Source of the DNA: Patescibacteria group bacterium
Lineage (GTDB): Bacteria > Patescibacteriota > Patescibacteriia > 2-12-FULL-60-25
Direction: 5' to 3'
Assembly: GCA_028688515.1 (NCBI GenBank)
Contig: JAQTXZ010000001.1
Span: 186,001-250,000 of the forward strand
DNA: 64,000 nucleotides
In this document: piece by piece, positions 1 to 64,000 of the stretch
Numbering within the stretch: position 1 is the first letter of the stretch
How the letters are laid out: every line of letters begins with the position of its first letter
Made by a program: the position numbers and the translations under genes
Notes under the pieces: model-generated
Database searches by the model: none
Seen by the model: the letters and a program-made list of their open reading frames with translations, nothing else
Told to the model about the DNA's origin: nothing

Positions 1-1
1 G

Positions 2-1153
2 AGCCGCGTCATCATCAGACCATGGAGTGACCGTGCTGCGGTTTACAAATATTTATGTGCATCTGACATCTTGCTTATGCCGCGTGTGGGTGTGGCTCCC
101 GGTTCGTCGCCGTCAAAAATGTTTGACTATCTCGCTGTCGGTAAACCGATTGTTGCGGCCATGACACCGCCTGTTTCGGAAGTGCTTTTTGACGGACAAA
201 ATGCGCTCCTGGTGGATGCGGATAAGCCGAAAGAATGGGCGAGTGCCATTAAGAAGTTGGAAAGGGACGGTGCATTGATGTCACGTATCACGGAAAATGC
301 AAAGCGTGACAGCCTAAAATACACTTGGGCCAATCGCGGAAAACGCATAAAATGGTTGGTCTTGGGTTTATTGGAAGATCGACGATCGGGGAGTGTACTG
401 CGGCGTCTGGCGCGATATGCGCTCGACAGTTGCCTGGGGCTGCTTGGTTCAATTAAGATTCGATTATTCGGCACGCGCTCCGCTGTTGTCTTGGCTTATC
501 ATTCCGTCGGTGAAAGTCCATGGATTCATGCCGTCAGCCCGGAAGTTTTCAGGGAGCAGATGCTATGGCTCAAAAATAACGCAGAGGTTGTCACTCTTGA
601 TAAATTGCAAAATAACAATCAACGACGCCGCAAGCCGCTCGTAGCAATAACTTTTGACGACGGTTATAAAGATTGGGTTGATAATACACTTCCGATTTTG
701 AACGATTTTGGTTTTAAGGCGACGTTTTTTATTTCCACCGATTTTCGATCCGTGACGAGCTTGCCGCAAGAGGATTTGACTGTCATTGCTCCCGTCGAAG
801 TCGTCGCGTTGAATACTAGCGGGCAGGAAATTGGCAGTCATGGTCATACCCATGTCGACCTTTCGACGTGCGACGACGGGACATTTGAGTCTGAAATAAG
901 AGAGTCAAAAAAAATTCTGGAAATGCTCACCGGGCATCAGGTTAAGCGCATGAGTTACCCAAAAGGTCGCTATGCGTCTAAACGTTTTGAGAAATTATCC
1001 GAAGCCGGTTATGTCGCGGCTTTTGCCGGACACGGTTCCGTTAAATCGGGCGATGCGATATTCGCGCTTTCACGCGTGCCTGTTTATAAAAATTATGATG
1101 CTAATTTGTTTGCCAAGCGATTTTATCGTACGCTTATAAACACACTTCGTTAA
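2..1153 (+). CDS. Glycosyltransferase (GT4 C-terminal domain) fused to polysaccharide deacetylase, 5' cut by window edge
   Basis: The reading frame is open from base 2, so the gene begins outside the window; 383 residues are visible. The first ~105 residues look like the donor-binding half of a GT4 glycosyltransferase (SPSKMFDYLAVGKPIV, then SEVLFDGQNALLV). From about residue 160 a NodB/CE4 polysaccharide deacetylase domain follows: TFDDGY near 217 (catalytic/metal Asp-Asp), SHGHTH near 279 (metal His pair) and YPKGRY near 319. CE4 enzymes remove acetyl groups from N-acetylated sugars. The fusion suggests one polypeptide adds and de-acetylates a sugar, or acts at consecutive steps of surface glycan synthesis. 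The next gene starts 3 nt after the stop. The domain calls are firm; the substrate is unknown. Confidence 0.75.
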   Translation, partial: SRVIIRPWSDRAAVYKYLCASDILLMPRVGVAPGSSPSKMFDYLAVGKPIVAAMTPPVSEVLFDGQNALLVDADKPKEWASAIKKLERDGALMSRITENAKRDSLKYTWANRGKRIKWLVLGLLEDRRSGSVLRRLARYALDSCLGLLGSIKIRLFGTRSAVVLAYHSVGESPWIHAVSPEVFREQMLWLKNNAEVVTLDKLQNNNQRRRKPLVAITFDDGYKDWVDNTLPILNDFGFKATFFISTDFRSVTSLPQEDLTVIAPVEVVALNTSGQEIGSHGHTHVDLSTCDDGTFESEIRESKKILEMLTGHQVKRMSYPKGRYASKRFEKLSEAGYVAAFAGHGSVKSGDAIFALSRVPVYKNYDANLFAKRFYRTLINTLR

Positions 1154-1156
1154 TCT

Positions 1157-1924
1157 ATGCGCCTGATTAAACGTAAGGGTCCGTTTAAGATGATTGAAAT
1201 GCTTCTCGAAGAGTTGACTGTTCAAGAAGTTGCGGAACTTAAGCGGCAATATCAACGCATCTCTGTTTTAACTCATCGTTCCATGGACTTGCCGGGTTTT
1301 CGTTTAAGACAAAAGAAAACTCCAAACATTTATGTCGATTTGCCTCTGGATGAAGTGTTCGGCAGATTCAGGGATACCGTGCGCAACGAAATAAGACGAA
1401 CGGAGAGGATGGAAGGGTTTGCGGTCAAGCTGCCGGACTATGATTACGAACGCGCTTATTCTTTATATTGCGACTTTGAATTCAGCCAGAGTCGCGCACC
1501 GATTTCCATCGATGACTTCAAGGAATATCAATTGGCTTGCGCTTACCTCAATGGCAGGCTCTTGTCGGTCGTGTCGTTTTATCAGTCCGGCGATAAAATT
1601 CGCGTACGTTCCATATTTTCTTCGCGTTTGGCCGTAAAGGACGATCCGGAGTTGTATAAGGCAATCGGTTTTGCAACCAAGCGTTTGATTTATGAGATAT
1701 GCAAATATGCTCAAAGTAGCGGGGCTAAACTTGTCGATTTGGCTTCTATAAATCTGACAGATCCAGCAAAAGAACCGATTGCGCGTTTTAAGAGCGGTTT
1801 TGGCGCAAAAATCGAGGATGAGTATCAATATATTTACGTTTCCAATATAATGAGATGGGCGGAATATTTTGCGGGTTTGCGTGCCAAGCTCAAAGTGACG
1901 CTGCACGGAAAGAACAAAAAATGA
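1157..1924 (+). CDS. FemAB/GNAT-like acyltransferase, putative
   Basis: 255 residues, no signal peptide or membrane segment. The layout resembles the acyl-transfer domain of FemAB/GNAT-fold proteins: an Arg-rich helix (NEIRRTERMEGF), a central strand region (YLNGRLLSVVSFYQSGDKIR), and a C-terminal RFKSGFGA followed by aromatic strands, matching the F-K-x-G-F-G pattern seen in FemX-like proteins. Such proteins transfer aminoacyl or acyl groups to cell-wall precursors or sugars. Located between a GT/deacetylase fusion and a flippase with gaps of only 3-4 nt, so it is probably co-transcribed and may modify a glycan. The family assignment rests on motif resemblance only. Confidence 0.5.
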   Translation: MRLIKRKGPFKMIEMLLEELTVQEVAELKRQYQRISVLTHRSMDLPGFRLRQKKTPNIYVDLPLDEVFGRFRDTVRNEIRRTERMEGFAVKLPDYDYERAYSLYCDFEFSQSRAPISIDDFKEYQLACAYLNGRLLSVVSFYQSGDKIRVRSIFSSRLAVKDDPELYKAIGFATKRLIYEICKYAQSSGAKLVDLASINLTDPAKEPIARFKSGFGAKIEDEYQYIYVSNIMRWAEYFAGLRAKLKVTLHGKNKK

Positions 1925-1928
1925 TTTT

Positions 1929-3224
1929 ATGTCAGAAGATGCGGGTAAATCAAACGGAATACTACAAAAGATGCGACATCGCGTATTTACGTTATTAAGA
2001 TGGTCGGAAAAATATACGCGAACGGACATGGTGTATTTGGCGAAAGGCGGCAGTTGGCTGAGCTTGGGTAAGGGCATTGCGATGTTATCAACATTTGTTC
2101 TGTCCATTCTTTTTGCCAACTTGTTGCCCAAGGAGACGTACGGCGTTTATAAATACATCTTATCAGCGGTCGGAATACTTTCCATCGCAACATTGTCAGG
2201 CATGGGGACGTCAATCACCAGAGCCATAGCCAGAGGTTTTGAGGGCACTTTTAAACCTGCGGTTTATGCGGAGATGAAGTGGGGGATTATCGGAGGAATA
2301 TCGGGTTTGGCCGTCTCCGCTTATTATTGGGTTCAGGGCGCGTATGTTTTGGCCGTTGCATTCGGTATTGTCGGTATTTTTTTGCCGTTTATAAATGTCT
2401 TCAATCTGTATGGAGCGATATTGAGCGGCAAGAAGCGATTTGATTTGATGGTGCGTTTTGAAATTTATACGCAACTGATTAATTTTGGTTTGATGGTTCC
2501 TTTTTTGTTGTTTGTAGAAGACGTTTATTTGCTCATTTTGCCGTTCCTTTTGGTCAACTCGGTTGTTCAGGGTGTTCTCTTAAAGTGGACGGTCAAAAAA
2601 GTCCCTCTCAATAATAAGATTGATCCCGAGGCAATTTCGTACGGCAAGCATCTGACTTTAATGGATTTGGTAAGTGTTATCGCAACAATGGCGGACAAAC
2701 TGCTCATTTACCATTTGCTCGGGCCCGTCCAATTGGCGATTTATGCCATAGCTTTGGCACCCACGGATCAAATCAAGGGTTTATTAAAAATAATCGGGCA
2801 ATTGGCTTTTCCAAAATTCTCGGAGCAGTCCAAAGAGGTATTGGAAAAAGTGATCTTCAAAAAAGTCATTATTTTTACTTTGGCGATTTCCCCTTTGGTC
2901 GCCGCATATGTCATCGCCGCTCCATGGTTGTTTAAGATATTCTTTCCAGCCTACATGTCGTCAGTAGTTTATTCTCAAGTATTCTGCGTGTCATTGATGT
3001 TCTCCGGCAGCATGCTTTTGATGCAATATCTGCAGTCCCAATCGATGAAGGCGGAATTGTACAAATTTAATTTTATCAATTTGATTATTGAAATCATTTT
3101 GATCGTCGTGCTTGTCTACTTCTTTGGCTTATGGGGAGCGATCGCGGCCAGAGTCGGATTCAGATTTTTGAATTTGCTTTCTTTGGCGTACTTAAGCCGA
3201 CCAAGAACCGCGTTTAGAACTTGA
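1929..3224 (+). CDS. Wzx-type polysaccharide flippase / MATE-like membrane protein
   Basis: 431 residues with about twelve hydrophobic segments after a ~35-residue basic N-terminal tail; the overall pattern (GSWLSLGKGIAMLSTFVLSI near the start, repeated Gly-rich helices, DKLLIYHLLGPVQLAIYAIA in the middle) is that of the polysaccharide biosynthesis/oligosaccharide flippase family. It would move undecaprenyl-linked repeat units across the cytoplasmic membrane. It starts 4 nt after the upstream acyltransferase, so it belongs to the same plus-strand operon. Its 3' end overlaps the convergent methyltransferase gene by 11 nt. Confidence 0.8.
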   Translation: MSEDAGKSNGILQKMRHRVFTLLRWSEKYTRTDMVYLAKGGSWLSLGKGIAMLSTFVLSILFANLLPKETYGVYKYILSAVGILSIATLSGMGTSITRAIARGFEGTFKPAVYAEMKWGIIGGISGLAVSAYYWVQGAYVLAVAFGIVGIFLPFINVFNLYGAILSGKKRFDLMVRFEIYTQLINFGLMVPFLLFVEDVYLLILPFLLVNSVVQGVLLKWTVKKVPLNNKIDPEAISYGKHLTLMDLVSVIATMADKLLIYHLLGPVQLAIYAIALAPTDQIKGLLKIIGQLAFPKFSEQSKEVLEKVIFKKVIIFTLAISPLVAAYVIAAPWLFKIFFPAYMSSVVYSQVFCVSLMFSGSMLLMQYLQSQSMKAELYKFNFINLIIEIILIVVLVYFFGLWGAIAARVGFRFLNLLSLAYLSRPRTAFRT

Positions 3225-3917
3225 TTTTTACTTTAAAACTGTCTCCGTGCCATCCGAATTGCTCAAAATGTTCAAGGGAAATTTCGGGGTGCGAGGCAAG
3301 GAGTTCGTTTGTTGCGAGCCTCTCTCCTTTTGAATCGTCGGCATCGAAGCAATTCCAATCGTCCATAATCAGTATCGTGCCGTTTTGTAGATACGGAAAA
3401 ATAAAATTCAGAACGTCTTTTGTGGAAGCGTAAAGATCGCAATCAACCATGACTATGCGGGCTTTGCCAAAAGGGTAACGTTCGGTTAACGATTTATCGC
3501 GCAGCGTGTCGGAAAAAAATCCTTTAATGAGATAGGTCTTTTGCAAATCAACTCCGTTGTCGGTCAGATTATTTCTCACCATTTCCAGGCTGCAAGCGTA
3601 TTTACTCTTGTCGAATTTCGCGCCTTTATCGATTTCGGAAATTTCCGGAAGGCCCTCAAAAGAGTCAAAGCCAAAAAATAGGCAATCGATTTTTTCTTCA
3701 GAGGCTGTTTTAAAAGAGTGATATAAAGTAAAGCCCTTATAAAGGCCGAATTCGTAATAATCACCCGATAATTCGCGTGTAGCTTTAAAAGCGTCGGTGA
3801 TTACGGTTAGCGCATCGGGAGAACACGTATCAAATCGTTTAAGACGCTCTTTGATTTTATAATTTACGTAGAACGGGTAAAGAGCGGTTTTTTTAAGAGG
3901 TTTTTTAAAGCAGACAT
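3214..3917 (-). CDS. TylF/macrocin-O-methyltransferase family protein; start and body in different frames (-1 shift at A7)
   Basis: The long frame (3214-3918) has no ATG, GTG or TTG until an internal Met at 3582, yet its translation upstream of that Met is clearly family-like: EFGLYKGFTLYHS, FGFDSFEGLPE, then DCDLYASTKDVL and MDDWNCF. A plausible ATG at 3917 (directly after the stop of the upstream SDR gene) lies in the other frame. After MSALKNLLKK it meets TTA-AAA-AAA, a perfect A AAA AAA slippery heptamer; a -1 shift there gives a complete ~234-residue protein of normal family length. TylF-like enzymes are SAM-dependent O-methyltransferases, often for sugars. The cause could be a real frameshift, a mutation, or a homopolymer error in the assembly (8 A would also restore the frame). 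Confidence 0.7.
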
Positions 3918-3918
3918 T

Positions 3919-4878
3919 TTATTTGTTGAGTTTATAGTAATCTTTCATCCAATCGATGGTGCGTTTGACGCCTTCCTCCAGACTGACGGTCAATTTATGG
4001 TCCAGGTCTGCGATTGCTTTGCTGACGTCCAGTTTTTTGCTTTTTGTGGTGAGTATCTCGGAGTCTTGATAAGTTATCAATTTCTGATCGGCGCCGGTAT
4101 ATTTCCAAATCACATTGGCCAATGCTTCTATGTCGTGGTATTCTGTTCCTCCGATGTTGTAAGCTTCGCCCGGTTTAAAATTGTCAACAATGTTGCAGAG
4201 CGTACGACAGGTGTCTTCAAGATAAGTTGATGTTCTAAAATGGCCTTTGTAGACAGTGACGGGCAAGCCGTGTAAAGCGTGATAACAAAATTTTGCGTTG
4301 ACGCTGCGATAGGGATGATACCACTCGCCCGGACCGTAAGTGTTGAAGAGCCGCACGACGACCGTTTCTGTGCCGTGTTGGATGGTTGAGTTTTTGATTT
4401 GCATTTCGTTCACCCATTTTGACATGGCATAGTCGTTCATCTGTTTGATCTCCACAAAGTCCATGACGTATTCTTTCATGACGTCCTGGTAATCTCCGTA
4501 AACTTCCGAAGAGGAAAAATGGATGAGTTTGAACTTCAACTTTTCCTGTAAGCGGATAATGTTTTTTGTGCCGACGGCATTAGTCAGCCAAACCTGCTCG
4601 TAATAATCCTCGCCGTTCCAGCGTCCGAATTCGGCGGCCGTATGATAGACGAAATCAAAAGGTCCTGCTTTCTCAAACACTCTTTCGAGCTGTCTGAAGT
4701 CCGCTACGTCGCAGCGAGCGTAAGTGAATTCTGTTTTGGCCATGGGATGCTCCCAGCCCACTTCGCCTACTGCATGATGTTTTCCGATTCCAAAGACGCT
4801 GTGGCCGCGTTCAGTAAGCATCTTGGTTAAAAAGGTTCCGACGACCCCTCTTGAGCCGGTTATGAGTATTCTGGACAT
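3919..4878 (-). CDS. Extended SDR: NAD-dependent nucleotide-sugar epimerase/dehydratase
   Basis: 319 residues. N-terminal Rossmann motif ITGSRGVVG (residues ~5-13), and the catalytic YAMSK (YxxxK) preceded by the SSSEVYGD segment typical of the extended short-chain dehydrogenase family that epimerises or dehydrates NDP-sugars. NTYGPGEWYHP and a C-terminal substrate region fit this family. It lies in a minus-strand operon (O-acyltransferase, SGNH protein, GT4, methyltransferase, SDR, TylF-like) with gaps of 0-4 nt, so it probably supplies a modified sugar for that glycan. The exact substrate cannot be read from the sequence. Confidence 0.8.
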   Translation of the reverse strand: MSRILITGSRGVVGTFLTKMLTERGHSVFGIGKHHAVGEVGWEHPMAKTEFTYARCDVADFRQLERVFEKAGPFDFVYHTAAEFGRWNGEDYYEQVWLTNAVGTKNIIRLQEKLKFKLIHFSSSEVYGDYQDVMKEYVMDFVEIKQMNDYAMSKWVNEMQIKNSTIQHGTETVVVRLFNTYGPGEWYHPYRSVNAKFCYHALHGLPVTVYKGHFRTSTYLEDTCRTLCNIVDNFKPGEAYNIGGTEYHDIEALANVIWKYTGADQKLITYQDSEILTTKSKKLDVSKAIADLDHKLTVSLEEGVKRTIDWMKDYYKLNK

Positions 4879-4881
4879 AGT

Positions 4882-5742
4882 TTATTGTTGCTGCACATCT
4901 TGATGCACGGGCGGGAAAATATCAAGTTTTGCTCTCGCTGCAAGATGGCGGCCCCAAAAAAGTCCGGTTGACGACAAAAGCCGTTCAAGGGCGATGATTG
5001 TTTTTTGCGTAGGGCCCCAGTGCAGGGGCATCTTTAACAAGAAGTCAAAATACGGGCCGTCGATGAATGAAACGGAACGGATTTTTTCGACCGTAAAGCC
5101 GTTGGATTCAAGCCAGCCGGATAGCGTCTTGGCATTGAACTCGCGCACATGTGCATCTCCGTGTTTGTTTATCTCATTCATTGAAAAGCCTTCCAATGGC
5201 GTAAATGATCTCAGCCCGATGAGTCTCAACAGCCTGCCCCAAAGCGTTCCATCTGCATTAAGATTGGGAACCGTGATGATTAACTTTCCGCCGGGTTTGA
5301 GAACGCGTTTAAGTTCCGTCAACGCAATGTTTTTGTCAAAAACATGCTCCAAAACTTCGGCGCAGATGATTTTATCGAAATAAGCGTCGGGATAGGGTAT
5401 GCTTTCAAGCACGGCCCGTTGAAATTCCAAGTTTCCGATATTGTTCGAGCAAGCGTATTCGGTCGCTTTATCGGTGAAGGCAGATGCTATATCCGTTCCG
5501 TGTCCTTCGCTGATTAAATTCGCCACTTGAAACAGTTGCCGTCCGGAAGCGCAACCCGCATCCAAAACTCGATCTTGCTTTTGAGGCTTCAGGAGATTCG
5601 TGATACTTGCTTCGCGCAGATGGTTTGTCAGCCCGATGCGATGCGTAGGCTTGAATTTGTAATTCAAATAACTCTCTGCTTTGAGTTTTGCAAAGTCTTC
5701 CCACATCGAAGAGTAATGTCCATCTTCATCTTGTTGGCTCAT
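4882..5742 (-). CDS. Class I SAM-dependent methyltransferase
   Basis: 286 residues with the SAM-binding motif VLDAGCASG (motif I, about residue 60), an acidic motif II region, and CAEVLEHVFD followed by LKRVLKPGGKLIITVPN, the standard Methyltransf_11/23 layout. The N-terminal ~50 residues (EDFAKLKAESYLNYKFKP) and the C-terminal half (GFSMNEINKHGDAHVREF) are like those of methyltransferases found in O-antigen clusters. Overlaps the upstream GT4 gene by 4 nt (ATGA), which supports translational coupling. The acceptor is probably a sugar hydroxyl; unproven. Confidence 0.8.
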   Translation of the reverse strand: MSQQDEDGHYSSMWEDFAKLKAESYLNYKFKPTHRIGLTNHLREASITNLLKPQKQDRVLDAGCASGRQLFQVANLISEGHGTDIASAFTDKATEYACSNNIGNLEFQRAVLESIPYPDAYFDKIICAEVLEHVFDKNIALTELKRVLKPGGKLIITVPNLNADGTLWGRLLRLIGLRSFTPLEGFSMNEINKHGDAHVREFNAKTLSGWLESNGFTVEKIRSVSFIDGPYFDFLLKMPLHWGPTQKTIIALERLLSSTGLFWGRHLAARAKLDIFPPVHQDVQQQ

Positions 5743-6836
5743 ATGTTGTTTAAAACGTTATTGAGTTTTTCGCCAATTTTTTCCCATGTCAGATGCCGTT
5801 CCACAAAATCGCGACCCGCATGCCCGAGTTTGCGTCGTTCCTCTGGCGACATCGAATATATCCCGTGAATCGCCGTCGCAAGTTCTGTGACGATGTTTTT
5901 CGACGGGACAACCAAACAATATTCGTCAGAATTTCCAAACAGTTCTTTTGCGGGTCCGACGTTTGTCGTGATGACGGGAACAGCGGTTGCAAGAAATTCC
6001 GGCAGTTTAGTCGGATAGGCGAGCTCCGTTACAGGAATTGAAGGCCTGGGAATAACAAGCACATCGGAGCCGGAAATCAGTTGAGCGGCTTGTTCATGAG
6101 AGATGTTCGTGAATAGATCCGTGTCATGCGTAAGATCAAGTTCCGACAGGCGTTGCTCAATTTCTTCTTTCACTCCGCTGACAATCAAACGCAGTCTGAA
6201 AGCGAAAGCGTTTTGGTTTTTAATTATTTTAACGGCTTCAAATAGCAGGTCAAGCCCCTGATAGCTGCGGAAATTGCCGGTGTAACCGATTGTAAAAATT
6301 TCGTTTCCAACACTCGTCTCGCGTAGCGGGAAGGCGGCAAGATCGACTCCGCCGTGTATTGTCGTGGCCTTATTGTTGACGTTTGAAAAAAAATTTTTGA
6401 GTTTATCGGAGACCGGAAAAAGGTGATCGTAAAAACTCATGTAAAGTTTTACTTTAAATTGTATCCATCTTTTTTTGTTTTTAGTTATCATGCCCGCTAG
6501 CAATTCTTCTTCGCCGGGGACGCCGTGAATATCGTTGGCTATTTTTACGTTGGATATCAGTTTGAGCAGTATGGGCAATTTGATTCCCGCTTCACCGCTT
6601 GTCATAACGATTTGAATGTGTCGGTCTCGTATAAAACGCAGAAAATATTTGAGTTTTCCGATCGTGCCAAGGGTCGGATATTGGACGAACGCGCCATCAA
6701 ATTCCGCATCAACGTCTGCGCAGCTGACGGACAATTCGTGTTGTTTGCGCATCTGACGCAAAAGATTGACGATCCTTATCGGCGTCCCTCGTTTGGGATC
6801 TTTCAGGTTAATGGGGGAGATGTAAAGGATGTTCAT
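5739..6836 (-). CDS. Glycosyltransferase family 4
   Basis: 365 residues. N-terminal MNILYISPINLKDPKRGTPI is a GT-B Rossmann start; ANDIHGVPGEEEL, IHGGVDLAAFP, IGYTGNFRSYQGLDLLFEA and ATAVPVITTNVGPAKELF are the classical GT4 motifs for nucleotide-sugar binding, with the ExxxxxxxE-type end region. Soluble, likely at the inner membrane face. ATGA overlaps couple it to the SGNH gene upstream and the methyltransferase downstream. Donor and acceptor are unknown. Confidence 0.85.
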   Translation of the reverse strand: MNILYISPINLKDPKRGTPIRIVNLLRQMRKQHELSVSCADVDAEFDGAFVQYPTLGTIGKLKYFLRFIRDRHIQIVMTSGEAGIKLPILLKLISNVKIANDIHGVPGEEELLAGMITKNKKRWIQFKVKLYMSFYDHLFPVSDKLKNFFSNVNNKATTIHGGVDLAAFPLRETSVGNEIFTIGYTGNFRSYQGLDLLFEAVKIIKNQNAFAFRLRLIVSGVKEEIEQRLSELDLTHDTDLFTNISHEQAAQLISGSDVLVIPRPSIPVTELAYPTKLPEFLATAVPVITTNVGPAKELFGNSDEYCLVVPSKNIVTELATAIHGIYSMSPEERRKLGHAGRDFVERHLTWEKIGEKLNNVLNNI

Positions 6837-7786
6837 TTTAGAGCGTCGATTATTTTTTGGCTGAAGATTCGAGTCCCCGTTGCATTAAGGTGAAGCCAGT
6901 CTCTAAAAAATGTCGAGTCTTGCTCGATATCTTTATCTGCAATATCCAAAAAGGTCAAACCGTTTTCGCCGGCAAATTTTTTAGCTCGCGCCTCGGATTC
7001 AGATCTTCCGGTCTGGAATTTTTCGATGCCTTGATATTCGGGTGCGGCATAGAGCAGGACATTTGAGCCTGAACCGCGAGCCAGTGTTACGATTTTTAGC
7101 AGGTATTCGGCGTCCGTATCATCAAATACGAAAGAATCTTTGTCGCGGTCAGGAAAAGGTTCGTTTAAAACATTGGTTATAAAATCCGCGCCGGCGTTAT
7201 TTTCATATCGCTCGATGACTCTTTGAGGATCTTGATCTTTAAGATTGTGGACAAACGACAAAATAAATTTTTCGTTGAATTCCAGATATTTTGCCAGAGG
7301 TACGTATTTCCAAGTCAGCCATTTTTTTATGCCGGAGATGTTTTTGACTGTTTGACTTACATTCTCGTCATGCAATCTCGGCAAAAAGAAAAAATCATGA
7401 AAGGGATATCCGAAGGAATGTTTTGAGTCAAGAACATATGGATCGACGTTAATGATAAGGGTTTTGACTTTATTGCCGTTCGCGAGAAAAGAACTGTAAA
7501 GCAGATAATTGTCGGCGAAACCGGATCCGTCGGTGCCCAGGTTTATACTTTTAACGTGCAGTGATCTGTCTATCATCGGTGTGTCAACCATGTATTTAAC
7601 TCGGCTTGACCCTATGAATGCGTAATCGAAGTTTTGATTTTTTACTGTTAAAATCCATTCCATTTTTTCGAAAGGTCTCCAGTTCAGCGGATTGCCAAAG
7701 TATCCATCCAGAATAAAATTAAACAGCAAAGCCAGTACCAGAAGGGGCGAACAGAATAAAAGAGTTTTAACCGCAAAATTCCGCAT
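6833..7786 (-). CDS. Membrane-anchored SGNH-like protein, partner of the MBOAT acyltransferase
   Basis: 317 residues: an N-terminal signal anchor (LLFCSPLLVLALLFNFIL) then an extracytoplasmic domain. FIGSSRVKYM holds the block-I Ser, LGTDGSGFADN resembles the block with Gly/Asn, and RDWLHLN near the C-terminus holds the D-x-x-H pair, as in SGNH esterases/acyltransferases such as AlgX, DltD and PatB. It is 3 nt downstream of the MBOAT gene on the same strand. The usual division of labour is that MBOAT exports the acyl group and the SGNH protein transfers it to the glycan; that role is inferred from family and position. Confidence 0.65.
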   Translation of the reverse strand: MRNFAVKTLLFCSPLLVLALLFNFILDGYFGNPLNWRPFEKMEWILTVKNQNFDYAFIGSSRVKYMVDTPMIDRSLHVKSINLGTDGSGFADNYLLYSSFLANGNKVKTLIINVDPYVLDSKHSFGYPFHDFFFLPRLHDENVSQTVKNISGIKKWLTWKYVPLAKYLEFNEKFILSFVHNLKDQDPQRVIERYENNAGADFITNVLNEPFPDRDKDSFVFDDTDAEYLLKIVTLARGSGSNVLLYAAPEYQGIEKFQTGRSESEARAKKFAGENGLTFLDIADKDIEQDSTFFRDWLHLNATGTRIFSQKIIDALK

Positions 7787-7789
7787 ACA

Positions 7790-9274
7790 TCAAAATTTGA
7801 AATAAATAAATTCAGCCTGGCCATGGTAGGCCCCGAACAAAGCGATGGCCAGAATTATTGCGTAATAGAATGACCAGCGAATCCAAAGCGGTTTATTGCG
7901 CAACGTGTCCGACATTGGTCTGTTTCTTTCCAGCAAATGTACAAACTCCATAACGGCTATCGAGCCGATAGCGATCGTGAGATTGTAAATTCCCATGCCA
8001 AGTTGCGAGGCTAAAAGGCGATAGTCGTCCAGATGAGGCAGATGTATATTGAGAAGATGCAGCGGAACGTCAATTGCGATTTTTTGTAAAATATATAACG
8101 CTTCATGCAGTGATGCGGCTCTGAAAAATATCCACGTGATTGTTATCAATGAGAAAGTGAATGAGATTCTAAGTAGTTTATGTATTTGAGAATGCTTGTC
8201 CAGATGAATCAAGTTGACGATGAATTTACGCGGTTTTTCGGTATAACGAGAAATGACGATATAACTTCCGTTCAATAATCCCCAAAAAATAAAAGTCCAG
8301 TTTGCACCATGCCAAAAGCCGCTCACCAGAAAGGTTATCAAGATGTTGCGTGCCCACTTCCATTTGGAGACACGGCTGCCGCCAAGCGGGATGTAAATAT
8401 AATCCCGCATCCAGCTGGAAAGTGAAATGTGCCAGCGATTCCAAAATTCAGCGATCGATTTTGAAAAGTACGGCCGGTTAAAATTGTGCATCAATTTAAA
8501 ACCAAATACCTGCGCGGCGCCTATGGCGATGTCTGAATATCCGGAAAAGTCGCAGTAAATTTGAAAGGCAAACAAGACGGTAGATATGAGCAGCGTCACG
8601 CCGGAGGCGTCGGCCGTGGCGCCGTAGACGTGATTGACCGCAATGGACAATCTGTCTGCGATTACCAGCTTTTTAAAAAAGCCCCAGAGCATGAGTTTGA
8701 GACCATTCGAGATCTCGTCTCCGTTAAAAGCGTGGCCAGAGTTCAATTGCGGTAAAAGGCTTTGGGGCCGCGCTATGGGACCGGCTAATATTTGCGGGAA
8801 AAAAAGAATAAACAAGCTATAGATGCCGAGATGCCTTTCGGGTTTTTGTTTGCCCCAATATATTTCCACCAAATAGCTTATGGCTTGAAAAGTATAAAAA
8901 GACAGGCCGATTGGGAGAATAAAATGAAGCATTGCGCCTGAATAATTCCAGTGCAGCGCATTTGCGAGCGTATTAATGTTATCTTGAAAAAAATTTAGAT
9001 ATTTGTAAAATAAAAGAGGTGCCGCAGCTCCTGTTATACCAAGCCATAACATGATTTTTCGTTTAACTCCGGCCTGTCTGTCCATCACCAAACCCACCAG
9101 GTAACTCGTAAGGATTACTCCGTAGACCAGGAGGAGGTAGTAGGGAACCAATGAGGCGTAAAAGATGCTGCTTGCCAAAAGCAGGACTAGCCAGCGATAT
9201 TTAATTGGAGTCGCGTAGAATAGACAGAAGGTCGCGACGAAAAATATTATGAAATTTATTGAGTTGAACATCAT
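7790..9274 (-). CDS. MBOAT family membrane O-acyltransferase (AlgI-like)
   Basis: About 494 residues with ~11 membrane helices. The start at 9274 (MMFNSINFIIFF) is chosen because AlgI-like proteins begin with this kind of F-N-S motif; an in-frame start at 9319 would add 15 residues. Family motifs are seen: FSGYSDIAIG, RPYFSKSIAEFWNRWHISLS, MRDYIYIPLGGSR and SGFWHGANWTFIFWG with the catalytic His. It brings acyl (often acetyl) groups through the membrane. First gene of the minus-strand operon that runs to 3214. It is divergent from korA with a short shared promoter region. Confidence 0.9.
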   Translation of the reverse strand: MMFNSINFIIFFVATFCLFYATPIKYRWLVLLLASSIFYASLVPYYLLLVYGVILTSYLVGLVMDRQAGVKRKIMLWLGITGAAAPLLFYKYLNFFQDNINTLANALHWNYSGAMLHFILPIGLSFYTFQAISYLVEIYWGKQKPERHLGIYSLFILFFPQILAGPIARPQSLLPQLNSGHAFNGDEISNGLKLMLWGFFKKLVIADRLSIAVNHVYGATADASGVTLLISTVLFAFQIYCDFSGYSDIAIGAAQVFGFKLMHNFNRPYFSKSIAEFWNRWHISLSSWMRDYIYIPLGGSRVSKWKWARNILITFLVSGFWHGANWTFIFWGLLNGSYIVISRYTEKPRKFIVNLIHLDKHSQIHKLLRISFTFSLITITWIFFRAASLHEALYILQKIAIDVPLHLLNIHLPHLDDYRLLASQLGMGIYNLTIAIGSIAVMEFVHLLERNRPMSDTLRNKPLWIRWSFYYAIILAIALFGAYHGQAEFIYFKF

Positions 9275-9309
9275 ATAAAACCGGTTTTTTCGTAGGAACG
9301 TTAACATGC

Positions 9310-9338
9310 TTGCAGCCATCGGGTAAGAGACATATACT
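9310..9338 (+). promoter_or_regulatory. Promoter of korAB, leaderless type
   Basis: TTGCAG at 9310-9315, 17-nt spacer, TATACT at 9333-9338; the korA ATG follows 8 nt later at 9347, so the transcript would start at or near the start codon. No Shine-Dalgarno sequence precedes that ATG. Confidence 0.55.
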
Positions 9339-9346
9339 CATGCTTG

Positions 9347-10975
9347 ATGAATAGATTATCCATTGGCATCGGCGGTCAAGCAGGGGAAGGGGTAGAAACT
9401 CTCGGGCACGCCGTAGCCAATTTAATGGCCAAGATGGGCAAAGAAATAGCCACAAACGGCGAGTTTTATAATGCCATAAAAGGATCTCACAATACTTTTG
9501 AGATAAGTGTATCGGATGAGGCCGCGCTGTCAACTTCGACGCATTACAATCTTGTTATAGCCATGGACGGTCAGACTCTGGCGGAAGAAGCGCGCCGGAT
9601 CGTTACGGACGGTTACCTTATTTACGATCCCGAAACTGGTGCACCGGATGTGTCGGCAAAACTAGTTGCGGTCCCTTTCTTGAATATCGCGCAAGAAGTT
9701 GCCGGCACCAAACTCGCTAAGAACATGGTCTTGTTCGGTTGTTTTGCCGCTATGGTAAAAGCGCCGAAAGAATTGTTGGCGTCGATGATCGATGAGCTTT
9801 TAAAAAATTTACCGCCGGAAGTTAAACAGAGAAACGTCGAAGCTGCGCAACGGGGATATGAGGTCGCATCCGAGCAGGTGCATGAAAGCTTAATGCGGGT
9901 TAGCGTCAAAGATCCAGCCGTTGAAAATTATCTGATGTCGGGCAACTCAATCTCCGCTTTGGCCGCAGTCAGGGCTGGATGCACTTTTTTTGCCGCTTAT
10001 CCCATGACGCCGAGCACGTCGATTTTGGAATTTCTGGCGAAGTGGAGCAATAAGACGAAGATGAGCGTCCACCATGTTGAGGATGAACTGGCGGCAATCA
10101 ATATGGCTGTCGGCGCATCTTATGCGGGTGCGCGTGCAATGGTTGCGACTTCCGGCGGAGGTTTTGCTTTGATGACGGAAGGTGTCGGTCTTGCTGCGAT
10201 GTTGGAAACGCCGATTGTCGTCGTCGAAGTTCAGCGTCCGGGTCCTGCCACGGGTTTGCCGACGCGCACCGGACAAGGCGATTTGCGTCAGGTTTTGCAT
10301 GCCGGTCAGGGCGACGTCCCTCATATGGTTTTGAGTCCCGGTACTCACGAAGAAGCTTTTCAGATGGTTCGCGAAGCGTTTGAGTATGCGGAAGCGATTC
10401 GAGGTCCGGTAACCGTCCTGATGGAAAAATGTTTGGCGGAGGGAATGCGTACGATTGACAGTGATGCCTTTGATCGGGCATTGGATTTTACTTGCGAGCG
10501 TCAAACGTCGGACAAACTCAAGCGAGCGATCTCGTATGAGCACGATGCTGAAGGGAACCCGACCGAAGAACCGCTAACTGTCATTGACCGTCAAAGGTCG
10601 AGATGGAATAAGATCGATGCCATTGCGGAAAAACTTCCTCCGGGGCGTCTCGAGGGTGCAGAGAGCGCTACGGTGACGCTTGTTTGTTGGGGTGCGACTT
10701 ACGGAGCCGCGATGGAAACGTCTAAGTTACTGACGGCCGAAGGCATTGCGACAAACGTCTTGCATATAAAATATTTTAGACCTTTTCAGTCCGGGGTTTT
10801 GGAGACGCTGCAAAAAACTGTCCGACCGATTTTGATCGAAGGCAATCTTACTGCGCAGCTTGGAGGTCTGATCGCGGAAAAAACTGGATTTGAGATTAAA
10901 GATAAAATTTTGGATGTCTCAGGTCGGCCATTTACCGCCGAAGGATTAGTCGAACGCATAAAAGAAATATTATGA
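9347..10975 (+). CDS. korA: 2-oxoacid:ferredoxin oxidoreductase, fused gamma-alpha subunit
   Basis: 542 residues. The first ~185 residues form the gamma domain (GIGGQAGEGVETLGHAVANL; GSHNTFEISVS), followed by the alpha pyrimidine-binding domain (AAYPMTPSTSILEFLAKW; ATSGGGFALMTEGVGLA) and a C-terminal transketolase-like domain II (LVCWGATYGAAMET; ILIEGNLTAQLGGLI). This gamma-alpha fusion with a separate beta gene is the two-subunit KorAB type, which decarboxylates a 2-oxoacid (2-oxoglutarate or pyruvate) with CoA and reduces ferredoxin. ATG 9347 is preferred over TTG 9344 because of the promoter spacing. The ATGA overlap with korB shows coupling. Substrate specificity is not settled by sequence. 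Confidence 0.85.
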   Translation: MNRLSIGIGGQAGEGVETLGHAVANLMAKMGKEIATNGEFYNAIKGSHNTFEISVSDEAALSTSTHYNLVIAMDGQTLAEEARRIVTDGYLIYDPETGAPDVSAKLVAVPFLNIAQEVAGTKLAKNMVLFGCFAAMVKAPKELLASMIDELLKNLPPEVKQRNVEAAQRGYEVASEQVHESLMRVSVKDPAVENYLMSGNSISALAAVRAGCTFFAAYPMTPSTSILEFLAKWSNKTKMSVHHVEDELAAINMAVGASYAGARAMVATSGGGFALMTEGVGLAAMLETPIVVVEVQRPGPATGLPTRTGQGDLRQVLHAGQGDVPHMVLSPGTHEEAFQMVREAFEYAEAIRGPVTVLMEKCLAEGMRTIDSDAFDRALDFTCERQTSDKLKRAISYEHDAEGNPTEEPLTVIDRQRSRWNKIDAIAEKLPPGRLEGAESATVTLVCWGATYGAAMETSKLLTAEGIATNVLHIKYFRPFQSGVLETLQKTVRPILIEGNLTAQLGGLIAEKTGFEIKDKILDVSGRPFTAEGLVERIKEIL

Positions 10976-11826
10976 CATCAATCGGCGATTATCATTGCAA
11001 CGAAGTTAAACGATCTTGGTGTCCGGGTTGCGGTGATTTTGGAATTGAAGCGGCTCTCAAGTCCGCTTTGTCAAAATCCAATATTGAACCGAAGCGCGTC
11101 ATGACCGTCGGCGGCATCGGATGCAGCGGTTTGCTGCCGTATTGGACCAAGACGAATTCTTTCGTCGGCTTGCATGGCCGCGCTTTGCCTGCTGCGATTG
11201 GAATGTCGATTGCCGATCCGGACTCTCAAGTTGTCGTGATGGCCGGAGACGGAGACGCTTATGGAATCGGCGTCGGGCATCTTGTGCATGCATTTCGCAG
11301 AAATCAGAAACTCGTGTATATGGTTGCAAACAACGGAGTTTATGCTTTGACCAAAGGACAAGTCTCGCCGACTGCGGAATTGAACGCGAAAGGATCTTCA
11401 ACTCCGTTCGGTATAAATATGCCACCAATCGACCCGATTTCCCTTGCGCTTATTTCGGGCGGAACTTTTGTGGCGCGCGGGTTTGCTGGCGATATTCCGC
11501 ATCTTGCAGAAATCATCGAGCGGGCGATCGCACATGAGGGTTTTTCTTTCATTGATATTTTACAGCCCTGCGTCTCGTATCACAAAAACATGTGCGATTC
11601 GTCGTACGCCGCGAGCATGATAAAACTTGAAGCATCGAATCATGACGCCGGGGACTTGAATGCCGCACTGACTCAAGCGCGAGGTGAAAATGGGAATCGT
11701 AAAGTCGGAATTTTTTATTGCAAAGAAAATAATAACCGGAAAGTTTCGGACGCCCATATGTACGCAGGCTGCAGGTCCTCGGAGGATATTTTGGGCCTCA
11801 TTCGTCCGATGCGAGTGACCGGATGA
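10972..11826 (+). CDS. korB: 2-oxoacid:ferredoxin oxidoreductase, beta subunit
   Basis: 284 residues. WCPGCGDFG (residues ~15-23), GIGCSG (~45) and QPCVSYH (~199) supply four Cys for the 4Fe-4S cluster, and MAGDGDAYGIGVGHLVHA with NNGVYALTKGQ is the thiamine-diphosphate/Mg site. It forms the catalytic core with KorA. No ferredoxin-like delta subunit follows. The 3' end overlaps the convergent wecB gene by 29 nt. It is the only central-metabolism unit inside a glycan region. Confidence 0.88.
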   Translation: MTSIGDYHCNEVKRSWCPGCGDFGIEAALKSALSKSNIEPKRVMTVGGIGCSGLLPYWTKTNSFVGLHGRALPAAIGMSIADPDSQVVVMAGDGDAYGIGVGHLVHAFRRNQKLVYMVANNGVYALTKGQVSPTAELNAKGSSTPFGINMPPIDPISLALISGGTFVARGFAGDIPHLAEIIERAIAHEGFSFIDILQPCVSYHKNMCDSSYAASMIKLEASNHDAGDLNAALTQARGENGNRKVGIFYCKENNNRKVSDAHMYAGCRSSEDILGLIRPMRVTG

Positions 11827-12919
11827 TGTCCGCAACGATTCTTTCGGCCGCATGGCCGTCCCAGAGGGGCGGTTTTTTGCAGATTCGATGAGAGTCTTGT
11901 TTGAGAATATCGAGTGCGGATTCTATGGCCGCATCTTTGTTTAAACCTATGACTTTGTTCGTGCCGTGGGTGACCGTCATCGGCCGTTCCGTTTCGCTGC
12001 GCAGCGTCAGGCATGGAATGCCGAGCGCCGTGGTTTCTTCTTGAACTCCGCCGGAATCGGTCATGACAAGTTTTGCGTTCATCTGTAAATTCAAGAAATC
12101 CAAATAACCAAGAGGCCGGATAATCTTTAAATTTTTGAGATCGTCGAAACGTTGTTTTAATCCAAAGTTTGCAATTAAGTTTGATGTTCTTGGATGCATC
12201 GGAAAAACCACGGGATACTGCAATCCCGCGACGATGTCCAGCAATAGTTCGAGTTTATCTTTAATGTCGACGTTTTCCGGGCGATGCATTGTCATTAAAA
12301 TATAATGATCAAGTCCGAATTCTTGTTTGACAGGGCGTGTGGCGGCTTTATTCTTGGAGTTTTCCAAAGTATCGATCATCACATTGCCAACGAAGTGAAT
12401 TTTGTCTTTTACGATTCCTTCTTTTATCAGATTGGTTTCAGCGCCTTCTTCGCTGGTATACAGATAGTCCGAAAGCCTGTCGGTCAAAACTCGATTTATT
12501 TCTTCGGGCATGCGCCAGTTGCCGCTGCGCAGCCCGGCTTCGATGTGCGCGATCTTGATTCCGAGTTTGCTTGCAACAAGACTGCAGGCCAAAGTGGAAT
12601 TGACATCGCCGACAACCAAGATGACGTCGGGTTTTGTTTCGAGCAGGACCGGTTCGAATTTGAGCATGATGTTCGCCGTTTGCGCGGCGTGCGTGCCCGA
12701 GCCCACACCCAAATAAATGTCGGGTGCGGGCAATTCCAAGTCATCGAAGATCTCTTTATACATCTCTGGACTGTAATGCTGTCCAGTATGTAGCAAAATA
12801 GGCTCGATCGCGTCAGGATGGCGTTTTTGCTCGGTGAGCAGGGGAGAAATTTTGATGAAGTTCGGCCGTGCGCCGACGATGTTCAGGATTTTTATTTTTT
12901 TGACGTTGGACATAATCAT
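11798..12919 (-). CDS. wecB: UDP-N-acetylglucosamine 2-epimerase, non-hydrolysing
   Basis: 373 residues. Diagnostic segments are ARPNFIKISPLL, HTGQHYSPEM, GDVNSTLACSLVA, IAHIEAGLRSGN, MTMHRPENVD and TDSGGVQEETTAL (nucleotide-binding C-terminal domain). The enzyme interconverts UDP-GlcNAc and UDP-ManNAc in the cytoplasm, giving ManNAc donors for surface glycan. It overlaps the upstream methyltransferase gene by 4 nt on the same strand. Confidence 0.92.
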   Translation of the reverse strand: MIMSNVKKIKILNIVGARPNFIKISPLLTEQKRHPDAIEPILLHTGQHYSPEMYKEIFDDLELPAPDIYLGVGSGTHAAQTANIMLKFEPVLLETKPDVILVVGDVNSTLACSLVASKLGIKIAHIEAGLRSGNWRMPEEINRVLTDRLSDYLYTSEEGAETNLIKEGIVKDKIHFVGNVMIDTLENSKNKAATRPVKQEFGLDHYILMTMHRPENVDIKDKLELLLDIVAGLQYPVVFPMHPRTSNLIANFGLKQRFDDLKNLKIIRPLGYLDFLNLQMNAKLVMTDSGGVQEETTALGIPCLTLRSETERPMTVTHGTNKVIGLNKDAAIESALDILKQDSHRICKKPPLWDGHAAERIVADIIRSLASDE

Positions 12920-13626
12920 TTTGGTCGGCAGACGCAGAAAAATATTCTGGGTTCTTGCCTAGAGGGGTTGAATCGTTGAATTTGAGGGCCGTTGCCAAGA
13001 TCGTAAATTGTATTTTTATATTTGAAAATAATTTCCATCAAACGCAGCAATTTTCTTACGGCATTGATCGTCAAGAATTTTGCAACGAGGCGTTGTCCGA
13101 GAATTTGTTGAACTTCGAATTCCGATGATAGTTCGTCTTTGAGTTCTTGATAGGTAAATTCTTTGATGTGGAACGGATTTAAAGGCTTGTCGGTATAGGG
13201 CGAGGTGACGCGCTTGTTTGGAGTCGAGAGCAATAAAATGCCTTCCGGCTTAAGCCAGGTGCGCAAATTTGTCAGATAGACTTGTCTTTGTTCCTGATTA
13301 AGATGCTCAATTGTTTCAAAGCTCGTAATCAGATCAAAACGCTCCGCCGAAAAAAGAGGATCGCATGCGGATGCCTGTATAAAATCCAAATTCGGCTGTT
13401 GATAGTGCGATTTTGCGTAGTTGATGCTTTCTTGCGAAATGTCTACGCCTTTGACGCTGTTTGCTTTGCCGCTAAGTTCATATGTTCCGTAACCCGTGCC
13501 GCAGGCTATGTCCAAAACATCCAATCCCTTTGCCAGATTTATCGCGTATTCGTATCTGGCTCTGTGTTCATCTTCCAAACGGGGTTTGGAAATTCCCGGG
13601 ATAAATTGTTCGCCTGAAAATTGCAT
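12916..13626 (-). CDS. Class I SAM-dependent methyltransferase
   Basis: 236 residues. VLDIACGTGYGTYELS is motif I; GVDISQESINYAKSHY, ITSFETIEHLNQEQ and LKPEGILLLSTPNKRV complete a Methyltransf_11-type core. It precedes wecB with an ATGA overlap and is divergent from the GT-C gene at 13663. Probably methylates a glycan sugar or lipid carrier; the target is not evident. Confidence 0.8.
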   Translation of the reverse strand: MQFSGEQFIPGISKPRLEDEHRARYEYAINLAKGLDVLDIACGTGYGTYELSGKANSVKGVDISQESINYAKSHYQQPNLDFIQASACDPLFSAERFDLITSFETIEHLNQEQRQVYLTNLRTWLKPEGILLLSTPNKRVTSPYTDKPLNPFHIKEFTYQELKDELSSEFEVQQILGQRLVAKFLTINAVRKLLRLMEIIFKYKNTIYDLGNGPQIQRFNPSRQEPRIFFCVCRPK

Positions 13627-13662
13627 AGTTTATGCGTAAGTTATAATATCAAAGCCGTATTT

Positions 13663-15333
13663 ATGCAACTCCCGAATTTTTTTCGTACGAATCCGTGGCT
13701 GATCGTGCTTTTGTTGATCGGGTTAAGTTTGCGCTTGTGGGGCATCGGCATCGGTTTGCCGGGAACCGCATTGGTCGGCGATGAGACTTCTTCCATTTCG
13801 TTCATATTGCGTATACTGGCGACGGGCAATCCTTTCATCCATACCGTCAATCCGTATCCGATAATGATGAGCTTGCTTGCCGCTCCGTTTGTTGTTTTGA
13901 ATTTGGCATATATTTGGATCTCCAATGGATTGCATGGAACGGGCGAGCTGCAGACCTACCTCGTCGTGCACGGCGTAAGCATGCTGCAAATCTGGCCGCG
14001 GCTCATTGCTGCATTTTTCGGAACCGCTACGATCTTTGTCGTCTTCAGGATACTTTCAAGACTCTTCTCAAGACCGGCAGCTTATGTCGGAACAACTGCG
14101 GTGACAATCAGTCTTTTGGCGGTGCATCTTTCGCATTGGGGAAGATCGCATGCTGTTATGACTTTTTTTATCGCAGCTTCGGCTTATGCGGCAATCAGAT
14201 GCGCGGAAGACCGCTCCAAAAAATATTTTTACGCAACTTATGTCTTAGCCGCCTGTTCTTTGGCAACGCATTATTTGGGTGCAACGGCGCTGATTTTTCC
14301 TTTTTTGATGTTTTGGTTTTATAAACCGAATCAAAAAGAATTTTGGAAGGCATTCGGTTTGGCATCTTTGATTGTGATCCCCGCATATCTGTTGAATTTT
14401 TCCGGCACCGTTTTGATGGTTTGGGGAGCGTTCCACAATTATTATATCCCGAATGATTTTGCGAGTCTGTTGCCGGTCGGACGCTACGAACGTTTCTATT
14501 ATATTTTCAGGGATTTGTTTTATCTTGATCCCGTAGGCGTCGTCGCGGGCGGACTCGGCGTTGCGTGGGTTTTGTACAAACGTCAGTTTTCCAAACCGAT
14601 GCTCGTGATGCTGATGGGTCTCGCTTATTTTTACTTGATCCAAATTACGATTGTTGCCGCACCGCGAGAATCCAGATGGTTGCTGCCCATGGATATCATA
14701 TTCATCACTTTTGGTTTTGCCGCTGTCACGCAAGCGATTTACGAGATGAAATGGAAAGGGAGGTTGGTTTTGCTTATCATGATGTTCATGCTTTTGATCC
14801 CGCAGTTCGTTGTGACTCTCAAGTGGCTTTCTTTGCTCGGCGATCACACGCAATTAAAAGTCGAACGTTGGATGAGTGAGCATAGAGCCGAGCGAATGTA
14901 CGTTAATTCCAAATACATCAATCCGACGCCAACGGCAGAGGCCGCCGCTTGGAACGCGGAAAATAGTTTAAGACTAAAATCCAGTGCCAAAAATTCATAC
15001 GTTATTGAGCATCCGTCGCTATTTGAGGCAAACGGCTTAACCTATTTTGTCGGCGACGAGTTGTCGGACGAAAATCGGTGCTCGACGTTTGCCGCATTAA
15101 AAATCAACTACATTGTCGTCGATTATAAATCGCGTCAGGAAAAAGCGGGTGCTCTGGATAAAGTAAAAGATTGCATCTCGCCTGAGCCGGTGTTTGTCGC
15201 TTCACCCGGCAAAGAAAGTCTTTTGGATTTGCCTTATGAAAATTTGGTTAATACCATATTAACCGATCGCTACGTGCTTGGGTCGGAAAGCGTCGGACCT
15301 TGGTACGAGGTTTATTCCGTTTCAACCAAATAG
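13663..15333 (+). CDS. GT-C membrane glycosyltransferase (GT39/ArnT-like)
   Basis: About 556 residues from ATG 13663 (a TTG at 13621 in frame is less likely, since TATAAT at 13642-13647 lies between). About ten membrane helices; after the first comes the extracytoplasmic loop with GDETSS, the acidic D-E pair typical of GT-C enzymes. A soluble C-terminal domain starts near residue 400. Such enzymes use polyprenyl-phosphate sugars to glycosylate proteins or glycans outside the membrane. The 3' end overlaps the convergent methyltransferase by 22 nt. Confidence 0.7.
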   Translation: MQLPNFFRTNPWLIVLLLIGLSLRLWGIGIGLPGTALVGDETSSISFILRILATGNPFIHTVNPYPIMMSLLAAPFVVLNLAYIWISNGLHGTGELQTYLVVHGVSMLQIWPRLIAAFFGTATIFVVFRILSRLFSRPAAYVGTTAVTISLLAVHLSHWGRSHAVMTFFIAASAYAAIRCAEDRSKKYFYATYVLAACSLATHYLGATALIFPFLMFWFYKPNQKEFWKAFGLASLIVIPAYLLNFSGTVLMVWGAFHNYYIPNDFASLLPVGRYERFYYIFRDLFYLDPVGVVAGGLGVAWVLYKRQFSKPMLVMLMGLAYFYLIQITIVAAPRESRWLLPMDIIFITFGFAAVTQAIYEMKWKGRLVLLIMMFMLLIPQFVVTLKWLSLLGDHTQLKVERWMSEHRAERMYVNSKYINPTPTAEAAAWNAENSLRLKSSAKNSYVIEHPSLFEANGLTYFVGDELSDENRCSTFAALKINYIVVDYKSRQEKAGALDKVKDCISPEPVFVASPGKESLLDLPYENLVNTILTDRYVLGSESVGPWYEVYSVSTK

Positions 15334-15986
15334 ACGATTTGAAAGCCGAACATGTTCGGCCAAATGTCTTTGAGCCAGCGACGTCCGTTGCTGGCGTTTG
15401 ATTTTATCAATCGCAGATCCATGGCTTTGAGCCAATCCAAAAAATCAACATGCGACCAAAAGCGCAAGTGTTCGGAAGGATGATGCACCCATTGCGTAAA
15501 ACATCTGCCGTTAAACATTAATCCGAAACGGAACCAAAAGTAGGCGCTGTTGGGTATTGTGATTGCGAAATGTCTCGTCAACGGCGATAGAGCGAGAATG
15601 ACTTCTTCAGGATTTGGAAGATGCTCCAGGACCTCGCTTAAAATTATATAATCAAAACCATCGTGCAGGTCTTGAGCGGCACCAATATTGGTCAGGTCGA
15701 CGATTATCGGTTTGATGCCGTGAGACTTGAAGCTTTCCAGGACAACGGGGGAAATGTCGCCGACAGATACAATGCAGCCTTTTTCTTTAAGTGCGATTGG
15801 GAGTTTGGAATTTCCGCAGCCAATATCTAATACTTTACTGCCGGAAGGAATGTTGGCCAATATGCATTCCTCTCTTTCCCTAAGTTTGTTTTTTATTGCA
15901 AAACCTCTGGTCTTCCAGTATTCGTCGTAATCCAACCGCGCCAGTTTTGGGTAGTTCGGTTTTCTGATCCAAGGAAAATTAAACAT
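15312..15986 (-). CDS. Class I SAM-dependent methyltransferase
   Basis: About 224 residues from ATG 15986 (MFNFPWIRKPNYPKL), chosen because it overlaps the upstream GT4 stop by 8 nt; an in-frame GTG/ATG start at 16031 would overlap much more. VLDIGCGNSKLPIALKEKG is motif I, ILSEVLEHLPNPEEVI and the ITIPNSAYFWFRFGL segment are typical of small methyltransferases in glycan loci. Target unknown. Confidence 0.75.
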   Translation of the reverse strand: MFNFPWIRKPNYPKLARLDYDEYWKTRGFAIKNKLREREECILANIPSGSKVLDIGCGNSKLPIALKEKGCIVSVGDISPVVLESFKSHGIKPIIVDLTNIGAAQDLHDGFDYIILSEVLEHLPNPEEVILALSPLTRHFAITIPNSAYFWFRFGLMFNGRCFTQWVHHPSEHLRFWSHVDFLDWLKAMDLRLIKSNASNGRRWLKDIWPNMFGFQIVYLVETE

Positions 15987-16983
15987 ATAAATTTTGTATT
16001 TTGTCACGCAGCGTCTTAAGACTAAAATCACGCTCGACGACCGTACGTGCGCATGAGCCGATTATTTTTAAATTTTCGACGTCATTGACGGATTGTCGAA
16101 TTTTGTGGGCCAGAGCTTTTGCGTCGGCCATTGGACAGAAGATGACGGATTCACCGTCTTTAAAATATTTTTTAAATTCAGGATTGCTCCCGGTAATGAC
16201 AGGCTTGGAACAAGCGGCATATTCGAGTACTTTGTTGGGAATGACTCTTTGTGCTTTTTCCGTGTCGCCGAAAATGCCCAAGCAGACGTCCGCTTCTTTT
16301 ACATGCGACATCAATTGGTCGTAGTCCATCGAGGGCAGAAAAGTTAATTCATCATCGACCTTGAGTTCGTCCGCCAAAACGCGCATTTCTTTATGTGTTT
16401 GACCGTTGCCGATTATCCAAAAATGCAGGGCGGGGTCATTTATCAAGCTCGCAGCTTCGATGATATATTGCACGCCTTGCAGGGGAATAAAAGAACCATA
16501 AAAGAGAATGTTGGTTTTGTTTGCATCAAAATGCGTTCCTTTGGCTGGCGGTGAAATGCCATCCATTCGTTCCAAGTCAACGCATACGGGGAGTATTGTA
16601 TATTTTTTTGAAGACTTGAGTCCAAAAGTCGTAAAGAAATAATCTTTGTGACTTTCCGTGTCAAAAATCAGATGATCGGACAGATGGCAATAAAGATAAT
16701 CTTGAAGGTAGAGATATGCCGCTTTCAAGGAATAACGTCCCACGGTTTTTCTGTCATTGACGGAGCTGTCGTACATCGAGGTGAAAGCGTCGAAAATGAT
16801 TCGTTTGCGTTTGATGTATTTCAGTTGGATGATTTTTAAGAGCATCCCGCTCGCCGGCCACATGACAAAGATGCTCTTTGCGTCTTTTTGCATAAATTCG
16901 GCAAGAACTTTTGACAAAGCCTGATTGCGCGGATATGACACGGCATTACCTTGAATGATTGAGATGCCTGTGTCGGCTGCCAT
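15979..16983 (-). CDS. Glycosyltransferase family 4, N-terminus uncertain
   Basis: 334 residues. The C-terminal GT-B half is clear: ILFYGSFIPLQGVQYIIEAA, FWIIGNGQTHKEM, and an EYAACSKPVITG segment with the acidic pair region. The first residue used (ATG 16983) gives MAADTGISIIQG, lacking the usual first beta strand. The frame stays open upstream to 17055 without ATG/GTG/TTG, and its translation (CLISDFPLFSRYM) looks protein-like, so the true N-terminus may be lost or use an unusual start. It overlaps the methyltransferase downstream by 8 nt. Confidence 0.7.
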   Translation of the reverse strand: MAADTGISIIQGNAVSYPRNQALSKVLAEFMQKDAKSIFVMWPASGMLLKIIQLKYIKRKRIIFDAFTSMYDSSVNDRKTVGRYSLKAAYLYLQDYLYCHLSDHLIFDTESHKDYFFTTFGLKSSKKYTILPVCVDLERMDGISPPAKGTHFDANKTNILFYGSFIPLQGVQYIIEAASLINDPALHFWIIGNGQTHKEMRVLADELKVDDELTFLPSMDYDQLMSHVKEADVCLGIFGDTEKAQRVIPNKVLEYAACSKPVITGSNPEFKKYFKDGESVIFCPMADAKALAHKIRQSVNDVENLKIIGSCARTVVERDFSLKTLRDKIQNLYV

Positions 16984-17054
16984 ATATCGAGAGAATAGTG
17001 GAAAATCGCTGATTAGACAAGCGGAGCACGATTCGGGTATTCTGATTTCGAACT

Positions 17055-19064
17055 ATGTGCGGCATTGCCGGTTTTGTGGGAGTCGGAGCTAAAGATGAAT
17101 TGCATCGCATGACCGATGCTATCGCGCGTCGCGGTCCTGACGATGAGGGCTTTTTTGTTGCCGACGGCGTTGGTTTCGGTTTTCGCCGTTTGAGCATCAT
17201 CGACGTCGCCGGTGGACATCAGCCTCTTACGAACGAAGACGGGTCCGTTTGGGTGATGATGAACGGTGAAATTTACGGTTACAAAAGCTTGATGGAAGAG
17301 TTGAGGTCAAAAGGTCATCGATTCAAAACACAATCAGATACGGAAGTCATTGTCCACGCATACGAAGAGTGGGGAGAGGCGTGTTTGGAAAAATTGAACG
17401 GCATGTTTGCGATTGCGCTTTGGGATTCGCGCAGCAAACGACTTTTACTTGCGCGAGACAGGATGGGCAAGAAGCCGCTTTATTGGACGATCAAAAAACA
17501 AACATTGTGGTTCGCGTCGGAACTCAAGGCACTGCTTGCCGCTGGAGTTGTCGATCGCGAGATGGATCCTATTTCGCTTGGACTGTATTTTCGCACGGAT
17601 ATGGTTCCGACACCGCGTTCGATTTTTAAAAATGTTCAAAAACTCGAACCTGCCACGGCGATGATTTGGAAGGACGGACATGTCGAAAAGTCGTGGATGT
17701 TTTGGGAGCCTGCCCTCACCCCGGCCCTCTCCCATCGAATGGGCGAGGGTGATGCTAATAAGCTGGTTAGCGAACTCGGTAAAATGATTGACGTCTCTGT
17801 CGCGGAGCGACTGGTGTCGGACGTGCCGCTTGGTTTGTTTTTGTCGGGAGGTTTGGATTCTGCAGTAGTCGCAGAAAGTGCTGCGCGACAAGGCGGCAGG
17901 ATGAAAGCGTTCACGATCGGATTTGACGATCCGACGCATGACGAAAGTGCTGCGGCAAAAAAGGTCGCGCAAGCATTCGGCCTTGAGCATTACGTCGACG
18001 TCTTAAAGCCCGAAGCGGCTATTGCGATGATTGACGAAGCGGCGCAACTTTTAGACGAGCCGCTCGCTGATGCGTCAATTCTGCCGCAACTTTTACTTTC
18101 AAAATTTACTCGTCAGCAAGTTACGGTCGCTCTCTCCGGTGACGGAGGTGACGAACTTCTTCTGGGCTATGCTCACATACCCGCCCATCAACTGATAAAT
18201 ACCTTGTCATTCTTGCGCAGGCGAGAATCCAGAGTCCGGATGGATCCTTGGGTCTCCGTAGGACTGCGCCCAAGGATGACAAAGGAAGACGGGATTGTCT
18301 TAAAAAGATTGTTGAATCGCGTACCGGCAAGCGACGGGTACTTCAGTCTTGGATTCAAGACTCAGAGGTTCGCGCGCGGACTCGGCGCGCCGAGTCCGTG
18401 GGCGCGCGACGTGCGCTGGCGTGGCGCCTTTGACAGTTCGACATTGACGTCAATGTTGCTGCCGGAAGTAGCGCACGCTGCCGACGTCGATTATGCGGAA
18501 CGCCAGCTGGCGGAGAGAGCAAATGAAATTAAGAATTATGAATTAAGAATTAAGAATGAGGAGGACGCGGTACGATTGGGACGTGCGACGCGGGACGACG
18601 TTTTTTGGCGACAATGGTCATGGGCTTACCTGCGTACGTTTTTGATGGACGAGGTGATGGTCAAAGTCGATCGCGCCGGAATGTGGTTTGCGCTGGAGTC
18701 CAGAGCGCCGCTGCTCGACACAAGAGTCGTCGAGTTTTTGTTGAACGTTCCGTCGCAATACAAACTCGGCGCGTGGAAGAAAAAGAGATTGTTTAAAGAA
18801 TTATTGAAAGGCAAAGTTCCATCGGATATTCTTAATAAACCCAAACATGGTTTCGCCGTGCCGGTCGGCGCGTGGCTAAACGGCCCTTTGGCCGAGAGGT
18901 TTACTGCTTTGACGGAGCCCGGACGTTTGCATTCGCAGGGGCTTTTCGATCCGGTTGCAGTCAAACGCCTGGCGGACGAGCATCGCGCCGGCAGGATTGA
19001 CAGGCGCAAAGAAATGTGGGCCATGTTCATGTTTCAGTTATGGTATGATAAATGGGCTAAATGA
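17055..19064 (+). CDS. asnB: Asparagine synthase-like glutamine amidotransferase with three in-frame repeat insertions
   Basis: 669 residues. MCGIAGFVG gives the catalytic Cys2 of the class II glutaminase domain (~1-215); LSGGLDS at 263-269 is the ATP-pyrophosphatase loop of the synthetase domain, and KTQRFARG, VKVDRAGMW and ESRAPLLDTRVVEF follow in order. It makes Asn from Asp and Gln, or, as often in glycan clusters, amidates a sugar acid. The protein carries three segments encoded by dispersed DNA repeats: ~220-232 (ALTPALSHRMGEG), ~383-410 (SFLRRRESR to RPRMTKED) and ~491-515 (NYELRIKN to GRATRDD). All keep the frame and lie between recognisable domain blocks, so the enzyme may still work. 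Confidence 0.88.
   Translation: MCGIAGFVGVGAKDELHRMTDAIARRGPDDEGFFVADGVGFGFRRLSIIDVAGGHQPLTNEDGSVWVMMNGEIYGYKSLMEELRSKGHRFKTQSDTEVIVHAYEEWGEACLEKLNGMFAIALWDSRSKRLLLARDRMGKKPLYWTIKKQTLWFASELKALLAAGVVDREMDPISLGLYFRTDMVPTPRSIFKNVQKLEPATAMIWKDGHVEKSWMFWEPALTPALSHRMGEGDANKLVSELGKMIDVSVAERLVSDVPLGLFLSGGLDSAVVAESAARQGGRMKAFTIGFDDPTHDESAAAKKVAQAFGLEHYVDVLKPEAAIAMIDEAAQLLDEPLADASILPQLLLSKFTRQQVTVALSGDGGDELLLGYAHIPAHQLINTLSFLRRRESRVRMDPWVSVGLRPRMTKEDGIVLKRLLNRVPASDGYFSLGFKTQRFARGLGAPSPWARDVRWRGAFDSSTLTSMLLPEVAHAADVDYAERQLAERANEIKNYELRIKNEEDAVRLGRATRDDVFWRQWSWAYLRTFLMDEVMVKVDRAGMWFALESRAPLLDTRVVEFLLNVPSQYKLGAWKKKRLFKELLKGKVPSDILNKPKHGFAVPVGAWLNGPLAERFTALTEPGRLHSQGLFDPVAVKRLADEHRAGRIDRRKEMWAMFMFQLWYDKWAK
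17712..17749 (+). repeat. CCCTCACCCC...GAGGG repeat word inside asnB
   Basis: A 38-nt C/G-rich imperfect palindrome (CCCTCACCC at the left, GGGCGAGGG at the right) encoding ALTPALSHRMGEG in frame. It has no counterpart in the AsnB family and resembles small palindromic repeats known from other bacterial genomes. Confidence 0.7.
18204..18285 (+). repeat. dRS3-like repeat word inside asnB
   Basis: Starts TTGTCATTCTTGCGCAGGCG and ends CCCAAGGATGACAAAG. The same word occurs at 37935-38065 (tail of the DUF2304 gene), 41453-41490 and, inverted, at 51418-51447. The left half is shared almost base for base with the 51418 copy (about 26 nt), the right half with the 37980 copy. Read in frame here as about 27 residues. 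Confidence 0.8.
18527..18590 (+). repeat. AATTAAGAATT word followed by ACGATTGGGACGTGCGACG word inside asnB
   Basis: Two different words lie side by side: an AATTAAGAATTATG tandem (18527-18560) and the 19-mer ACGATTGGGACGTGCGACG (18572-18590). The 19-mer recurs exactly at 38096-38114 and 46714-46732, each time inside or at the start of a gene. Confidence 0.8.
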
Positions 19065-19073
19065 TTTTTTATT

Positions 19074-20006
19074 ATGGATATATCAGTTGTTATTCCTTTG
19101 TTAAACGAGGAGGAGTCTCTGCCCGAGCTTGCAGACTGGATTGCAAGAGTGATGCGGGAAAACGCATTTACTTATGAGGTTGTCATGGTGGACGATGGCA
19201 GTAAAGATCGCTCGTGGCAGGTGATACAGAGATTGACGGCCTCCGATCCAAGCGTCAAAGGTATTAAGTTTAGAAGAAATTACGGCAAATCAGCAGCTTT
19301 ACAAGTCGGTTTTGACCGCGCGCAAGGCGATGTCATCATCACCATGGACGCGGATTTGCAGGACAGCCCGGACGAGATCCCGGAGCTTTTCGACATGATT
19401 AAAGTGCATGGTTTTGACATGGTGTCGGGATGGAAGAAGATTAGGCACGATCCGATTTCAAAAACAATACCGACAAAACTTTTCAACTTTGTAACGAGGT
19501 TAATGTCGGGCATCAAGCTCAATGATTTTAATTGCGGCCTCAAAGCATACAGATGCGATGCGATTAAAAGCGTGGAGATCTACGGGGAGATGCATCGCTA
19601 CATTCCAGTGATGATAAAATGGGCCGGTTTTACGAAAATAGGCGAAAAAGTAGTCGAACATCGCGAGAGAAAATACGGCACAACCAAGTTTGGACTCGAA
19701 AGATTTATCAATGGATTTTTAGATCTGCTTTCCATTTTTTTTATTACAAAATTCAGCCGTCGTCCCATGCATTTTTTCGGCTCTGTTGGTTTGCTGACGT
19801 TTTTTTGCGGATTTGTCATCGCCTTGTATCTGACTTACGAAAAATTATTTTTGGGGCAGACCAACCTGCCGAACAGGCCGTTGTTTTATCTTGGCTTGCT
19901 TGCGATGATTATAGGCAGTCAGTTATTGCTTTCGGGTTTTTTGGGAGAATTGCTTGCACGAAACGCAAACGATAAAAATCGTTATCAAATCGAGGTCATG
20001 AGTTAA
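19074..20006 (+). CDS. Polyprenyl-phosphate sugar synthase, GT2 (DPM1/GtrB-like)
   Basis: 310 residues. N-terminal GT2 domain with VVIPLLNEEESLPEL, MVDDGSKDRSW and the DAD motif in ITMDADLQDSPDEI; the HRERKYGTTKFG segment is typical of bactoprenol glucosyltransferases. Two C-terminal membrane helices (HFFGSVGLLTFFCGFVIALY and LGLLAMIIGSQLLLSGFLG) match the GtrB layout. It loads a sugar onto polyprenyl phosphate for use by GT-C enzymes such as the next gene. Follows asnB by 9 nt. Confidence 0.88.
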   Translation: MDISVVIPLLNEEESLPELADWIARVMRENAFTYEVVMVDDGSKDRSWQVIQRLTASDPSVKGIKFRRNYGKSAALQVGFDRAQGDVIITMDADLQDSPDEIPELFDMIKVHGFDMVSGWKKIRHDPISKTIPTKLFNFVTRLMSGIKLNDFNCGLKAYRCDAIKSVEIYGEMHRYIPVMIKWAGFTKIGEKVVEHRERKYGTTKFGLERFINGFLDLLSIFFITKFSRRPMHFFGSVGLLTFFCGFVIALYLTYEKLFLGQTNLPNRPLFYLGLLAMIIGSQLLLSGFLGELLARNANDKNRYQIEVMS

Positions 20007-20011
20007 AGCAT

Positions 20012-21637
20012 ATGTTTTTTAAAAAGTTCCTTGTTCCTTTCCTTTTTATCATTTGGGCGCTTGCACACTGGATCATGATTAGCTACGGAACGCAGTTTGT
20101 GCCGCTTCACAGTTTTTACGCTTCTGCGGACGAGCAGTCGCCCATCTTGGGAGTTATGCATGTACTGGAAGAAAGAAGTGTTTTTGCCATGCGCGGACAT
20201 GAATCGGTGTATTACGGTCCGGTGTTTTCCGTGATCGCCGCGCCCGCAGTTATTTTGGATGCAGCGTATGCTTATTTTGCCGGTTATGTAAAAAGCGCGT
20301 CTGACTATAGAGTTTGGTTTTCATTCAATTGGGGATCCGTGTTGTTTTTAGAGAGATGGGTATCCGTTATTGTCGGATTTGTAGGTTTGCTGTATACGTG
20401 GCGCCTCTTTAATCTCGCTGTAATCAACCCGGATAGAAAAAAGTGGGTCGCATGGCTTGGCGTCGCGCTTATAGCGACCAACTTTTATTATTTCTTGTAC
20501 TCGGGCTGGTTGCGTCATTGGATATTCGTTACGGTATTTTTGATCATGCAGATTTATCATTTGATCCAAATCAAGGAGCGCGATCGAAAATCCGATTGGA
20601 TTTGGATGGGTGCTTTATCCTTTTTGGGATTCGGTATCGCTTATGTGACTCTTATTTTACAAATCATGTGGCTGCCCGTTTTGATTGTTTGGCTGCGAAA
20701 AAAAGACTATTCTAAAATAAAGAGTTTTGTTTTTTATCTGGCTCTTCTGACTCTTTCTTCGATTTTGTGCGTCTTTTGGAACCCGACACCGTATTTGAGG
20801 TACGCCGGCCTATCCAAAACCGCGGGTTTGCAATTTCATCTTTGGAGTCAGCCGTCGCTGTATTATTATTTGAAGATACTTGTTTTTAACCAGCCGTTTT
20901 TGAGTTTTGCTTTTCTGCTTGCAGCGGTGTTCGTTGCGATTCTCCAAAGGCAGTATAAAATATATTGGGTTCGGTCTATCGGACTCGCAGGACTCGCACA
21001 CCTGCTGTTCTTCTCGGCAAATGTTCATTCGGAACCGCGCTATATAATGCCTGCTACCATGGCTGCAATCCTGTTGACGGTCGGTCTGTTAGCGCAATGG
21101 AAGGTTGGGGATGTGTGGAAAAAGCTGTTTGCGGCAACCGTGATTTTGCTTGGCCTGGAAATTGCATGGCAGACGGCGAACATATCTTTATGGTCTTACG
21201 CCGCCGTTAAGGGGCCGGAAGATAAGCCGCTGATCGCGTGGCTCAACTCGTTGCCGCCCGATAAAAAGGTTTTGGTTGACGCATGGCATTTTTTGGGAGC
21301 CGCGCACGACAAGAAGATAATCAAAGAATATTCGGATACAAGGTTTGAAGGAAAAGGTCTTTCCAATATGTTGACTTATTTTTCGCAGACCGATCCGCCG
21401 GCATGGACTCCTGCAATCAACAATATCGTTTACATGTACGGCGATAAAGTTACAGGCAATCACAAAAAAAGCGAGTTCGATTATTTTGCGCATTATTACG
21501 GAGAGCCTTTGACCACTAATTTTTTTGAAGAAAGGCTGACGCGTTTGTGGTTTATGTCGGATTTGCGGCAGTGGTATTCGGTGACTGATTTGAAGACCGG
21601 TTTAGAGCTTGAACAAGGATCGTTGCTGCGCAAATAA
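20012..21637 (+). CDS. GT-C type membrane glycosyltransferase, putative
   Basis: 541 residues with about ten membrane helices. After the first helix, FYASADEQSPILGVMHVLEE carries the acidic D-E pair typical of GT39-like enzymes. A soluble C-terminal part (~400-541) begins with PEDKPLIAWLNSLPPDKK. It starts 5 nt after the polyprenyl-phosphate sugar synthase, which fits a donor-synthase/transferase pair. The 3' end overlaps the convergent membrane-protein gene by 36 nt. Substrates unknown. Confidence 0.6.
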   Translation: MFFKKFLVPFLFIIWALAHWIMISYGTQFVPLHSFYASADEQSPILGVMHVLEERSVFAMRGHESVYYGPVFSVIAAPAVILDAAYAYFAGYVKSASDYRVWFSFNWGSVLFLERWVSVIVGFVGLLYTWRLFNLAVINPDRKKWVAWLGVALIATNFYYFLYSGWLRHWIFVTVFLIMQIYHLIQIKERDRKSDWIWMGALSFLGFGIAYVTLILQIMWLPVLIVWLRKKDYSKIKSFVFYLALLTLSSILCVFWNPTPYLRYAGLSKTAGLQFHLWSQPSLYYYLKILVFNQPFLSFAFLLAAVFVAILQRQYKIYWVRSIGLAGLAHLLFFSANVHSEPRYIMPATMAAILLTVGLLAQWKVGDVWKKLFAATVILLGLEIAWQTANISLWSYAAVKGPEDKPLIAWLNSLPPDKKVLVDAWHFLGAAHDKKIIKEYSDTRFEGKGLSNMLTYFSQTDPPAWTPAINNIVYMYGDKVTGNHKKSEFDYFAHYYGEPLTTNFFEERLTRLWFMSDLRQWYSVTDLKTGLELEQGSLLRK

Positions 21638-22690
21638 AAACAAGGCAATGCTGACGATGCAGGGAAGCGATGCCAATGCAAAAGTCAGAATTTTTTTGTT
21701 GCTCAATTTCTCATCCAGCTCTTTTAAGCCGTTAAGTGCAACAGGTATAACGTAAACGAACTGGAAGAATAAAATGCGCGTGATAAAAATCGGCCAGGCC
21801 AGAACGGGGAGTCCGACCGGTATGAATGCGGCAAGGGCTTTTAGATTTTGCGACTTTTTGATTTTATACAATCCGTAAAGAAAAAACAGCCATAGAAAAT
21901 GAAAAGCCGCGCCTTGCGTGCCGGCAAAATATTTTAACTTTCTCAACTTGGCGCCGCTCGCTTCCTCGTTCGATCCAACCCAATCAGCGTATGAGTAGCC
22001 GCTTAGATTCATGATGGTTAACTGCATGACCAGACTGATGGTTAAAAATGGGATGCCGGCGATTAACCATCTCTTAAAGACGTTCCAAAAACCAAGTTCT
22101 TTGATTTTCATCATCCAGTAAAAGAGGATAAAGAGCATTCCCAGCCCGCCGGTTTCTTTGACGGTAAAACCGATCGCGGACGTCAGACCGGCCCAGAACA
22201 GTAATGAAGGACGATCGCGTTTATCAGACATGAGCGCGATGTAAATCGCCAGCAGCGCAAAAAAATATCCGCCGACATCCGTCATTAACGCGAAACCGTA
22301 TTTGAGCATCGGATAACTGCATGCGAACCAAGCGACGCCGACAAAAGATTGCCAGGGTTTGAAGTTTAGATATTCGTTGAGAATTTTGTACAGAAAAAAT
22401 ACGCAGCCAAAGAAAAAAAGCAGGTTAATGATTAAGAACGACGTTTCAGGCGGCACGACCGGGATAAAAACAGATATGACAGCCGGATAAAAAGGTTTCA
22501 GTAGTCTTGCTCGTACAAAATGATTCAGTGTCGGGTCGATTGGCATGACGTGATTGTGAAAGTACTCCGCGGTCACGGTGTAGCTCAAAGTGTCGCCTTG
22601 TGCGGTTTGTAAAATTCCCAAGACGCAAAAGTCAAAGATTGCGACCAGCGCCGCAAACAGCAACGAGATGATAAGCCAGCGATGTTTCAT
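21602..22690 (-). CDS. Multi-pass membrane protein, GT-C-like
   Basis: 362 residues with about nine hydrophobic segments. The N-terminal helix is followed by QGDTLSYTVTAEYFHNH, resembling the first extracytoplasmic loop of GT39/GT87-type enzymes. It has no large C-terminal soluble domain. ATGA overlap with the upstream methyltransferase on the same strand. I do not recognise the exact family; a membrane glycosyltransferase is the best guess from topology and context. Confidence 0.5.
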   Translation of the reverse strand: MKHRWLIISLLFAALVAIFDFCVLGILQTAQGDTLSYTVTAEYFHNHVMPIDPTLNHFVRARLLKPFYPAVISVFIPVVPPETSFLIINLLFFFGCVFFLYKILNEYLNFKPWQSFVGVAWFACSYPMLKYGFALMTDVGGYFFALLAIYIALMSDKRDRPSLLFWAGLTSAIGFTVKETGGLGMLFILFYWMMKIKELGFWNVFKRWLIAGIPFLTISLVMQLTIMNLSGYSYADWVGSNEEASGAKLRKLKYFAGTQGAAFHFLWLFFLYGLYKIKKSQNLKALAAFIPVGLPVLAWPIFITRILFFQFVYVIPVALNGLKELDEKLSNKKILTFALASLPCIVSIALFLFAQQRSLFKL

Positions 22691-23310
22691 TTTTTATATT
22701 TGATTATCGCCCCGAGCGAAAATACGTAGGGCACGTTAATTGGCAGATTTGTTTTTTCAACGATCGGAAGGCCGACTGCATCGCTCATGCTTTTTGGAGA
22801 AAAGGCATGCACGTGGTCCGGAACTTTAATTGGTCTGCGCCCCAAAAAAAATCGCCCGACCGTCCAAAGAGATTCGTGCGGAAAGTTTATGATCAGGACG
22901 CCGTCTTTTTTTAAAACCCTTTTTAATTGGCTTATAACTTTTTCGTATTCGTAAATATGCTCAAGGACTTCAGTGCAAATGACGACATCGAAACATTCAT
23001 CTGGGTAATCAAGCTCCATTAGGTCGCACTGTTTAAATGCGGCGTAAGGGCATCGTTCGCGAGCCTTTTCAACGGCCACCGAGGTCACGTCCGCTCCAAA
23101 ATATTGATTTAACGGTTTTGAAGAATGAAGTTTTTCTATCAACTGACCCTCGCCGCAACCGGCGTCAAAGATCTTTAGATTCTTGTCTGCGACAAAGCCG
23201 GAGATGCCCTTTAGCTTGCGTGCAAAGACCCAGCGTATAATCGGATTGCCGGAAGAGTACAATTTTTCCATGTGATCCTCTTCCATTACCAGGTGATCGT
23301 TTTTTCCCAT
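22687..23310 (-). CDS. Class I SAM-dependent methyltransferase
   Basis: 207 residues. IFDAGCGEGQLIEKLHS is motif I, DVVICTEVLEHIYEYEKVI and LKRVLKKDGVLIINFPHES complete the core; the C-terminal SPKSMSDAVGLPIVEKT is like O-antigen-locus methyltransferases. Coupled to the downstream membrane protein by a 4-nt overlap, and divergent from gmd. Target unknown. Confidence 0.8.
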   Translation of the reverse strand: MGKNDHLVMEEDHMEKLYSSGNPIIRWVFARKLKGISGFVADKNLKIFDAGCGEGQLIEKLHSSKPLNQYFGADVTSVAVEKARERCPYAAFKQCDLMELDYPDECFDVVICTEVLEHIYEYEKVISQLKRVLKKDGVLIINFPHESLWTVGRFFLGRRPIKVPDHVHAFSPKSMSDAVGLPIVEKTNLPINVPYVFSLGAIIKYKK

Positions 23311-23399
23311 ACCGCAAAAGCATAGCTTATTTTCAGGCTTTCATCAAAAACCGGTTTTGACTCATCGCGCAACATCTGCCATGCTATACGCAATCAGAT

Positions 23400-24434
23400 A
23401 TGAAAAGTGCTTTGATTACGGGAATAACCGGCCAGGATGGATCTTATCTTGCCGAGCTCTTATTGGAAAAAGGCTATGAAGTCCACGGTTTGATTCGCCG
23501 CGCATCAACCTTTAATACCGGGCGTATCAACCATTTGTATCAGGATCCGCATGTCAACGGAGTCAAACTGCATTTGCACTACGGAGATTTGGCCGACGGC
23601 AGCAATATGTCGCGTTTACTCGACAAGATTGCGCCGAATGAGATTTACCATCTGGGTGCGCAAAGCCACGTAAGAGTCAGCTTTGACATTCCTGAATATA
23701 CCAGCGACGTGACCGGCGTCGGGACTTTGCGTATTTTGGATGCCATCAAAGAAACCGGAGTGCCGACCAAATTCTATCAGGCGTCTTCATCAGAGATGTT
23801 CGGCAAAGTGCAGGAGTGTCCGCAAAACGAGAACACGCCTTTTTATCCGCGTTCGCCTTACGGATGCGCAAAGGTTTACGCTTATTGGATAACAAAAAAT
23901 TATCGTGAGAGTTACGGTCTATTCGCTTGCAACGGCATTCTTTTTAATCACGAGTCGCCGCGCCGCGGACCGACGTTCGTAACGCGCAAGATCACCAAAG
24001 GTCTCGCTCGTATAAAAACCGGTTTGGATGATTGTTTGTATCTTGGCAATTTGGAAGCCAAACGCGATTGGGGTTTTGCCAAAGATTATGTGGAAGGCAT
24101 GTGGCGCATGCTGCAGTATCATCAGCCGGATGATTATGTATTGGCAACGGGGGAGACTCATTCGGTTAGAGAGCTGACGGATCTTGCCGCGGGTTTGGTG
24201 GGCTTTGATCTAAAGTGGCAAGGGTCTGGGATTGATGAGATCGGAGTCGATGCAGCAACCGGTAAAACAATCGTGCGCATTGATCATCAATATTACCGTC
24301 CGGCGGAAGTCGATTTGCTACAAGGAGACGCGACAAAGGCGAAAGTCAATCTTGGGTGGACCCCGTCGTTAAAATTCGACGGTTTGGTAAAGCTGATGGT
24401 TGAACATGATATGAGTAATTTGCACGAAGATTAA
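23400..24434 (+). CDS. gmd: GDP-mannose 4,6-dehydratase
   Basis: 344 residues, normal for the family. [20 protein letters not shown] is the NAD(P)-binding start, [19 protein letters not shown] holds the catalytic Ser/Thr and Glu, [12 protein letters not shown] the YxxxK, and [17 protein letters not shown] is a Gmd signature. It converts GDP-D-mannose into GDP-4-keto-6-deoxymannose, the substrate for the next gene. A -10-like TATACG lies at 23385-23390, 9 nt before ATG. Confidence 0.95.
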
Positions 24435-24439
24435 TATGC

Positions 24440-24479
24440 CCTTCGATAAAAATTCAGGGCATACTGAGCAAAGTCGAAG
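24440..24479 (+). repeat. CTTCGA...TCGAAG repeat between gmd and fcl
   Basis: A 40-nt word with inverted ends (CTTCGA at 24440, TCGAAG at 24474) and the centre CAGGGCATACTGAGC. It is open in the fcl frame, encoding [14 protein letters not shown] before the probable native start. Confidence 0.65.
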
Positions 24480-24480
24480 T

Positions 24481-25416
24481 ATGGAAAATAATGCGCGTAT
24501 ATTTGTTGCTGGGCATCGCGGCTTGGTCGGATCATCGATTGTCCGTCATCTGCAAAGCGAGGGTTTTCAAAACTTGCTGCTTGCAAATCGGCAGGAACTT
24601 GATTTGACCGATCAGACAGCTGTCAGATCTTGGTTTGAAAAAGAAAAGCCGGAATACGTTTTTTTGGCGGCTGCAAAAGTTGGCGGCATATTGGCCAACA
24701 GGGATCGCAAAGCGGATTTTATACGTGAAAATTTGCAGATTCAAACGAATGTTATTCACGAGTCATGGAGAGTCGGAGTCAAGAAGCTCTTATTCCTCGG
24801 CTCTTCTTGCATTTACCCGCGCGATTGCTCGCAGCCCATTAAGGAAGAATATTTGATGACCGGGCCGCTTGAGAAGACGAACGACGCTTATGCCACGGCT
24901 AAGATCGCCGGCATTATGATGTGTCAAAGTTACAATGCTCAATACGGCACGGATTTTATTTCTGTCATGCCCACAAATCTTTACGGTCCGGGCGATAATT
25001 TTGATTTGTTAAACAGCCATGTTTTGCCGGCCATGCTGCGCAAGTTCCACGATGCTAAAATATGGGGTGATAAGTCGGTCAATCTTTGGGGAACCGGCTC
25101 GCCTAAACGGGAATTTTTATATGTGGATGATTTGGCGGGTGCGGTCGTCCATTTGATAAAAACATACAGCGGATCGGAAATAGTCAACATCGGAACGGGG
25201 GAGGATGTGACGATTAAGGAATTGGCAGAAACGATAAAAAAGATCGTGGGTTATGAAGGTGAAATCATTTGGGACTCGTCCAAGCCGGACGGCACGCCGC
25301 GCAAGCTGCTGGACGTAAGCAAGCTGCACGGCCTTGGATGGCTCCACAAAAAATCTCTCGAAGATGGCATCAAGGATACATATGCATGGGTGTGCAGCTC
25401 AAAATTTACAAAATAA
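24481..25416 (+). CDS. fcl: GDP-L-fucose synthase (GDP-4-keto-6-deoxymannose epimerase/reductase)
   Basis: About 311 residues from ATG 24481 ([20 protein letters not shown]), which is where family homology begins. An in-frame ATG at 24436 would add 15 residues encoded by a dispersed repeat. GHRGLVG is the dinucleotide site, [15 protein letters not shown] and [14 protein letters not shown] hold the catalytic Ser, Tyr and Lys, and [18 protein letters not shown] is a family signature. With gmd it makes GDP-L-fucose for surface glycan. Confidence 0.93.
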
Positions 25417-25426
25417 TTTTAAATAT

Positions 25427-26839
25427 ATGAAAATCGCCGACATGCAAAATTTTTTTGATTCTCAGGCTGCCGATTACGATCGTTGGCACAAACGAAACAG
25501 GTTTTATTATAGAGTCTTGCAAAAATGGTTTGAATCGGTTGTGCCGGGCGAACGCTCTGTGCTTGAGCTTGGTTGCGGCGACGGGAGTTTGTGCGCCGCG
25601 CTTAAGCCTTCTCAGGCGTCCGGAATTGATTTCAGTACCGCGATGATTGAGATGGCACGTCAAAGGCAACCGAGCGGTCAATGGATAAAAGGCGATCTGA
25701 CAGCAGGGCCGCTTATCGGCGAGCCGTGCGACTACGTGATTGGCGCGGACATTTTGGGCTATGTCGGAGACATTCAGGCTTTTTTGGAAAACGTCAGGCC
25801 GCGTCTTAATGGCCGTTCGCGTTTGGTGCTAACCAAACTCAATCCTTTCTGGAATTTGCCAATGAGGGTTGCAGCATGGCTGCATTTGGCGCAGCCGCGC
25901 GCTTACACAAGCTGGCTGAATCAAACTCAAACAGTCCAGCTTTTGGATTTGGCGGGTTATGATCTGGTAAGAAAAGGCAAATTTTGTTTGCTGCCTGTCT
26001 ACATACCGGTCTTGAGTCGTCTGATCAATCGCTGGATCGCACCGCTGCCGTTAATCAGACGTTTTTGCGCAGTGGAATATTTTATTGCCAGACTCAAACC
26101 ACAAGCCATGCCTGCAACACCGCCGAGTTTGAGTGTTATCATTCCTGCGCGCAACGAATCGGGCAATATCAGATCAGCTCTGACTCGAATGCCCGGTTTC
26201 CCCGGTAAACTCGAAGTCATATTCGTCGAAGGCAATTCTACGGATGATACATGGCAAACGATACAAAACGTTGCCAGCGAAAATTGGCCTTTTGACGTGC
26301 GCATTATGCAGCAAGAGGGAAAAGGTAAGGGAGATGCCGTGCGCAAAGGATTTGCCGCAGCCACGGGTGACCTGCTTATGATCTTGGATGCGGATTTGAC
26401 CGTTATGCCCGAGGATCTCCCCAGATTCTATCGCGTCTTGGCTGATCGTTCTGCGGACTATGTTCAGGGAACGCGTCTTATCTATCCAATGGAGGATAAG
26501 GCAATGCGTCCTTTGAACTGGATTGGCAATAAATTTTTCAGTTTCCTTTTCAGCTCTTTGTTGGGTCAAAGATTTTCGGACACTCTGTGCGGCACCAAGT
26601 GTCTTTGGAAAAAAGATTACGAGGCTTTGGCCGCCAATCGCGCTTTCTTTGGAGATTTCGATCCGTTCGGAGATTTTGATTTGATTTTCGGCTGCGCCAA
26701 ATTGAATTTTAAGATTAAAGAAATTCCCGTGCACTACAAAGAAAGAATCTACGGTTCAACTAATATCAATCGTTTTCGTGACGGCATGCTATTATTGCGA
26801 ATGAGTTGGTTCGCGGCTAAAAAATTATTCTTTATTTGA
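25427..26839 (+). CDS. Fused SAM methyltransferase and GT2 glycosyltransferase
   Basis: About 470 residues from ATG 25427; the in-frame GTG/ATG upstream at 25334 lies inside fcl. N-terminal methyltransferase (~1-215): SVLELGCGDGSLCAALKPS, then a DYVIGADILGYVGDI segment. C-terminal GT2 domain (~225-470): LSVIIPARNESGNIRSAL, VEGNSTDDTWQTI, ILDADLTVMPEDLPRFY, and KEIPVHYKERIYGSTNI, close to DPM1-like transferases. A single protein could make a polyprenyl-linked sugar and methylate it, or coordinate the two steps; this is inference. Confidence 0.85.
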   Translation: MKIADMQNFFDSQAADYDRWHKRNRFYYRVLQKWFESVVPGERSVLELGCGDGSLCAALKPSQASGIDFSTAMIEMARQRQPSGQWIKGDLTAGPLIGEPCDYVIGADILGYVGDIQAFLENVRPRLNGRSRLVLTKLNPFWNLPMRVAAWLHLAQPRAYTSWLNQTQTVQLLDLAGYDLVRKGKFCLLPVYIPVLSRLINRWIAPLPLIRRFCAVEYFIARLKPQAMPATPPSLSVIIPARNESGNIRSALTRMPGFPGKLEVIFVEGNSTDDTWQTIQNVASENWPFDVRIMQQEGKGKGDAVRKGFAAATGDLLMILDADLTVMPEDLPRFYRVLADRSADYVQGTRLIYPMEDKAMRPLNWIGNKFFSFLFSSLLGQRFSDTLCGTKCLWKKDYEALAANRAFFGDFDPFGDFDLIFGCAKLNFKIKEIPVHYKERIYGSTNINRFRDGMLLLRMSWFAAKKLFFI

Positions 26840-26843
26840 TTTT

Positions 26844-27593
26844 ATGACGGAGGTAAGCGAAAGGCTGGAAAATGAACGTAAGCACGGTGTTTTTCTGTCG
26901 CAAAATCCGGAGGCGATATGGGGCCATGCTAGTTTGGCGGGACGCTTGAGAGTGCAGCGCAGAGTAGATTTGTTCAAAGATCTGGCTGATTTACGTCCGG
27001 GTAAGAGGATTTGTGAGATCGGTTGCGGAACCGGCGTTTTCACGAAAGAGCTGCTAAGCAGAACCGGCGTGACGATTGTCGGTGTGGACGTTTCTCCGGA
27101 ATTAACCAAGCTCGCCGAGGGGCATGTCAAAGACCCGCGCGTGACATTCATTGTCGGTGATTGCATGGATCCGGAAACGATGAATGCGCCTTTGGAATTT
27201 GATGCCGTGGTCACCAACAGTGTTTTGCATCATTTGGATGTGCCGAAAGCGCTGCCTGCGATTTTAAAGATGCTCAAGCCCGGAGGCGTTTTCGTCTGCT
27301 CGGAACCAAATATGATGAATCCGCAGATTGCGGTTCAAAAAAATGTGTCTTTCGTAAAACGCTGGGCCGGTGATTCTCCGGATGAGACGGCGTTTTTCAG
27401 ATGTAAATTGGCAAAACAAATGACCACAGAGGGTTTTGTTGACGTCAAAATAGAGCCTTTTGATTTTCTTCATCCGCGAGTGCCGGATGCTTGGGCCGAG
27501 GGTTTGGACGGCATGCTGCGTCGTCTCGAAAAAATTCTTTTGATAAAAGAAATCAGTGGTTCGCTGATTATCTTCGGAAGAAAGTCGTTGTAA
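26844..27593 (+). CDS. Class I SAM-dependent methyltransferase
   Basis: 249 residues. ICEIGCGTGVFTKELLS is motif I, GVDVSPELTKLAEGHV motif II, VVTNSVLHHLDVPKALPAIL and LKPGGVFVCSEPNMMNPQ the rest of the core. The N-terminus (HGVFLSQNPEAIWGHASLAG) resembles glycan-locus methyltransferases. It starts 4 nt after the fused gene and ends 2 nt before the convergent GT2. Target unknown. Confidence 0.8.
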   Translation: MTEVSERLENERKHGVFLSQNPEAIWGHASLAGRLRVQRRVDLFKDLADLRPGKRICEIGCGTGVFTKELLSRTGVTIVGVDVSPELTKLAEGHVKDPRVTFIVGDCMDPETMNAPLEFDAVVTNSVLHHLDVPKALPAILKMLKPGGVFVCSEPNMMNPQIAVQKNVSFVKRWAGDSPDETAFFRCKLAKQMTTEGFVDVKIEPFDFLHPRVPDAWAEGLDGMLRRLEKILLIKEISGSLIIFGRKSL

Positions 27594-27594
27594 G

Positions 27595-28287
27595 TCAAAA
27601 GCGAAATTTGACTAAAGTCCAGGCCGCTTGCAGGCCGTCTTTCCAATTGATTTTTTTGCCTTCTTGTACGTTGCGCGGATAATAGTTGATTGGCACTTCG
27701 GGAATTTTTATTCCCTTTTTCGCGATCAGTGCGGTCACTTCCGGACAAAATTCAAAACGCTCACAGGTCAAAGGCAAACTTTTTATCAGATCAGTTTTGA
27801 ACATTTTGTAACAGGTCGGTTCGTCGGTTATGTTTTGTGCGTACAGAACATTTGTCAGCCAACTGAGAAAAACTCCACCGATGTAGAATGCGAGCGCCGC
27901 GTATTGCGAATTGCCCTTCAGTAAACGGCGAGAACCATAAACAACGGGTGAATTGTTTTGCATTGCAAAAGACAGGATGTTGTTCAAATCTTGCGGATCG
28001 TATTCCAAGTCCGCATCTTGTATGACTGTGTAATCTCCTGTCACATGTTTGATGCCTTCTCTTATTGCCGAGCCCTTGCCGCGATTTTTGTCCATCTGCA
28101 ACAAAATAAAATTCAGTTCAGATTTTAGGCGATTCAAAACATTTACGGTGCCATCCGTCGATCCGTCATTCACGACGATTATCTCTTTTGTTGTTCCATC
28201 GGAAAGTCTGACGCCGTTCACTTTGCGTAAAAGCGCCTCGACTGTTTTTTCTTCGTTATAGACCGGGATTATGATGGATAACTTCAT
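27595..28287 (-). CDS. Glycosyltransferase family 2 (DPM1-like)
   Basis: About 230 residues from ATG 28287 (MKLSIIIPVYNEEKTVEALL), the usual GT2 start; an in-frame start at 28323 adds 12 residues. VVNDGSTDGTVNVLNRL and IQDADLEYDPQDL carry the nucleotide and metal (DAD) motifs; GSRRLLKGN and a short hydrophobic segment follow. No C-terminal GtrB helices. Likely makes a polyprenyl-phosphate sugar at the inner membrane face. Confidence 0.85.
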   Translation of the reverse strand: MKLSIIIPVYNEEKTVEALLRKVNGVRLSDGTTKEIIVVNDGSTDGTVNVLNRLKSELNFILLQMDKNRGKGSAIREGIKHVTGDYTVIQDADLEYDPQDLNNILSFAMQNNSPVVYGSRRLLKGNSQYAALAFYIGGVFLSWLTNVLYAQNITDEPTCYKMFKTDLIKSLPLTCERFEFCPEVTALIAKKGIKIPEVPINYYPRNVQEGKKINWKDGLQAAWTLVKFRF

Positions 28288-28315
28288 AACTTCGACTTGG
28301 CTCACTACAAATAAG

Positions 28316-28344
28316 TTGCGCATAGCTTACCCGATAGGGATAAT
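28316..28344 (+). promoter_or_regulatory. Promoter for the 28355 GT2-WbaP unit
   Basis: TTGCGC at 28316-28321, 17-nt spacer, GATAAT at 28339-28344; ATG follows 10 nt later at 28355 with no Shine-Dalgarno. Overlaps the 5' region of the divergent GT2. Confidence 0.45.
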
Positions 28345-28354
28345 GGTGTAAATC

Positions 28355-29077
28355 ATGCTTTTCGAGCTCGTCATACCCGCCCGCAACGAAGGGGCGATTA
28401 TCCAAGATGTTCTGCGGCGGCTGACCAAGTCGCTCGATGATTTGGATATCGATTGGCAAATCACGGTTGCCATCAACGGCACGACGGATGATACGCTTCA
28501 GCGAATAGACGAATATCGAATGGCAAATAGCAAATATCAAGAGTTGATAAAGTTTATTGAGTGTCCGGAGGCGGGGAAGGGGGCGGCTGTACGATATGCT
28601 GCGCAAAATTCGAGCGCGGATGTTTTTGGTTTTATAGATGCGGATCTTTCCGCTGATCCGGAAATGATTGCGCCTATGGTAAAAATGCTATTGGACGGAA
28701 AAGTTGACGTCGTGATCGGTTCACGACTCACAAATGTAAAAACTACCAATCGCAATTGGTTGCGGACTATGAGTTCACGTCTGTTCAACTCGGTGGCTGC
28801 ATTGTTGCTTGGGATCAAGGTCAAAGACGCACAATGCGGCTTAAAAATCATGAATGCCCGAGCGCGTCGGCTATTGGCCGAGGGCAAAGAGGCAGGGTGG
28901 TTCATGGATATTGAATTTTTAGTTAAAGTGGTGCAAGATAAGCTCGCGATTATCGAAGTCCCCGTACCATGGATTGAATATCGCTACGCAGGCCGAAAAA
29001 GTCAGCTATCCATGCTCAAAGATGGCATGGGATCGTCACTTCAGGCGATGTTGAGGATCAGGCGGAGGATGGGATAA
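28355..29077 (+). CDS. Glycosyltransferase family 2 (dolichyl-phosphate-sugar synthase-like)
   Basis: 240 residues. FELVIPARNEGAIIQDVL start, VAINGTTDDTLQRIDEY, GFIDADLSADPEMIAPMV (DAD), GSRLTNVKTTNRNW, and DAQCGLKIMNARARRL are all typical of the DPM1/DPG synthase group. Followed 2 nt later by the initiating phosphoglycosyltransferase. No membrane helices; probably a polyprenyl-phosphate sugar synthase. Confidence 0.85.
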   Translation: MLFELVIPARNEGAIIQDVLRRLTKSLDDLDIDWQITVAINGTTDDTLQRIDEYRMANSKYQELIKFIECPEAGKGAAVRYAAQNSSADVFGFIDADLSADPEMIAPMVKMLLDGKVDVVIGSRLTNVKTTNRNWLRTMSSRLFNSVAALLLGIKVKDAQCGLKIMNARARRLLAEGKEAGWFMDIEFLVKVVQDKLAIIEVPVPWIEYRYAGRKSQLSMLKDGMGSSLQAMLRIRRRMG

Positions 29078-29079
29078 AT

Positions 29080-30456
29080 ATGTTCAATTTCCAATTGCGT
29101 TTGAAGCAAATCCTGCTGTTGCTGGGTGATTTTTTGGTGTTTCAAATTGCCGTGCCTGGCATGCTGCTTTTGCGTTACGGACACTTGACTTGGGAAGATT
29201 ATAACTTGCATGCGCAGCCGTTTTTGATTTTGTCATTCATCTGGCTGCTCGGATTTTACGTCGCAGGACTTTACGATCTGCGTTTGTCGAGAGATTCGCT
29301 AAAATTTTTGCGCACTTTTTTTGAAGGCGCGATTGCCAACCTTTTGGTCTCGCTCGGATTCTTTTACCTCTTGCCGATTTTCGGCATTACGCCGCGCACC
29401 AATTTGCTTTTGTTTTTTGCTCTCGTTCTGGTTTTGGATTATGCCTGGCGCATGATTTTTAATTTCTTTATCGCCAAAACGCTTTTTAAGGTCCGCGTTT
29501 TGTTTATCGGTGCGCCGGACGACGCCGCGCGGGTGGATGATCTGATAAAAGAAAACGCCCCCGGGTATGAATTAAAAGCCGTTGTACAAACTTCTCCCGG
29601 CACTCGTTTTGATGACGGAAAAATAATTTGGTTCGCATCGGCAGATGCCGTAAGGGCTTTGGTCATCAACAATCAAATCGATACGATTGTCATCGGCCAT
29701 AAGCCGGAAGAAGTGCCCGGCTTGCAGGATGCTTTGTATGAAACGATATTTTCGGCGGTCAATCTGGTCGACCGCGCCACGTTCGAGGAGATGGCCACGG
29801 GCCGCATTCCGCTTGAGCATATTTCGCAAAGCTGGTTTTTGGCGCATATCCGGGAAGGGGAAAAAGTTGCCTACGAGGGCATCAAGCGCACCATGGATTT
29901 GCTGATGGCGGTGCCTATCAGTATTATAACTTTGATTCTTTATCCGTTTTTGGCTTTGCTCGTAAAGATAAGCTCTCCCGGTCCGATTTTAATCAGGCAA
30001 AAAAGAGTCGGGCTCAAGGGTCGAATATTTACACTCTATAAACTCCGTTCCATGCGCCAAGACGCGGAAAAGAACGGACCGCAATTTGCGGCAGACCAAA
30101 AAAATGATCCGCGCGTTACGAGCATAGGCAAGTTTCTCCGCGCCACGAGTTTGGACGAGTTGCCGCAGATTTGGAACATTTTGCGCGGCGACATGTCTGT
30201 TTTGGGTCCGCGCCCCGAACGCCCGGAGTTCGTGGAAGAGCTGACGCGTCAAATGCCGTATTATGCTTTGCGTCATCTGACTCGCCCCGGCGTCTCGGGT
30301 TGGGCGCAAGTGAGCTTTAGATATGCCTCTAGTTTTCAGGATAATCTCAAAAAATTACAATACGATTTGTATTACATAAAACATCGTTCGTTGATGCTCG
30401 ATTTGGCGATTTTGCTTAAGACGATCAGAATAGTTTTGAGAAGGATCGGTGTTTAG
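29080..30456 (+). CDS. Polyprenyl-phosphate hexose-1-phosphate transferase (WbaP/WcaJ-type)
   Basis: 458 residues. N-terminal half with four to five membrane helices and a Rossmann-like cytosolic domain (~140-240), then the bacterial sugar transferase (PGT) domain from ~270: a re-entrant helix (MAVPISIITLILYPFLALLV), SPGPILIRQKRVGLKGRIF, YKLRSMRQDAEKNGP, FLRATSLDELPQIWNIL and LGPRPERPEFVEEL with the catalytic Asp-Glu. It starts glycan assembly by moving sugar-1-phosphate from a UDP-sugar to undecaprenyl phosphate. The ordering after the GT2 fits one operon. Confidence 0.93.
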   Translation: MFNFQLRLKQILLLLGDFLVFQIAVPGMLLLRYGHLTWEDYNLHAQPFLILSFIWLLGFYVAGLYDLRLSRDSLKFLRTFFEGAIANLLVSLGFFYLLPIFGITPRTNLLLFFALVLVLDYAWRMIFNFFIAKTLFKVRVLFIGAPDDAARVDDLIKENAPGYELKAVVQTSPGTRFDDGKIIWFASADAVRALVINNQIDTIVIGHKPEEVPGLQDALYETIFSAVNLVDRATFEEMATGRIPLEHISQSWFLAHIREGEKVAYEGIKRTMDLLMAVPISIITLILYPFLALLVKISSPGPILIRQKRVGLKGRIFTLYKLRSMRQDAEKNGPQFAADQKNDPRVTSIGKFLRATSLDELPQIWNILRGDMSVLGPRPERPEFVEELTRQMPYYALRHLTRPGVSGWAQVSFRYASSFQDNLKKLQYDLYYIKHRSLMLDLAILLKTIRIVLRRIGV

Positions 30457-30468
30457 ACCCTGCATCAC

Positions 30469-30497
30469 TTGACATTCCGACAGAAAAAGCGTAAAGA
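30469..30497 (+). promoter_or_regulatory. Promoter of the IMPase-Nudix cassette
   Basis: TTGACA at 30469-30474, 17-nt spacer, TAAAGA at 30492-30497. A Shine-Dalgarno GAGGAG sits at 30530-30535, 6 nt before ATG 30542. This SD-led arrangement contrasts with the leaderless genes around it. Confidence 0.45.
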
Positions 30498-30541
30498 AAG
30501 TGCACGTTTTTGTCGTACCGTTACAAGCCGAGGAGCAAACG

Positions 30542-31369
30542 ATGAACCTGAAAAAAGCGATTGTTGCAATGGAATCCGCTGCAATCAAAGCGGGTCAGAT
30601 GCTTTGCTCCATTCAGACGCAAAGCAAGCGACTCCAATCTCGCAAGGACTTTCTTACGGACGCGGACCTCGCGTCAGAGCGGATAATCCTGAACGCGCTG
30701 GCCAAGGATTATCCGGACATTCCAGTATTGTCGGAGGAAAAAGGCGGGGAGGAAAGGCGTGAAGGTTTGCTGTGGATCGTTGATCCCATTGACGGGACGG
30801 TCAACTACTTTTTGCAAGATGACCACTGGGGAGTTTCGATTGCACTCGTGGAAAACGGCCTTTCGGTTGCGGGAGTCGTCTGTTTGCCGGCGCGCGGATT
30901 GATGTTTTCCGCAACGAAGAATTCTTTGGCGACGCAATATCCTGTTGGTCGGACAGAGAAGTGCGTGAGGCATTCTCCTCTCTCTGTAAGCGGAGACGCC
31001 GTTCTGTCTGCGAGCCAGTTTTGGATCGGGTGGGGAAAGGAGGAAAACGGAGGCGCGGACCACGAAAGGGTTTACGAAGTTATCAAGAAACTGGATCGCG
31101 GAACTTTGTATCCTCAGATCCGTCTTTCGGCCACTGCCGACATGATGGCTGTGGCACGCGGCAGGATCGCGGGATTCGTCTTCCCGAAGCCAGATCCGTT
31201 CGATATTGCCGCTGCAGGACTTATCGTAGAACGTGCCGGCGGCACGGTGACGGAAATGGACGGAAGTCCTTGGCATCCTTTTTCACGTACGCTTGTGGCA
31301 AGCAACAGTCACGTGCATAAAGATCTGCTTGGCTTGTTGAATGCAGACAAGAAAGGAAGTGTGTCATGA
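30542..31369 (+). CDS. Inositol monophosphatase family phosphatase
   Basis: About 275 residues from ATG 30542, chosen for its strong Shine-Dalgarno. DLASERIILNAL, LSEEKGGEE, WIVDPIDGTVNYF (metal-binding DPIDGT) and DPFDIAAAGLIVERAGG near the C-terminus are the four IMPase family blocks. Members act on inositol-1-phosphate, fructose-1,6-bisphosphate or PAP (CysQ). The 4-nt overlap with the Nudix gene suggests shared metabolism of a phosphorylated nucleotide or sugar. The base composition is GC-richer, with more CTG/CTC Leu than its neighbours, suggesting a separate origin. Confidence 0.85.
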   Translation: MNLKKAIVAMESAAIKAGQMLCSIQTQSKRLQSRKDFLTDADLASERIILNALAKDYPDIPVLSEEKGGEERREGLLWIVDPIDGTVNYFLQDDHWGVSIALVENGLSVAGVVCLPARGLMFSATKNSLATQYPVGRTEKCVRHSPLSVSGDAVLSASQFWIGWGKEENGGADHERVYEVIKKLDRGTLYPQIRLSATADMMAVARGRIAGFVFPKPDPFDIAAAGLIVERAGGTVTEMDGSPWHPFSRTLVASNSHVHKDLLGLLNADKKGSVS

Positions 31370-32073
31370 AGATGTTGTATGGCGTTCCGGTTGTCACGGC
31401 AGGTACGATCTTCGGTGTTCTTACGGAGCTCGGCATCGCGCCGTGGCCTCAACTGGAACCCCCGATGACTCTGGAGGCCTATAAACAGCGCGATCTGACG
31501 CCGCAGCAACGCAGCGAACTCAAGTTCGCGCCTGCCACGGAGGTCGTCCTGTTGAAGGATCATCGCGATCGCCCGTACGCGGGGTTTCGCGGAATCGGTA
31601 ATGACTGGGTTACGACCATTGCTTTCTTGCCCAACCCCGATGCTCCCGACGACCAATTGGTCCCGGTGGTGGGCGAGTGGAAGCATGGCGCGGAAGTCGT
31701 AACACTCGTGCCTCCCTCCGGTGTGTTGTCGCGCTCCGACCACACATCTCTCAAACCCTTCGAGACTTGCGCCAAAAGGGAGTTCGAGGAGGAGACTGGC
31801 TTGGAACTGCAAGAGATCGTTCCGCTCTCCGAATTCGGGATTCCGATCTCCGGCAGGAAACTGGCGACGCGATTCTACCCGTTTCTGGGCGTGGTCAAGG
31901 AGCCGATCGTTCCGCAGCCAAGCAAGCTCGACAATACCGAGGACCTGAAGATGGTGCTGATTCCGCTTAGCGAGTGGCGCAAGCTGATTCGTGCCGGAAA
32001 GGTCAGCGAGCTTTGTTCTGTCGCTGTTACGTACCTTGCGCTCGAGCATCTCGGGCGACTTCACGCGAGGTGA
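31366..32073 (+). CDS. Nudix-hydrolase-like protein
   Basis: 235 residues. REFEEETGLEL (about residues 137-147) matches the core REUxEExGU of the Nudix box; the Glu normally 8 residues before the Arg is Lys here, and the preceding Gly is not in place, so the box is partly degenerate. Strands before and after (WVTTIAFLPNPDAP, TRFYPFLGVVKEP, LKMVLIPLSEW) fit a Nudix fold with extra N-terminal residues. It would hydrolyse a nucleoside diphosphate linked to X. Coupled by ATGA to the IMPase, and followed by a strong terminator. Confidence 0.65.
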   Translation: MKMLYGVPVVTAGTIFGVLTELGIAPWPQLEPPMTLEAYKQRDLTPQQRSELKFAPATEVVLLKDHRDRPYAGFRGIGNDWVTTIAFLPNPDAPDDQLVPVVGEWKHGAEVVTLVPPSGVLSRSDHTSLKPFETCAKREFEEETGLELQEIVPLSEFGIPISGRKLATRFYPFLGVVKEPIVPQPSKLDNTEDLKMVLIPLSEWRKLIRAGKVSELCSVAVTYLALEHLGRLHAR

Positions 32074-32092
32074 ATCGCGTAGTTCGCCGCTT

Positions 32093-32118
32093 GATTGCAT
32101 GACCTGCAATCTTTTTTT
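32093..32118 (+). terminator. Rho-independent terminator after the IMPase-Nudix cassette
   Basis: Perfect 7-bp stem GATTGCA / TGCAATC with a 5-nt loop, followed directly by seven T. Confidence 0.85.
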
Positions 32119-32125
32119 GTTTCAG

Positions 32126-32154
32126 TTGTCATCCTCATACGTATCAAGTAACAT
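32126..32154 (+). promoter_or_regulatory. Promoter of the subtilase gene, leaderless type
   Basis: TTGTCA at 32126-32131, 17-nt spacer, TAACAT at 32149-32154; ATG at 32161 comes 6 nt later, so transcription would start at the codon itself. Confidence 0.5.
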
Positions 32155-32160
32155 ATCTTC

Positions 32161-34074
32161 ATGAAATCACTTCAGATTTATTTTAAAATCACAGTTTTTG
32201 TTACAATGCTGAGCTTGGCGATTTTTGGAACGTCAAACGCTTATGCCGCCGAAAATTCCGGTTTGATTCCCAACGATCCGTATTACGGTCAGGAGTGGGG
32301 GATGGATTATATAAAAGCGCCGGGAGCCTGGGCGACCATCAGTAATCAAGTTGTGACTTCAACTCGCGAAGTCGTCGTCGCTGTCATTGACGCTGGAATG
32401 GACGTCACTCATCCTGATATCAGAGAAGCGATTTGGACCAATACGGATGAGATTCCGCTCAATAATATCGACGATGATGACGATGGTTTGGTGGATGACG
32501 TGCACGGTTGGAATTTTACGAACGACAGTCCAGACGTAAAACCAATGGACAGCATGATGTATTTAAACGGCGCTTGGGAACATGGAACGGCTGTGGCGTC
32601 GCTGATTGCGGGTAGAGGAAACAACGGCATCGGAATGTCCGGTTTGGCGTGGAACGCAAAAATAATGCCGCTGGTGATTTTGGGAGCTGACGGATCCGGC
32701 ACGACCGAAGATCTGGCACAGGCCATTCGTTACGCGGTTGTACATAGGGCCGACATCATTAATCTTAGTTTGGAAGGCGATGCGAGCGATGACAGCGTTA
32801 AGCAGGCAATAACCGAGGCGACCGCGAAAGGCGTGCTGGTCGTGGTTGCGGCAGGCAACGGCATGACTGGTATCGGTTATAATTTGGACGTTGAGCCGGT
32901 ATATCCATCCTGCTATCAAGGTGCTGCGGATCAAGGCATGTTAAGCGTCGGTGCATTGGCCAAAAACGGTGCACGCAGTATGTCGAGCAATCATGGGGAT
33001 TGTGTTTCTTTGTCTGCGCCGGGTGAAAATATTTTTGCTGCGCAGCCGACTTTCGATCCGGACGGAAATCAATTGGGAATAAATGCGTACGGCGAATGGA
33101 GCGGCACGTCTTTGGCTGCTCCGTTGGTCAGCGGAGTTGCGGCTATGTTAAAAGCGCGGCACCCGGATTGGAACGGCGAGCAGCTGGCTAACCGCATTTT
33201 GGACAGCGTTCAACCTTTTAACAGATATGCAAATACGAAAGGTATGGGCAAAGGCGTTTTGGATGCTTCTGCCGCGCTCGCTCCCGCGTCTGCTGTAAAA
33301 TATGGACCATGGAAACTGCTTGCGGCAAATCCGGGCAGCGCGCCGATGATTTGGATAGACGACGAGAATAATAACGAGCTCTATTCTTTTCCAGTCGGAA
33401 ATCTAGGAGATAAACGCGGACTGCGGGCGATATTTGTCCACTGGGATGAAGATCGCTATCCGGACGTTCTTGTCACGACGCAGGGCGATGAGACGGGCGC
33501 ATGGAGAGTCTACCGCAACGATGGAGTTTTGCTCGCGGCGGGTCAGGCTGATCAGAATGGCACGAGCTTGGTCAAAGGCGGTTTGCTTTTGGCTTCTCAG
33601 GATTTGAATGCCAGCGGCAGGGAACAGGTTTTGCTTACTGAAGCGAACGGAGCTAGGGCATGGCGTTTGAGTCCGGAAATAGGCTTGGGTCAACCTTTCT
33701 TGACAACCGATGCCGCAACGCCGCTGGGTACTTTGGCGGTCGGCATTGAACGTCCGCAACAGGCTATACTGTTGCTTAACAGATCTTTGCCTAGTTCGTC
33801 GCTGACCGTTTTGCGTGACGTTGGCCTTGGTGAAGGTTCGGATGTTACAACAACAAAACCCGCAAATATCAATGTTACATCGGGATTGACTATGGACGGA
33901 CGAGAAATTGTCAGCATGGTCCAGACCGGCACACCGACGTATCTCATCGAACGCAACGGCGTGATGGACGTAACTCACGACGCGCTTGAGGTCGCGGTCT
34001 GGCATCAGGCGCCGCTTGGCATGAAAGTCGCCGACTCCGCAGTTAAAAAGTTCTACGATTTCTGGCCGAGATGA
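32161..34074 (+). CDS. Secreted subtilisin-like serine protease (S8)
   Basis: 637 residues. An N-terminal signal peptide (hydrophobic FVTMLSLAIFGTSNAYA, residues ~14-30). Catalytic triad: Asp77 in VAVIDAGMDVTHPDI, His141 in EHGTAVASLIAG, Ser317 in SGTSLAAPLVSG; the oxyanion Asn lies in VVVAAGNG. It has a calcium-style acidic loop (NNIDDDDDGLVDD). Residues ~380-637 form a second, beta-rich C-terminal domain (LLAANPGSAP..., repeated V-x-V strands) without recognisable motif, perhaps for surface attachment. No prodomain is evident. Followed by gtrA after 1 nt. Confidence 0.92.
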   Translation: MKSLQIYFKITVFVTMLSLAIFGTSNAYAAENSGLIPNDPYYGQEWGMDYIKAPGAWATISNQVVTSTREVVVAVIDAGMDVTHPDIREAIWTNTDEIPLNNIDDDDDGLVDDVHGWNFTNDSPDVKPMDSMMYLNGAWEHGTAVASLIAGRGNNGIGMSGLAWNAKIMPLVILGADGSGTTEDLAQAIRYAVVHRADIINLSLEGDASDDSVKQAITEATAKGVLVVVAAGNGMTGIGYNLDVEPVYPSCYQGAADQGMLSVGALAKNGARSMSSNHGDCVSLSAPGENIFAAQPTFDPDGNQLGINAYGEWSGTSLAAPLVSGVAAMLKARHPDWNGEQLANRILDSVQPFNRYANTKGMGKGVLDASAALAPASAVKYGPWKLLAANPGSAPMIWIDDENNNELYSFPVGNLGDKRGLRAIFVHWDEDRYPDVLVTTQGDETGAWRVYRNDGVLLAAGQADQNGTSLVKGGLLLASQDLNASGREQVLLTEANGARAWRLSPEIGLGQPFLTTDAATPLGTLAVGIERPQQAILLLNRSLPSSSLTVLRDVGLGEGSDVTTTKPANINVTSGLTMDGREIVSMVQTGTPTYLIERNGVMDVTHDALEVAVWHQAPLGMKVADSAVKKFYDFWPR

Positions 34075-34075
34075 T

Positions 34076-34489
34076 ATGCATTTGCGCAAAGAAGCGAGGA
34101 AGTTAATCAGGTTTTTGTTTGTGGGCACGACGACTTTTTTGTTGCAAACTTTTGTTTATTATTTTTTAACTCGTTGGTTGCTGACTGATTTGCCGCGATT
34201 GGCGTCCTATGGTTTGGCTTTGGCTTATTCTTTAGCCTACAACTATTCACTCAATAGATCCTGGACGTTCAAGGATCAATCCTCAGCCCGCGGTTCTGTG
34301 CGCCGTTATGCGATAGTTGCATCTTTGGCAACGGTGTTTAGTCTGACATTGTTCTGGGTTGGTGAAGATCTGCTGCGCATCTATGATTTGATTGTCGTCG
34401 TCGGAGTCAATGTCTTGATTCCGTTTTTTACATTTGTTTCGCATCGTTTGTATACCTTTAACAATAAATCAATTACCAAGCACCAATAA
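34076..34489 (+). CDS. GtrA family membrane protein
   Basis: 137 residues, four membrane helices in the GtrA pattern: LIRFLFVGTTTFLLQTFVYY, a second helix ending in YSLAYNYSLNRSWTF (the conserved N-x-x-x-x-R-x-W-T-F), and two more. GtrA proteins are thought to flip polyprenyl-phosphate sugars to the outer face, which fits the many GT2 and GT-C genes here. The last residues (NNKSITKHQ) lie in the start of a repeat block, which also supplies the stop codon. Confidence 0.88.
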   Translation: MHLRKEARKLIRFLFVGTTTFLLQTFVYYFLTRWLLTDLPRLASYGLALAYSLAYNYSLNRSWTFKDQSSARGSVRRYAIVASLATVFSLTLFWVGEDLLRIYDLIVVVGVNVLIPFFTFVSHRLYTFNNKSITKHQ

Positions 34490-34600
34490 TCAAACAAATT
34501 CCAATAACCAAGCACCAAGATACAAGCGTTCGGAAATTGTTATTTGGTTATTGTAGTTTATTTGTACCTTGGAACTTGGTCTATTGGTTATTTAGCCCCA
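34487..34600 (+). repeat. Repeat block of CAATAACCAAG / TTGGTTATTGG words
   Basis: Direct CCAATAACCAAGCACC-type words on the left and their inverse (TTATTTGGTTATTG, TATTGGTTATTT) on the right, forming a loose inverted repeat. A related word occurs at 44941-44975. It fills the gap between gtrA and the first UXS-like gene. Confidence 0.7.
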
Positions 34601-34612
34601 CTTAGGTATAAT
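34584..34612 (+). promoter_or_regulatory. Promoter of the first UXS-like gene, -35 within a repeat word
   Basis: TTGGTT at 34584-34589 (part of the repeat), 17-nt spacer, consensus TATAAT at 34607-34612; ATG at 34624, 11 nt later. Confidence 0.55.
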
Positions 34613-34623
34613 AGTCGATAGTT

Positions 34624-35637
34624 ATGTCGACAAAATCATTTACTGAAAGAAAGAATGTGCTCGTCACCGGCGGTGCGGGTTTTATCGGGTCTCATTTGTG
34701 CGACAGGCTGCTCCACGATTCCAATGTTATTTGCGTGGATAACTTTATTACCAGTTCTGTCGCCAACATCGACCATCTTTTGCGCGAGCCGCATTTTGAG
34801 TTTATCAATCACGACATTACGCAGCCGCTTGATCTTTCGAGTTACAAAGAGTTGGACAGATTCAGAGTGGAATATAACGGATTGCAAGAAATCTACCATT
34901 TGGCCTGCCCTATTTCAAAAAGACATTTCGACGACTTTAAAATCGCCACGGTTTTAACTAATTCTATCGGTGTCAAGCATGTTTTGGATCTGGCTGTCGC
35001 ACATCATTCCAAAGTTCTTTATGCCTCGTCCAGCGTGCTTTACGGAAACAGGCCGAACAGGGATGTGCCTGTTAAAGAAACGGACGAATGCCGTTTGAAC
35101 CATTTGACGACGCGCGGTGCCTACGACGAGGGCAAACGTTTTTCTGAAGCTATTTTGCAGACTTACGCGGATGTTTATGGGTTGGATGTTAAGATCGCGC
35201 GTTTGTTCAGAACGTATGGACCGCGCATGAAGATTTTTGACGGCAATTTGATTCCGGACATGGTTTTGAATGCGTTAGACGGCAAGGACATAACGATTTC
35301 CGGAGACGAAGAAACGCGAACATCACTTTGTAATGTAAAAGATATGGTGGACGGCATTCTGCGTTTGATGTCTTCGCCGATAGATATCACGTTGGTAAAT
35401 CTCGGTTCTGATGAAGAGGTTAGACTGGTGAGTGTGGCGCAAAAGATTTTGCAGGTAACCGGTTCCGCTTCGCGCGTAAGGTTCGAACCGCATATCCAAC
35501 AGTACATCGATCCCGGTCTGCCTGATATTTCGCGCGCCAAAGAGCTTTTGGGCTGGGTGCCGCTGGTCCGCCTTGATGACGGTCTCAAAGGGATGGTCGA
35601 GTATGCGAACTCCAATAGAAACCTAGTTTCGTTTTAA
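34624..35637 (+). CDS. UDP-glucuronate decarboxylase-like SDR (UXS-like), copy 1
   Basis: 337 residues. VLVTGGAGFIGSHLCDRLL is the NAD site; YASSSVLYG, GAYDEGKRFSEA (YxxxK region: Y-D-E-G-K) and ARLFRTYGPRM are hallmarks of UDP-xylose synthases, which oxidise and decarboxylate UDP-glucuronate to UDP-xylose. Some family members do other NDP-sugar chemistry, so the product is not certain. A clear paralogue follows at 35718, sharing these blocks in the same positions. Confidence 0.8.
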   Translation: MSTKSFTERKNVLVTGGAGFIGSHLCDRLLHDSNVICVDNFITSSVANIDHLLREPHFEFINHDITQPLDLSSYKELDRFRVEYNGLQEIYHLACPISKRHFDDFKIATVLTNSIGVKHVLDLAVAHHSKVLYASSSVLYGNRPNRDVPVKETDECRLNHLTTRGAYDEGKRFSEAILQTYADVYGLDVKIARLFRTYGPRMKIFDGNLIPDMVLNALDGKDITISGDEETRTSLCNVKDMVDGILRLMSSPIDITLVNLGSDEEVRLVSVAQKILQVTGSASRVRFEPHIQQYIDPGLPDISRAKELLGWVPLVRLDDGLKGMVEYANSNRNLVSF

Positions 35638-35711
35638 TTAAGAATTATGAATTAAGAATTGCGGTAGATTATTCTCAAACATTCATAATTCTTAATTCAT
35701 AATTCTTAATT
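35636..35711. repeat. Perfect 25-bp inverted repeat of AATTAAGAATT words
   Basis: Arms 35636-35660 and 35687-35711 are exact reverse complements, separated by 26 nt. Each arm is AATTAAGAATTATG plus a second AATTAAGAATT. The left arm begins one base inside or right after the upstream TAA stop. The same word occurs at 18527, 41425, 49562 and, degenerate, at 58958. Confidence 0.85.
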
Positions 35712-35717
35712 GATCAT

Positions 35718-36758
35718 ATGCCTCCAGTCTTTGATAAAAAAAACATTTTGGTTACCGGCGGTGCGGGTTTTATAGGGTCGCATCTTTGCGAAAAGCTGCT
35801 GGCTGAGGGTGCACGCGTCATCTGCGTCGATAATCTCGTGTCGTCATCCTTAAGTAACATAGAGTTTCTGCTCAAGAATCCGGAGTTTGAGTTTATCCGT
35901 CAAGATGTGAGCGCTGCTTTTGATCCGGAACAGTTTCCGGAGCTTGAGCGATTTAAAATAAAGTTTCAGGGCATACAAGAAATTTTTCATTTGGCCTGCC
36001 CGATGAACCCTAAAACTTTTGAACAAACGCGCATGCAGACTTTATTTGCAAACAGTCTTGGCATGAAGAATGCACTGGATATGGCTTTGCGTTATCGAGC
36101 AAAATTTCTACATACTTCCACTTCAACCGTTTACGGTCCGCGTCCGCAAGACAATCATCTTATAAAAGAAACGGAAGTCGGTTGCGTTGATGCTTTGGGC
36201 AGCCGAGCTTGTTACGATGAGGGAAAACGTTTTTCAGAAACATGCTGTCAGACTTACAAAGAAGTTCATAAACTCGACGTTAAAATAGCGCGTATTTTTA
36301 GAACATACGGTCCGCGTGAAAGATTATTTTCGGGCGAGATGATTCCGGATTTTATTTTGAACGCGCTGGACAACAAAGACATAGAGATCTATGGCGATGA
36401 AACTTTTAGCACGTCGCTATGTTATGTGACGGATGTTGTTGACGGTTTGATTAAGCTGATGTCCGCGGAAGGCGATATCGGCACGGTCAATTTGGGCAGC
36501 GACCAGGATTTGCCGATACTTGATATTGTAAAAAATATTTTGGAGATGACCGGCTCGACCAGCCGCGTGGTGTTTCAGCCGGCGATTGCCTTTATGACCC
36601 CGCTCGGTTTGCCGGATTTGACCAAAGTAAAAGAAAAGTTGGGCTGGATGCCGCTGGTTAGACTGGACGAAGGTCTTAAGCAGATCATTGATTACACGAT
36701 GGCGCATAAGAATTTGTTGACGGCGTCGAACGTCTTGGAACGTCCTCAAGCGTCCTAG
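35718..36758 (+). CDS. UDP-glucuronate decarboxylase-like SDR (UXS-like), copy 2
   Basis: 346 residues, paralogue of the gene at 34624: ILVTGGAGFIGSHLCEKLL, HTSTSTVYGPRP, RACYDEGKRFSETCCQTY and ARIFRTYGPRERL. In this copy the Ser of the SxxYG segment is followed by Thr, and the C-terminus is longer. Its last residues (NVLERPQAS) are encoded by a CGTCCT-rich repeat at 36733-36776, which also gives the stop. The two copies may form sequential or heteromeric activities; that is speculative. Confidence 0.8.
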   Translation: MPPVFDKKNILVTGGAGFIGSHLCEKLLAEGARVICVDNLVSSSLSNIEFLLKNPEFEFIRQDVSAAFDPEQFPELERFKIKFQGIQEIFHLACPMNPKTFEQTRMQTLFANSLGMKNALDMALRYRAKFLHTSTSTVYGPRPQDNHLIKETEVGCVDALGSRACYDEGKRFSETCCQTYKEVHKLDVKIARIFRTYGPRERLFSGEMIPDFILNALDNKDIEIYGDETFSTSLCYVTDVVDGLIKLMSAEGDIGTVNLGSDQDLPILDIVKNILEMTGSTSRVVFQPAIAFMTPLGLPDLTKVKEKLGWMPLVRLDEGLKQIIDYTMAHKNLLTASNVLERPQAS

Positions 36759-36776
36759 GGCGTCCTTGGAACCTAT
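36733..36776 (+). repeat. CGTCCTTGGAAC-type tandem word
   Basis: Degenerate tandem of AACGTC/GCGTCCT units (AACGTCTTGGAACGTCC, then AAGCGTCC, AGGGCGTCC) covering the 3' end and stop codon of the second UXS-like gene. Confidence 0.55.
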
Positions 36777-36810
36777 GGACGAAGTGGGAATTATTGCATA
36801 AGATGCTTGC

Positions 36811-37509
36811 ATGAGAGTTATCGGCGTTATTCCGGCGTATAACGAAGAAAAAAGGATTGCCGCGGTTTTACGCGAGAGTTTGGCGTATTTGAACGAGATA
36901 ATAGTCGTTGATGATGGATCTACCGACGAGACGTCGCGAGCGGCAATGGGGACTGATGAGTGCGGCAGAGTCTGTGTTTTAAGGCATGCGATAAATCGCA
37001 ATCAAGGTGCGGCTTTAAGAACGGGAACGAAAGCAGCGTTGATGTCCGGTGCTGATATCATCGTGCATCTTGATGCGGACGGCCAGCACGACGCAAAAGA
37101 TTTACCGAATTTATTGCAACCGGTTTTAGATGGATCAACCGATGTTGTTTTGGGTTCGCGTTTTTTGGGAGTGCAGGCGACCGGCATGCCGCTTGCTCGT
37201 CGTTGGCTGCTTAAATGCGGACGCTGGTTTAATATTTTGGCTCTCGGGATTTCGCGTCAAGTAACTGATCCGCAAAGCGGTTTGCGCGCCATGACAGCTG
37301 AAGCTGCGCGTCAAATCGTATTTCATCAAGATGGTAAGGCGCATGCATCCGAAATTTTGCGCAGCGTCACGCGCTCCGGTCTTCGCTGGATGGAAATTCC
37401 GGCACATGTCATCTACACGCAAGACAGCCTTAACAAGGCCGGTAGTAATCGCACGAGCGATGCCATCAAGATCGCCTGGCATCTTTTGGTTGGAACATTC
37501 ACGAAGTGA
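36811..37509 (+). CDS. Glycosyltransferase family 2 (DPM1-like)
   Basis: 232 residues. VIGVIPAYNEEKRIAAVL, IVVDDGSTDETSRAAM, IVHLDADGQHDAKDL (DAD) and GSRFLGVQATGMP; QVTDPQSGLRAM matches the polyprenyl-phosphate sugar synthase group. Followed by a DUF2304 gene, a pairing often seen for these GT2 enzymes, in which the small membrane protein is thought to assist the GT2. Confidence 0.88.
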   Translation: MRVIGVIPAYNEEKRIAAVLRESLAYLNEIIVVDDGSTDETSRAAMGTDECGRVCVLRHAINRNQGAALRTGTKAALMSGADIIVHLDADGQHDAKDLPNLLQPVLDGSTDVVLGSRFLGVQATGMPLARRWLLKCGRWFNILALGISRQVTDPQSGLRAMTAEAARQIVFHQDGKAHASEILRSVTRSGLRWMEIPAHVIYTQDSLNKAGSNRTSDAIKIAWHLLVGTFTK

Positions 37510-37608
37510 GTCCATAAAGTCTATAAACTCAAAAGTCCTTAAAGTCCCTAATAATGTACCGATTCAAAGACTTTAAGGACTTTATGGACTTTAAGGACTT
37601 TATGGACT
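37509..37608. repeat. AGTCCATAAAGTC inverted/tandem word
   Basis: AGTCCATAAAGTC at 37509-37521 is repeated in inverse (GACTTTATGGACT) at 37578-37590 and again at 37596-37608; the spacer holds related AGTCCTTAAAGTCC. It fills the gap between the GT2 and DUF2304 genes. Confidence 0.8.
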
Positions 37609-37619
37609 AACATATCGGT

Positions 37620-38060
37620 ATGTTAATACAAATTTTGTTGGTTTTGGGCTTTGTTTTAGCCTTGTGGGTAACTTTAAAACGGTTCAGACAGAGAGTTATC
37701 TCATTATCTGAATTTCTGGCTTGGTCAGTTTTGTGGCTGGGCGGAGCGATCGTGTCCATCTTACCGAAACTTACGGAATATCTCGCTGCAATTTTTGGAG
37801 TCGGCCGCGGCGTTGATTTGATTTTGTACGCAGCGGTCGCAATACAATTCTTTTTGATTTTTAAACTTTTCATCAATTTGGAAAAAACAGAAAGACAATT
37901 GACTAAGATTGTGGAACAAAATGCGCTTGCCGTTTTGTCATTCCCGAGGAGTTCGAGTGACGACGTCGGGAATCCAGAATCAGATGGATCCTCGGGTCTC
38001 CGTCGGACTACGCCCAAGGATGACAAAAATGGGGATGAATCCTCGCATTCGCAAGGATGA
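37620..38060 (+). CDS. DUF2304 family membrane protein with repeat-encoded tail
   Basis: 146 residues. Three membrane helices (ILLVLGFVLALWVTLKRF; EFLAWSVLWLGGAIVSIL; LILYAAVAIQFFLIFKLFI) followed by LEKTERQLTKIVEQNAL, the standard DUF2304 plan. From about residue 108 the sequence (SFPRSSSDDVGNPESDG onward) comes from a dRS3-like DNA repeat and has no family counterpart; it supplies ~38 residues and the stop. Probably works with the GT2 just upstream. Confidence 0.8.
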   Translation: MLIQILLVLGFVLALWVTLKRFRQRVISLSEFLAWSVLWLGGAIVSILPKLTEYLAAIFGVGRGVDLILYAAVAIQFFLIFKLFINLEKTERQLTKIVEQNALAVLSFPRSSSDDVGNPESDGSSGLRRTTPKDDKNGDESSHSQG

Positions 38061-38065
38061 CAAAA
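37935..38065 (+). repeat. dRS3-like composite repeat in the DUF2304 tail
   Basis: Starts TTGTCATTCCCGAGG, contains GGGTCTCCGTCGGACTACGC, and ends in GCAAGGATGACAAAA. The middle part matches the asnB insertion at 18240-18283 with few changes. The last part (CTCGCATTCGCAAGGATGAC) is a further copy of the end motif. Confidence 0.8.
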
Positions 38066-38069
38066 TACT

Positions 38070-39176
38070 ATGGAATCATCCTCTCTTGACGCGGGACGAT
38101 TGGGACGTGCGACGTGTGACGTCATTGTAGTTTCATACGATCATGCGCGGTTTTTTGATAACTTGTTCGATTCGCTATCAAAGGTCGATTATCCTCGCGA
38201 ATTGTGGCGTTTGCACATCGTCATTAATAAAGACGATGACGGAACTTTCGAGGCGGTTCAGCGTCTTCGCGCAAAATATTCATCCGAGCTTCCGGAGCTG
38301 ATTGTGCATGAGCCTCATGCTAACCTGGGATTTTCGGGCGGCAATAATCTGGCGATTATTTGGGCCATGCAACGCGGCGCTGAATTCGTCTATCTTTTAA
38401 ATCCTGATACTGCGGTCAATCCGAACTTTTTGACCGAAGCGATTAAGGTCGCACAAAGTGAAAAAGGCGTTGGTTCCGTTCAGTCGCTTTTATTGCGAGG
38501 AGATAATCCGCAACAAATTAATTCGCGCGGCAATGCTTTGCATTTTTTGGGATTTGGTTATTGTTTGGGCGATCACGAGTCGATAGAAAAAGCGTCAACA
38601 GAAGTCACCGACATCAGTTACTCATCCGGCGCTGGAGTTTTACTACCAGTCAAAGTTTTGGAAAAAGTCGGACTCTTGGATGAAACTTTATTTTCTTATC
38701 ACGAAGATTTGGATTTGGGTTGGCGTATAATGTTAGCTGGATACAGAAACGTCATTGCGCCAAAGAGTATCGTTAAACACTATTACGAATTTTCACGCTC
38801 AATATCCAAGTGGCATTGGATGGAACGTAACCGCATCGCGGTCGTGTTAAAGAATTATTCTTTTTGGACATTGTTGCTGATGGCGCCCGCGCTTGTCGCG
38901 ACAGACGTCGCGATTTGGACTTTTGCGGTAAAGGGCGGATGGCTTAAAGAAAAGTGGAGAGCGTCTATTTGGTTCTTGAAGCCAAGCACTTGGAGATATA
39001 TTCTGAACGGGCGCAACCAAATCAGGCGCACGCGGCGCGTACCGGATTGGTTGATTATCAGCCGCATGACTTGGAGGATTGAATATCAGGAATTGAAAAG
39101 CGGTTGGGCGGAAAAAATCGCCAATCCGTTTTGGAAAGCCTTTTATGTCAGTTACAGATTGATCGTAAGATGGTAA
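38070..39176 (+). CDS. Glycosyltransferase family 2 (rhamnosyl/WcaE-like), N-terminus altered by a repeat
   Basis: 368 residues. The GT2 core is clear: CDVIVVSYDHARFFDNLFDS, INKDDDGTFEAV, LGFSGGNNLAI, LNPDTAVNPNFL and SYHEDLDLGWRIMLAGY. The first ~15 residues (SSSLDAGRLGRATCD) are encoded by the ACGATTGGGACGTGCGACG repeat word, so the start was either replaced or extended. A C-terminal hydrophobic stretch (TLLLMAPALVATDVAIWTF) may be membrane-associated. It probably adds a deoxyhexose to a growing glycan. Confidence 0.85.
   Translation: MESSSLDAGRLGRATCDVIVVSYDHARFFDNLFDSLSKVDYPRELWRLHIVINKDDDGTFEAVQRLRAKYSSELPELIVHEPHANLGFSGGNNLAIIWAMQRGAEFVYLLNPDTAVNPNFLTEAIKVAQSEKGVGSVQSLLLRGDNPQQINSRGNALHFLGFGYCLGDHESIEKASTEVTDISYSSGAGVLLPVKVLEKVGLLDETLFSYHEDLDLGWRIMLAGYRNVIAPKSIVKHYYEFSRSISKWHWMERNRIAVVLKNYSFWTLLLMAPALVATDVAIWTFAVKGGWLKEKWRASIWFLKPSTWRYILNGRNQIRRTRRVPDWLIISRMTWRIEYQELKSGWAEKIANPFWKAFYVSYRLIVRW
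38096..38114 (+). repeat. ACGATTGGGACGTGCGACG word at the GT2 start
   Basis: Exact 19-mer shared with 18572-18590 and 46714-46732. Here it encodes part of residues 9-15 of the GT2. Confidence 0.85.
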
Positions 39177-39182
39177 TTTGTT

Positions 39183-40289
39183 ATGAAAGTCGTTCACGTT
39201 TCTTGCGTTGCGCCTCCGCAGGGCGGAGGGATCGGGGTTGTGGCAAACCAAGAAGTTTTGTATTTGCGCAAACTCGGCGTTGACGCGACTTTAGTCGCTC
39301 CGAAAACCTCGTCACTAGTTACTCGTTACCAGTTACCAGTTACCCGTCTTCCCGCATTTCGCATCGGCAATGTCGGACGCTTATTGGGACTGAAGAAAGT
39401 TCTTAAAGACGCGGACGTCGTGCATCTGCATTATCCGTTTTATTTTACAGCAGGATTGATTGCGCGCTGGCGCAGGCAAAATAAAATTAAGCATCTTGTC
39501 GTGACTTTGCATCACGACGCAACTGATAACGGTTGGCGGGGACTTGCAGCAAACATTCATCGCAAGTTTTTGCAAAAGCGCGTCTTGGAATCTGCGGACT
39601 TGTTGTTGGTTTCGACTTTGGATTATGCGCGTAATTCGTCGTATTCATCTCTTGTTGGCGACATCCGTCTGCGCGAGTTGCCTTTTGGCGTTGACGCGAC
39701 GGTTTTTTGTCCCGCTTATTTAGCGTCACCCGTCACCCGTTACTCGTTACCAGTTACTCATCTAGTAGGCACTGTTTCTGTCATGGATCGCGCTCATCCG
39801 TTTAAGGGCATCGACGTCTTTTTGCGTGCGGTTGCCAAGTTACCGGCCAACGTCCATGCGGTTATTGTCGGCGACGGCGATCGCCGTCAGTCATATGAAG
39901 AAATGGCAAAAGCGCTTGGTATTGCAGATCGTGTAAACTTTGCAGGACGATTGAGCGAAGACGATTTGATAAAAACTTTGCAGAACTTGGATGTTTTTGT
40001 TTTTCCGAGTACGAGCCGTGCTGAGGCGTTTGGTTTGGTTGCGCTCGAAGCAATGTCTTGCGGCGTGCCCGTTGTTGCAAGCGACCTGCCAGGCGTGAGA
40101 GAGGTCATCAACAACGCGGGAGTCACGGTTGGAGTCAATGATGAAGTAGTACTCGCAAAAGCCGTCGAGGATTTGTTAAACGATACTGATCGACGTCAAA
40201 CGTTCGCAAAAGCAGCACGTGAAAAAGCGCTTGGTCTGGATTGGAATAAACACACGCAGACTTTGTTTGATTACTATAAACAATTATGA
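39183..40289 (+). CDS. Glycosyltransferase family 4 with two in-frame repeat words
   Basis: 368 residues. KVVHVSCVAPPQGGGIGVVA is a GT-B N-terminus; VSVMDRAHPFKGIDVFLRA, VIVGDGDRRQSYEEM, FVFPSTSRAEAFGLVALEAM and GVPVVASDLPGVREVI are the donor-site motifs. Two segments, SSLVTRYQLPVTRLP (~43-57) and SPVTRYSLPVTHL (~181-193), are encoded by the same DNA 19-mer (39318-39336 and 39739-39757). They fall at loops between strands, so the fold could tolerate them. Overlaps the next GT4 gene by 4 nt. Confidence 0.88.
   Translation: MKVVHVSCVAPPQGGGIGVVANQEVLYLRKLGVDATLVAPKTSSLVTRYQLPVTRLPAFRIGNVGRLLGLKKVLKDADVVHLHYPFYFTAGLIARWRRQNKIKHLVVTLHHDATDNGWRGLAANIHRKFLQKRVLESADLLLVSTLDYARNSSYSSLVGDIRLRELPFGVDATVFCPAYLASPVTRYSLPVTHLVGTVSVMDRAHPFKGIDVFLRAVAKLPANVHAVIVGDGDRRQSYEEMAKALGIADRVNFAGRLSEDDLIKTLQNLDVFVFPSTSRAEAFGLVALEAMSCGVPVVASDLPGVREVINNAGVTVGVNDEVVLAKAVEDLLNDTDRRQTFAKAAREKALGLDWNKHTQTLFDYYKQL
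39318..39336 (+). repeat. GTTACTCGTTACCAGTTAC word, copy 1
   Basis: Exact 19-mer, repeated at 39739-39757 within the same gene; flanked by more ACCAGTTACC/GTCACCCGTTAC units. Confidence 0.85.
39739..39757 (+). repeat. GTTACTCGTTACCAGTTAC word, copy 2
   Basis: Exact copy of the 39318 word, about 420 nt downstream in the same reading frame, preceded by GTCACCCGTCACCC units. Confidence 0.85.
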
Positions 40290-41446
40290 GGATTGCAATT
40301 TTAACAAATGCTTTTCCGCCTTTGTCGCGCGGCGGTGCGGGCAGGATCGCGGGCATGCAGGCCGATTGGTTACTGCGCCACGGACATGAAGTGAAGGTTT
40401 TTGTCCCGGCGCCTTTTCCCGGAGAGGCAGGCATTGCACCGTTCGAAACTTTTGTAACACGCACCAGTGTTCCGTTTGCGAAACTCAATAAAGCCATTGC
40501 GCCGATGCGCCTGATGTTTCATCTGGAGGATCTGGCGCCAAACTTAAAAGTTGTCGATCAAATTCGCGCATGGGGACCAGAAGTATTGCTTACACATAAC
40601 CTGACGGGCTGCGGCTGGGGAACTCCAAAGATGTTGCAGGCAACGGGCGTAAGATGGATTCATGTACTTCATGATGTGCAAATGTTTGAACCGTCGGGAC
40701 AAATGATGTCGTACAGCGTACAGCGTACAGCGTACAACGTAGTACGGATGGTACGTGGTACGTGGTACGGTTTCTGGTCCGCGCGACGTTCAAAAGCTCT
40801 GGGAGCTCCTGATGTTGTAATCAGCCCTTCGCAGTGGCTGCTGGACGAACATCGTAAACATGGGTTGCTGATTAATGTCGCAGCTCGCGTTCTGCCGAAT
40901 CCTGTGGAGATACCGCGAGGGTTTTGTGAAAATGAAATGCGCGAAGATTCCAAAATTATTTATATTGGACGTCTGTCGGCAGATAAAGGCGTCGAAGTCT
41001 TGATCGACGCGTGGCGATCGCTCGACCCTCGTCCGGGAGTTTTGACTTTGGTTGGCGACGGCGAGTTGGCGTCCAAATTGAATAAACTAAACGACGCGAT
41101 GATTGTATTAAAAGGTCAATTAACTCATGAACAAGCGATGGAGGAACTTTACGCATCGCGTTTGCTTATTTTGCCGTCGCTCGTTATGGAGAATCAGCCG
41201 ACGGTTTTACTGGAAGCTGTCGCCGCAGGCATTAACGTCATCGCAGCTGATGTCGGCGGAGTGCGCGAGTTGCTACAAGGCTACGGCACAATTGTCCCGC
41301 CTGGCGACATCAAGTCTCTCGCGGACAGTATCCGTCAAACTCTCAATCAACAATCGCAGACACTAATTCGCGAAAAGATTCTCGCAAGGCATAATGTTGA
41401 TGAGGTGATGGGGGAACTTGTCGAGCAATTAACAATTAAGAATTAA
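40286..41446 (+). CDS. Glycosyltransferase family 4 with a heptamer-repeat insertion
   Basis: 386 residues. MRIAILTNAFPPLSRGGAGR start, LPNPVEIPRGF, IIYIGRLSADKGVEVLIDAW, LTLVGDGELASKL and VAAGINVIAADVGGVRELL are the GT4 motifs. Residues ~142-163 (SYSVQRTAYNVVRMVRGTWY) are encoded by tandem GTACAGC and GTACGTG units at 40711-40770. The C-terminal EQLTIKN and the stop lie in an AATTAAGAATT repeat. It is the last gene of the plus-strand glycan operon. Confidence 0.88.
   Translation: MRIAILTNAFPPLSRGGAGRIAGMQADWLLRHGHEVKVFVPAPFPGEAGIAPFETFVTRTSVPFAKLNKAIAPMRLMFHLEDLAPNLKVVDQIRAWGPEVLLTHNLTGCGWGTPKMLQATGVRWIHVLHDVQMFEPSGQMMSYSVQRTAYNVVRMVRGTWYGFWSARRSKALGAPDVVISPSQWLLDEHRKHGLLINVAARVLPNPVEIPRGFCENEMREDSKIIYIGRLSADKGVEVLIDAWRSLDPRPGVLTLVGDGELASKLNKLNDAMIVLKGQLTHEQAMEELYASRLLILPSLVMENQPTVLLEAVAAGINVIAADVGGVRELLQGYGTIVPPGDIKSLADSIRQTLNQQSQTLIREKILARHNVDEVMGELVEQLTIKN
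40711..40770 (+). repeat. GTACAGC / GGTACGT tandem words in a GT4 gene
   Basis: Four heptamer units (GTACAGC three times, then GTACAAC) at 40711-40738, followed by GGTACGTGGTACGTGG. The 15-mer GTACGTGGTACGGTT near its end is also present, inverted, in the ftsE-ftsX gap (53246-53279). Confidence 0.8.
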
Positions 41447-41490
41447 GAACGTTTGTCATCCTTGCGCAGGCGAGGATCAAGAAAATAAGT
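41425..41490 (+). repeat. AATTAAGAATT word then dRS3-like word after the GT4 gene
   Basis: CAATTAACAATTAAGAATTAAG supplies the GT4 stop; TTTGTCATCCTTGCGCAGGC with GAGGATCAAG follows. These are two families placed side by side, as in asnB. Confidence 0.75.
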
Positions 41491-41518
41491 CTACGCTCGG
41501 ACTTAAACTTATGTCAGG

Positions 41519-41546
41519 TTGCCTTTCCCGCGCATCTTGCTATACT
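41519..41546 (+). promoter_or_regulatory. Promoter of the MNT-HEPN module, leaderless type
   Basis: TTGCCT at 41519-41524, 16-nt spacer, TATACT at 41541-41546; ATG at 41555, 8 nt later, without Shine-Dalgarno. Confidence 0.5.
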
Positions 41547-41554
41547 CTTTGTAT

Positions 41555-41845
41555 ATGACGAGGCAGATGGTCAACAAGTTGATTCAATCACAGCTTCCTA
41601 TTCTTAAGGAAAAATATCATGTAAAAAAGATAGGCGTTTTCGGTTCTTACGCAAGAGGCGAACAAAAAAAAGGGAGTGACGTGGATATTCTTGTTGAGTT
41701 TAAACAACCTATTGGTTTTTTTGAGTTTATAAGATTGGAAAATTTTTTGAGTCGCAAGTTAAATAAGAAGGTTGATTTGGTTACTAAAAAAGCGATCAAA
41801 CCGGCAGCGAAGAAAGGAATAATGAAAGATGTGAAATATGTCTAG
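41555..41845 (+). CDS. MNT-type minimal nucleotidyltransferase (antitoxin-like)
   Basis: About 96 residues from ATG 41555, placed 8 nt after TATACT. GVFGSYARGEQKKGSDVDIL carries the GS...D-x-D signature of minimal nucleotidyltransferases. In MNT-HEPN modules this protein adenylylates the HEPN toxin and silences it. It overlaps the HEPN gene by 8 nt. Base composition is AT-richer than the neighbouring glycan genes, in line with a mobile cassette. Confidence 0.9.
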   Translation: MTRQMVNKLIQSQLPILKEKYHVKKIGVFGSYARGEQKKGSDVDILVEFKQPIGFFEFIRLENFLSRKLNKKVDLVTKKAIKPAAKKGIMKDVKYV

Positions 41846-42182
41846 AAGCGTTAGGCTCTATTTGGAGGACATTAAGCAATCAATTGTTAAAATTCAAAAA
41901 TATACACGTAACGCAAGTCTTGCGGTTTTTTTGAAAGATGAAAAATTGGTTGATGCAGTTGTAAGAAATTTAAGTATCATCGGTGAGGCTGCTGGAAAAA
42001 TTCCCGCGGAATTCAAAAGTGAAAATCAGGAAATTGCATGGAAAGAAATAGCGGGGATGAGGAATAAGATCATCCATGATTATTTTGGAGTAGATTTGGA
42101 GATATTGTGGAAAACGATAAATGATGATCTTCCGGTTTTGAAGAAACAGATTGCGAAGTTACTAAAAAAGGAAAGGCGCTGA
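41838..42182 (+). CDS. HEPN-domain protein (DUF86-like RNase toxin)
   Basis: 114 residues, helical. RNKIIHDYFGVD (about residues 74-85) is the R-x4-H-x-Y active-site motif of HEPN RNases, where the Tyr is the adenylylation target; NLSIIGEAAGKIPAEF is a typical DUF86 helix. Toxin partner of the upstream MNT protein. Confidence 0.9.
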   Translation: MSRSVRLYLEDIKQSIVKIQKYTRNASLAVFLKDEKLVDAVVRNLSIIGEAAGKIPAEFKSENQEIAWKEIAGMRNKIIHDYFGVDLEILWKTINDDLPVLKKQIAKLLKKERR

Positions 42183-42200
42183 TTGGGATGATGAAAAATT

Positions 42201-42788
42201 ATGATCAACGGGTCTTTTGAACTTCAAATTTACGAAAAGTATTCGTTTGTCGGAGAGGTTTGTATAGGCAGTGATTTGCAGCGCAAAGAATTTTTGAATT
42301 GCGTTTTTAGAAAGTGCGATTTTAGCGGATCAAAGTTTTCCGGCACTTTGTTTATCGATTGTAATTTTGTTGATTGCAATCTTTCGAATGTAAAAGTCGA
42401 TAACTGCAGTTTTCAGAATGTTGCATTTGAAAATTGCAAAATCATCGGAGTTGATTTTTCTTCAGTAAAATCTTTGCTGGTGGAATGGTCGTTTAAAGGA
42501 TGCATAATAGAGATTTGCAATTTTGGACGTCTGGACATCAGGAAGACAATATTTGTCGATTGCGCGATCAGAGAATCTGATTTTTCAAATGCAAATCTTT
42601 CCGAATGCGATTTTTCGGGTTCTGATTTGCAGGGCAGCAAGTTTCAAGATGTTGATTTGAGAAAAGCGGATTTATCCAAAGCGCGAAATTATTACATTGA
42701 TCCGATGCAAAATAAAATAAAAGGCGCCAAGTTTTCCTATCCGGATGTTTTGGCGCTTTTGTATTCGTTTGGAATTGAAGTTGAGTAG
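42201..42788 (+). CDS. Pentapeptide-repeat protein
   Basis: 195 residues made of about 25 five-residue units with central F/L/V and small residues (CDFSG SKFSG TLFID CNFVD CNLSN), forming a right-handed quadrilateral beta-helix; many units carry Cys. A final LRKADLSKARNYYID is the capping end. Starts 18 nt after HEPN, with a similar AT-rich style, so it may be part of the same module. Function unknown; some relatives mimic DNA and bind gyrase. Confidence 0.85.
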   Translation: MINGSFELQIYEKYSFVGEVCIGSDLQRKEFLNCVFRKCDFSGSKFSGTLFIDCNFVDCNLSNVKVDNCSFQNVAFENCKIIGVDFSSVKSLLVEWSFKGCIIEICNFGRLDIRKTIFVDCAIRESDFSNANLSECDFSGSDLQGSKFQDVDLRKADLSKARNYYIDPMQNKIKGAKFSYPDVLALLYSFGIEVE

Positions 42789-42796
42789 TCAGCCGG

Positions 42797-44932
42797 CTAC
42801 TCCGTATCTGCCGCGGTTTTTGTTTGCGGCTTGCTCAAGTCGAACGCATAAATGTTTACTTTGCCGTTATTGATGCTCCAAGTTGCATTTGCAATACCAG
42901 CAATGCTTTGATTTAGATTCGCCGCTTGCCACCAATAATCGTTGATCACAACAAAAACAAGATTTGTTTTGCCCAGCGCCGCGGCGTCTTTTATCGTATC
43001 AAGCGAAGGATCTTGGTATGTCATTTTAAGGTAAACCTCGTAGAGCGGACCGCCTGTCGGAATCGGGTAAAAGAAAACATCGCCGGCATAGCGTTTAAAG
43101 CCGAATTCTTTGACTGCGGCTGCAGAAACGCTTTGATCGGAAAGCACTGTGTATTCCGCACCTTTGGCATAGCGGTCTATCCAACGAACCGCTTCGACGT
43201 CATCCGCGCCCGTGCTCCAGCCGCGGCTTGGCTGAACGGCATCGTGTCGCGGAAGGGCGTTGTAAGCATTGGCTGCACCGATGGCTCCAAAGAGCACGAT
43301 CGCGATTGCGGAAGCGATCGGAATTGCTTTGCTGATTTTTTGCAAAAGCAAACTGATTGCAGGCAAGCCGCCTATAAGTAGAATCAGCGTTGATATTTGC
43401 TGCAAACGTCCGGCGTAATCTCCTTTTTCGTATTGAATCAAAAAAGTAAAATCACTCGCGCCCGCCAAAAGTCCCGATGCGATCCAAAGAGACGTTGCAC
43501 CGATGAAAAGCAGTATGGCCGTTTGGCGTTCATGATTTTTCAACATGATGATGCCTGCGAAGCAAGCCAGGAGTCCCAAAGCGGGGAGAGAGATTCCGAT
43601 AAGCGAAGACCAGGCGGGCCAAAGCGCGAATTTGTTTCCAAGCCAGGGCAGCAGATTCGCCAGATAAGACGTCCAAACGGAAAGCTGCGAAATGTTGCTT
43701 AAGTTCCAGTCGATGGCCAGCGAACTTTGATATTGGCTGGCAAAATAAAAAACCGACGGGATTGCCAAGCCTGCAAATACTGCGAATGGCCAGGCAAGAT
43801 GTTTAATGAACCATTTTTTTTCGCTGAATGACAAAACCGCAATTACCAACAAGCACATTGGAATTCCTGCAAGCGGATGAATGGCGATGCTCCATGCTGC
43901 GAGTATAAGCGGCGCGCTCGGTTTAATGGATTTCTTTTTTACTCCTAAAGCCAGAATCAAGCTTGCGAGTCCAATCACCGTTGCAAGTCCCTGCGGAGTT
44001 GTTGCAACAAACATGCCGAGCGGAAACATGGCCAAACACGCAGCGGCTTGCCCAACCCAGGGTTCTTTGCGGAAAGCGAAAGCGATGCTCGCTGGAAGCA
44101 GGATTGCGCCGATCGCCGGTAATAACCATTTTTCAATATCGGTTAGCGGCAGCATTGTCATTCGAGAAAGCCAGGTTGTAAAAACGTATTGGCCGATGTA
44201 GTAAAACGGTTTTGGATTGAGGGTTCCTGTTTTTAACAAAACTTGTTCTCCGGCAATATGCAAAAATCCATCAAATCCATAGCCGATGCGATAAACGATC
44301 GGCGCGATGATTAAAGTCGATGCGATAGCCAGGCCCGCATGTATCGCTGTTAAGAGTGATGACTTGATGCGAATCGCCGACAAAGCGCATGTAGACCAAA
44401 GCAGTGAGATCGCTGCAATTGATCCTGCGGCAAGCAGCGGCCAAGGCGTTCTTATGGTATTAAATGTTCTTGCGGACCAAGCGCTTTGCGCGACAAATGC
44501 AAACGTCAAAACGCTTGCTCCTAAAAGTATTGCAGCCAAGACGCGGCGTTTTTTTGTCCACGGAATTTTCACTCGTTCGCTCGGAACGGAAAAATTGTTT
44601 TGTTCAATCGTCAGCCCTACGATGTGCGCAACGGCCATAGCGATCGCCAGTGACCACGCATCTGAAAAATGTCCGAGCGGATTGCCGGTGTAAAACCAGA
44701 TTGTTTGCACCACGCTTTGTACAGCCAGCAAAATCAGTAAACCGAAAGGTGCGGACATCGCCCAGTGCCGATCGGGCAAAGTATTTTTTCCAAAAACATA
44801 AGCATGAAACAAGATAGCAAATACCCAAAAAAATTGTCCTGCAAATCCAATATCGATTTTTAGATAAGCCAGTCCCAAAATAATGATGATAAATACCATC
44901 CCGGCCAAAGCGTCCAAGGTCTTTTCGTTCAT
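42797..44932 (-). CDS. Large multi-pass membrane protein, probable GT-C-like glycosyltransferase
   Basis: 711 residues. About fifteen hydrophobic segments up to residue ~575, then a soluble ~135-residue tail (WSTGADDVEAVRWIDRYAKG..., NLVFVVINDYWWQAANL). The IGYGFDGFLHIAGEQVLLKT loop after an early helix could be the acidic catalytic loop. The general plan resembles the large membrane glycosyltransferases of CPR glycan loci, but I do not recognise a named family. Single-gene transcript divergent from pgsA. Confidence 0.5.
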   Translation of the reverse strand: MNEKTLDALAGMVFIIIILGLAYLKIDIGFAGQFFWVFAILFHAYVFGKNTLPDRHWAMSAPFGLLILLAVQSVVQTIWFYTGNPLGHFSDAWSLAIAMAVAHIVGLTIEQNNFSVPSERVKIPWTKKRRVLAAILLGASVLTFAFVAQSAWSARTFNTIRTPWPLLAAGSIAAISLLWSTCALSAIRIKSSLLTAIHAGLAIASTLIIAPIVYRIGYGFDGFLHIAGEQVLLKTGTLNPKPFYYIGQYVFTTWLSRMTMLPLTDIEKWLLPAIGAILLPASIAFAFRKEPWVGQAAACLAMFPLGMFVATTPQGLATVIGLASLILALGVKKKSIKPSAPLILAAWSIAIHPLAGIPMCLLVIAVLSFSEKKWFIKHLAWPFAVFAGLAIPSVFYFASQYQSSLAIDWNLSNISQLSVWTSYLANLLPWLGNKFALWPAWSSLIGISLPALGLLACFAGIIMLKNHERQTAILLFIGATSLWIASGLLAGASDFTFLIQYEKGDYAGRLQQISTLILLIGGLPAISLLLQKISKAIPIASAIAIVLFGAIGAANAYNALPRHDAVQPSRGWSTGADDVEAVRWIDRYAKGAEYTVLSDQSVSAAAVKEFGFKRYAGDVFFYPIPTGGPLYEVYLKMTYQDPSLDTIKDAAALGKTNLVFVVINDYWWQAANLNQSIAGIANATWSINNGKVNIYAFDLSKPQTKTAADTE

Positions 44933-44940
44933 AGATTTGG

Positions 44941-44975
44941 TTATTGATGCTTGGTTATTGGTTATTATGGTCCCA
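44941..44975 (+). repeat. TTGGTTATTGG word upstream of pgsA
   Basis: TTATTGATGCTTGGTTATTG followed by GTTATTATGG, the same family as the block at 34487-34600. A TTGGTT (44958-44963) with TAGCAT (44982-44987) at 18-nt spacing could serve as a promoter for the next gene. Confidence 0.6.
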
Positions 44976-45004
44976 TTATGGTAGCATAAAAGGCGAAGTA
45001 TTGT

Positions 45005-45607
45005 ATGCCGACTTTAACCAGCCGCAACCTGATGACAAATGAGACAGCGGTTTTAAGCTTTCATGACAAGATTCTGGCAAAGATTTTTTTGCCGATCATC
45101 CCAAATTGGATAAAGCCCAATCATTTGACTGTCTTGCGCTTTATCATGATACCGCCAGTGGCTTATCTAACGTGGACGGAAAATTGGGAGTACATGATAC
45201 CGATGTTTCTAATCGCGGGGTTTACAGACGTGTTGGACGGTTCTTTGGCCAGAGTAAGAAAACAAATAACTCTATGGGGCACGATTGCCGATCCTGCAGC
45301 TGATAAATTATTGATAGGGTCGGTTGCGGTTTTATTTTTATCAAAAGAAGTCAGTTTTTTGTTGGCCTTCATTCTCGTATTTATGGAAGTCTTGATCGTG
45401 CTCGGCGCCTATTCGCGCAGAAGAAGAGGGGAATATTTGAGTGCCAACTGGTCAGGTAAATTAAAAATGCTTTTGCAGGTTTTTGGATTATCAACTTTAT
45501 TGATCGCGCAATTTGGATATTCGAACATTCTAAACCCGCTGGGCGTCGGCATGTTGGTTGTCTCTTTGGGTTTTGCGGTGATGTCATTGATTACGTACGG
45601 ATTATAA
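45005..45607 (+). CDS. CDP-alcohol phosphatidyltransferase (PgsA-like)
   Basis: 200 residues, about five helices. TDVLDGSLARVRKQITLWGT with IADPAADK reads D-x2-D-G-x2-A-R-x8-G-x3-D-x3-D exactly, the active-site signature of the family. Likely transfers a phosphatidyl group from CDP-diacylglycerol to glycerol-3-phosphate or inositol-phosphate. Acts in the cytoplasmic membrane. Confidence 0.9.
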   Translation: MPTLTSRNLMTNETAVLSFHDKILAKIFLPIIPNWIKPNHLTVLRFIMIPPVAYLTWTENWEYMIPMFLIAGFTDVLDGSLARVRKQITLWGTIADPAADKLLIGSVAVLFLSKEVSFLLAFILVFMEVLIVLGAYSRRRRGEYLSANWSGKLKMLLQVFGLSTLLIAQFGYSNILNPLGVGMLVVSLGFAVMSLITYGL

Positions 45608-45617
45608 CGCATTATAT

Positions 45618-45731
45618 CTGTAGAGACGCAAAATCTTGCGTCTAACTCAAAACAGAATCGCTCAAAAACCACTCCCTAGACAAGGGGGTAGGAGGGTTTT
45701 TGGTTAGACGCAAGATTTTGCGTCTCTACAG
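45618..45731. repeat. MITE-like element: perfect 29-bp inverted repeat
   Basis: Arms 45618-45646 and 45703-45731 are exact reverse complements (starting CTGTAGAGACGCAAAATC). Each arm contains its own GACGCAA / TTGCGTC hairpin. The 56-nt interior also folds (AAAAACC ... GGTTTTT-type pairs). A single left arm with 7 further identical bases is found at 51451-51486. Confidence 0.85.
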
Positions 45732-45741
45732 AAGTATTTGT

Positions 45742-45774
45742 AAAAAAATAAACCCTGACTTGTGAAGGTCAGGG
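45742..45774 (-). terminator. Terminator of the Cys-rich lipoprotein gene
   Basis: Stem CCCTGAC / GTCAGGG (45753-45759 with 45768-45774), followed on the minus strand by a run of T (45749-45743). Confidence 0.75.
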
Positions 45775-45858
45775 CGGTTAGAGCTTTTGCCTGTCGATAC
45801 GGCAGGCTGGTTTTGAGTACGCAAGCCTAGCTGTTAGGCGCGATATGCTCGTGTCTGC

Positions 45859-46755
45859 TCAGGAGTCAACACCAATTATCTTGCCTTGAGCGGCGGGCTC
45901 CTCGTCGCAGCTCCACGTGTTGAGGTCCTGCGAGAGGACCTTCGGCACCTTGCCGTTGCCGCAAGCGCAAGGCGGCTTGCTGGTATCGGCCTTGTCGGCG
46001 ACTGCCGCAAGACAGGACACGGCGGAGCCGATGCACTGTTGCTGAACGGAAACGGCGCTTGTCGAGCCGTTCTTTTTGGTGACCATGGTGAAGTTGCGCG
46101 TCGCGGACGACCCGGACGTGCACTCGTAGTTGAGTTCTTTGACCTCGCTCGAGGTCGAGGTCGCAACCGGCGCGGGCTTGGGAGCGGGCGGCGAGGCGAC
46201 TGTCGAACTCGGCGTCGCTGCAGGCGGCGTCCAGTGTGTCGAGGGTACGGTCGGTGCGGACGGCAGAACCGGAGTGACCGTCGCCGTGGACGTTGATGTC
46301 CGCGCGCTGACACTCGCACTCGTCGCGGCGAATGTCGGCGGCTCAGGCGGCGGGATGAGTCCCGGGTACTTGCAACTCCCGTCGGCGTTCATCGTGCACG
46401 AGAAGCTGAGAACGGCCGGTCGGCAGTGAGTTGCAGGGTCGTCGCCGGGGATGACGGCGTTGTACCACTCGACCTTGCGGGCACCCTGCGTGCACGAGCA
46501 TGTGACGTTATACGGCTGGTTGTCACCATCAACGTCGTACTCGCGCTGCGGGGTCTGTCCCTCGCACACGGCAGGGAGCTGCCCAAGAGCCGGCACGTAG
46601 TCGTACTCTGCGGAGCCCTCCTGCTCGCTGCTGTAACGAACTCCTCCCTGCCGGTGGCACCCCGCGACGATGAGCGTCGCGAAGAGCGCAGTGAGCGTCA
46701 GCATCGACGTGGGACGATTGGGACGTGCGACGTAGGACAATACTTGATGTTTCAC
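45859..46755 (-). CDS. Cys-rich secreted lipoprotein with a repeat inserted in its N-terminus
   Basis: 298 residues from GTG 46755, which has GGAGG 7 nt upstream. Lipobox LIVAGC ends at Cys33. The N-region (SYVARPNRPTS) comes from the ACGATTGGGACGTGCGACG repeat; without it the signal would be MLTLTALFATLIVAGC, starting at ATG 46704. The mature part has two Cys-rich blocks (TCSCTQ, HCRPAV, FSCTM, then YECTSG, QQCIGSAVSCLAA, CACGNG, WSCDEE) joined by a ~70-residue Pro/Thr/Ser/Ala linker. GC-rich and unlike its neighbours. Function unknown; probably a disulfide-stabilised surface protein. Confidence 0.75.
   Translation of the reverse strand: MKHQVLSYVARPNRPTSMLTLTALFATLIVAGCHRQGGVRYSSEQEGSAEYDYVPALGQLPAVCEGQTPQREYDVDGDNQPYNVTCSCTQGARKVEWYNAVIPGDDPATHCRPAVLSFSCTMNADGSCKYPGLIPPPEPPTFAATSASVSARTSTSTATVTPVLPSAPTVPSTHWTPPAATPSSTVASPPAPKPAPVATSTSSEVKELNYECTSGSSATRNFTMVTKKNGSTSAVSVQQQCIGSAVSCLAAVADKADTSKPPCACGNGKVPKVLSQDLNTWSCDEEPAAQGKIIGVDS
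46714..46732 (+). repeat. ACGATTGGGACGTGCGACG word in the lipoprotein start
   Basis: Third exact copy of the 19-mer (others 18572 and 38096), read on the opposite strand as part of the lipoprotein N-region. Confidence 0.85.
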
Positions 46756-46926
46756 GGTGCGACCTCCTCTGGAAAGACGACAGGCTGTAGACGACAGACG
46801 ACAGGAGTTATCTGTGTCCGACGTTTCGTGTTACATGTTCCATCGCTTCATGTTACATGCAATCGATGTGTCAACGTAGCAGAGAACTCGCATTATGTCA
46901 ATATCTCTGCTAAAATTTCAAGACTT

Positions 46927-48345
46927 ATGTTGCATCAAATAAAAGAGCTGATTAAACGTCTGATTCCGGTGTCTTGGCTTGATTGGTATCATTCATTTTT
47001 GGCTAAAATAGCAGCTTTTTGGTACGGCAATCCATCTCAAAAGTTGATAGTAATCGGGGTTACCGGCACCAATGGAAAGACGACGACGGCTTATTTGACG
47101 GCAAAAGCTCTCGAAGCTGGGGGCGTCAAAACAGGTTGTACGACCACGGCCATATTTAAAATCGGCGACAAAGAGTGGCTAAATGCAACAAAAATGACCA
47201 TGTTGGGGCGTTTTGCATTGCAAAAGACGCTAAAACAAATGGTTGATGCCGGATGCAAATATGCGGTTGTGGAAACTTCTTCGCAAGGCGTTTTGCAGCA
47301 TCGTCACAAACAAATTGCTTATGACATCGGAGTGTTTACCAATCTGACGCCGGAGCATATCGAAGCACATGGAGGATTTGAAAATTATAAACAAGCCAAG
47401 ATCGAGCTCTTCAAGCATATCGCGAGTTTGCCGACAAAAGTCATCAATGGAAAAACCGTTCCACGAGCGTTTGTTTTGAATAAAGATGATGAACACGCCA
47501 AAGATTTTGCCATCAAAGGTCAGCAAGTAACTTGGTATGGCTTGGGAGATGGATGCAATGTGCAAGCGTCTGATGTTAAAGAGACATTTGGCGGTATTAG
47601 TTTCGTCATCTTGAGCGTAGTCGAAAGATCCGGATTGGTCGGTCCAGATCCTTCAACTCCGTCGGACTTCGTTCAGGATGACAGAAAGAGGGACTTCGTT
47701 CAGGATGATAAAGTTGTTGTGAGTCTAAAGTTGCTCGGCTACGTAAACGTCTACAACGCTTTGGCAGCATTGTCCGTCGCAAAAGTGTTGGACGTCAATA
47801 TGTCTGAAGCCATTTCAAAACTTGAAGCGATAAAGAACATGCCTGGTCGTTTTGAGCGGATCGACGAAGGTCAGCCTTGGCAAGTAATGGTCGATTATGC
47901 GCCTGAGCCGGGTTCGCTCGCCAGACTTTATAAAGATGTCCGCATCTTAAAACCGCAAAGAATAATTCACGTCTTGGGATCTTGCGGAGGAGGTCGAGAT
48001 GTTGCGCGCCGTCCCATCCTGGGCAAAATGGCAGCGCAAAATGCCGCGATTGTCATCGTTACTAACGAAGATCCGTACGATGACGATCCGATGGAAATCA
48101 TCAAACAGGTTGCTGAAGGGGCAAAAGAGGGCGGAAAAATTGAAGGTGAGAATCTGTTTTTGATACTGGATCGCGCTTCTGCCATTCAAAAAGCCATGGA
48201 TTTGGCGCAGCCCGGAGATTTGGTTTTGATGACAGGAAAAGGGTCGGAGCAGCGTATATGTGTTGCAAATGGCAAAAAGATACCGTGGGACGAACGCAAG
48301 GCGGCGAGCAGAGCTATTCTTTCCACCATTGCGCAACGCGGATAA
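46927..48345 (+). CDS. murE: UDP-N-acetylmuramyl-tripeptide synthetase with a repeat-encoded insertion
   Basis: About 472 residues from ATG 46927 (MLHQIKELIKRLIPVSWLDW); upstream in-frame sequence is antisense to the lipoprotein. GTNGKTTT (~47-54) is the P-loop, FTNLTPEHIEAHG and GYVNVYNALAAL are Mur-ligase blocks, and LGSCGGGRDVARRP opens the C-terminal domain. The usual DNPR amino-acid motif is replaced by NEDPYDDDP, so the residue added cannot be stated. Residues ~227-262 (SVVERSGLVGPDP..., FVQDDRKRDFVQDDK) are encoded by a dispersed repeat that lies between two strands of the central domain. A -10-like TAAAAT lies 10 nt before ATG. Confidence 0.9.
   Translation: MLHQIKELIKRLIPVSWLDWYHSFLAKIAAFWYGNPSQKLIVIGVTGTNGKTTTAYLTAKALEAGGVKTGCTTTAIFKIGDKEWLNATKMTMLGRFALQKTLKQMVDAGCKYAVVETSSQGVLQHRHKQIAYDIGVFTNLTPEHIEAHGGFENYKQAKIELFKHIASLPTKVINGKTVPRAFVLNKDDEHAKDFAIKGQQVTWYGLGDGCNVQASDVKETFGGISFVILSVVERSGLVGPDPSTPSDFVQDDRKRDFVQDDKVVVSLKLLGYVNVYNALAALSVAKVLDVNMSEAISKLEAIKNMPGRFERIDEGQPWQVMVDYAPEPGSLARLYKDVRILKPQRIIHVLGSCGGGRDVARRPILGKMAAQNAAIVIVTNEDPYDDDPMEIIKQVAEGAKEGGKIEGENLFLILDRASAIQKAMDLAQPGDLVLMTGKGSEQRICVANGKKIPWDERKAASRAILSTIAQRG
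47604..47712 (+). repeat. GTCATCTTGAGCGTAGTCGAAAG-type word inside murE
   Basis: Begins CGTCATCTTGAGCGTAGTCG and contains the 18-mer GGACTTCGTTCAGGATGA twice (47664-47681 and 47691-47708). It is in frame with murE and adds about 36 residues. Confidence 0.85.
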
Positions 48346-48381
48346 AGGGCGGGCGAGGCTGTTGCCTTTGTCACAACTTAC

Positions 48382-48436
48382 AACTAACAACTGACAAGAG
48401 TTGCTTGGTACTCTTGTTAGTTGTCAGTTGTTAGTT
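48382..48436. repeat. AACTAACAACTGACA inverted repeat
   Basis: AACTAACAACTGACA at 48382-48396 and its exact reverse complement at 48422-48436, with AAGAGT / ACTCTT pairing inside. It lies between murE and the bPH2 gene. Confidence 0.85.
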
Positions 48437-48445
48437 ACCGATGTA

Positions 48446-48474
48446 TTGCAAGTAATAAGCAAACGCATTAAACT
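48446..48474 (+). promoter_or_regulatory. Promoter of the bPH2 gene
   Basis: TTGCAA at 48446-48451, 17-nt spacer, TAAACT at 48469-48474; ATG at 48485, 10 nt later. Confidence 0.45.
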
Positions 48475-48484
48475 GTCTGAAGTT

Positions 48485-49144
48485 ATGTTTCGTTTGGAAT
48501 CTGTTTTGCAATTAAAAGATGAAGAGGCTGTGCGCGCCATGGTGCGCAAGCATATTGTTACACTGATCAAACCGTTGTTTATCGCAATGATTTTGATTGT
48601 GGCGCCGTTTTTTTTCTTATTTCCGCTTTTTAGTCTCGGTATCGCTGGAGTTGTCATCTTTGGGATGTTGATATTGGCCGGCGCGGTTTGGGCTTTTAGG
48701 GCTCTTTTTTTGTGGGATGCGGACGTGCTAATTCTTACAAACATGCGGATTATAGATGTTGATCAAAATGGATTTTTCTCGCGCAATGTTTCTGAAGCGG
48801 CTTTGAGCGCGATTCAGGATGCTTCGTGGAGCAAAAAAGGTTTTTGGCAAACTCTTTTTCGCATCGGCGTCATAAAGATACAAACTTCCGGTGCAACGGC
48901 AGTTTTGGAAATTCAAGATGTGGGACATCCGGAAAGAGTTCATGAGCTGATCAACGAAACGCGGCAGGATGCGCCAAAAATAAACGCAAACGAAACGCCG
49001 GTAGAAAAAGATAGACGGTCCAGGATCAGGCATATCGCGGTTTTGTTGGAGAAAGCTGACGATTCAAAAGTTATTGAAGTAGAAACGATGCTGGAAAAAC
49101 AAGCGAGGGATAAATCGGTTGAAACTCTTTTTAGTCAAACTTAA
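48485..49144 (+). CDS. bPH2 (DUF304) domain membrane protein
   Basis: About 219 residues from ATG 48485. Two adjacent membrane helices (LFIAMILIVAPFFFLFPLF; GVVIFGMLILAGAVWAFRAL) are followed by VLILTNMRIIDVDQNGFFSR and a strand-rich PH-like domain (ALSAIQDASW..., IKIQTSGATAVLEIQDV), the usual bPH2 order, then a basic C-terminal tail. Function unknown; membrane-associated. It follows murE and precedes a ftsB-like gene. Confidence 0.8.
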   Translation: MFRLESVLQLKDEEAVRAMVRKHIVTLIKPLFIAMILIVAPFFFLFPLFSLGIAGVVIFGMLILAGAVWAFRALFLWDADVLILTNMRIIDVDQNGFFSRNVSEAALSAIQDASWSKKGFWQTLFRIGVIKIQTSGATAVLEIQDVGHPERVHELINETRQDAPKINANETPVEKDRRSRIRHIAVLLEKADDSKVIEVETMLEKQARDKSVETLFSQT

Positions 49145-49150
49145 CAGTCT

Positions 49151-49564
49151 ATGCGTTCGCATCAAACCGCTGGATCGATTGTCGCAAAAGCCAAATGGCC
49201 TTTGTTTTTGATGGCGAATTTGGCTGTGCTTTTGATTGTGGGCGTGGCAACCGTGCGTGAATCTTATCGCAGCTGGACGCTTGACGGAGAGATTAAAAAT
49301 TTGGAATCAAAGGCGCAAGCCTTGGAAGGCAGAAAGATGCAGTTAAGCGAGTTAGCTGATAAAATGCAGGAACCGTCTTTTGTGGAGAAAGAGGCGCGGG
49401 CAAAACTGGGTTTGCAAAAACCCGGCGAGCACGTTGTTGTGCTGGAGGGTATGGGCGCTACAAGCACATCCTGGCAGGTTAGCGTCGTGGCCACTCCGCC
49501 GCCCGCATCAGACACGATGTCCAATCCGGAACGTTGGTGGCGCTATTTTACCGACGCGAATTAA
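49151..49564 (+). CDS. FtsB/DivIC-type septum formation initiator
   Basis: 137 residues: one N-terminal membrane helix (WPLFLMANLAVLLIVGVATV), a coiled coil (~40-70, GEIKNLESKAQALEGRKMQL), then SFVEKEARAKLGLQKPGEHV, the conserved FtsB/DivIC end motif (E-x-x-A-R-x-x-L-x-x-x-x-P-G-E). Part of the divisome in the membrane. The C-terminal ~40 residues are Ser/Pro-rich. Its TAA stop is the first base group of a repeat. Confidence 0.85.
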   Translation: MRSHQTAGSIVAKAKWPLFLMANLAVLLIVGVATVRESYRSWTLDGEIKNLESKAQALEGRKMQLSELADKMQEPSFVEKEARAKLGLQKPGEHVVVLEGMGATSTSWQVSVVATPPPASDTMSNPERWWRYFTDAN

Positions 49565-49598
49565 CAATTAAGAATTAACAATTAAGAATTATTCAAAA
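49562..49598 (+). repeat. TTAACAATTAAGAATT tandem word
   Basis: Two tandem units of TTAACAATTAAGAA starting at the ftsB-like stop codon, filling the gap to the next gene. Confidence 0.8.
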
Positions 49599-49605
49599 CA
49601 CACGT

Positions 49606-50229
49606 ATGACGCAAAAAACTAAGTTGGCAGCAATATTCGGCGGGTTGGGAGTTATGCTTGCGACTGTTATCGCGGTAGGATCTTTAATGTATGGCGTTTA
49701 CGTAAAGCATGACGAATCCGGTATAACTCGTGTTTTTGCAAAAACTTTTCATTTCCCGGCCGCTAGAGTCGGTATGCGTACGGTTTCGTATTCAGACTTT
49801 TTATCAACGCGCGATGCAATCATTAAATTCATCAACAGCGAGGCGGGAGCGCAAGTGGATGCGACGATGCCGCCGGATAAAGCTTTGAACGATAACATCA
49901 TGGAAAGGCTTGTCCGGCAAGAAATGATTCAAGAGATTGCCGATGATAAGAATATTACAGTCTCCGAAGATGATATTAGCGCAGTTTTTGATGATGTCGT
50001 AGAAGCCGCAGTCTCGTCCACAACGCCGGATGTGACGCAGTATTTGCAAGACAATTACGGATGGAGCGAGAAGGATTTTAGACAGAACGTTCTCAAGCCT
50101 GCGTTGCTCGAGCAAAAAGTCACAACGCAGCTTGGTCTTGATCCGGCCGGCAATCCATTGGACATAGAAGCTGTTCTCGCGGAAAGACGCGTCAAGTCGG
50201 ATGTTGTGGTTTATTTGAAGTTCCAATAA
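49606..50229 (+). CDS. SurA N-terminal-like membrane-anchored protein
   Basis: 207 residues. One N-terminal helix (AAIFGGLGVMLATVIAVGSLM) anchors a helical domain (VSYSDFLSTRDAIIKFI..., NIMERLVRQEMIQEIADDKN, VSEDDISAVFDDVV..., YGWSEKDFRQNVLKPALLEQ), the SurA_N pattern seen in periplasmic chaperones. No parvulin PPIase domain follows, as is common in CPR bacteria. Probably an extracytoplasmic chaperone. Confidence 0.75.
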   Translation: MTQKTKLAAIFGGLGVMLATVIAVGSLMYGVYVKHDESGITRVFAKTFHFPAARVGMRTVSYSDFLSTRDAIIKFINSEAGAQVDATMPPDKALNDNIMERLVRQEMIQEIADDKNITVSEDDISAVFDDVVEAAVSSTTPDVTQYLQDNYGWSEKDFRQNVLKPALLEQKVTTQLGLDPAGNPLDIEAVLAERRVKSDVVVYLKFQ

Positions 50230-50285
50230 AAAAATCCGACAGAACTTGCAGGCTCGGCTTATCGCCGAGCTTGTTTGTTAGTGTC
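50228..50285 (-). terminator. Nested-stem terminator of the 50259 gene
   Basis: Outer stem CCGACA / TGTCGG enclosing GCTCGGC / GCCGAGC, followed on the minus strand by ATTTTTTT. The inner stem overlaps the last codons of the gene. Confidence 0.6.
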
Positions 50286-51299
50286 GGTTGAGGAGTGAGT
50301 CAGATCCCGTCGCTCTGTTGTTGCCTCGCGCCCGGCGCCGGAAAAGAACGGGGCGGCATCGGAACGCAGATTGATCGCTTCATCTGGCGATAGAACACCG
50401 ATAGCGAGCATCCTCTGAATATGTCTCCTTACTTCGTCTCGGTTGTGTAAAGACGTGGAGATCGAGTCTATGGTTTGATTGGGGAGGCAGTAAAGCATCG
50501 TGATCAGTTTGGTCCGGCGGTTCAACTCGTCAACGATAGGTATGGACAAGTGATAGTGCGCGCGGCACTTCACGAAGCTCGGAGGAGTATAATATTCCAT
50601 GTAGCCAAACACCACGTCGAGCAGTGCGTACATTGTACTGCCAGAGAAATACAGTATGATTTTGTCTGCTCTGGCAGTGCGTTCGTCTGCGATCAGTATA
50701 CCCGAGCCGAAGTCTTTGAGCGCGTTAGCCTCTTCCTGTGTCAACAGCCCCTGATTCAGGCTTTTATCGCAGTATCGCCGAACGGTTTCTGGCGCGAAGA
50801 TGGTCTTGGACGTCAGATCTCTGCCGAAGCGAGAGTAGAAGATGGCGCCATGCCGCGGGTAGTGATGGCAATGAGGCGCGCTGCAGAATTTGCCATTTCG
50901 ACAGATTTCGAAACGTGCTTCGCCCGAACCTTTCTCTGGAGGCACTGCTCCGCAGATGACGTCGATGAAACGGTGGTATAGAGGGCGGGCATCTTCCGCT
51001 TCTGCGCAATATCTCAAAGCGGTGGCAACCAGAGCGTCGTAACGCGTTGCTTGCGACGGTAGGCCGAGATCGTCGGTCATCGACCGAATGGCGAGTGCGC
51101 GCTCTTGATCGATTAGGCCGCCATTGATCATCTGGTTGATCGTGGTTTGCAATACGGCGGTGGAAAAAATGGGCGATCCATGAACATTCGACATGCCTGT
51201 ACGTCGCAGCAGGAATTCTCCGTGGATTGGCCAGCCTTCGCGGTCGGGGCCGGTGACGAGACCGAACGTGACTTTGACTTCGCCGTTTCTCTTCTTCAT
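50259..51299 (-). CDS. Unknown protein with a Cys/His cluster
   Basis: About 346 residues from ATG 51299 (MKKRNGEVKV), with AAAGAAG about 9 nt upstream; an in-frame start at 51326 adds 9. No signal peptide or membrane segment. CRNGKFCSAPHCHHYPRH (about 136-153) has three Cys and three His in 18 residues, suggestive of a metal site. Three similar helix blocks (INQMINGGLIDQERALAIRS; CDKSLNQGLLTQEEANALKD; IQRMLAIGVLSPDEAINLRS) recur through the protein, suggesting an internal repeat of ~35 residues. I do not recognise the family. GC-richer than its neighbours. Confidence 0.65.
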   Translation of the reverse strand: MKKRNGEVKVTFGLVTGPDREGWPIHGEFLLRRTGMSNVHGSPIFSTAVLQTTINQMINGGLIDQERALAIRSMTDDLGLPSQATRYDALVATALRYCAEAEDARPLYHRFIDVICGAVPPEKGSGEARFEICRNGKFCSAPHCHHYPRHGAIFYSRFGRDLTSKTIFAPETVRRYCDKSLNQGLLTQEEANALKDFGSGILIADERTARADKIILYFSGSTMYALLDVVFGYMEYYTPPSFVKCRAHYHLSIPIVDELNRRTKLITMLYCLPNQTIDSISTSLHNRDEVRRHIQRMLAIGVLSPDEAINLRSDAAPFFSGAGREATTERRDLTHSSTDTNKQARR

Positions 51300-51417
51300 T
51301 TGTCTGCTTCTTTCATCTTGAGTCAACGCCCCTCGCGTCGACCGTGAATGTGAAAGTTACGATGAGGGGATTGTGGACAAGGGTACAATAGGCGGTGATT
51401 TTGTCAATATCGGCCGG

Positions 51418-51486
51418 ATGGATTCTCGCCTGCGCAAGAATGACAAAAAACTGTAGAGACGCAAAATCTTGCGTCTAACTCAAAAC
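51418..51486. repeat. dRS3-like word plus solo left arm of the 29-bp IR element
   Basis: 51418-51447 is the inverted copy of the asnB 18204 word (GCGCAAGAATGACAAAA end). 51451-51486 is identical over 36 nt to 45618-45653, i.e. one arm of the MITE-like element plus 7 bases. Tandem ACCAACAAACC units follow to 51510. Confidence 0.85.
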
Positions 51487-51499
51487 CAACCAACAAACC

Positions 51500-51532
51500 A
51501 ACAAACAAAATCCCCCAAAACTCCGTTTTGGG
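51500..51532 (-). terminator. Terminator of tRNA-Thr
   Basis: On the minus strand: stem CCCAAAAC / GTTTTGGG with a 3-nt loop, then GGATTTTGTTTGTT. Located 13 nt after the tRNA CCA end. Confidence 0.65.
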
Positions 51533-51544
51533 AGTGATGGGGGA

Positions 51545-51620
51545 TGGAGCCGATAGCGGGATTTGAACCCGCGACCTCTGCTTTACGAAAGCATTGCTCT
51601 ACCAGCTGAGCTACATCGGC
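51545..51620 (-). tRNA. tRNA-Thr (anticodon CGU)
   Basis: Cloverleaf fits: acceptor GCCGATG / TATCGGC, D-arm GCTC / GAGC, anticodon loop TTCGTAA (anticodon CGT, Thr ACG), T-arm GCGGG-TTCAAAT-CCCGC, discriminator T, CCA encoded at 51547-51545. Confidence 0.95.
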
Positions 51621-51661
51621 TAAATATGGCCTGGCGTTTTCGGATCTGTTATACTTACTTA

Positions 51662-52549
51662 ATGCGATTGAAAAGTATCTTTATTTTTATGTCAGCAAGT
51701 TTACTGTTTTGGGCCTTTGGAGTCAAGGCGTTGCCGGCGCAAGCAGCGGAGATGGGTGGATATAAACAGTATTTTTTGGATCAGGGATTCCTGGGACATG
51801 CTTTTAGTTTGGATGTGGATGATTTTAATCTCAAGCTGACTTTTGGCGCGGATGACATTCCTTTTCCGGGAGTCTTTCATGTTTTGACACAAAACGTCGA
51901 TGCGACGACCTCCGATGCGGGTCTGCATCGCTTTGGGCCGGATATCAGGCTCGAATGGACGACGAATGCGTCTGAAAATCCCAAAGATGTGCTGGTAAAG
52001 ATTAGTGACTCAAGTTGCGGCAAAGATCCGATGACGGGCTGTATGCTGGAAGAGACTTTTCAGGGCAAGACGAGCGTTATTAAGACGACGATTGTTGTTG
52101 CCGGATACGCGGAAGCAAGAATCCGCATGGGTGCTACGGTAAGATTGGTTGAGGATAAAAGTTACATGTCGGAAGGACAGGCTTCGTGGTATGCTTACAA
52201 ACGCTGTCCTTGCGCGGCTTCGCCCGATTTTCCAAAAGGCACTTTAGTCAGAGTCACAAAGACAACGGATCCGGTCAAATCAGTCGTCGTTAAGATAAAT
52301 GATTTCGGTCCGGAGCGGGATCTTTTTCCGGAACGAGTTATTGATTTGGATAAAGTCGCTTTTGCACAGCTGGCGTCGACAGGAGCTGGGGTAATACATG
52401 TTAAGGTCGAGCCGTTGTTGTCGGATGATCCTGATGCGATTGCGTATGAAGAACAGTCGACTGTAACTAGTGCACGGACGTCTGTTGTTACAAAAACAAC
52501 GACCGCAGCCAAGCTGCCGATTAAAGAGGAAGGTGTTTGGGAGCTATAA
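51662..52549 (+). CDS. RlpA-like double-psi beta-barrel protein, secreted
   Basis: About 295 residues from ATG 51662; TATACT at 51650-51655 lies 6 nt upstream (leaderless type), and the longer in-frame start at 51563 would run through the tRNA. Signal peptide IFIFMSASLLFWAFGVKALP-A. Residues ~175-260 form the RlpA domain: GQASWYAYKRCPCAASPDFP, GTLVRVTKTTDPVKSVVVKI, NDFGPERDLFPERVIDLDK. RlpA proteins act on or bind septal peptidoglycan, fitting the ftsEX genes that follow. The N-terminal ~140 residues are strand-rich and not recognised. Confidence 0.85.
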   Translation: MRLKSIFIFMSASLLFWAFGVKALPAQAAEMGGYKQYFLDQGFLGHAFSLDVDDFNLKLTFGADDIPFPGVFHVLTQNVDATTSDAGLHRFGPDIRLEWTTNASENPKDVLVKISDSSCGKDPMTGCMLEETFQGKTSVIKTTIVVAGYAEARIRMGATVRLVEDKSYMSEGQASWYAYKRCPCAASPDFPKGTLVRVTKTTDPVKSVVVKINDFGPERDLFPERVIDLDKVAFAQLASTGAGVIHVKVEPLLSDDPDAIAYEEQSTVTSARTSVVTKTTTAAKLPIKEEGVWEL

Positions 52550-52559
52550 TTCAAAACAG

Positions 52560-53246
52560 ATGATCATCTTAAAACACGTTTCAAAAGTTTATCCTCCGGA
52601 CGTACACGGTTTGCGCGATTTATCCGTGCATATCAAGCCGGGTGAATTCGTGTCTATCGTTGGCACGAGCGGAGCGGGCAAAACAACTTTGGCCAAGATG
52701 CTGATTGCGGAAGAGCGGCCAACGCGCGGCACCATAGAAATCGGCGGCTGGGACATCACTAAAATAAAGTCGCGCGACATTCCTTTGTTAAGGCGCCAGA
52801 TCGGCGTGGTTTTTCAGGATTTCAAACTGCTGCAAAAAAAGACGGTTTGGGAAAACGTTTCTTTTGCATTGGAGGTGGCCGGCGAATCGCGCAAAAGAAT
52901 CAAAGAGGTTGTGCCGCATGTTTTAAAGATAGTCGGGCTGGATGAAAAAGCGCATCGTTTTCCGCAACAGCTTTCGGGCGGCGAACAGCAACGCGTGGTT
53001 ATCGCCCGCGCCCTTGTGCATCGTCCAAAAGTTTTGCTGGCAGACGAACCGACAGGCAATTTAGATACGATGAATACGCGCGAGATTATCGATGTCTTAA
53101 AAAAAATCAACGCTTTTGGTAGCACGGTCGTCTTGGTTACTCATAACAGGGAAGTGGTTAACGCGCTTCGTCAACGGGTAATAACTTTGTCAGAAGGCAG
53201 AATCATTTCAGATCAAGCGCAGGGGAAGTACCTGTTGCCATCCTAA
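52560..53246 (+). CDS. ftsE: Cell division ATP-binding protein FtsE
   Basis: About 228 residues from ATG 52560 ([18 protein letters not shown]); earlier in-frame starts overlap rlpA. Walker [16 protein letters not shown]-loop [17 protein letters not shown] (an FtsE hallmark), signature LSGGEQQRV, Walker [13 protein letters not shown]. With FtsX it controls peptidoglycan hydrolases at the septum. Separated from ftsX by a 35-nt repeat. Confidence 0.95.
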
Positions 53247-53279
53247 CCGTACCACGTACAACGTACTTCGTACCACGTT
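53246..53279 (+). repeat. GTACCACGTACAACGTAC word between ftsE and ftsX
   Basis: Two GTACCACGT units around ACAACGTACTTC. In inverse it shares GTACGTGGTACGGTT with the GT4 gene insertion at 40711-40770. It lies from just before the ftsE stop to the ftsX start. Confidence 0.75.
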
Positions 53280-53280
53280 T

Positions 53281-54201
53281 ATGTTCATAGTCACTTCAAC
53301 GGTTCGCGTACTGGCGTTTGCCTGGAAAAACTTTACACGCAATGCGTGGATCGGTTTGGCGACGATTATTGTTTTGATTCTTTCGCTGCTTTCCGTAAAC
53401 GTTCTGCTGGGCGTCAATGCAGTGTCCGATGCGGCTTTGCATGAGTTGGAAGATAAGGTTGATGTCAGCGTTTATTTAAAGCCGGAAACTCCGGCTGCGA
53501 TATTGGAGACAGCGCGTTCTTACATGGCTTCTTTGCCGCAAACTCAATCCGTCGAGCTTTTGGATGCGGACAAGGCGCTGGCTGATTTTAAGGAAAGACA
53601 TAAAGATGATCCAAAGGTTTTGGCGGCTTTGGACGAGCTTGATCAGAATCCGCTGGGAGCATCGCTTGTCATAAAGGCCAAGAAAACCGAGGACTATCCG
53701 TTTTTGATAGAAGCTTTGCAGAATCCGCAGTTTTCTTTTGCGGTTGAATCAAAAACATACGACGACAATTCCGCTTCTATCGATCGCGTGCAGCACATTG
53801 CACAGACTGTTCGTTTTGTCGGTTTGATTTTGATCGTTCTTTTTTCAGTCTTTTCGACGCTCATCGTTTATAATTCGATTCGCATCGCGATTTACACGCA
53901 GCGCGAAGAGTTGGGAATTATGCGTTTGGTTGGCGCGTCAAATGCTATTGTGCGTTTGCCGCTTATTTTAAGCGGCGTTTTTCAAGCTGTTCTCGCATTT
54001 GTTTTTGCCGGGGGTTTGGTGTTTTTGGCGCTTGTATTTTTTGATCCAAAACTCAGAATTTTGTTTGACGGCGCCGATCCCGGCATGCTGACTTATTTTG
54101 TAAATAATTTTTGGACTTTAGCCGGCATACAATTGGCTGCCATTGTGGCACTGGTCGCTCTGGCTTCGTGGGCAGCTGCAGGAAAATATCTTAAAAAGTA
54201 A
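53281..54201 (+). CDS. ftsX: Cell division protein FtsX
   Basis: 306 residues. Short cytosolic start, first helix (IGLATIIVLILSLLSVNVLL), extracytoplasmic domain (~55-170, VDVSVYLKPETPAAILETA ... PLGASLVIKAK), then three C-terminal helices, as in FtsX/MacB permeases; MRLVGASNAIVRLPLILSGV is the conserved coupling region. Partner of FtsE. Confidence 0.93.
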   Translation: MFIVTSTVRVLAFAWKNFTRNAWIGLATIIVLILSLLSVNVLLGVNAVSDAALHELEDKVDVSVYLKPETPAAILETARSYMASLPQTQSVELLDADKALADFKERHKDDPKVLAALDELDQNPLGASLVIKAKKTEDYPFLIEALQNPQFSFAVESKTYDDNSASIDRVQHIAQTVRFVGLILIVLFSVFSTLIVYNSIRIAIYTQREELGIMRLVGASNAIVRLPLILSGVFQAVLAFVFAGGLVFLALVFFDPKLRILFDGADPGMLTYFVNNFWTLAGIQLAAIVALVALASWAAAGKYLKK

Positions 54202-54229
54202 TTAATGGTTTGGATGAAAGCTCTTAAGT

Positions 54230-54988
54230 ATGCAATGCAAAATAATTAACTTTGAAACTGCGCCGGTTGATCGCGATGCCATCGAGAAGTTTTTGAGATT
54301 GTTGCCAAATCGTTTGACGAGTGATCTGCATGAGCTGTCTTATCGGCCCGCAGATGATTTGGATTTCGGCAAAAGATTTGATGGAGTGGAAAAACATAAA
54401 GTTAAAGGCTTCCATTTCAGTCAAGATAATAAAAACCTTGTCGTCATTGTCGGCCCTGCGACGCAAGCCGCTGATTTTGACAGGTTGTCTTTTGCATCTC
54501 GCTTAAAATCTTTATTGCTTAAGTCGCTTGCGGCTCGCACGGTTTGGGACAATCCCGCGCAGCGCGATTTGGCGCACTGCGCTTTGTCCGTCGCGCCAGA
54601 CGAAGCCACGCAGGATGCGTGGCGGCAGGCTTTGGCTAATCGTTTTTACGCGTCAGGCCACGGCGTTGATCGGGTTGGCGAGCTTTGCCGTCAAGCGCAT
54701 TCTTTGTTGAGCCGAGACGGTTACGATGTGGCGCGATCCGCGTACGGTTTGAGCGATTGGCAAAAGGATGTCATAAAAGATCAAGTGCGGATTGCCGTAA
54801 AGAGCATGATCAAAAAATCAATCGAGGATACTTATGAAAGGGCAAAGTTGATGCATGCTATTTTTGCGGACGGCGAATATAAAATCGATCAGGCGCTGCT
54901 TAGTCAGCTTCGTCTTTTGGCCAACAACGGTGATGCGCACCGCGTTGTTGCAGTCCGTCATTTTGCCAACGTATTAAATGAAATATGA
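54230..54988 (+). CDS. Unknown soluble protein downstream of ftsX
   Basis: 252 residues, no signal or membrane segment. N-terminal strands (MQCKIINFETAPVDRDAIEK, HKVKGFHFSQDNKNLVVIVG) then a helical C-terminal half (DRVGELCRQAHSLLSRDGYD; DWQKDVIKDQVRIAVKSMIK). I do not recognise it. ATGA overlap with the next gene shows the two are translated together. Confidence 0.65.
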   Translation: MQCKIINFETAPVDRDAIEKFLRLLPNRLTSDLHELSYRPADDLDFGKRFDGVEKHKVKGFHFSQDNKNLVVIVGPATQAADFDRLSFASRLKSLLLKSLAARTVWDNPAQRDLAHCALSVAPDEATQDAWRQALANRFYASGHGVDRVGELCRQAHSLLSRDGYDVARSAYGLSDWQKDVIKDQVRIAVKSMIKKSIEDTYERAKLMHAIFADGEYKIDQALLSQLRLLANNGDAHRVVAVRHFANVLNEI

Positions 54989-55416
54989 GCACAGCGGAAA
55001 ATTGTTTGGTGATTTTTGATCCAGAGATGGAACTCTTGGGAGAAATTTTGTTGCAAGACGGAAAATGCAGTCAAATAAATTTAAATCAAAACGGCGAGTT
55101 GCTGTTGGGTCCGCACGTTTCGGATTGGCAAACGCACGGACTGGAAAAAATCAACATTCAACATTCAAGATTCAATGAATCGGAAGGGGACGTGTTGTAT
55201 GCGGAAAATCAGCAGTTAAGGTCGGAGGGTTTTATGAAGGCGCTGACGGACTGGCTGTTGGAACATGGATTTTCGCATTTGGTTTTGCCCTCGGGCGCGA
55301 TGTCTGCGTTTAGCGAAATACAGCGCATGTCTGTGTCTGCGCAAAAAAAATACGAACTCGCGCTTATGCTGCGCGATTTACCGATTGAACAGCTTGCTGC
55401 CGGCCAAGGTCAGTAA
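54985..55416 (+). CDS. Unknown protein, possibly host-attachment/baeRF-like, with a small repeat insertion
   Basis: 143 residues. NCLVIFDPEMELLGEILLQD starts a strand pair; the C-terminal half (LLEHGFSHLVLPSGAMSAFS, then LMLRDLPIEQLAAG) has the order seen in host-attachment/baeRF-type families (a helix, an LVLxAP-like strand, then KDLxxxPxxEL), but similarity is weak. Residues ~55-65 (NIQHSRFNESE) are encoded by AACATTCAACATTCAAGATTC, a short tandem. Overlaps convergent znuB by 39 nt. Confidence 0.55.
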   Translation: MSTAENCLVIFDPEMELLGEILLQDGKCSQINLNQNGELLLGPHVSDWQTHGLEKINIQHSRFNESEGDVLYAENQQLRSEGFMKALTDWLLEHGFSHLVLPSGAMSAFSEIQRMSVSAQKKYELALMLRDLPIEQLAAGQGQ

Positions 55417-56184
55417 AAATAACATCAGCCCGCAGAGAACTATGACGGCCCCGGTTGGGAGATTCAGTTGAATTGAAAGCGCGATGCCGGTGATAACCGT
55501 CAGCTCGGACATGATAACGCTCCATAGCATCAAGCCTCGGAAAGATTTTGCAATCAATTTTGCCGTCGAGACCGGAACGATCAAGAGCGCGCTTAAAAGC
55601 GCTACGCCGAGCATTTTGATGCCAAGCACGGCAGAAGCTGCGACGGTTACATATAATAAAGTTTGATAAAGAGTTACCGGAACGCCGGAGAGGTGTGCGA
55701 TTTCCGGATTTAGGACCATCAGTGCAAGGCGTTTATAATTCAATAGAAGAAAAGCAACTATAAGTGCGGCTAAAACAACCATCAGCCAGAGTTCGGACCA
55801 TTGAATTGACAGAATGTTGCCAAACAAAAAACTGACAAGCTCCGGTTGGTAGCCGCTTTTTAGTGCGAGCAAGATTACGCCGGTTGCCATACCGCCGGTA
55901 AAAATTAAACCAACGATTGCATCGGATGCGATTTTTGTTTTTCTTTCAAGCCAGGCCATGATGACCGCGAGTACTGCGGAAATGCCTAATGCGGTAAGCA
56001 GGGGATTCGTATTGGCAAGAACCCCAACGGCGACTCCGGCAAGAGAGGCATGTGCGATACCGTCGCTGAAAAATGCCATGCGGCGCAACACCACAAAAAT
56101 TCCAAGGATTGCCAAAAGCGCGCCCAGTATAAGTCCTGCCAAGACAGCTCTTTGAATAAAGGGTAAAGCAAGCCAGACGATCAT
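55378..56184 (-). CDS. znuB: Zinc ABC transporter permease
   Basis: 268 residues, eight to nine helices. LVVLRRMAFFSDGIAHASLAG-like start (FFSDGIAHASLAGVAVG) and DAIVGLIFTGGMATGVILLA are signatures of the ABC-3 metal permease family. Last gene of the zur-znuACB operon, coupled to znuC by a 4-nt overlap. Moves Zn2+ across the cytoplasmic membrane. Confidence 0.92.
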   Translation of the reverse strand: MIVWLALPFIQRAVLAGLILGALLAILGIFVVLRRMAFFSDGIAHASLAGVAVGVLANTNPLLTALGISAVLAVIMAWLERKTKIASDAIVGLIFTGGMATGVILLALKSGYQPELVSFLFGNILSIQWSELWLMVVLAALIVAFLLLNYKRLALMVLNPEIAHLSGVPVTLYQTLLYVTVAASAVLGIKMLGVALLSALLIVPVSTAKLIAKSFRGLMLWSVIMSELTVITGIALSIQLNLPTGAVIVLCGLMLFLLTLAGSKLFNR

Positions 56185-56882
56185 AGGTGTTTATGTTCAC
56201 GTATATTCATTTCCGGTCCATACAGTTTGTTCAAAACTTTTTTGGTCAGCACTTCTCTTGGCGGGCCGCTGCAAACCAAATCGCGGTTAAGGCACAAGAT
56301 TTGATCTGCCAAATCGGAAACCATGCTTATCTCATGGCTGATTAGCAGAACCGTGACGTCGTGTTCTTTGTTGATGTGTTTGATCAAATCGTAAAAAGCT
56401 TTGGAGCCTTCAATGTCTATGCCTGCGGAAGGTTCGTCCAGAAACAGCAGATCAGGATCTTTAATCAACGCTTGTGCGATCAAAACTCGTTGCAATTGTC
56501 CGCCCGAGAGATCGCCGATAAGTTTTTCGGCTAAAATGTCCACGCTCACTTCGCGACAAATCTTTTTTGCGTTGATGGATTTGCCGTTGCTCGCAAAAGA
56601 CAGGAACTCGTCGACCGTTATGGGCAGGGTACGGTCAAAATCAAAATGTTGCGGCACGTAAGCGATGCGTTTTAAAGCATTTTTAATTGATTTTTGAAAA
56701 ATTTTGATTTCGCCTTCGTATGGTATAAGGCCAAGCAGTGCTTTGAAGAGCGTAGTTTTACCCGAGCCGTTCGGTCCGATGACCGCGGCAATGTTGCCTT
56801 TTTCAATTTCAAAATTCAAGCCGTTCAAAACAACGTGGCTTCCGTACCTGATTTTTAGGTTTTTTACCGATACAGCATCCAT
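56181..56882 (-). CDS. znuC: Zinc ABC transporter ATP-binding protein
   Basis: 233 residues. Walker A GPNGSGKTTLFKALLG, YVPQHFDFDRTLPITVDEFL (Q-loop of the metal-type), LSGGQLQRVLIAQAL signature, LLFLDEPSAGID Walker B, LLISHEISMVSDLAD H-loop. Powers ZnuB. Placed between znuA and znuB in the operon. Confidence 0.93.
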   Translation of the reverse strand: MDAVSVKNLKIRYGSHVVLNGLNFEIEKGNIAAVIGPNGSGKTTLFKALLGLIPYEGEIKIFQKSIKNALKRIAYVPQHFDFDRTLPITVDEFLSFASNGKSINAKKICREVSVDILAEKLIGDLSGGQLQRVLIAQALIKDPDLLFLDEPSAGIDIEGSKAFYDLIKHINKEHDVTVLLISHEISMVSDLADQILCLNRDLVCSGPPREVLTKKVLNKLYGPEMNIREHKHL

Positions 56883-56911
56883 AAGTTTTTAATTGCCAAC
56901 CGCTGATTTAA

Positions 56912-57835
56912 TCATCTAAGTGCCTTCGAGATCGTGTCGGCATTATACCGCATCATGTCGATATAGCCCATGTTCGTACCAACCGGATCCAATATCTTGA
57001 CGTTTAAACTCAGATCTTGCACGAATGGCCTTAAGCTTGCGTCCGAAAGTTGTGGTTCTGAAAAAATAGTTTTGACATTAAACTCTTTTGCTTTACTGTG
57101 TAAATCCGCAATTTGTTGCGGCGTCGGTTCTCTACCCGGACTTATCTCAAATGTTCCGACAATTTGCAGGCCGTAAGCGTCTGCAAAATAACCCCAAGCA
57201 TTGTGATGCGTTATCATCTCTCTGCTTGTAATTCCGGAAAGTTTATTTTTTATGTATGCGTCCAAATCGTCGAGCTGTTTTTGGTAAGACGCAAGATTTG
57301 AAGCGTAAGCGTCTTTATGTGCTGGGTCGGCCTGCGAAAGTGCGTCCGTGATGTTTTGAGAAATTGTTTTTGCGTTTGCGGGCGTTAACCAATAATGCGG
57401 ATCGACAGTCTGATCTGGTTCATCTTCGTCGCGCTGATTTAAGGGTAACTCGCGCATCTTTATATCTTTGTCGACGGCCAGGACGGTCGCGCCGGATGCG
57501 TTATCGACAATCGGCTGGATCCAATCATCCAATCCGTGGCCGATGGCAAAAACCAAGGCTACGCCTTGCATGTTGCGGATTTGCTGTGGAGTCGGCTCAA
57601 AGGTATGCGGACTTGCACCAGGGGGTAAAATTACATCGACTTTTACAAATTGTCCGCCGATTTGCGCTGCCATGTCGGCGATCGGATTGATCGAAGCGGC
57701 TATGCGGAGTTTGCCGGTCTCTGCCGTCGCTTGACTTAAGTCGTTTGGTTTATGCGCAAAGTTTATGATGATTAAATACGCGGCGATCAGCACGACGACT
57801 GCGGCGAGTCCTATTAACCACGAATTTTTTTTCAT
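56912..57835 (-). CDS. znuA: Zinc-binding protein of the ABC transporter
   Basis: 307 residues. N-terminal signal anchor (WLIGLAAVVVLIAAYLIIIN). PHTFEPTP, AIGHGLDDWI, DPHYWLTP and MITHHNAWGYFADAYGL provide the His ligands of the cluster A-I metal-binding fold; EISPGREPTPQQI and FSEPQLSDASLRPF follow. There is only a short acidic/His loop (NQRDEDEPDQTVDPH). Captures Zn2+ outside the membrane for ZnuBC. Confidence 0.92.
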   Translation of the reverse strand: MKKNSWLIGLAAVVVLIAAYLIIINFAHKPNDLSQATAETGKLRIAASINPIADMAAQIGGQFVKVDVILPPGASPHTFEPTPQQIRNMQGVALVFAIGHGLDDWIQPIVDNASGATVLAVDKDIKMRELPLNQRDEDEPDQTVDPHYWLTPANAKTISQNITDALSQADPAHKDAYASNLASYQKQLDDLDAYIKNKLSGITSREMITHHNAWGYFADAYGLQIVGTFEISPGREPTPQQIADLHSKAKEFNVKTIFSEPQLSDASLRPFVQDLSLNVKILDPVGTNMGYIDMMRYNADTISKALR

Positions 57836-57867
57836 AAAAAAGTTAGAGAATCATTCTGTTAAGAATT

Positions 57868-58284
57868 TTATTTGGCGCAACGTTTGCAAAAGCCGAAAAA
57901 TTCCAAAGCATGGTCGGTTACGATAAAGCCCAGGCTAGAGGCGAGCGGTGTTATTTTTTCCGTCAGGCTGTCTTTGATGGCTACGGGTTGTGTTGAGCCG
58001 CATGAATTACAGATGAGATGGTGATGATGATCGCCGTCTGCAAGCTCATACCGTTTGCGGCCGTCGCCAAAATCCAGTTGTTTGACGATGCCGTTGGACA
58101 TTAGGCATTCCAACTCGCGATATATTGTTGTTTTGTGAGGAGAGTCGGAAGCCGGGGATACTTTGATCAGATCCTCTACAGTACAACAGTGTTTATCGCG
58201 TAAAACGTCGATGATGTTTTGACGCGTGCGGCTGGCACGCCGACCCGGCAGCTTGACTGTGTTTGTTGCGGTTTTTAGTTGCAT
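57868..58284 (-). CDS. zur: Fur-family zinc uptake regulator
   Basis: 138 residues from ATG 58284, exactly 6 nt after the -10 box; an earlier in-frame start (58362) would run through the operator. Winged helix with KTTIYRELECLMSNGIV, then DGDHHHHLICNSCGSTQPV and FFGFCKRCAK, giving the His-rich regulatory site and two CxxC structural-zinc pairs. First gene of the znu operon, 33 nt before znuA, so it is expected to repress itself and znuACB when Zn is ample. Confidence 0.92.
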   Translation of the reverse strand: MQLKTATNTVKLPGRRASRTRQNIIDVLRDKHCCTVEDLIKVSPASDSPHKTTIYRELECLMSNGIVKQLDFGDGRKRYELADGDHHHHLICNSCGSTQPVAIKDSLTEKITPLASSLGFIVTDHALEFFGFCKRCAK

Positions 58285-58290
58285 GGAAAA

Positions 58291-58320
58291 ATTATAATGC
58301 AACTGAGTTGCATTTGTCAA
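58291..58320 (-). promoter_or_regulatory. zur-znu promoter with a palindromic operator in its spacer
   Basis: Minus strand: TTGACA at 58320-58315, 18-nt spacer, TATAAT at 58296-58291, ATG at 58284 (leaderless). The palindrome AATGCAACT-G-AGTTGCATT (58296-58314, 9-bp perfect arms) occupies the spacer; a further half-site AGTTGCAT (58278-58285) overlaps the start codon. Confidence 0.8.
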
Positions 58321-58402
58321 ATACAGAGCAAATTTTGATAGCCGAATACCATGTGAAAACATGAAAGTCGAATTTGTGCTATAATAAAAACAATTAATTT
58401 TT

Positions 58403-58408
58403 TATACT
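58403..58408 (+). promoter_or_regulatory. -10 box of the Cache-protein gene
   Basis: TATACT 8 nt before ATG 58417, another leaderless-type start; no clear -35 is visible (TATAAT at 58380-58385 is too close for one). Confidence 0.4.
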
Positions 58409-58416
58409 TTTGCACC

Positions 58417-58959
58417 ATGAAAAAAACACGCATCATTATCCCGTCATTAGTCGCCCTAGTATTGGTCGCTTTGGCGGTTGGTATGTATTTTGGAAAGTAT
58501 TGGTTGAAAATGTCAGCCGGTTTAGCTCAGACGCAAACTCAAACTGTAACGCAAGATGATTATATTAAGTCGCAGGTACAATCTGCCTATGCGATTCTTG
58601 ATGAATTGAACGCCAAAGTTAAAAGTGGCGAACTCAAAAAGAGTTATGCGCAAAAACTTGGTGCGGATATTTTGCGCAATATGACATACGGCAACGACGG
58701 TTACTTCTTTGCTGACACGTCAAAAGGCGTCAATGTAGTTCTTTACGGCGATAAGACCATAGAGGGCACGAATCGCCGCGATGCAAATGTCAACGGGGTT
58801 TATTATGTACAAGAAATCGCCAAAGCTGCACAGAACGGCGGAGGTTATACTGATTATTACTATCCCAAAAAAGGCGAGATGGATCCGTCCGCCAAGCGTG
58901 CTTACAGCATGTACTTTGAGCCTTTCGATTGGGTGATCGGAACGGGATACTATAGATAA
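58417..58959 (+). CDS. Single-Cache-domain membrane-anchored protein
   Basis: 180 residues. One N-terminal helix (IIPSLVALVLVALAVGMYFG), then an extracytoplasmic sCache_2-like domain: YGNDGYFFADTSKGVNVVLY, INGVYYVQEIAKAA-type helix (VNGVYYVQEIAKAAQNGGGY) and YFEPFDWVIGTGYY at the end, as in chemoreceptor ligand domains. No kinase, HAMP or methyl-accepting domain follows, so it is a stand-alone sensor or binding protein. Confidence 0.8.
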   Translation: MKKTRIIIPSLVALVLVALAVGMYFGKYWLKMSAGLAQTQTQTVTQDDYIKSQVQSAYAILDELNAKVKSGELKKSYAQKLGADILRNMTYGNDGYFFADTSKGVNVVLYGDKTIEGTNRRDANVNGVYYVQEIAKAAQNGGGYTDYYYPKKGEMDPSAKRAYSMYFEPFDWVIGTGYYR

Positions 58960-58990
58960 TTAACAATTTATAAATAACAAATAACAATTT
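58958..58990 (+). repeat. TTAACAATTTATAAATAACA word
   Basis: AATTAACAATTTATAAATAA followed by CAAATAACAATTTC, starting at the TAA stop of the Cache gene; a degenerate relative of the AATTAAGAATT family. Confidence 0.55.
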
Positions 58991-59042
58991 CTAAGAAGCA
59001 AGATCCTCCGGAGGACGGGGGATTTTTGATTCCTTTGCAATC

Positions 59043-59071
59043 TTGACCGGAAGCGAGAGTTGTCATATACT
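59043..59071 (+). promoter_or_regulatory. Promoter of tRNA-Gln
   Basis: TTGACC at 59043-59048, 17-nt spacer, TATACT at 59066-59071; the tRNA begins at 59082. Confidence 0.7.
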
Positions 59072-59081
59072 TATCGCGCAA

Positions 59082-59155
59082 TCCGGGATCGTCTAATGGT
59101 AGGACAGCGGCCTTTGAAGCCGTGAATCGGGGTTCGAATCCCTGTCCCGGAACCA
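59082..59155 (+). tRNA. tRNA-Gln (anticodon UUG)
   Basis: Acceptor TCCGGGA / TCCCGGA, anticodon stem GCGGC / GCCGT with loop CTTTGAA (anticodon TTG), T-arm CGGGG-TTCGAAT-CCCTG region, discriminator A, encoded CCA at 59153-59155. Confidence 0.95.
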
Positions 59156-59186
59156 AAAAAATAACCACGCGAGTGGTTATTTTTTG
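59156..59186 (+). terminator. Terminator of tRNA-Gln
   Basis: AAATAACCAC-GCGA-GTGGTTATTT stem flanked by A and T runs; starts right after the CCA. Confidence 0.85.
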
Positions 59187-59294
59187 TGAAGGGCAGGGAT
59201 TTGAACGGGAAGATGGTAAGAAACGGTAGTTGCTTACTTGCGGAGGAAAGCTCACGAAAACCTGAAGGTTGTCGTGGGAGCGAAGCGACGTGAG

Positions 59295-59335
59295 ATTCCC
59301 TGTCCCAGAACCAAAAAATACCGCCAACCCGGTAT
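59295..59335 (+). pseudogene. tRNA-Gln 3'-end remnant followed by its own terminator
   Basis: ATTCCCTGTCCCAGAACCA at 59295-59313 matches the last 19 nt of tRNA-Gln with two changes, followed again by AAAAAATA and a second, different stem (ATACCG / CGGTAT, 59318-59335). Upstream, 59190-59210 reads as an inverted T-arm (GCAGGGATTTGAACGGG). No full cloverleaf is present. Confidence 0.6.
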
Positions 59336-59372
59336 TTTGTTATTGTCAACATGTTCAATATGAGTTGGAAGC

Positions 59373-59401
59373 TTGACGTAAATAATGTGAGATGGTATTT
59401 T
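59373..59401 (+). promoter_or_regulatory. Promoter of the small TAEP-repeat gene
   Basis: TTGACG at 59373-59378, 17-nt spacer, TATTTT at 59396-59401; expected transcript start near 59408. Confidence 0.45.
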
Positions 59402-59432
59402 CTACAAGCTAATTCTTAATCCGTTTAAGCAT

Positions 59433-59558
59433 ATGATGTTAGACGACGGAGCAACAATGACTCCAGCAACGGATACGACGGAACCGACAGCGGAACCGAC
59501 AGCGGAACCGGAAATGGAACCGACAGCGGAACCGACGACAGAGGAACCGGCCGCATAG
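59433..59558 (+). CDS. Small acidic TAEP-repeat protein
   Basis: 41 residues from ATG 59433: an opening MMLDDGATMTPATDTTE then repeated TAEP units with Glu/Thr/Pro and ending EEPAA. Strongly acidic, no Lys or Arg. Its own promoter (59373) and bidirectional terminator (59577) make a complete short transcript, which supports expression; no Shine-Dalgarno is visible. It could also be a non-coding RNA. Function unknown. Confidence 0.5.
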   Translation: MMLDDGATMTPATDTTEPTAEPTAEPEMEPTAEPTTEEPAA

Positions 59559-59576
59559 GCCCAACCTGTGTAAAAT

Positions 59577-59605
59577 AAAATACCCCGATTCATTCGGGGT
59601 ATTTT
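59577..59605. terminator. Bidirectional terminator between the small gene and smr
   Basis: AAAATACCCCGA-TTCAT-TCGGGGTATTTT: 8-bp GC-containing stem with A and T runs on both sides, serving the plus-strand small gene and the minus-strand Smr gene. Confidence 0.85.
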
Positions 59606-59617
59606 ATTTGCGAAAAT

Positions 59618-60028
59618 TTATTTTCTGTTCGGCGCCAGTACAACCAATAAAGCGCCGTTGATCTCACTTGGTTTTTGGCTGGTGCGAAATCTTTCCACAA
59701 AGCGCAAAGTTTTTAAGAATTTTTCGACTTTATCGCGCATAATTCCGGTGCCTCGTCCATGAATCACTTTGACGACTTTGATATCGCGTCTCGGTGCGCC
59801 GGAAAATTCTTGGTGCAAAAAGCTGCCGAGCGTGTCGAGTGCCAACTGCGGAGTCAGGTCGTGCAAATCGACTTGCGGCGTATCTTCGCTAAGCTCGGCT
59901 GCAAACAGCTCTGTCTCGATGGGATCGGATTTTTCCGGCAGCGGCATTTCAATTTTTGGAATGGATCGGAATTTCATGTCGATACGATACCAGATGCTCA
60001 TGGGTTGCTCAATAAGCGTCTTTGACAT
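59618..60028 (-). CDS. Smr-domain protein
   Basis: 136 residues. VDLHDLTPQLALDTLGSFLH (the LDLHG-like start, here LHDL) and VVKVIHGRGTGIMRDKVEKF (HGRGTG motif) define the small MutS-related (Smr) nuclease domain, residues ~55-130, after a ~50-residue Pro/Glu-rich N-terminus. Smr domains nick nucleic acid in repair or ribosome rescue. Divergent from the thermonuclease gene, with start codons only 3-15 nt apart. Confidence 0.88.
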   Translation of the reverse strand: MSKTLIEQPMSIWYRIDMKFRSIPKIEMPLPEKSDPIETELFAAELSEDTPQVDLHDLTPQLALDTLGSFLHQEFSGAPRRDIKVVKVIHGRGTGIMRDKVEKFLKTLRFVERFRTSQKPSEINGALLVVLAPNRK

Positions 60029-60043
60029 AAGATGTTGCGGTAT

Positions 60044-60676
60044 ATGACATGGTTTATATCAAAGAAGAAATGGGGGTCTTTACTAGCTGTCTTGCTTTTG
60101 GCTGCGGGCGTTGCGCTTTGGAATGCCACGAATCCGGCATCAAGCAAGCAGGTTGATGTCGCGGTAAAAGCTCAAGACACGGCCGCAACGACCACCGATG
60201 CGAATTCAGTCTCATATGTAGCTTCAACATCAACCAATGCGACGGTTGTCGATGTTGTTGACGGCGATACGATTGATGCGCAGATGGATGATACGCCAGA
60301 TCGTGTTTATCGCGTAAGATTGCTTGGTGTCAATACGCCGGAAACAGTAGATCCCGGCAGGCCGGTGCAATGTTATGGTAAAGAGGCGTCGAACTTTGCA
60401 AAAAAGACTTTAGGCGGACAACGTATCAAGCTGGAAGGAGATCCAGAAGCGGATGAATACGATAAATACGGACGTTTGCTGCGCAATGTTTATCTCGCAG
60501 ATGGAACTGATTTTAATGCCGAGCTTGTGTCGCAAGGTTATGCGCAGGCTTATGTTTCATTTCCGCAAAACGCGGATCGCAAAGCTAAACTTCGCCGTCT
60601 TGAGAGCGAGGCTAAAGAAGCCAAGCGCGGAGTATGGGATCCGGCAGTTTGTCCGGCGCCGTTTGTGGCCAAATAA
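60044..60676 (+). CDS. Secreted/membrane thermonuclease (SNase family)
   Basis: About 210 residues from ATG 60044 (MTWFISKKKWG); ATG 60032 in frame is possible. N-terminal helix WGSLLAVLLLAAGVALW, a Thr/Ser/Ala linker, then SNase: VVDVVDGDTIDAQ, RVRLLGVNTPET (active-site Arg and Asp/Glu region), GRLLRNVYLADG and RKAKLRRLESEAKEAKRG-like end (ESEAKEAKRGVW). Degrades DNA/RNA outside the cell, perhaps for nucleotide scavenging, on which CPR bacteria depend. Confidence 0.92.
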   Translation: MTWFISKKKWGSLLAVLLLAAGVALWNATNPASSKQVDVAVKAQDTAATTTDANSVSYVASTSTNATVVDVVDGDTIDAQMDDTPDRVYRVRLLGVNTPETVDPGRPVQCYGKEASNFAKKTLGGQRIKLEGDPEADEYDKYGRLLRNVYLADGTDFNAELVSQGYAQAYVSFPQNADRKAKLRRLESEAKEAKRGVWDPAVCPAPFVAK

Positions 60677-60682
60677 AACAAT

Positions 60683-61834
60683 ATGATACAACATCAACAA
60701 GTGATTTGGGCGCGCAGGATAATGTTTTGGTTTGCAATGATCGGCTTGTTTGCCGCTTCGTATCTCCTGTATACATATACTACGGGCACGGAATTAAAGT
60801 GCGGCATCGTGCATGGCTGCGATGTTGTCAGGAATTCGCAGTGGGCAAGCTTGTTTGGCATCCCAACGCCGGCTTTTGGCGTTTTGTTTTATGCAGCGCT
60901 CATCATTCTTTCAGCATACAGGGCTTATGCGCCGCATAAAAACGTCCAATACGTAAGATGGTTGATCGTGCTGATGGCCGTTGCCGGCTTTGCGGAGTCG
61001 CTTTTTTTGACGGGTATCGAAGCTTTTGTGCTTCATGCTTATTGTCTCTGGTGTCTGATTTCTGCGACTGCATCTACCGGAGTCTTTATTTTTGCGTGGT
61101 TTGATAAAAAAATGGAGTTTGGAATCGAGACATCCAGTAAAGAACTGAAAGTGGTCTTTGTCTCTCTGCTTGCGGGATTGATTGCCGGAGGAATCGGCAT
61201 GTACTATTTGTTGAAACCAAACGTTCCGCAAATTGTTGATTTGACGATTGGGCAGCAGACGGCGAGTGATGGTCAACTGACGACGGGAACGGATGAGCCT
61301 GCGGAAGGGGATGATGGAGGGTTCTCGGTGGTTGCAACCTCCACGCCGATCGAAGGTCCTGTTGACGCAAAAGTTACGCTTGTTGAGTTTTTTGATTTTC
61401 AATGTCCCGCTTGCGGCGTGTATCACAAGCTGGTGATTCTGCCGTTAAGAGAAAATTATAAAGGCAAGATACAGTTTGCTCCGCGTAATTTTCCGTTAGT
61501 CGACCTTCATCCGGCTGCCATGGGTGCAGCAATCGCCGGAGTTTGCGCGCAGCGTCAAAATAAGTTTTTCGAGTTCTATGACTTGCTGTACGCGAATCAG
61601 CAAAAGTTGGCGCGTACTGACCTTGAAAATTACGCCAAGTCGATTGGTCTAGACGTGACGGCTTTCGACGTATGTTTAGATGACCCCTCGGCTCAGCATC
61701 AAGTTCTTTACGATTACAACGCAGGGCGTTCGTTCGGAATTAGCGGCACGCCGACTTTGATTTTAAATAATGCGCTGATTGACGGTGCGCCGAATTTGGA
61801 TGCATTGAGTCAGCTGATTAATGAACGGCTGTAG
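60683..61834 (+). CDS. VKOR-DsbA fusion, disulfide bond formation protein
   Basis: 383 residues. N-terminal VKOR domain with four to five helices; redox Cys pairs LKCGIVHGCDVV and YCLWCLI. After a ~40-residue Gly/Glu linker, a thioredoxin-like DsbA domain (~225-383) with FFDFQCPACGVYH (CPAC site) and GISGTPTLILNN (cis-Pro). The VKOR part re-oxidises the DsbA part using quinone, so one protein makes and recycles disulfides outside the membrane. Follows the thermonuclease by 6 nt. Confidence 0.93.
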   Translation: MIQHQQVIWARRIMFWFAMIGLFAASYLLYTYTTGTELKCGIVHGCDVVRNSQWASLFGIPTPAFGVLFYAALIILSAYRAYAPHKNVQYVRWLIVLMAVAGFAESLFLTGIEAFVLHAYCLWCLISATASTGVFIFAWFDKKMEFGIETSSKELKVVFVSLLAGLIAGGIGMYYLLKPNVPQIVDLTIGQQTASDGQLTTGTDEPAEGDDGGFSVVATSTPIEGPVDAKVTLVEFFDFQCPACGVYHKLVILPLRENYKGKIQFAPRNFPLVDLHPAAMGAAIAGVCAQRQNKFFEFYDLLYANQQKLARTDLENYAKSIGLDVTAFDVCLDDPSAQHQVLYDYNAGRSFGISGTPTLILNNALIDGAPNLDALSQLINERL

Positions 61835-61866
61835 GATTGATGGCCGACCGGACCCCCCCCTATCCA

Positions 61867-61894
61867 CCCCCTCATTTTGATGATATTGAGGGGG
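61867..61894. other. CCCCCTCA hairpin upstream of the HAD gene
   Basis: CCCCCTCA / TGAGGGGG 8-bp stem with a 12-nt loop, within a C-rich/G-rich stretch (61852-61919). No T-run follows, so a terminator is not clear; it may be another small palindrome. Confidence 0.5.
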
Positions 61895-61923
61895 AAAGGT
61901 TATTGTAGAGGGGTGGGGCTCGG

Positions 61924-61952
61924 TTGACCGCTTTGTCTTTTTTTGTTAGCGT
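61924..61952 (+). promoter_or_regulatory. Promoter of the HAD gene
   Basis: TTGACC at 61924-61929, 17-nt spacer, TAGCGT at 61947-61952; GGAGG at 61972-61976, 7 nt before ATG 61984. Confidence 0.4.
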
Positions 61953-61983
61953 AACGTCGCACTCGAACTTTGGAGGTACGAAG

Positions 61984-62889
61984 ATGGACCAAACGGCACG
62001 AATGGCTCTGAAAATCCGCGTGATTCATGTTATCGACGATTTGCTCGCCGCGGGCAAGATTCAGCGCGATTTAGAAGGCAAAGTACCGGCTGTCATCAGC
62101 GACGTGGATGGGACGGTCGGCAAGTGGCAGCTGCTCATCAGCCTGCTTTTCATGATTGCAGACGTGTTCCACGAAAAGCGTCACATCATCCAGCGACTGA
62201 AAGATGCCGTGATGGATTACAACATGTACAACGAGCCGTTCGAAAACGTGATGATGGTCGCGCTCCAGATTTTGCCCAAAGCAACCGAAGGCTTGGGCAT
62301 GGACATGGTGCGGCACCTCGCGGCAGTCGTGGCGTGCAGAGACTTGAGTATGGTCTATGCCTTTCCCAAGGCATTGCTCAATTGCCACGCCGCTAACGGC
62401 CCGAAGGATCGCTGTTTGATTATCGCGATTACCGGCACGCCGCAATTTTTGGCGGATCCGTTCTGCAAGGCGCTGCACTTTGATATTCCCATTGGTTGTG
62501 AGTACAAGGTTGACGGAAGCGATCGTCTCACCGGCGAGCGAGATGAAGCCATGGCGATTCGCAAAGAGGAGCCACTGGAAGTACTTTGCGAATGCGGCGT
62601 TCGCCCGGTGTTTTCACTGGTTGATTCCATGACGGATTTGCCGCTCGTTCTTGCAGTCCCGTTCGGCAATGCGCTCGGCATCAACCCAAAGCCGCCGCTC
62701 ATGGAGTACATCCGTAAGCATCCGGAACAGCGGATTACAGCCGTCTCAGATCATCGTTCTACCGGCGTGCAGTTTTACCGCGCCAACGACCGAGGCGGGC
62801 TGGACGAGGTTACGCGCTGGGAGGCTTTGCCTGTAGGAATCGCCTGCGCGCTACCGCTTCTTCGCGGTGAGCTCGTTCTTCGCGGCTAA
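61984..62889 (+). CDS. HAD-superfamily phosphatase (SerB/IB-like)
   Basis: 301 residues from ATG 61984 with a strong Shine-Dalgarno. AVISDVDGTVGKWQLL is motif I (DxDGT), IAITGTPQFL motif II, and LVDSMTDLPLVLAVPFGNAL motif IV (D-S-x-x-D). CEYKVDGSDRLTGE between them is like the cap-adjacent strand of PSPase-type HADs. It would remove phosphate from a small metabolite; substrate unknown. GC-richer and with its own promoter and terminator, similar to the IMPase-Nudix cassette. Confidence 0.8.
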   Translation: MDQTARMALKIRVIHVIDDLLAAGKIQRDLEGKVPAVISDVDGTVGKWQLLISLLFMIADVFHEKRHIIQRLKDAVMDYNMYNEPFENVMMVALQILPKATEGLGMDMVRHLAAVVACRDLSMVYAFPKALLNCHAANGPKDRCLIIAITGTPQFLADPFCKALHFDIPIGCEYKVDGSDRLTGERDEAMAIRKEEPLEVLCECGVRPVFSLVDSMTDLPLVLAVPFGNALGINPKPPLMEYIRKHPEQRITAVSDHRSTGVQFYRANDRGGLDEVTRWEALPVGIACALPLLRGELVLRG

Positions 62890-62909
62890 CATCTCGTTGC
62901 TGGCACTCC

Positions 62910-62931
62910 GACCCTAACGGGTCTTTTTTTT
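62910..62931 (+). terminator. Terminator of the HAD gene
   Basis: GACCC-TAAC-GGGTC stem followed by eight T. Confidence 0.9.
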
Positions 62932-62967
62932 GAATTAATCCTCTGCTTCTATGCTTCGCATTAAAGC

Positions 62968-63050
62968 TGTCCCCTTAACAAAGGGACGTCGGATATCAAA
63001 ATCCCCCTTGTTAAGGGGGACATTCGACGCGCAGCGTCGAATCGGGGGAT
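62968..63050. repeat. CCCCTTGTTAAGGGG and ATTCGACGC palindromes
   Basis: Three small palindromes in a row: CCCCTTAACAAAGGG (near 62970), CCCCCTTGTTAAGGGGG (63003-63019) and ATTCGACGC-GCA-GCGTCGAAT (63022-63042). They fill the gap between the HAD terminator and the pepA promoter. Confidence 0.75.
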
Positions 63051-63057
63051 CTACTTT

Positions 63058-63086
63058 TTGACTCATACCACCCCACTTAGTAAGGT
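63058..63086 (+). promoter_or_regulatory. Promoter of the aminopeptidase gene
   Basis: TTGACT at 63058-63063, 17-nt spacer, TAAGGT at 63081-63086; ATG at 63096, 9 nt later, without Shine-Dalgarno. Confidence 0.4.
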
Positions 63087-63095
63087 GTGCCTACT

Positions 63096-64000
63096 ATGCG
63101 ATTTGAGATAACCGGCGAGGCGTTAGAATCACTTTCCGCAGATGCGGTTGTTGAGGGTTTGTATCAGGAAGATGAGCCGAAAATAGGGGAGGGCTATCTG
63201 CCGCCGGAGCTTGGCAAAGCTGTTTTGTCAGAGCTTAAACGCCGCCAATTCGACTCAAAAGAAGGTGAGGTTTGTGTATTGCCTCTCTTGGGAAACAAAA
63301 AAATCAAATATTTAATTGTTGTCGGCGTGGGCAAAAAAAGAAATTACGAGCAAGACCAATTAAGGTCCATCGGCGCAAAAGCAGTCAAAGCCGCGAACGG
63401 CATCAAAATTAAAAAATTGATTTTTCATCCGGATTTGATTAAGCGTGCTAAAGACGTTGCCGAAGGAGTGCAGGGATTGACCGAAGGAGTCGAGCTTGGA
63501 AGCTACAACTTTTCATCTTACAAAAAACATACTGCACAGGAGGGTGCGAAAAAGCATAAGTTGGAAGACGTAGTTTTTGTGAGTTTGGATCGTCAGATAA
63601 AATCAAAAATAGAGAAAGGCTTGGAAACCGGCAAGATGGCCTCGGAAGCTGTTTGTCTTGCACGCGATTTGGTAAACACGCCGTCGATGGATATGCATCC
63701 TGATCAGATGGCGTTTGTCGCGCAGTCTCTTGCCGGCCGCGGAACGGGAATAACCTGCAAAGTAATCGACAAAACAGGAATGGAAAAACTTGGCATGCGA
63801 GCTTCGATTGCAGTCGGTCAAGGCTCGGTGTTTGAAACCAAACTTATTCATTTGGTTTATCATCCTGCGACAAAGAAAAAGGATTTAAAAAAGATAGCGC
63901 TCGTCGGCAAAGCTGTGACTTTTGATTCGGGCGGTTTGTCTTTAAAGTCGGCGGAGCACATGATTGACATGAAGATCGACATGGCCGGTGCGGCTTCCGT
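63096..64000 (+). CDS. pepA: Leucyl aminopeptidase (M17), 3' cut by window edge
   Basis: The frame is open from ATG 63096 to the end of the window (301 codons seen). The N-terminal macro-like domain (KIKYLIVVGVGKKRNYEQ) is followed by LARDLVNTPSMDMHPDQMAF and ALVGKAVTFDSGGLSLKSAE, with the metal-binding Lys (VGK) and Asp (TFDSGG), then MKIDMAGAAS. These are diagnostic of the zinc/manganese M17 family; the usual VGKG is VGKA here. It releases N-terminal residues from peptides in the cytoplasm. The remaining catalytic part lies beyond the window. Confidence 0.93.
   Translation, partial: MRFEITGEALESLSADAVVEGLYQEDEPKIGEGYLPPELGKAVLSELKRRQFDSKEGEVCVLPLLGNKKIKYLIVVGVGKKRNYEQDQLRSIGAKAVKAANGIKIKKLIFHPDLIKRAKDVAEGVQGLTEGVELGSYNFSSYKKHTAQEGAKKHKLEDVVFVSLDRQIKSKIEKGLETGKMASEAVCLARDLVNTPSMDMHPDQMAFVAQSLAGRGTGITCKVIDKTGMEKLGMRASIAVGQGSVFETKLIHLVYHPATKKKDLKKIALVGKAVTFDSGGLSLKSAEHMIDMKIDMAGAAS

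Follow-up and report, generated by a model that had tools for sequence, protein, structure and literature searches.

How does a gene for a conserved enzyme remain open when its reading frame contains several kinds of dispersed repeat DNA? This question is raised by an asnB-type gene (17055-19064, + strand) in a 64,000-nucleotide stretch of DNA, hereafter the window, which belongs to a 1.29-Mb patescibacterial genome (4 contigs, 99% complete). The gene is open throughout and encodes a 669-aa protein with glutamine amidotransferase and asparagine synthase domains, which scores 439 bits against TIGR01536 (cut-off 267), also matches PF00733, and carries the N-terminal Cys2 and the SGGLDS motif of AsnB. 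Its catalytic motifs are intact and conserved across homologues, and glycosyltransferase genes adjoin it. The relatives searched constitute a family of 41 genomes of 0.7-1.6 Mb each, outside of which the nearest named AsnB proteins are those of Candidatus Taylorbacteria and a Patescibacteria bacterium (40-44% identity). The answer that we consider very probable is that dispersed repeats arrive repeatedly, that selection leaves in-frame, stop-free copies in tolerant loops, and that the resulting segments are translated.

The repeat DNA in asnB comprises at least four words in three loops: word A, word B, and the adjoining words C and D. A preliminary description of the locus had counted three words; it was right that they are in frame and leave the gene open, but its count was too low, and a 19-mer that it had set beside a tandem repeat proved to be part of a second 7-nt tandem word (word D). 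Word A (17713-17752, +), recognized from matches in the window and genome, is palindromic over its 40 nt and reads as ALTPALSHRMGEGD within the interdomain linker. Position 17713 has an exact match to CCCTCACCCCGGCCCTCTCCCA, of which the window should contain 0.01 by chance, and the genome contains two copies of the word. Unannotated repeats that match the 40 nt at 86-90% also occur in plasmid records of Enterobacter and E. coli, and 29 viral-contig stretches contain exact copies of the first 22 nt. Because word A amounts to a net gain of only 5 residues relative to the closest congeners, and because the linker that carries it (63 long) lies inside the homologue range (56-66), these lengths suggest that it may have replaced native linker sequence instead of being a pure addition.

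Words B, C and D are all multi-copy in this genome. Word B (18204-18283, +), identified by its recurring copies, is a REPIN-like double hairpin of ~80 nt with TTGTCAT/ATGACAA ends, read as LSFLRRRESRVRMDPWVSVGLRPRMTK. Its first 28 nt (18204-18231) recur exactly at 51419-51446 (-), a first-hairpin copy outside ORFs of at least 80 aa, and a copy with 3 mismatches lies at 41453, against an expectation of 0.00; the second half of the word (18250-18283) is found again at 37994. At no more than 3 mismatches, 18 copies are present in the genome and none in the backwards control; plasmid records yielded no match to word B. Its ATTC...GAAT hairpin shape probably resembles that of the dRS3 element of Neisseria, as the preliminary description had remarked; some copies in relatives have the form ATTCCC-N8-GGGAAT, whereas the copy in asnB would differ from dRS3 in being ATTCTT-N8-GAGAAT. 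A word B copy outside asnB (contig C4, 315798-315986) lies in a 137-aa open frame whose peptide is 49% identical to AsnB residues 364-424, and an automatic search can misread it as an AsnB fragment. Word C (18525-18563, +) is an AATTAAG-type 7-nt tandem array read as EIKNYELRIKNEE, and word D (18564-18602, +) a GCGGGAC-type 7-nt tandem array read as DAVRLGRATRDDV; both were recognized from their tandem structure and from matches in the window, where AATTAAGAATTA-type matches number 17 (0.6 expected) and GGGACGTGCGACG-type matches 7 (1.2 expected). The genome contains 124 word C matches per strand, with overlapping units counted apart, and 28 word D matches at ~13 sites.

Uninterrupted alleles, for which the preliminary description had recommended a search in related genomes, were found in the same genus: at 66-79% protein identity, these asnB genes are devoid of words B, C and D and of the word A palindrome, and two of them (genomes G031 and G034) encode TLSPSRAEGS, conceivably a decayed word A, at the position of ALTPALSHRMGEGD. 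The segments are common to 0 of 45 homologues from other phyla, so that the finding which would have refuted the preliminary description, unrelated homologues sharing them as native sequence, was not made. The empty congener alleles together with this result support the earlier proposal that words entered the frame repeatedly and were retained through selection on the product, and the direction of change was probably gain. No target-site duplication is readable at the divergence between the alleles compared, and dS is saturated between the asnB of the window and the congener alleles, including the nearest one. For the only measurable pair, G031 and G034, a dN/dS of 0.05 points to purifying selection on the asnB gene family between these two genomes and says nothing on selection after insertion in the window genome. 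The enzyme that bears the segments presumably stays functional.

An AlphaFold2 model of AsnB, built on 46 sequences, has a mean pLDDT of 90.2 and a pTM of 0.91; its best matches among solved structures are 7ylz and 1ct9, and its fold agrees with AsnB structures. Model confidence clearly drops only at the repeat segments, and the ten-residue blocks of lowest pLDDT, 221-230 (61), 391-410 (57, 53) and 491-510 (69, 52), all fall within them. In the model, a strand and a helix flank the first segment, and a pair of helices flanks each of the other two. With a loop defined by predicted secondary structure plus low model confidence, the segments are thus predicted to lie in loops, as the preliminary description had anticipated.

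Alignment of the congeners indicates that the same loops are used by other words in other species. At loop 2 of AsnB, the window genome has word B, G036 a CCCC/GGGG palindrome and G028 word D; at loop 3, the window genome has words C and D and G028 has GTACGAT heptamers. The occupant of a single TrmD loop is word B in the window genome, G034 has a CCCTTT palindrome there, G028 has word D and G006 has GTACCGC heptamers; in G031 the loop is empty. Repeats that vary by species occupy five loops of PheT, the first of which carries word D in the window genome and G028, GAAGCTC heptamers in G034 and a CCCCCTTT palindrome in G035, and is empty in G031 and G033. The set of words in these loops differs in nearly every congener, and the loop-insertion question is better studied in PheT than in asnB. 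The copy numbers of the words differ strongly among congeners, and their arrivals are therefore mostly lineage-specific. Such loops are natural replicates at one enzyme site (empty, palindrome, double hairpin, heptamer), which let one ask how proteins gain loops, what insertion contributes relative to selection, and how 7-nt arrays spread.

The same words were likewise found in frame in genes whose identity was established by Pfam, namely those for TrmD, an IscS-type desulfurase, KsgA (twice), LeuS, Pgi, Tmk and GrpE. Genes named from reading of the sequence, for which no family model was used, include PheT and IleS, which also hold words in frame, and DnaE and Pnp, where words occur near the ends. 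When a non-coding copy from another part of the genome is translated, it matches the peptide inserted in TrmD at 96% identity. We reject assembly error as an explanation, since the frame is kept in many genes and independent genomes show similar insertions.

The window itself contains further carriers. A glycosyltransferase gene (39183-40289) has two GTTACCA-type 7-nt arrays, at 39306-39359 (+), in frame and read as TSSLVTRYQLPVTRLPAF, and at 39720-39770 (+), read as LASPVTRYSLPVTHLVG. The following glycosyltransferase gene (40286-41446) contains in-frame GTACAGC/GTACGTG 7-nt arrays at 40709-40774 (+), read as SYSVQRTAYNVVRMVRGTWYGF, and adjacent copies of words C and B at and just past its end (41427-41482, +). 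Word D is found at the 5' end of a third glycosyltransferase ORF (38070-39176) at 38088-38126 (+), where the true start codon is uncertain. A putative repeat-type segment of the VILSVVERS type, SFVILSVVERSGLVGPDPSTPSDFVQDDRKRDFVQDDKVVVS (47599-47724, +), lies in frame in the middle domain of a Mur ligase (gene inside ORF 46426-48345), the match to which covers 241 residues for a 200-position profile; this segment differs from all four asnB words. Segments such as those in asnB, where they occur in predicted proteins of these bacteria, should be read as translated repeats, not as conserved domains. An inverted pair of word C is intergenic (35636-35711), and an inverted pair of GTAGAGACGCAAAATCTTGCGTCT with additional copies (45617-45732 and 51451-51486) is one more palindromic word located outside ORFs of at least 80 aa. 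At 59480-59536 there are about four units of a 12-nt tandem repeat of the GGAACCGACAGC type, whose period, unlike that of the 7-nt words, is a multiple of three.

The range of hosts bears on whether the inserted peptides are useful, that is, retained for added binding surface, flexibility or regulation. Many segments are charged and hydrophilic, and the hosts are core metabolic and translation proteins, as such a role might lead one to expect; however, the segments are unconserved between congeners, each site holds different words, model confidence is low where they lie, and the host proteins are many and unrelated. We therefore regard a useful role as improbable, while still giving it slightly more weight than the remaining alternatives.

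Word B is mostly outside genes, and word C lies outside ORFs of at least 200 aa at ~13 of the 17 sites examined. No forward phase of a pure word C array is free of stops, and the genic copies are read in a single phase, LRIKNYELRIKN. For word D, every site with its locus examined lies within an ORF of 210 aa or more, although some of the ORF starts may be overextended. We checked for gene breakage at the non-coding sites of words A, B and C that have Pfam-matched neighbours on both sides, leaving out the pairs at loci L156 and L158. The flanks of these sites are unrelated genes and not two halves of one gene: PAP2/YceG, aminopeptidase/glutaredoxin, IF-2/thioredoxin, ClpP/DHH, EngA-type GTPase/peptidyl-tRNA hydrolase, LRR/ABC-2, glycosyltransferase/nucleotidyltransferase and GT2/MurJ. 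The earlier argument that frame-keeping implies selection is strengthened by these copies between unrelated genes; it is nevertheless circular in part, since a gene that had lost its frame would escape notice.

Repeated use of the same sites in PheT, TrmD and AsnB might instead reflect targeting, with the words preferring DNA or chromatin features that coincide with loops. Against this, palindromes, double hairpins and heptamers share sites although they are unrelated, and words B and C have many copies outside genes, so that we judge targeting to be a shade less probable still than a useful role of the peptides. Where the preliminary description left a choice between repeated insertion under selection and a preference for insertion into loops, the first stands and the second is unnecessary, because selection after insertion equally explains why unrelated words share loops.

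The 7-nt words place particular demands on the frame: since 7 is not a multiple of three, only certain total array lengths preserve it. A scan for tandem periods of 4-14 in the PheT and AsnB genes detected only period 7 and its double, 14. All codons in 7-nt arrays are located in indel loops (116/116 in PheT and 25/25 in AsnB, 141/141 together), which make up 25% and 14% of codons, respectively, in a test that is partly circular as the insertions themselves help to define the loops. It is conceivable, if rather doubtful, that the 7-nt arrays are dispersing elements with a shared 7-nt copying mechanism, which spread into genes across this small-genome family and rewrite the loops of essential enzymes with lineage-specific peptides. 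Removal of the segments after transcription or translation (as a mini-intron, an intein or by translational bypass), leaving an uninterrupted protein, would account for tolerance in essential genes but is scarcely credible, as the asnB-type gene contains no Rfam family and thus no known intron RNA, all segments keep the frame and are free of stops, which excision would not require, and heptamer or hairpin words of 20-80 nt are unlike known splicing elements.

Repeated arrival followed by selection for tolerable copies is hence the reading that we prefer. The words would spread to many sites via insertion, duplication or template switching, and copies that break genes would be lost. Those that are stop-free, have a net length that is a multiple of three and fall in a loop tolerating extra residues would persist as nearly neutral new peptide.

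Among known systems, Rickettsia provides the best-known examples of repeats inserted in frame, and cases in other organisms are scattered. Rickettsia palindromic elements are dispersed repeats located in frame inside unrelated genes, with protein function presumed to be kept (PMC10969869; PMC3733652). The words described here resemble them in effect, being in frame in conserved genes, absent from close alleles and present in a small-genome lineage, which in Rickettsia is host-associated. The Rickettsia elements are palindromic and ~100-150 bp long, whereas word B measures ~80 nt, word A 40 nt, and words C and D are 7-nt arrays; unlike them, several unrelated word types, including heptamers, coexist here, and one loop holds different words in different species. 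ERIC-type intragenic repeats of enterobacteria are 103-168 bp long and have open frames fused in frame to their hosts; they differ in sequence, and reuse of one loop by different families does not appear to be described for them (PMC2759123).

A linker or loop placement has already been proposed for intragenic REPs (PMC3733652). Word B is like REP/REPIN sequences in consisting of two inverted hairpins with complementary ends and in its predominance outside genes. The vicinity of word B yielded no RAYT transposase, and the genome has only one partial Y1_Tnp match (contig C4, 29944-30195), in a GC-rich stretch adjoining a gene that resembles restriction-modification subunits. The 3.2-kb locus of this sole match contains no word B, and a Y1 transposase was rejected as its carrier. 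For the 7-nt words, the closest likeness in period is to the TAACTGA heptanucleotide direct repeats of Beggiatoaceae, Cyanobacteria and Bacteroidetes, which are patchy across species, mainly intergenic and just upstream of start codons, with stops in the repeat limiting entry into coding sequence (PMC4679880). Both have a tandem period of exactly 7 nt, but the arrays described here are inside core genes.

A literature search on in-frame repeat words in Patescibacteria or CPR, of incomplete coverage, returned nothing relevant. What sets this case apart from the known systems is the presence of several unrelated word types at once, of heptamers in core genes, and of loop reuse between species. 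In-frame repeat insertion is common in the core genes of another small-genome lineage, in which repeat DNA probably becomes new protein segments repeatedly.

Follow-up and report, generated by a model that had tools for sequence, protein, structure and literature searches.

How does a gene for a cell-wall ligase come to hold, inside its reading frame, a stretch of repeated DNA, and where did that stretch come from? The question is raised by murE in the window (the whole stretch of 64,000 nucleotides that was analysed, from a Patescibacteria group bacterium). The identity of the gene rests on the Pfam domains Mur_ligase_M and Mur_ligase_C found in its frame of 472 codons, on a match of the protein to TIGR01085 (murE) above the cut-off, and on a predicted model that matches solved MurE structures. 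A pseudogene is ruled out, the frame being open over all 472 codons and the positions invariant in 37 aligned sequences being present. The assembly has 4 contigs (1.29 Mb, 99% complete), and murE lies on a contig of 971 kb. A protein search of this genome returned one full-length murE and three other matches, two of which are copies of the repeat and the third a 42%-identical stretch covering residues 39-163; the second intact murE that would have spoken against the sequence-only reading is therefore absent from that search. Upstream of murE, positions 46000-46499 have a GC content of 0.66, compared with about 0.45 around them, and a minus-strand ORF of 298 codons without a Pfam family match (45859-46755) spans this GC-rich stretch.

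Anatomy of the murE insert

Two words mark the insert. The 18-mer GGACTTCGTTCAGGATGA occurs in exactly two copies, at 47664-47681 and 47691-47708, against a shuffle expectation of 0.02, and no further copy is present in the window at up to 3 mismatches; the 23-mer GTCATCTTGAGCGTAGTCGAAAG has one exact copy in the window, at 47605-47627, with an expectation of 0.00. Both words are within the single open frame of murE, and thus three statements of the sequence-only reading, namely the 18-mer found twice, the second word at the start of the insert and the reading of the repeat in frame inside MurE, are borne out. Its insertion of about 36 residues at 47604-47712 agrees with the loop, which is 36 residues long, but the repeat-derived segment is 47605-47709, i.e., 105 bp or 35 codons in frame and free of stops, and the net gain is 32 residues. 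The core of the segment, 47605-47682, is a 78-bp inverted dimer composed of GTCATCTTGAGCGTAGTCGAAAGATCCGG, a short spacer and TCCAGATCCTTCAACTCCGTCGGACTTCGTTCAGGATGAC (Table 1). There are two copies of GGACTTCGTTCAGGATGA because a 27-bp tandem duplication, which adds nine codons, has doubled the right end; the doubling noticed earlier is thus real as a count, but it reflects this duplication, and the unit is the inverted dimer. A long stem is possible in the predicted fold of the dimer, and the DNA fold of the insert shows a modest excess over shuffles (z -1.55). Neither a target-site duplication nor a conspecific empty site was seen.

Table 1. Features of murE and of the asparagine synthase gene in the window.
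Feature	Position	Strand	Basis or remark
murE	46927..48345	+	472 codons plus stop; Pfam Mur_ligase_M, Mur_ligase_C; TIGR01085 above cut-off; own-genome search
Left arm of palindromic dimer, begins GTCAT	47605..47633	+	read from sequence; alignment to other copies
Inter-arm spacer	47634..47642	+	read from sequence; limits approximate
Right arm of dimer, inverted relative to left arm, ends ATGAC	47643..47682	+	read from sequence, alignment; dimer folds on itself
27-bp tandem duplication of right end, holds second 18-mer	47683..47709	+	exact 18-mers 27 bp apart
Asparagine synthase gene, three repeat-derived stretches	17055..19061	+	Pfam Asn_synthase, GATase_7; alignment to 4 orthologs
CTCACCCC...GAGGG repeat word, in frame (LTPALSHRMGEG)	17715..17749	+	second genome copy; 2 matches vs 0 control
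Related GTCAT/ATGAC dimer, in frame	18206..18280	+	absent in 4/4 aligned orthologs
Two repeat words in frame, IKNYELRIKN and GRATRD	about 18528..18599	+	recur in window; absent in 4/4 aligned orthologs

The insert among relatives and in the modelled fold

The turn that is 36 residues long here has 4 residues in 26 of 29 other MurE sequences from relatives, 8 in two and 16 in one; the net gain of 32 residues is counted against the common length of 4. The insert is absent from MurE in all eight same-genus genomes searched, and in 36 further MurE sequences of named genomes the same loop has 0-10 residues. In that set, L074 and L220 probably represent a single record, their contigs having the same length of 16,672 bases, and the record of the window itself may be missing. 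Among the genomes examined, the insert is present only in this species. The longer loop of 16 residues at the same turn belongs to G006 and is unrelated, and the MurE of a Ca. Uhrbacteria record (L194) has a TPPPARGEVGRGA stretch in a different loop that looks like another repeat-derived insert.

A structure model of MurE, built by AlphaFold2 with 37 sequences, has a pLDDT of 87.7, with values under 50 at insert residues 234-241 and 244-259, and the low-confidence insert is placed between strands 223-231 and 263-267. In an insert-free relative modelled in the same way (L220; pLDDT 90.6), strands 220-225 and 228-232 are joined by a turn that is short and ordered. The insert contains no column that is invariant in the 37 MurE sequences. 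In the model, accordingly, the insert forms a floppy loop where a beta-hairpin turns in the ligase's middle domain, with the fold predicted to be intact, and the turn position and low model confidence suggest that the loop would point outward.

Dispersed copies and known palindromic elements

The murE segment is one of many. The right-arm pattern, at up to 2 mismatches, has 31 matches in the genome compared with 1 for a reversed control, and a 131-bp query gave 38 BLAST matches in the genome at E <= 10; the best other copy is 84% identical to the murE copy. A looser scan of fetched loci listed 30 clusters, of which 27 were examined after three had been dropped (two chance-like, one adjoining another). 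Six of the 27 lie inside conserved genes, i.e., those for LeuRS, ArgRS, a GT4 glycosyltransferase, MurE, UvrB and an RluD-like synthase, all of them Pfam-supported and with the copy in frame, and a polysaccharide deacetylase has a seventh in its C-terminal tail. Two more ORF overlaps (C3:114544 and C4:334130), unfollowed or spurious-looking, stand outside the six-gene count. As in-gene cases were found partly via open frames, the frame bias among them is inflated by ascertainment, and the in-gene count is one of intact genes. The element thus occurs in intergenic DNA as well as in frame inside conserved genes, and the inverted dimer can be aligned across the murE, GT4 and ArgRS copies and one intergenic copy. 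The peptide encoded by the murE insert resembles the insert peptides of ArgRS and GT4. One of the six frames is free of stops in the murE copy, one in the GT4 copy and two in the ArgRS copy, and each copy uses an open frame. In in-gene elements at L036, L139 and L002, the left end is doubled at 18-bp spacing, as GTCAT plus 13 bases followed by (G/T)TCAT, perhaps through nested insertion or slippage. The sequence-only reading had concluded that such words can enter essential genes; at least six further genes, including those of two aminoacyl-tRNA synthetases, indeed hold related elements in frame, but the general point has already been published on Rickettsia and on other bacteria (PMC2229807, PMC3733652, PMC3767692), and that the enzyme works with its insert is something we infer.

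A peptide profile of the murE-type element matched 3 of 380 genomes of the class at E <= 1e-5, all of this genus, and on these matches the murE-type subfamily looks genus-restricted. Simpler arm matches, at up to 1 mismatch, were found in 23 of 57 genomes, and control matches in none. Some weak peptide matches (e.g., G020 and G023), located in long frames that belong to other families, lay in frames that seemed spurious on reading and were left uncounted.

Several known systems invite comparison. According to the available text of the respective papers, Rickettsia palindromic elements are fused in frame to conserved genes (PMC2229807, PMC10969869), and RPE-4, RPE-6 and RPE-7 are rich in ATGAC, occupy solvent-exposed positions and can differ in group from one ortholog to another at a shared site (PMC3767692). 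The present element is like them, as far as they are described there, in being an ATGAC-rich palindrome in the size range of about 70-190 bp that lies in frame in conserved genes, including those for tRNA synthetases and an excinuclease (PMC3767692, PMC2229807), and in that orthologs may bear elements of different groups at one site (PMC3767692). In contrast to RPE-4/6/7, it is found in another phylum, and the likeness is one of the way of working, as judged from description. The RPE1 model TIGR01045 had no match in the genome, nor in the control genomes, and the insert peptides had no family match in NCBIfam or Pfam.

RPE-4 and RPE-6 have been classed among the CGTC- or TGTC-tagged REPs, which, in the part of the source available, are described as mostly head-to-head dimers that lack a dedicated transposase and of which some lie within genes for Uvr proteins, tRNA synthetases and pseudouridine synthases; Patescibacteria are not among the five phyla given there (PMC3733652). 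The present element shares with this description the TGTC or CGTC tag followed by AT, the head-to-head dimers, and in-frame copies in uvrB and in tRNA synthetase and pseudouridine synthase genes, and no dedicated transposase was found for it either. Among 33 arms ending in ATGAC, 30 have TGTC and 3 have CGTC, a count in which GTC is fixed by arm selection and only the fourth base is free. The murE-type arms differ from the CGTC-tagged REPs, as portrayed in the same text (PMC3733652), in lacking the stem of 8-9 bp, the loop of 4-5 bases and the CCA tail; single arms are predicted to fold with a 5-bp outer stem and have other tails. The left arm of the dimer in asparagine synthase is closer to the CGTC REP form of stem, loop and tail than the murE-type arms are. 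REPINs, as presented in the accessible portion of PMC3116915, are extragenic, tied to RAYT genes, and replicate as a unit in which a spacer separates two REP arms of opposite orientation. The inverted arm pair with a spacer is common to both, whereas the element here has in-gene copies and the genome only a partial Y1 transposase match with no arms nearby. That single Y1_Tnp match covers profile positions 37-121, and arms were likewise absent from seven further loci with a Y1_Tnp match, L126 being the only one of these from the same genus. Being partial and unlinked to arms, the Y1 transposase was rejected as the mobiliser; a plasmid or phage origin was rejected as well, neither collection giving a match.

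Since the element has the tag and the dimer form of CGTC-tagged REPs but departs from their stem, loop and tail, it is called RPE-like here and filed in no named family. It is a new RPE-like family in Patescibacteria, apparently restricted to the genus. In the titles and abstract starts of open-licence papers, no report of palindromic or in-frame repeats in Patescibacteria, CPR or Uhrbacteria was found.

Origin of the insert and repeat-bearing loops elsewhere

With high confidence, the insert can be regarded as a copy of a small, non-autonomous, dispersed palindrome that entered murE in a stop-free frame at a loop, survived selection and later had its right end doubled. The element, about 78-108 bp in length, would be built from a pair of REP-like arms tagged YGTCAT and inverted to each other, and it is spread over the chromosome and presumably mobile by copying around it. 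Entry into murE would have occurred in the sole stop-free frame, at the beta-hairpin turn of the middle domain, where a floppy loop would leave the fold undisturbed; the enzyme presumably tolerated it, and the copy would thus have survived selection, the 27-bp duplication of its right end coming later. The insert is probably translated, and MurE is likely to be active with it. The same process would have acted in other genes, so that the visible in-gene copies are those that outlasted purifying selection after insertion, being in frame, free of stops and placed in a loop.

Other explanations fare poorly. An assembly artefact, in which repeat copies gave a chimeric join inside murE, could be imagined, since the element is repeated in the genome and repeats mislead assemblers; it is nevertheless very improbable, as neither the murE frame nor either flank is disrupted, the murE copy is distinct in sequence (84% identity to its best counterpart), seven genes have different in-frame copies, and the contig extends over 971 kb. 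A similarly slight chance attaches to co-option, in which the extra loop would now serve MurE, for instance by binding a partner or in regulation. The persistence of the insert in the only full-length murE copy found, and the loop of G006 at the same turn, are points in its favour, but they are outweighed by the confinement of the insert to this species among the genomes examined, by its modelled disorder, and by a peptide that resembles those in the unrelated ArgRS and GT4, as expected of a mobile element. The least probable proposal is that the insert is present in the mRNA and missing from the protein through ribosome bypass or RNA removal: the dimer is able to fold as a long RNA hairpin, yet the in-gene copies keep frame and have no stops, neither of which a bypassed insert would need, and no known RNA family matches 46900-48400.

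Sister genomes place the dispersed palindrome in a wider setting. UvrB was aligned in all eight same-genus genomes, the RluD-like synthase in six of eight and ArgRS and GT4 in four of eight each, and none of these sequences has this element; for ArgRS the match table leaves no room for it in the other four genomes, and for GT4 the loop is long and variable in all. The LeuRS loop that bears the element in this species (seven of eight genomes aligned; loci L036, L139, L140 and L141 for this species, G004, G002 and G006 together) is occupied in G002 and G004 by an ATGAC-tagged dimer of another kind, and G006 has other repeat-like words there. G001 has its own in-frame copy of the element in another glycosyltransferase, and its UvrB (L131) has a repeat-like insert, PLPPFHKG...KGGNEGG, in the loop that holds the palindromic element here.

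A second case in the window is the asparagine synthase gene, with its three kinds of repeat in one frame. At the stretch encoding LTPALSHRMGEG, the four aligned orthologs are about five residues shorter, and the words farther downstream recur in the window (3 matches vs 0.01 expected, and 8 vs 0.00); the other four same-genus genomes gave no full-length match to this protein.

In-frame palindrome insertion is already known from Rickettsia, and what is notable here is the phylum and the density of inserts. It is conceivable, although at somewhat less than an even chance, that core-enzyme loops in this genus are landing places for several unrelated repeat families, and that selfish repeats are a leading and continuing source of new peptide segments in these reduced genomes. 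This reading is drawn from the LeuRS loop, with ATGAC-type elements in three species (two of them sisters with a different element) and other repeat-like words in a fourth, from one UvrB loop with different repeat types in two species, and from the three repeat kinds in asparagine synthase. A phenomenon best known from Rickettsia is thereby extended to Patescibacteria, whose genomes are small, reduced and mostly from uncultured organisms. If the density is as in the sampled genes, sister species would offer many natural experiments, the same enzyme with and without a new loop, and these would make it possible to measure how essential proteins gain peptide segments from mobile DNA and what this costs.

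Two smaller observations may be added. The element peptide is found near the N-terminus of a putative GrpE, a gene name given by reading, in G001 and G004 (L234 and L189). In the window, GATTGGGACGTGCGACG has three exact copies, at 18574-18590, 38098-38114 and 46716-46732, against 0.01 expected, and the first of them is in frame in asparagine synthase.
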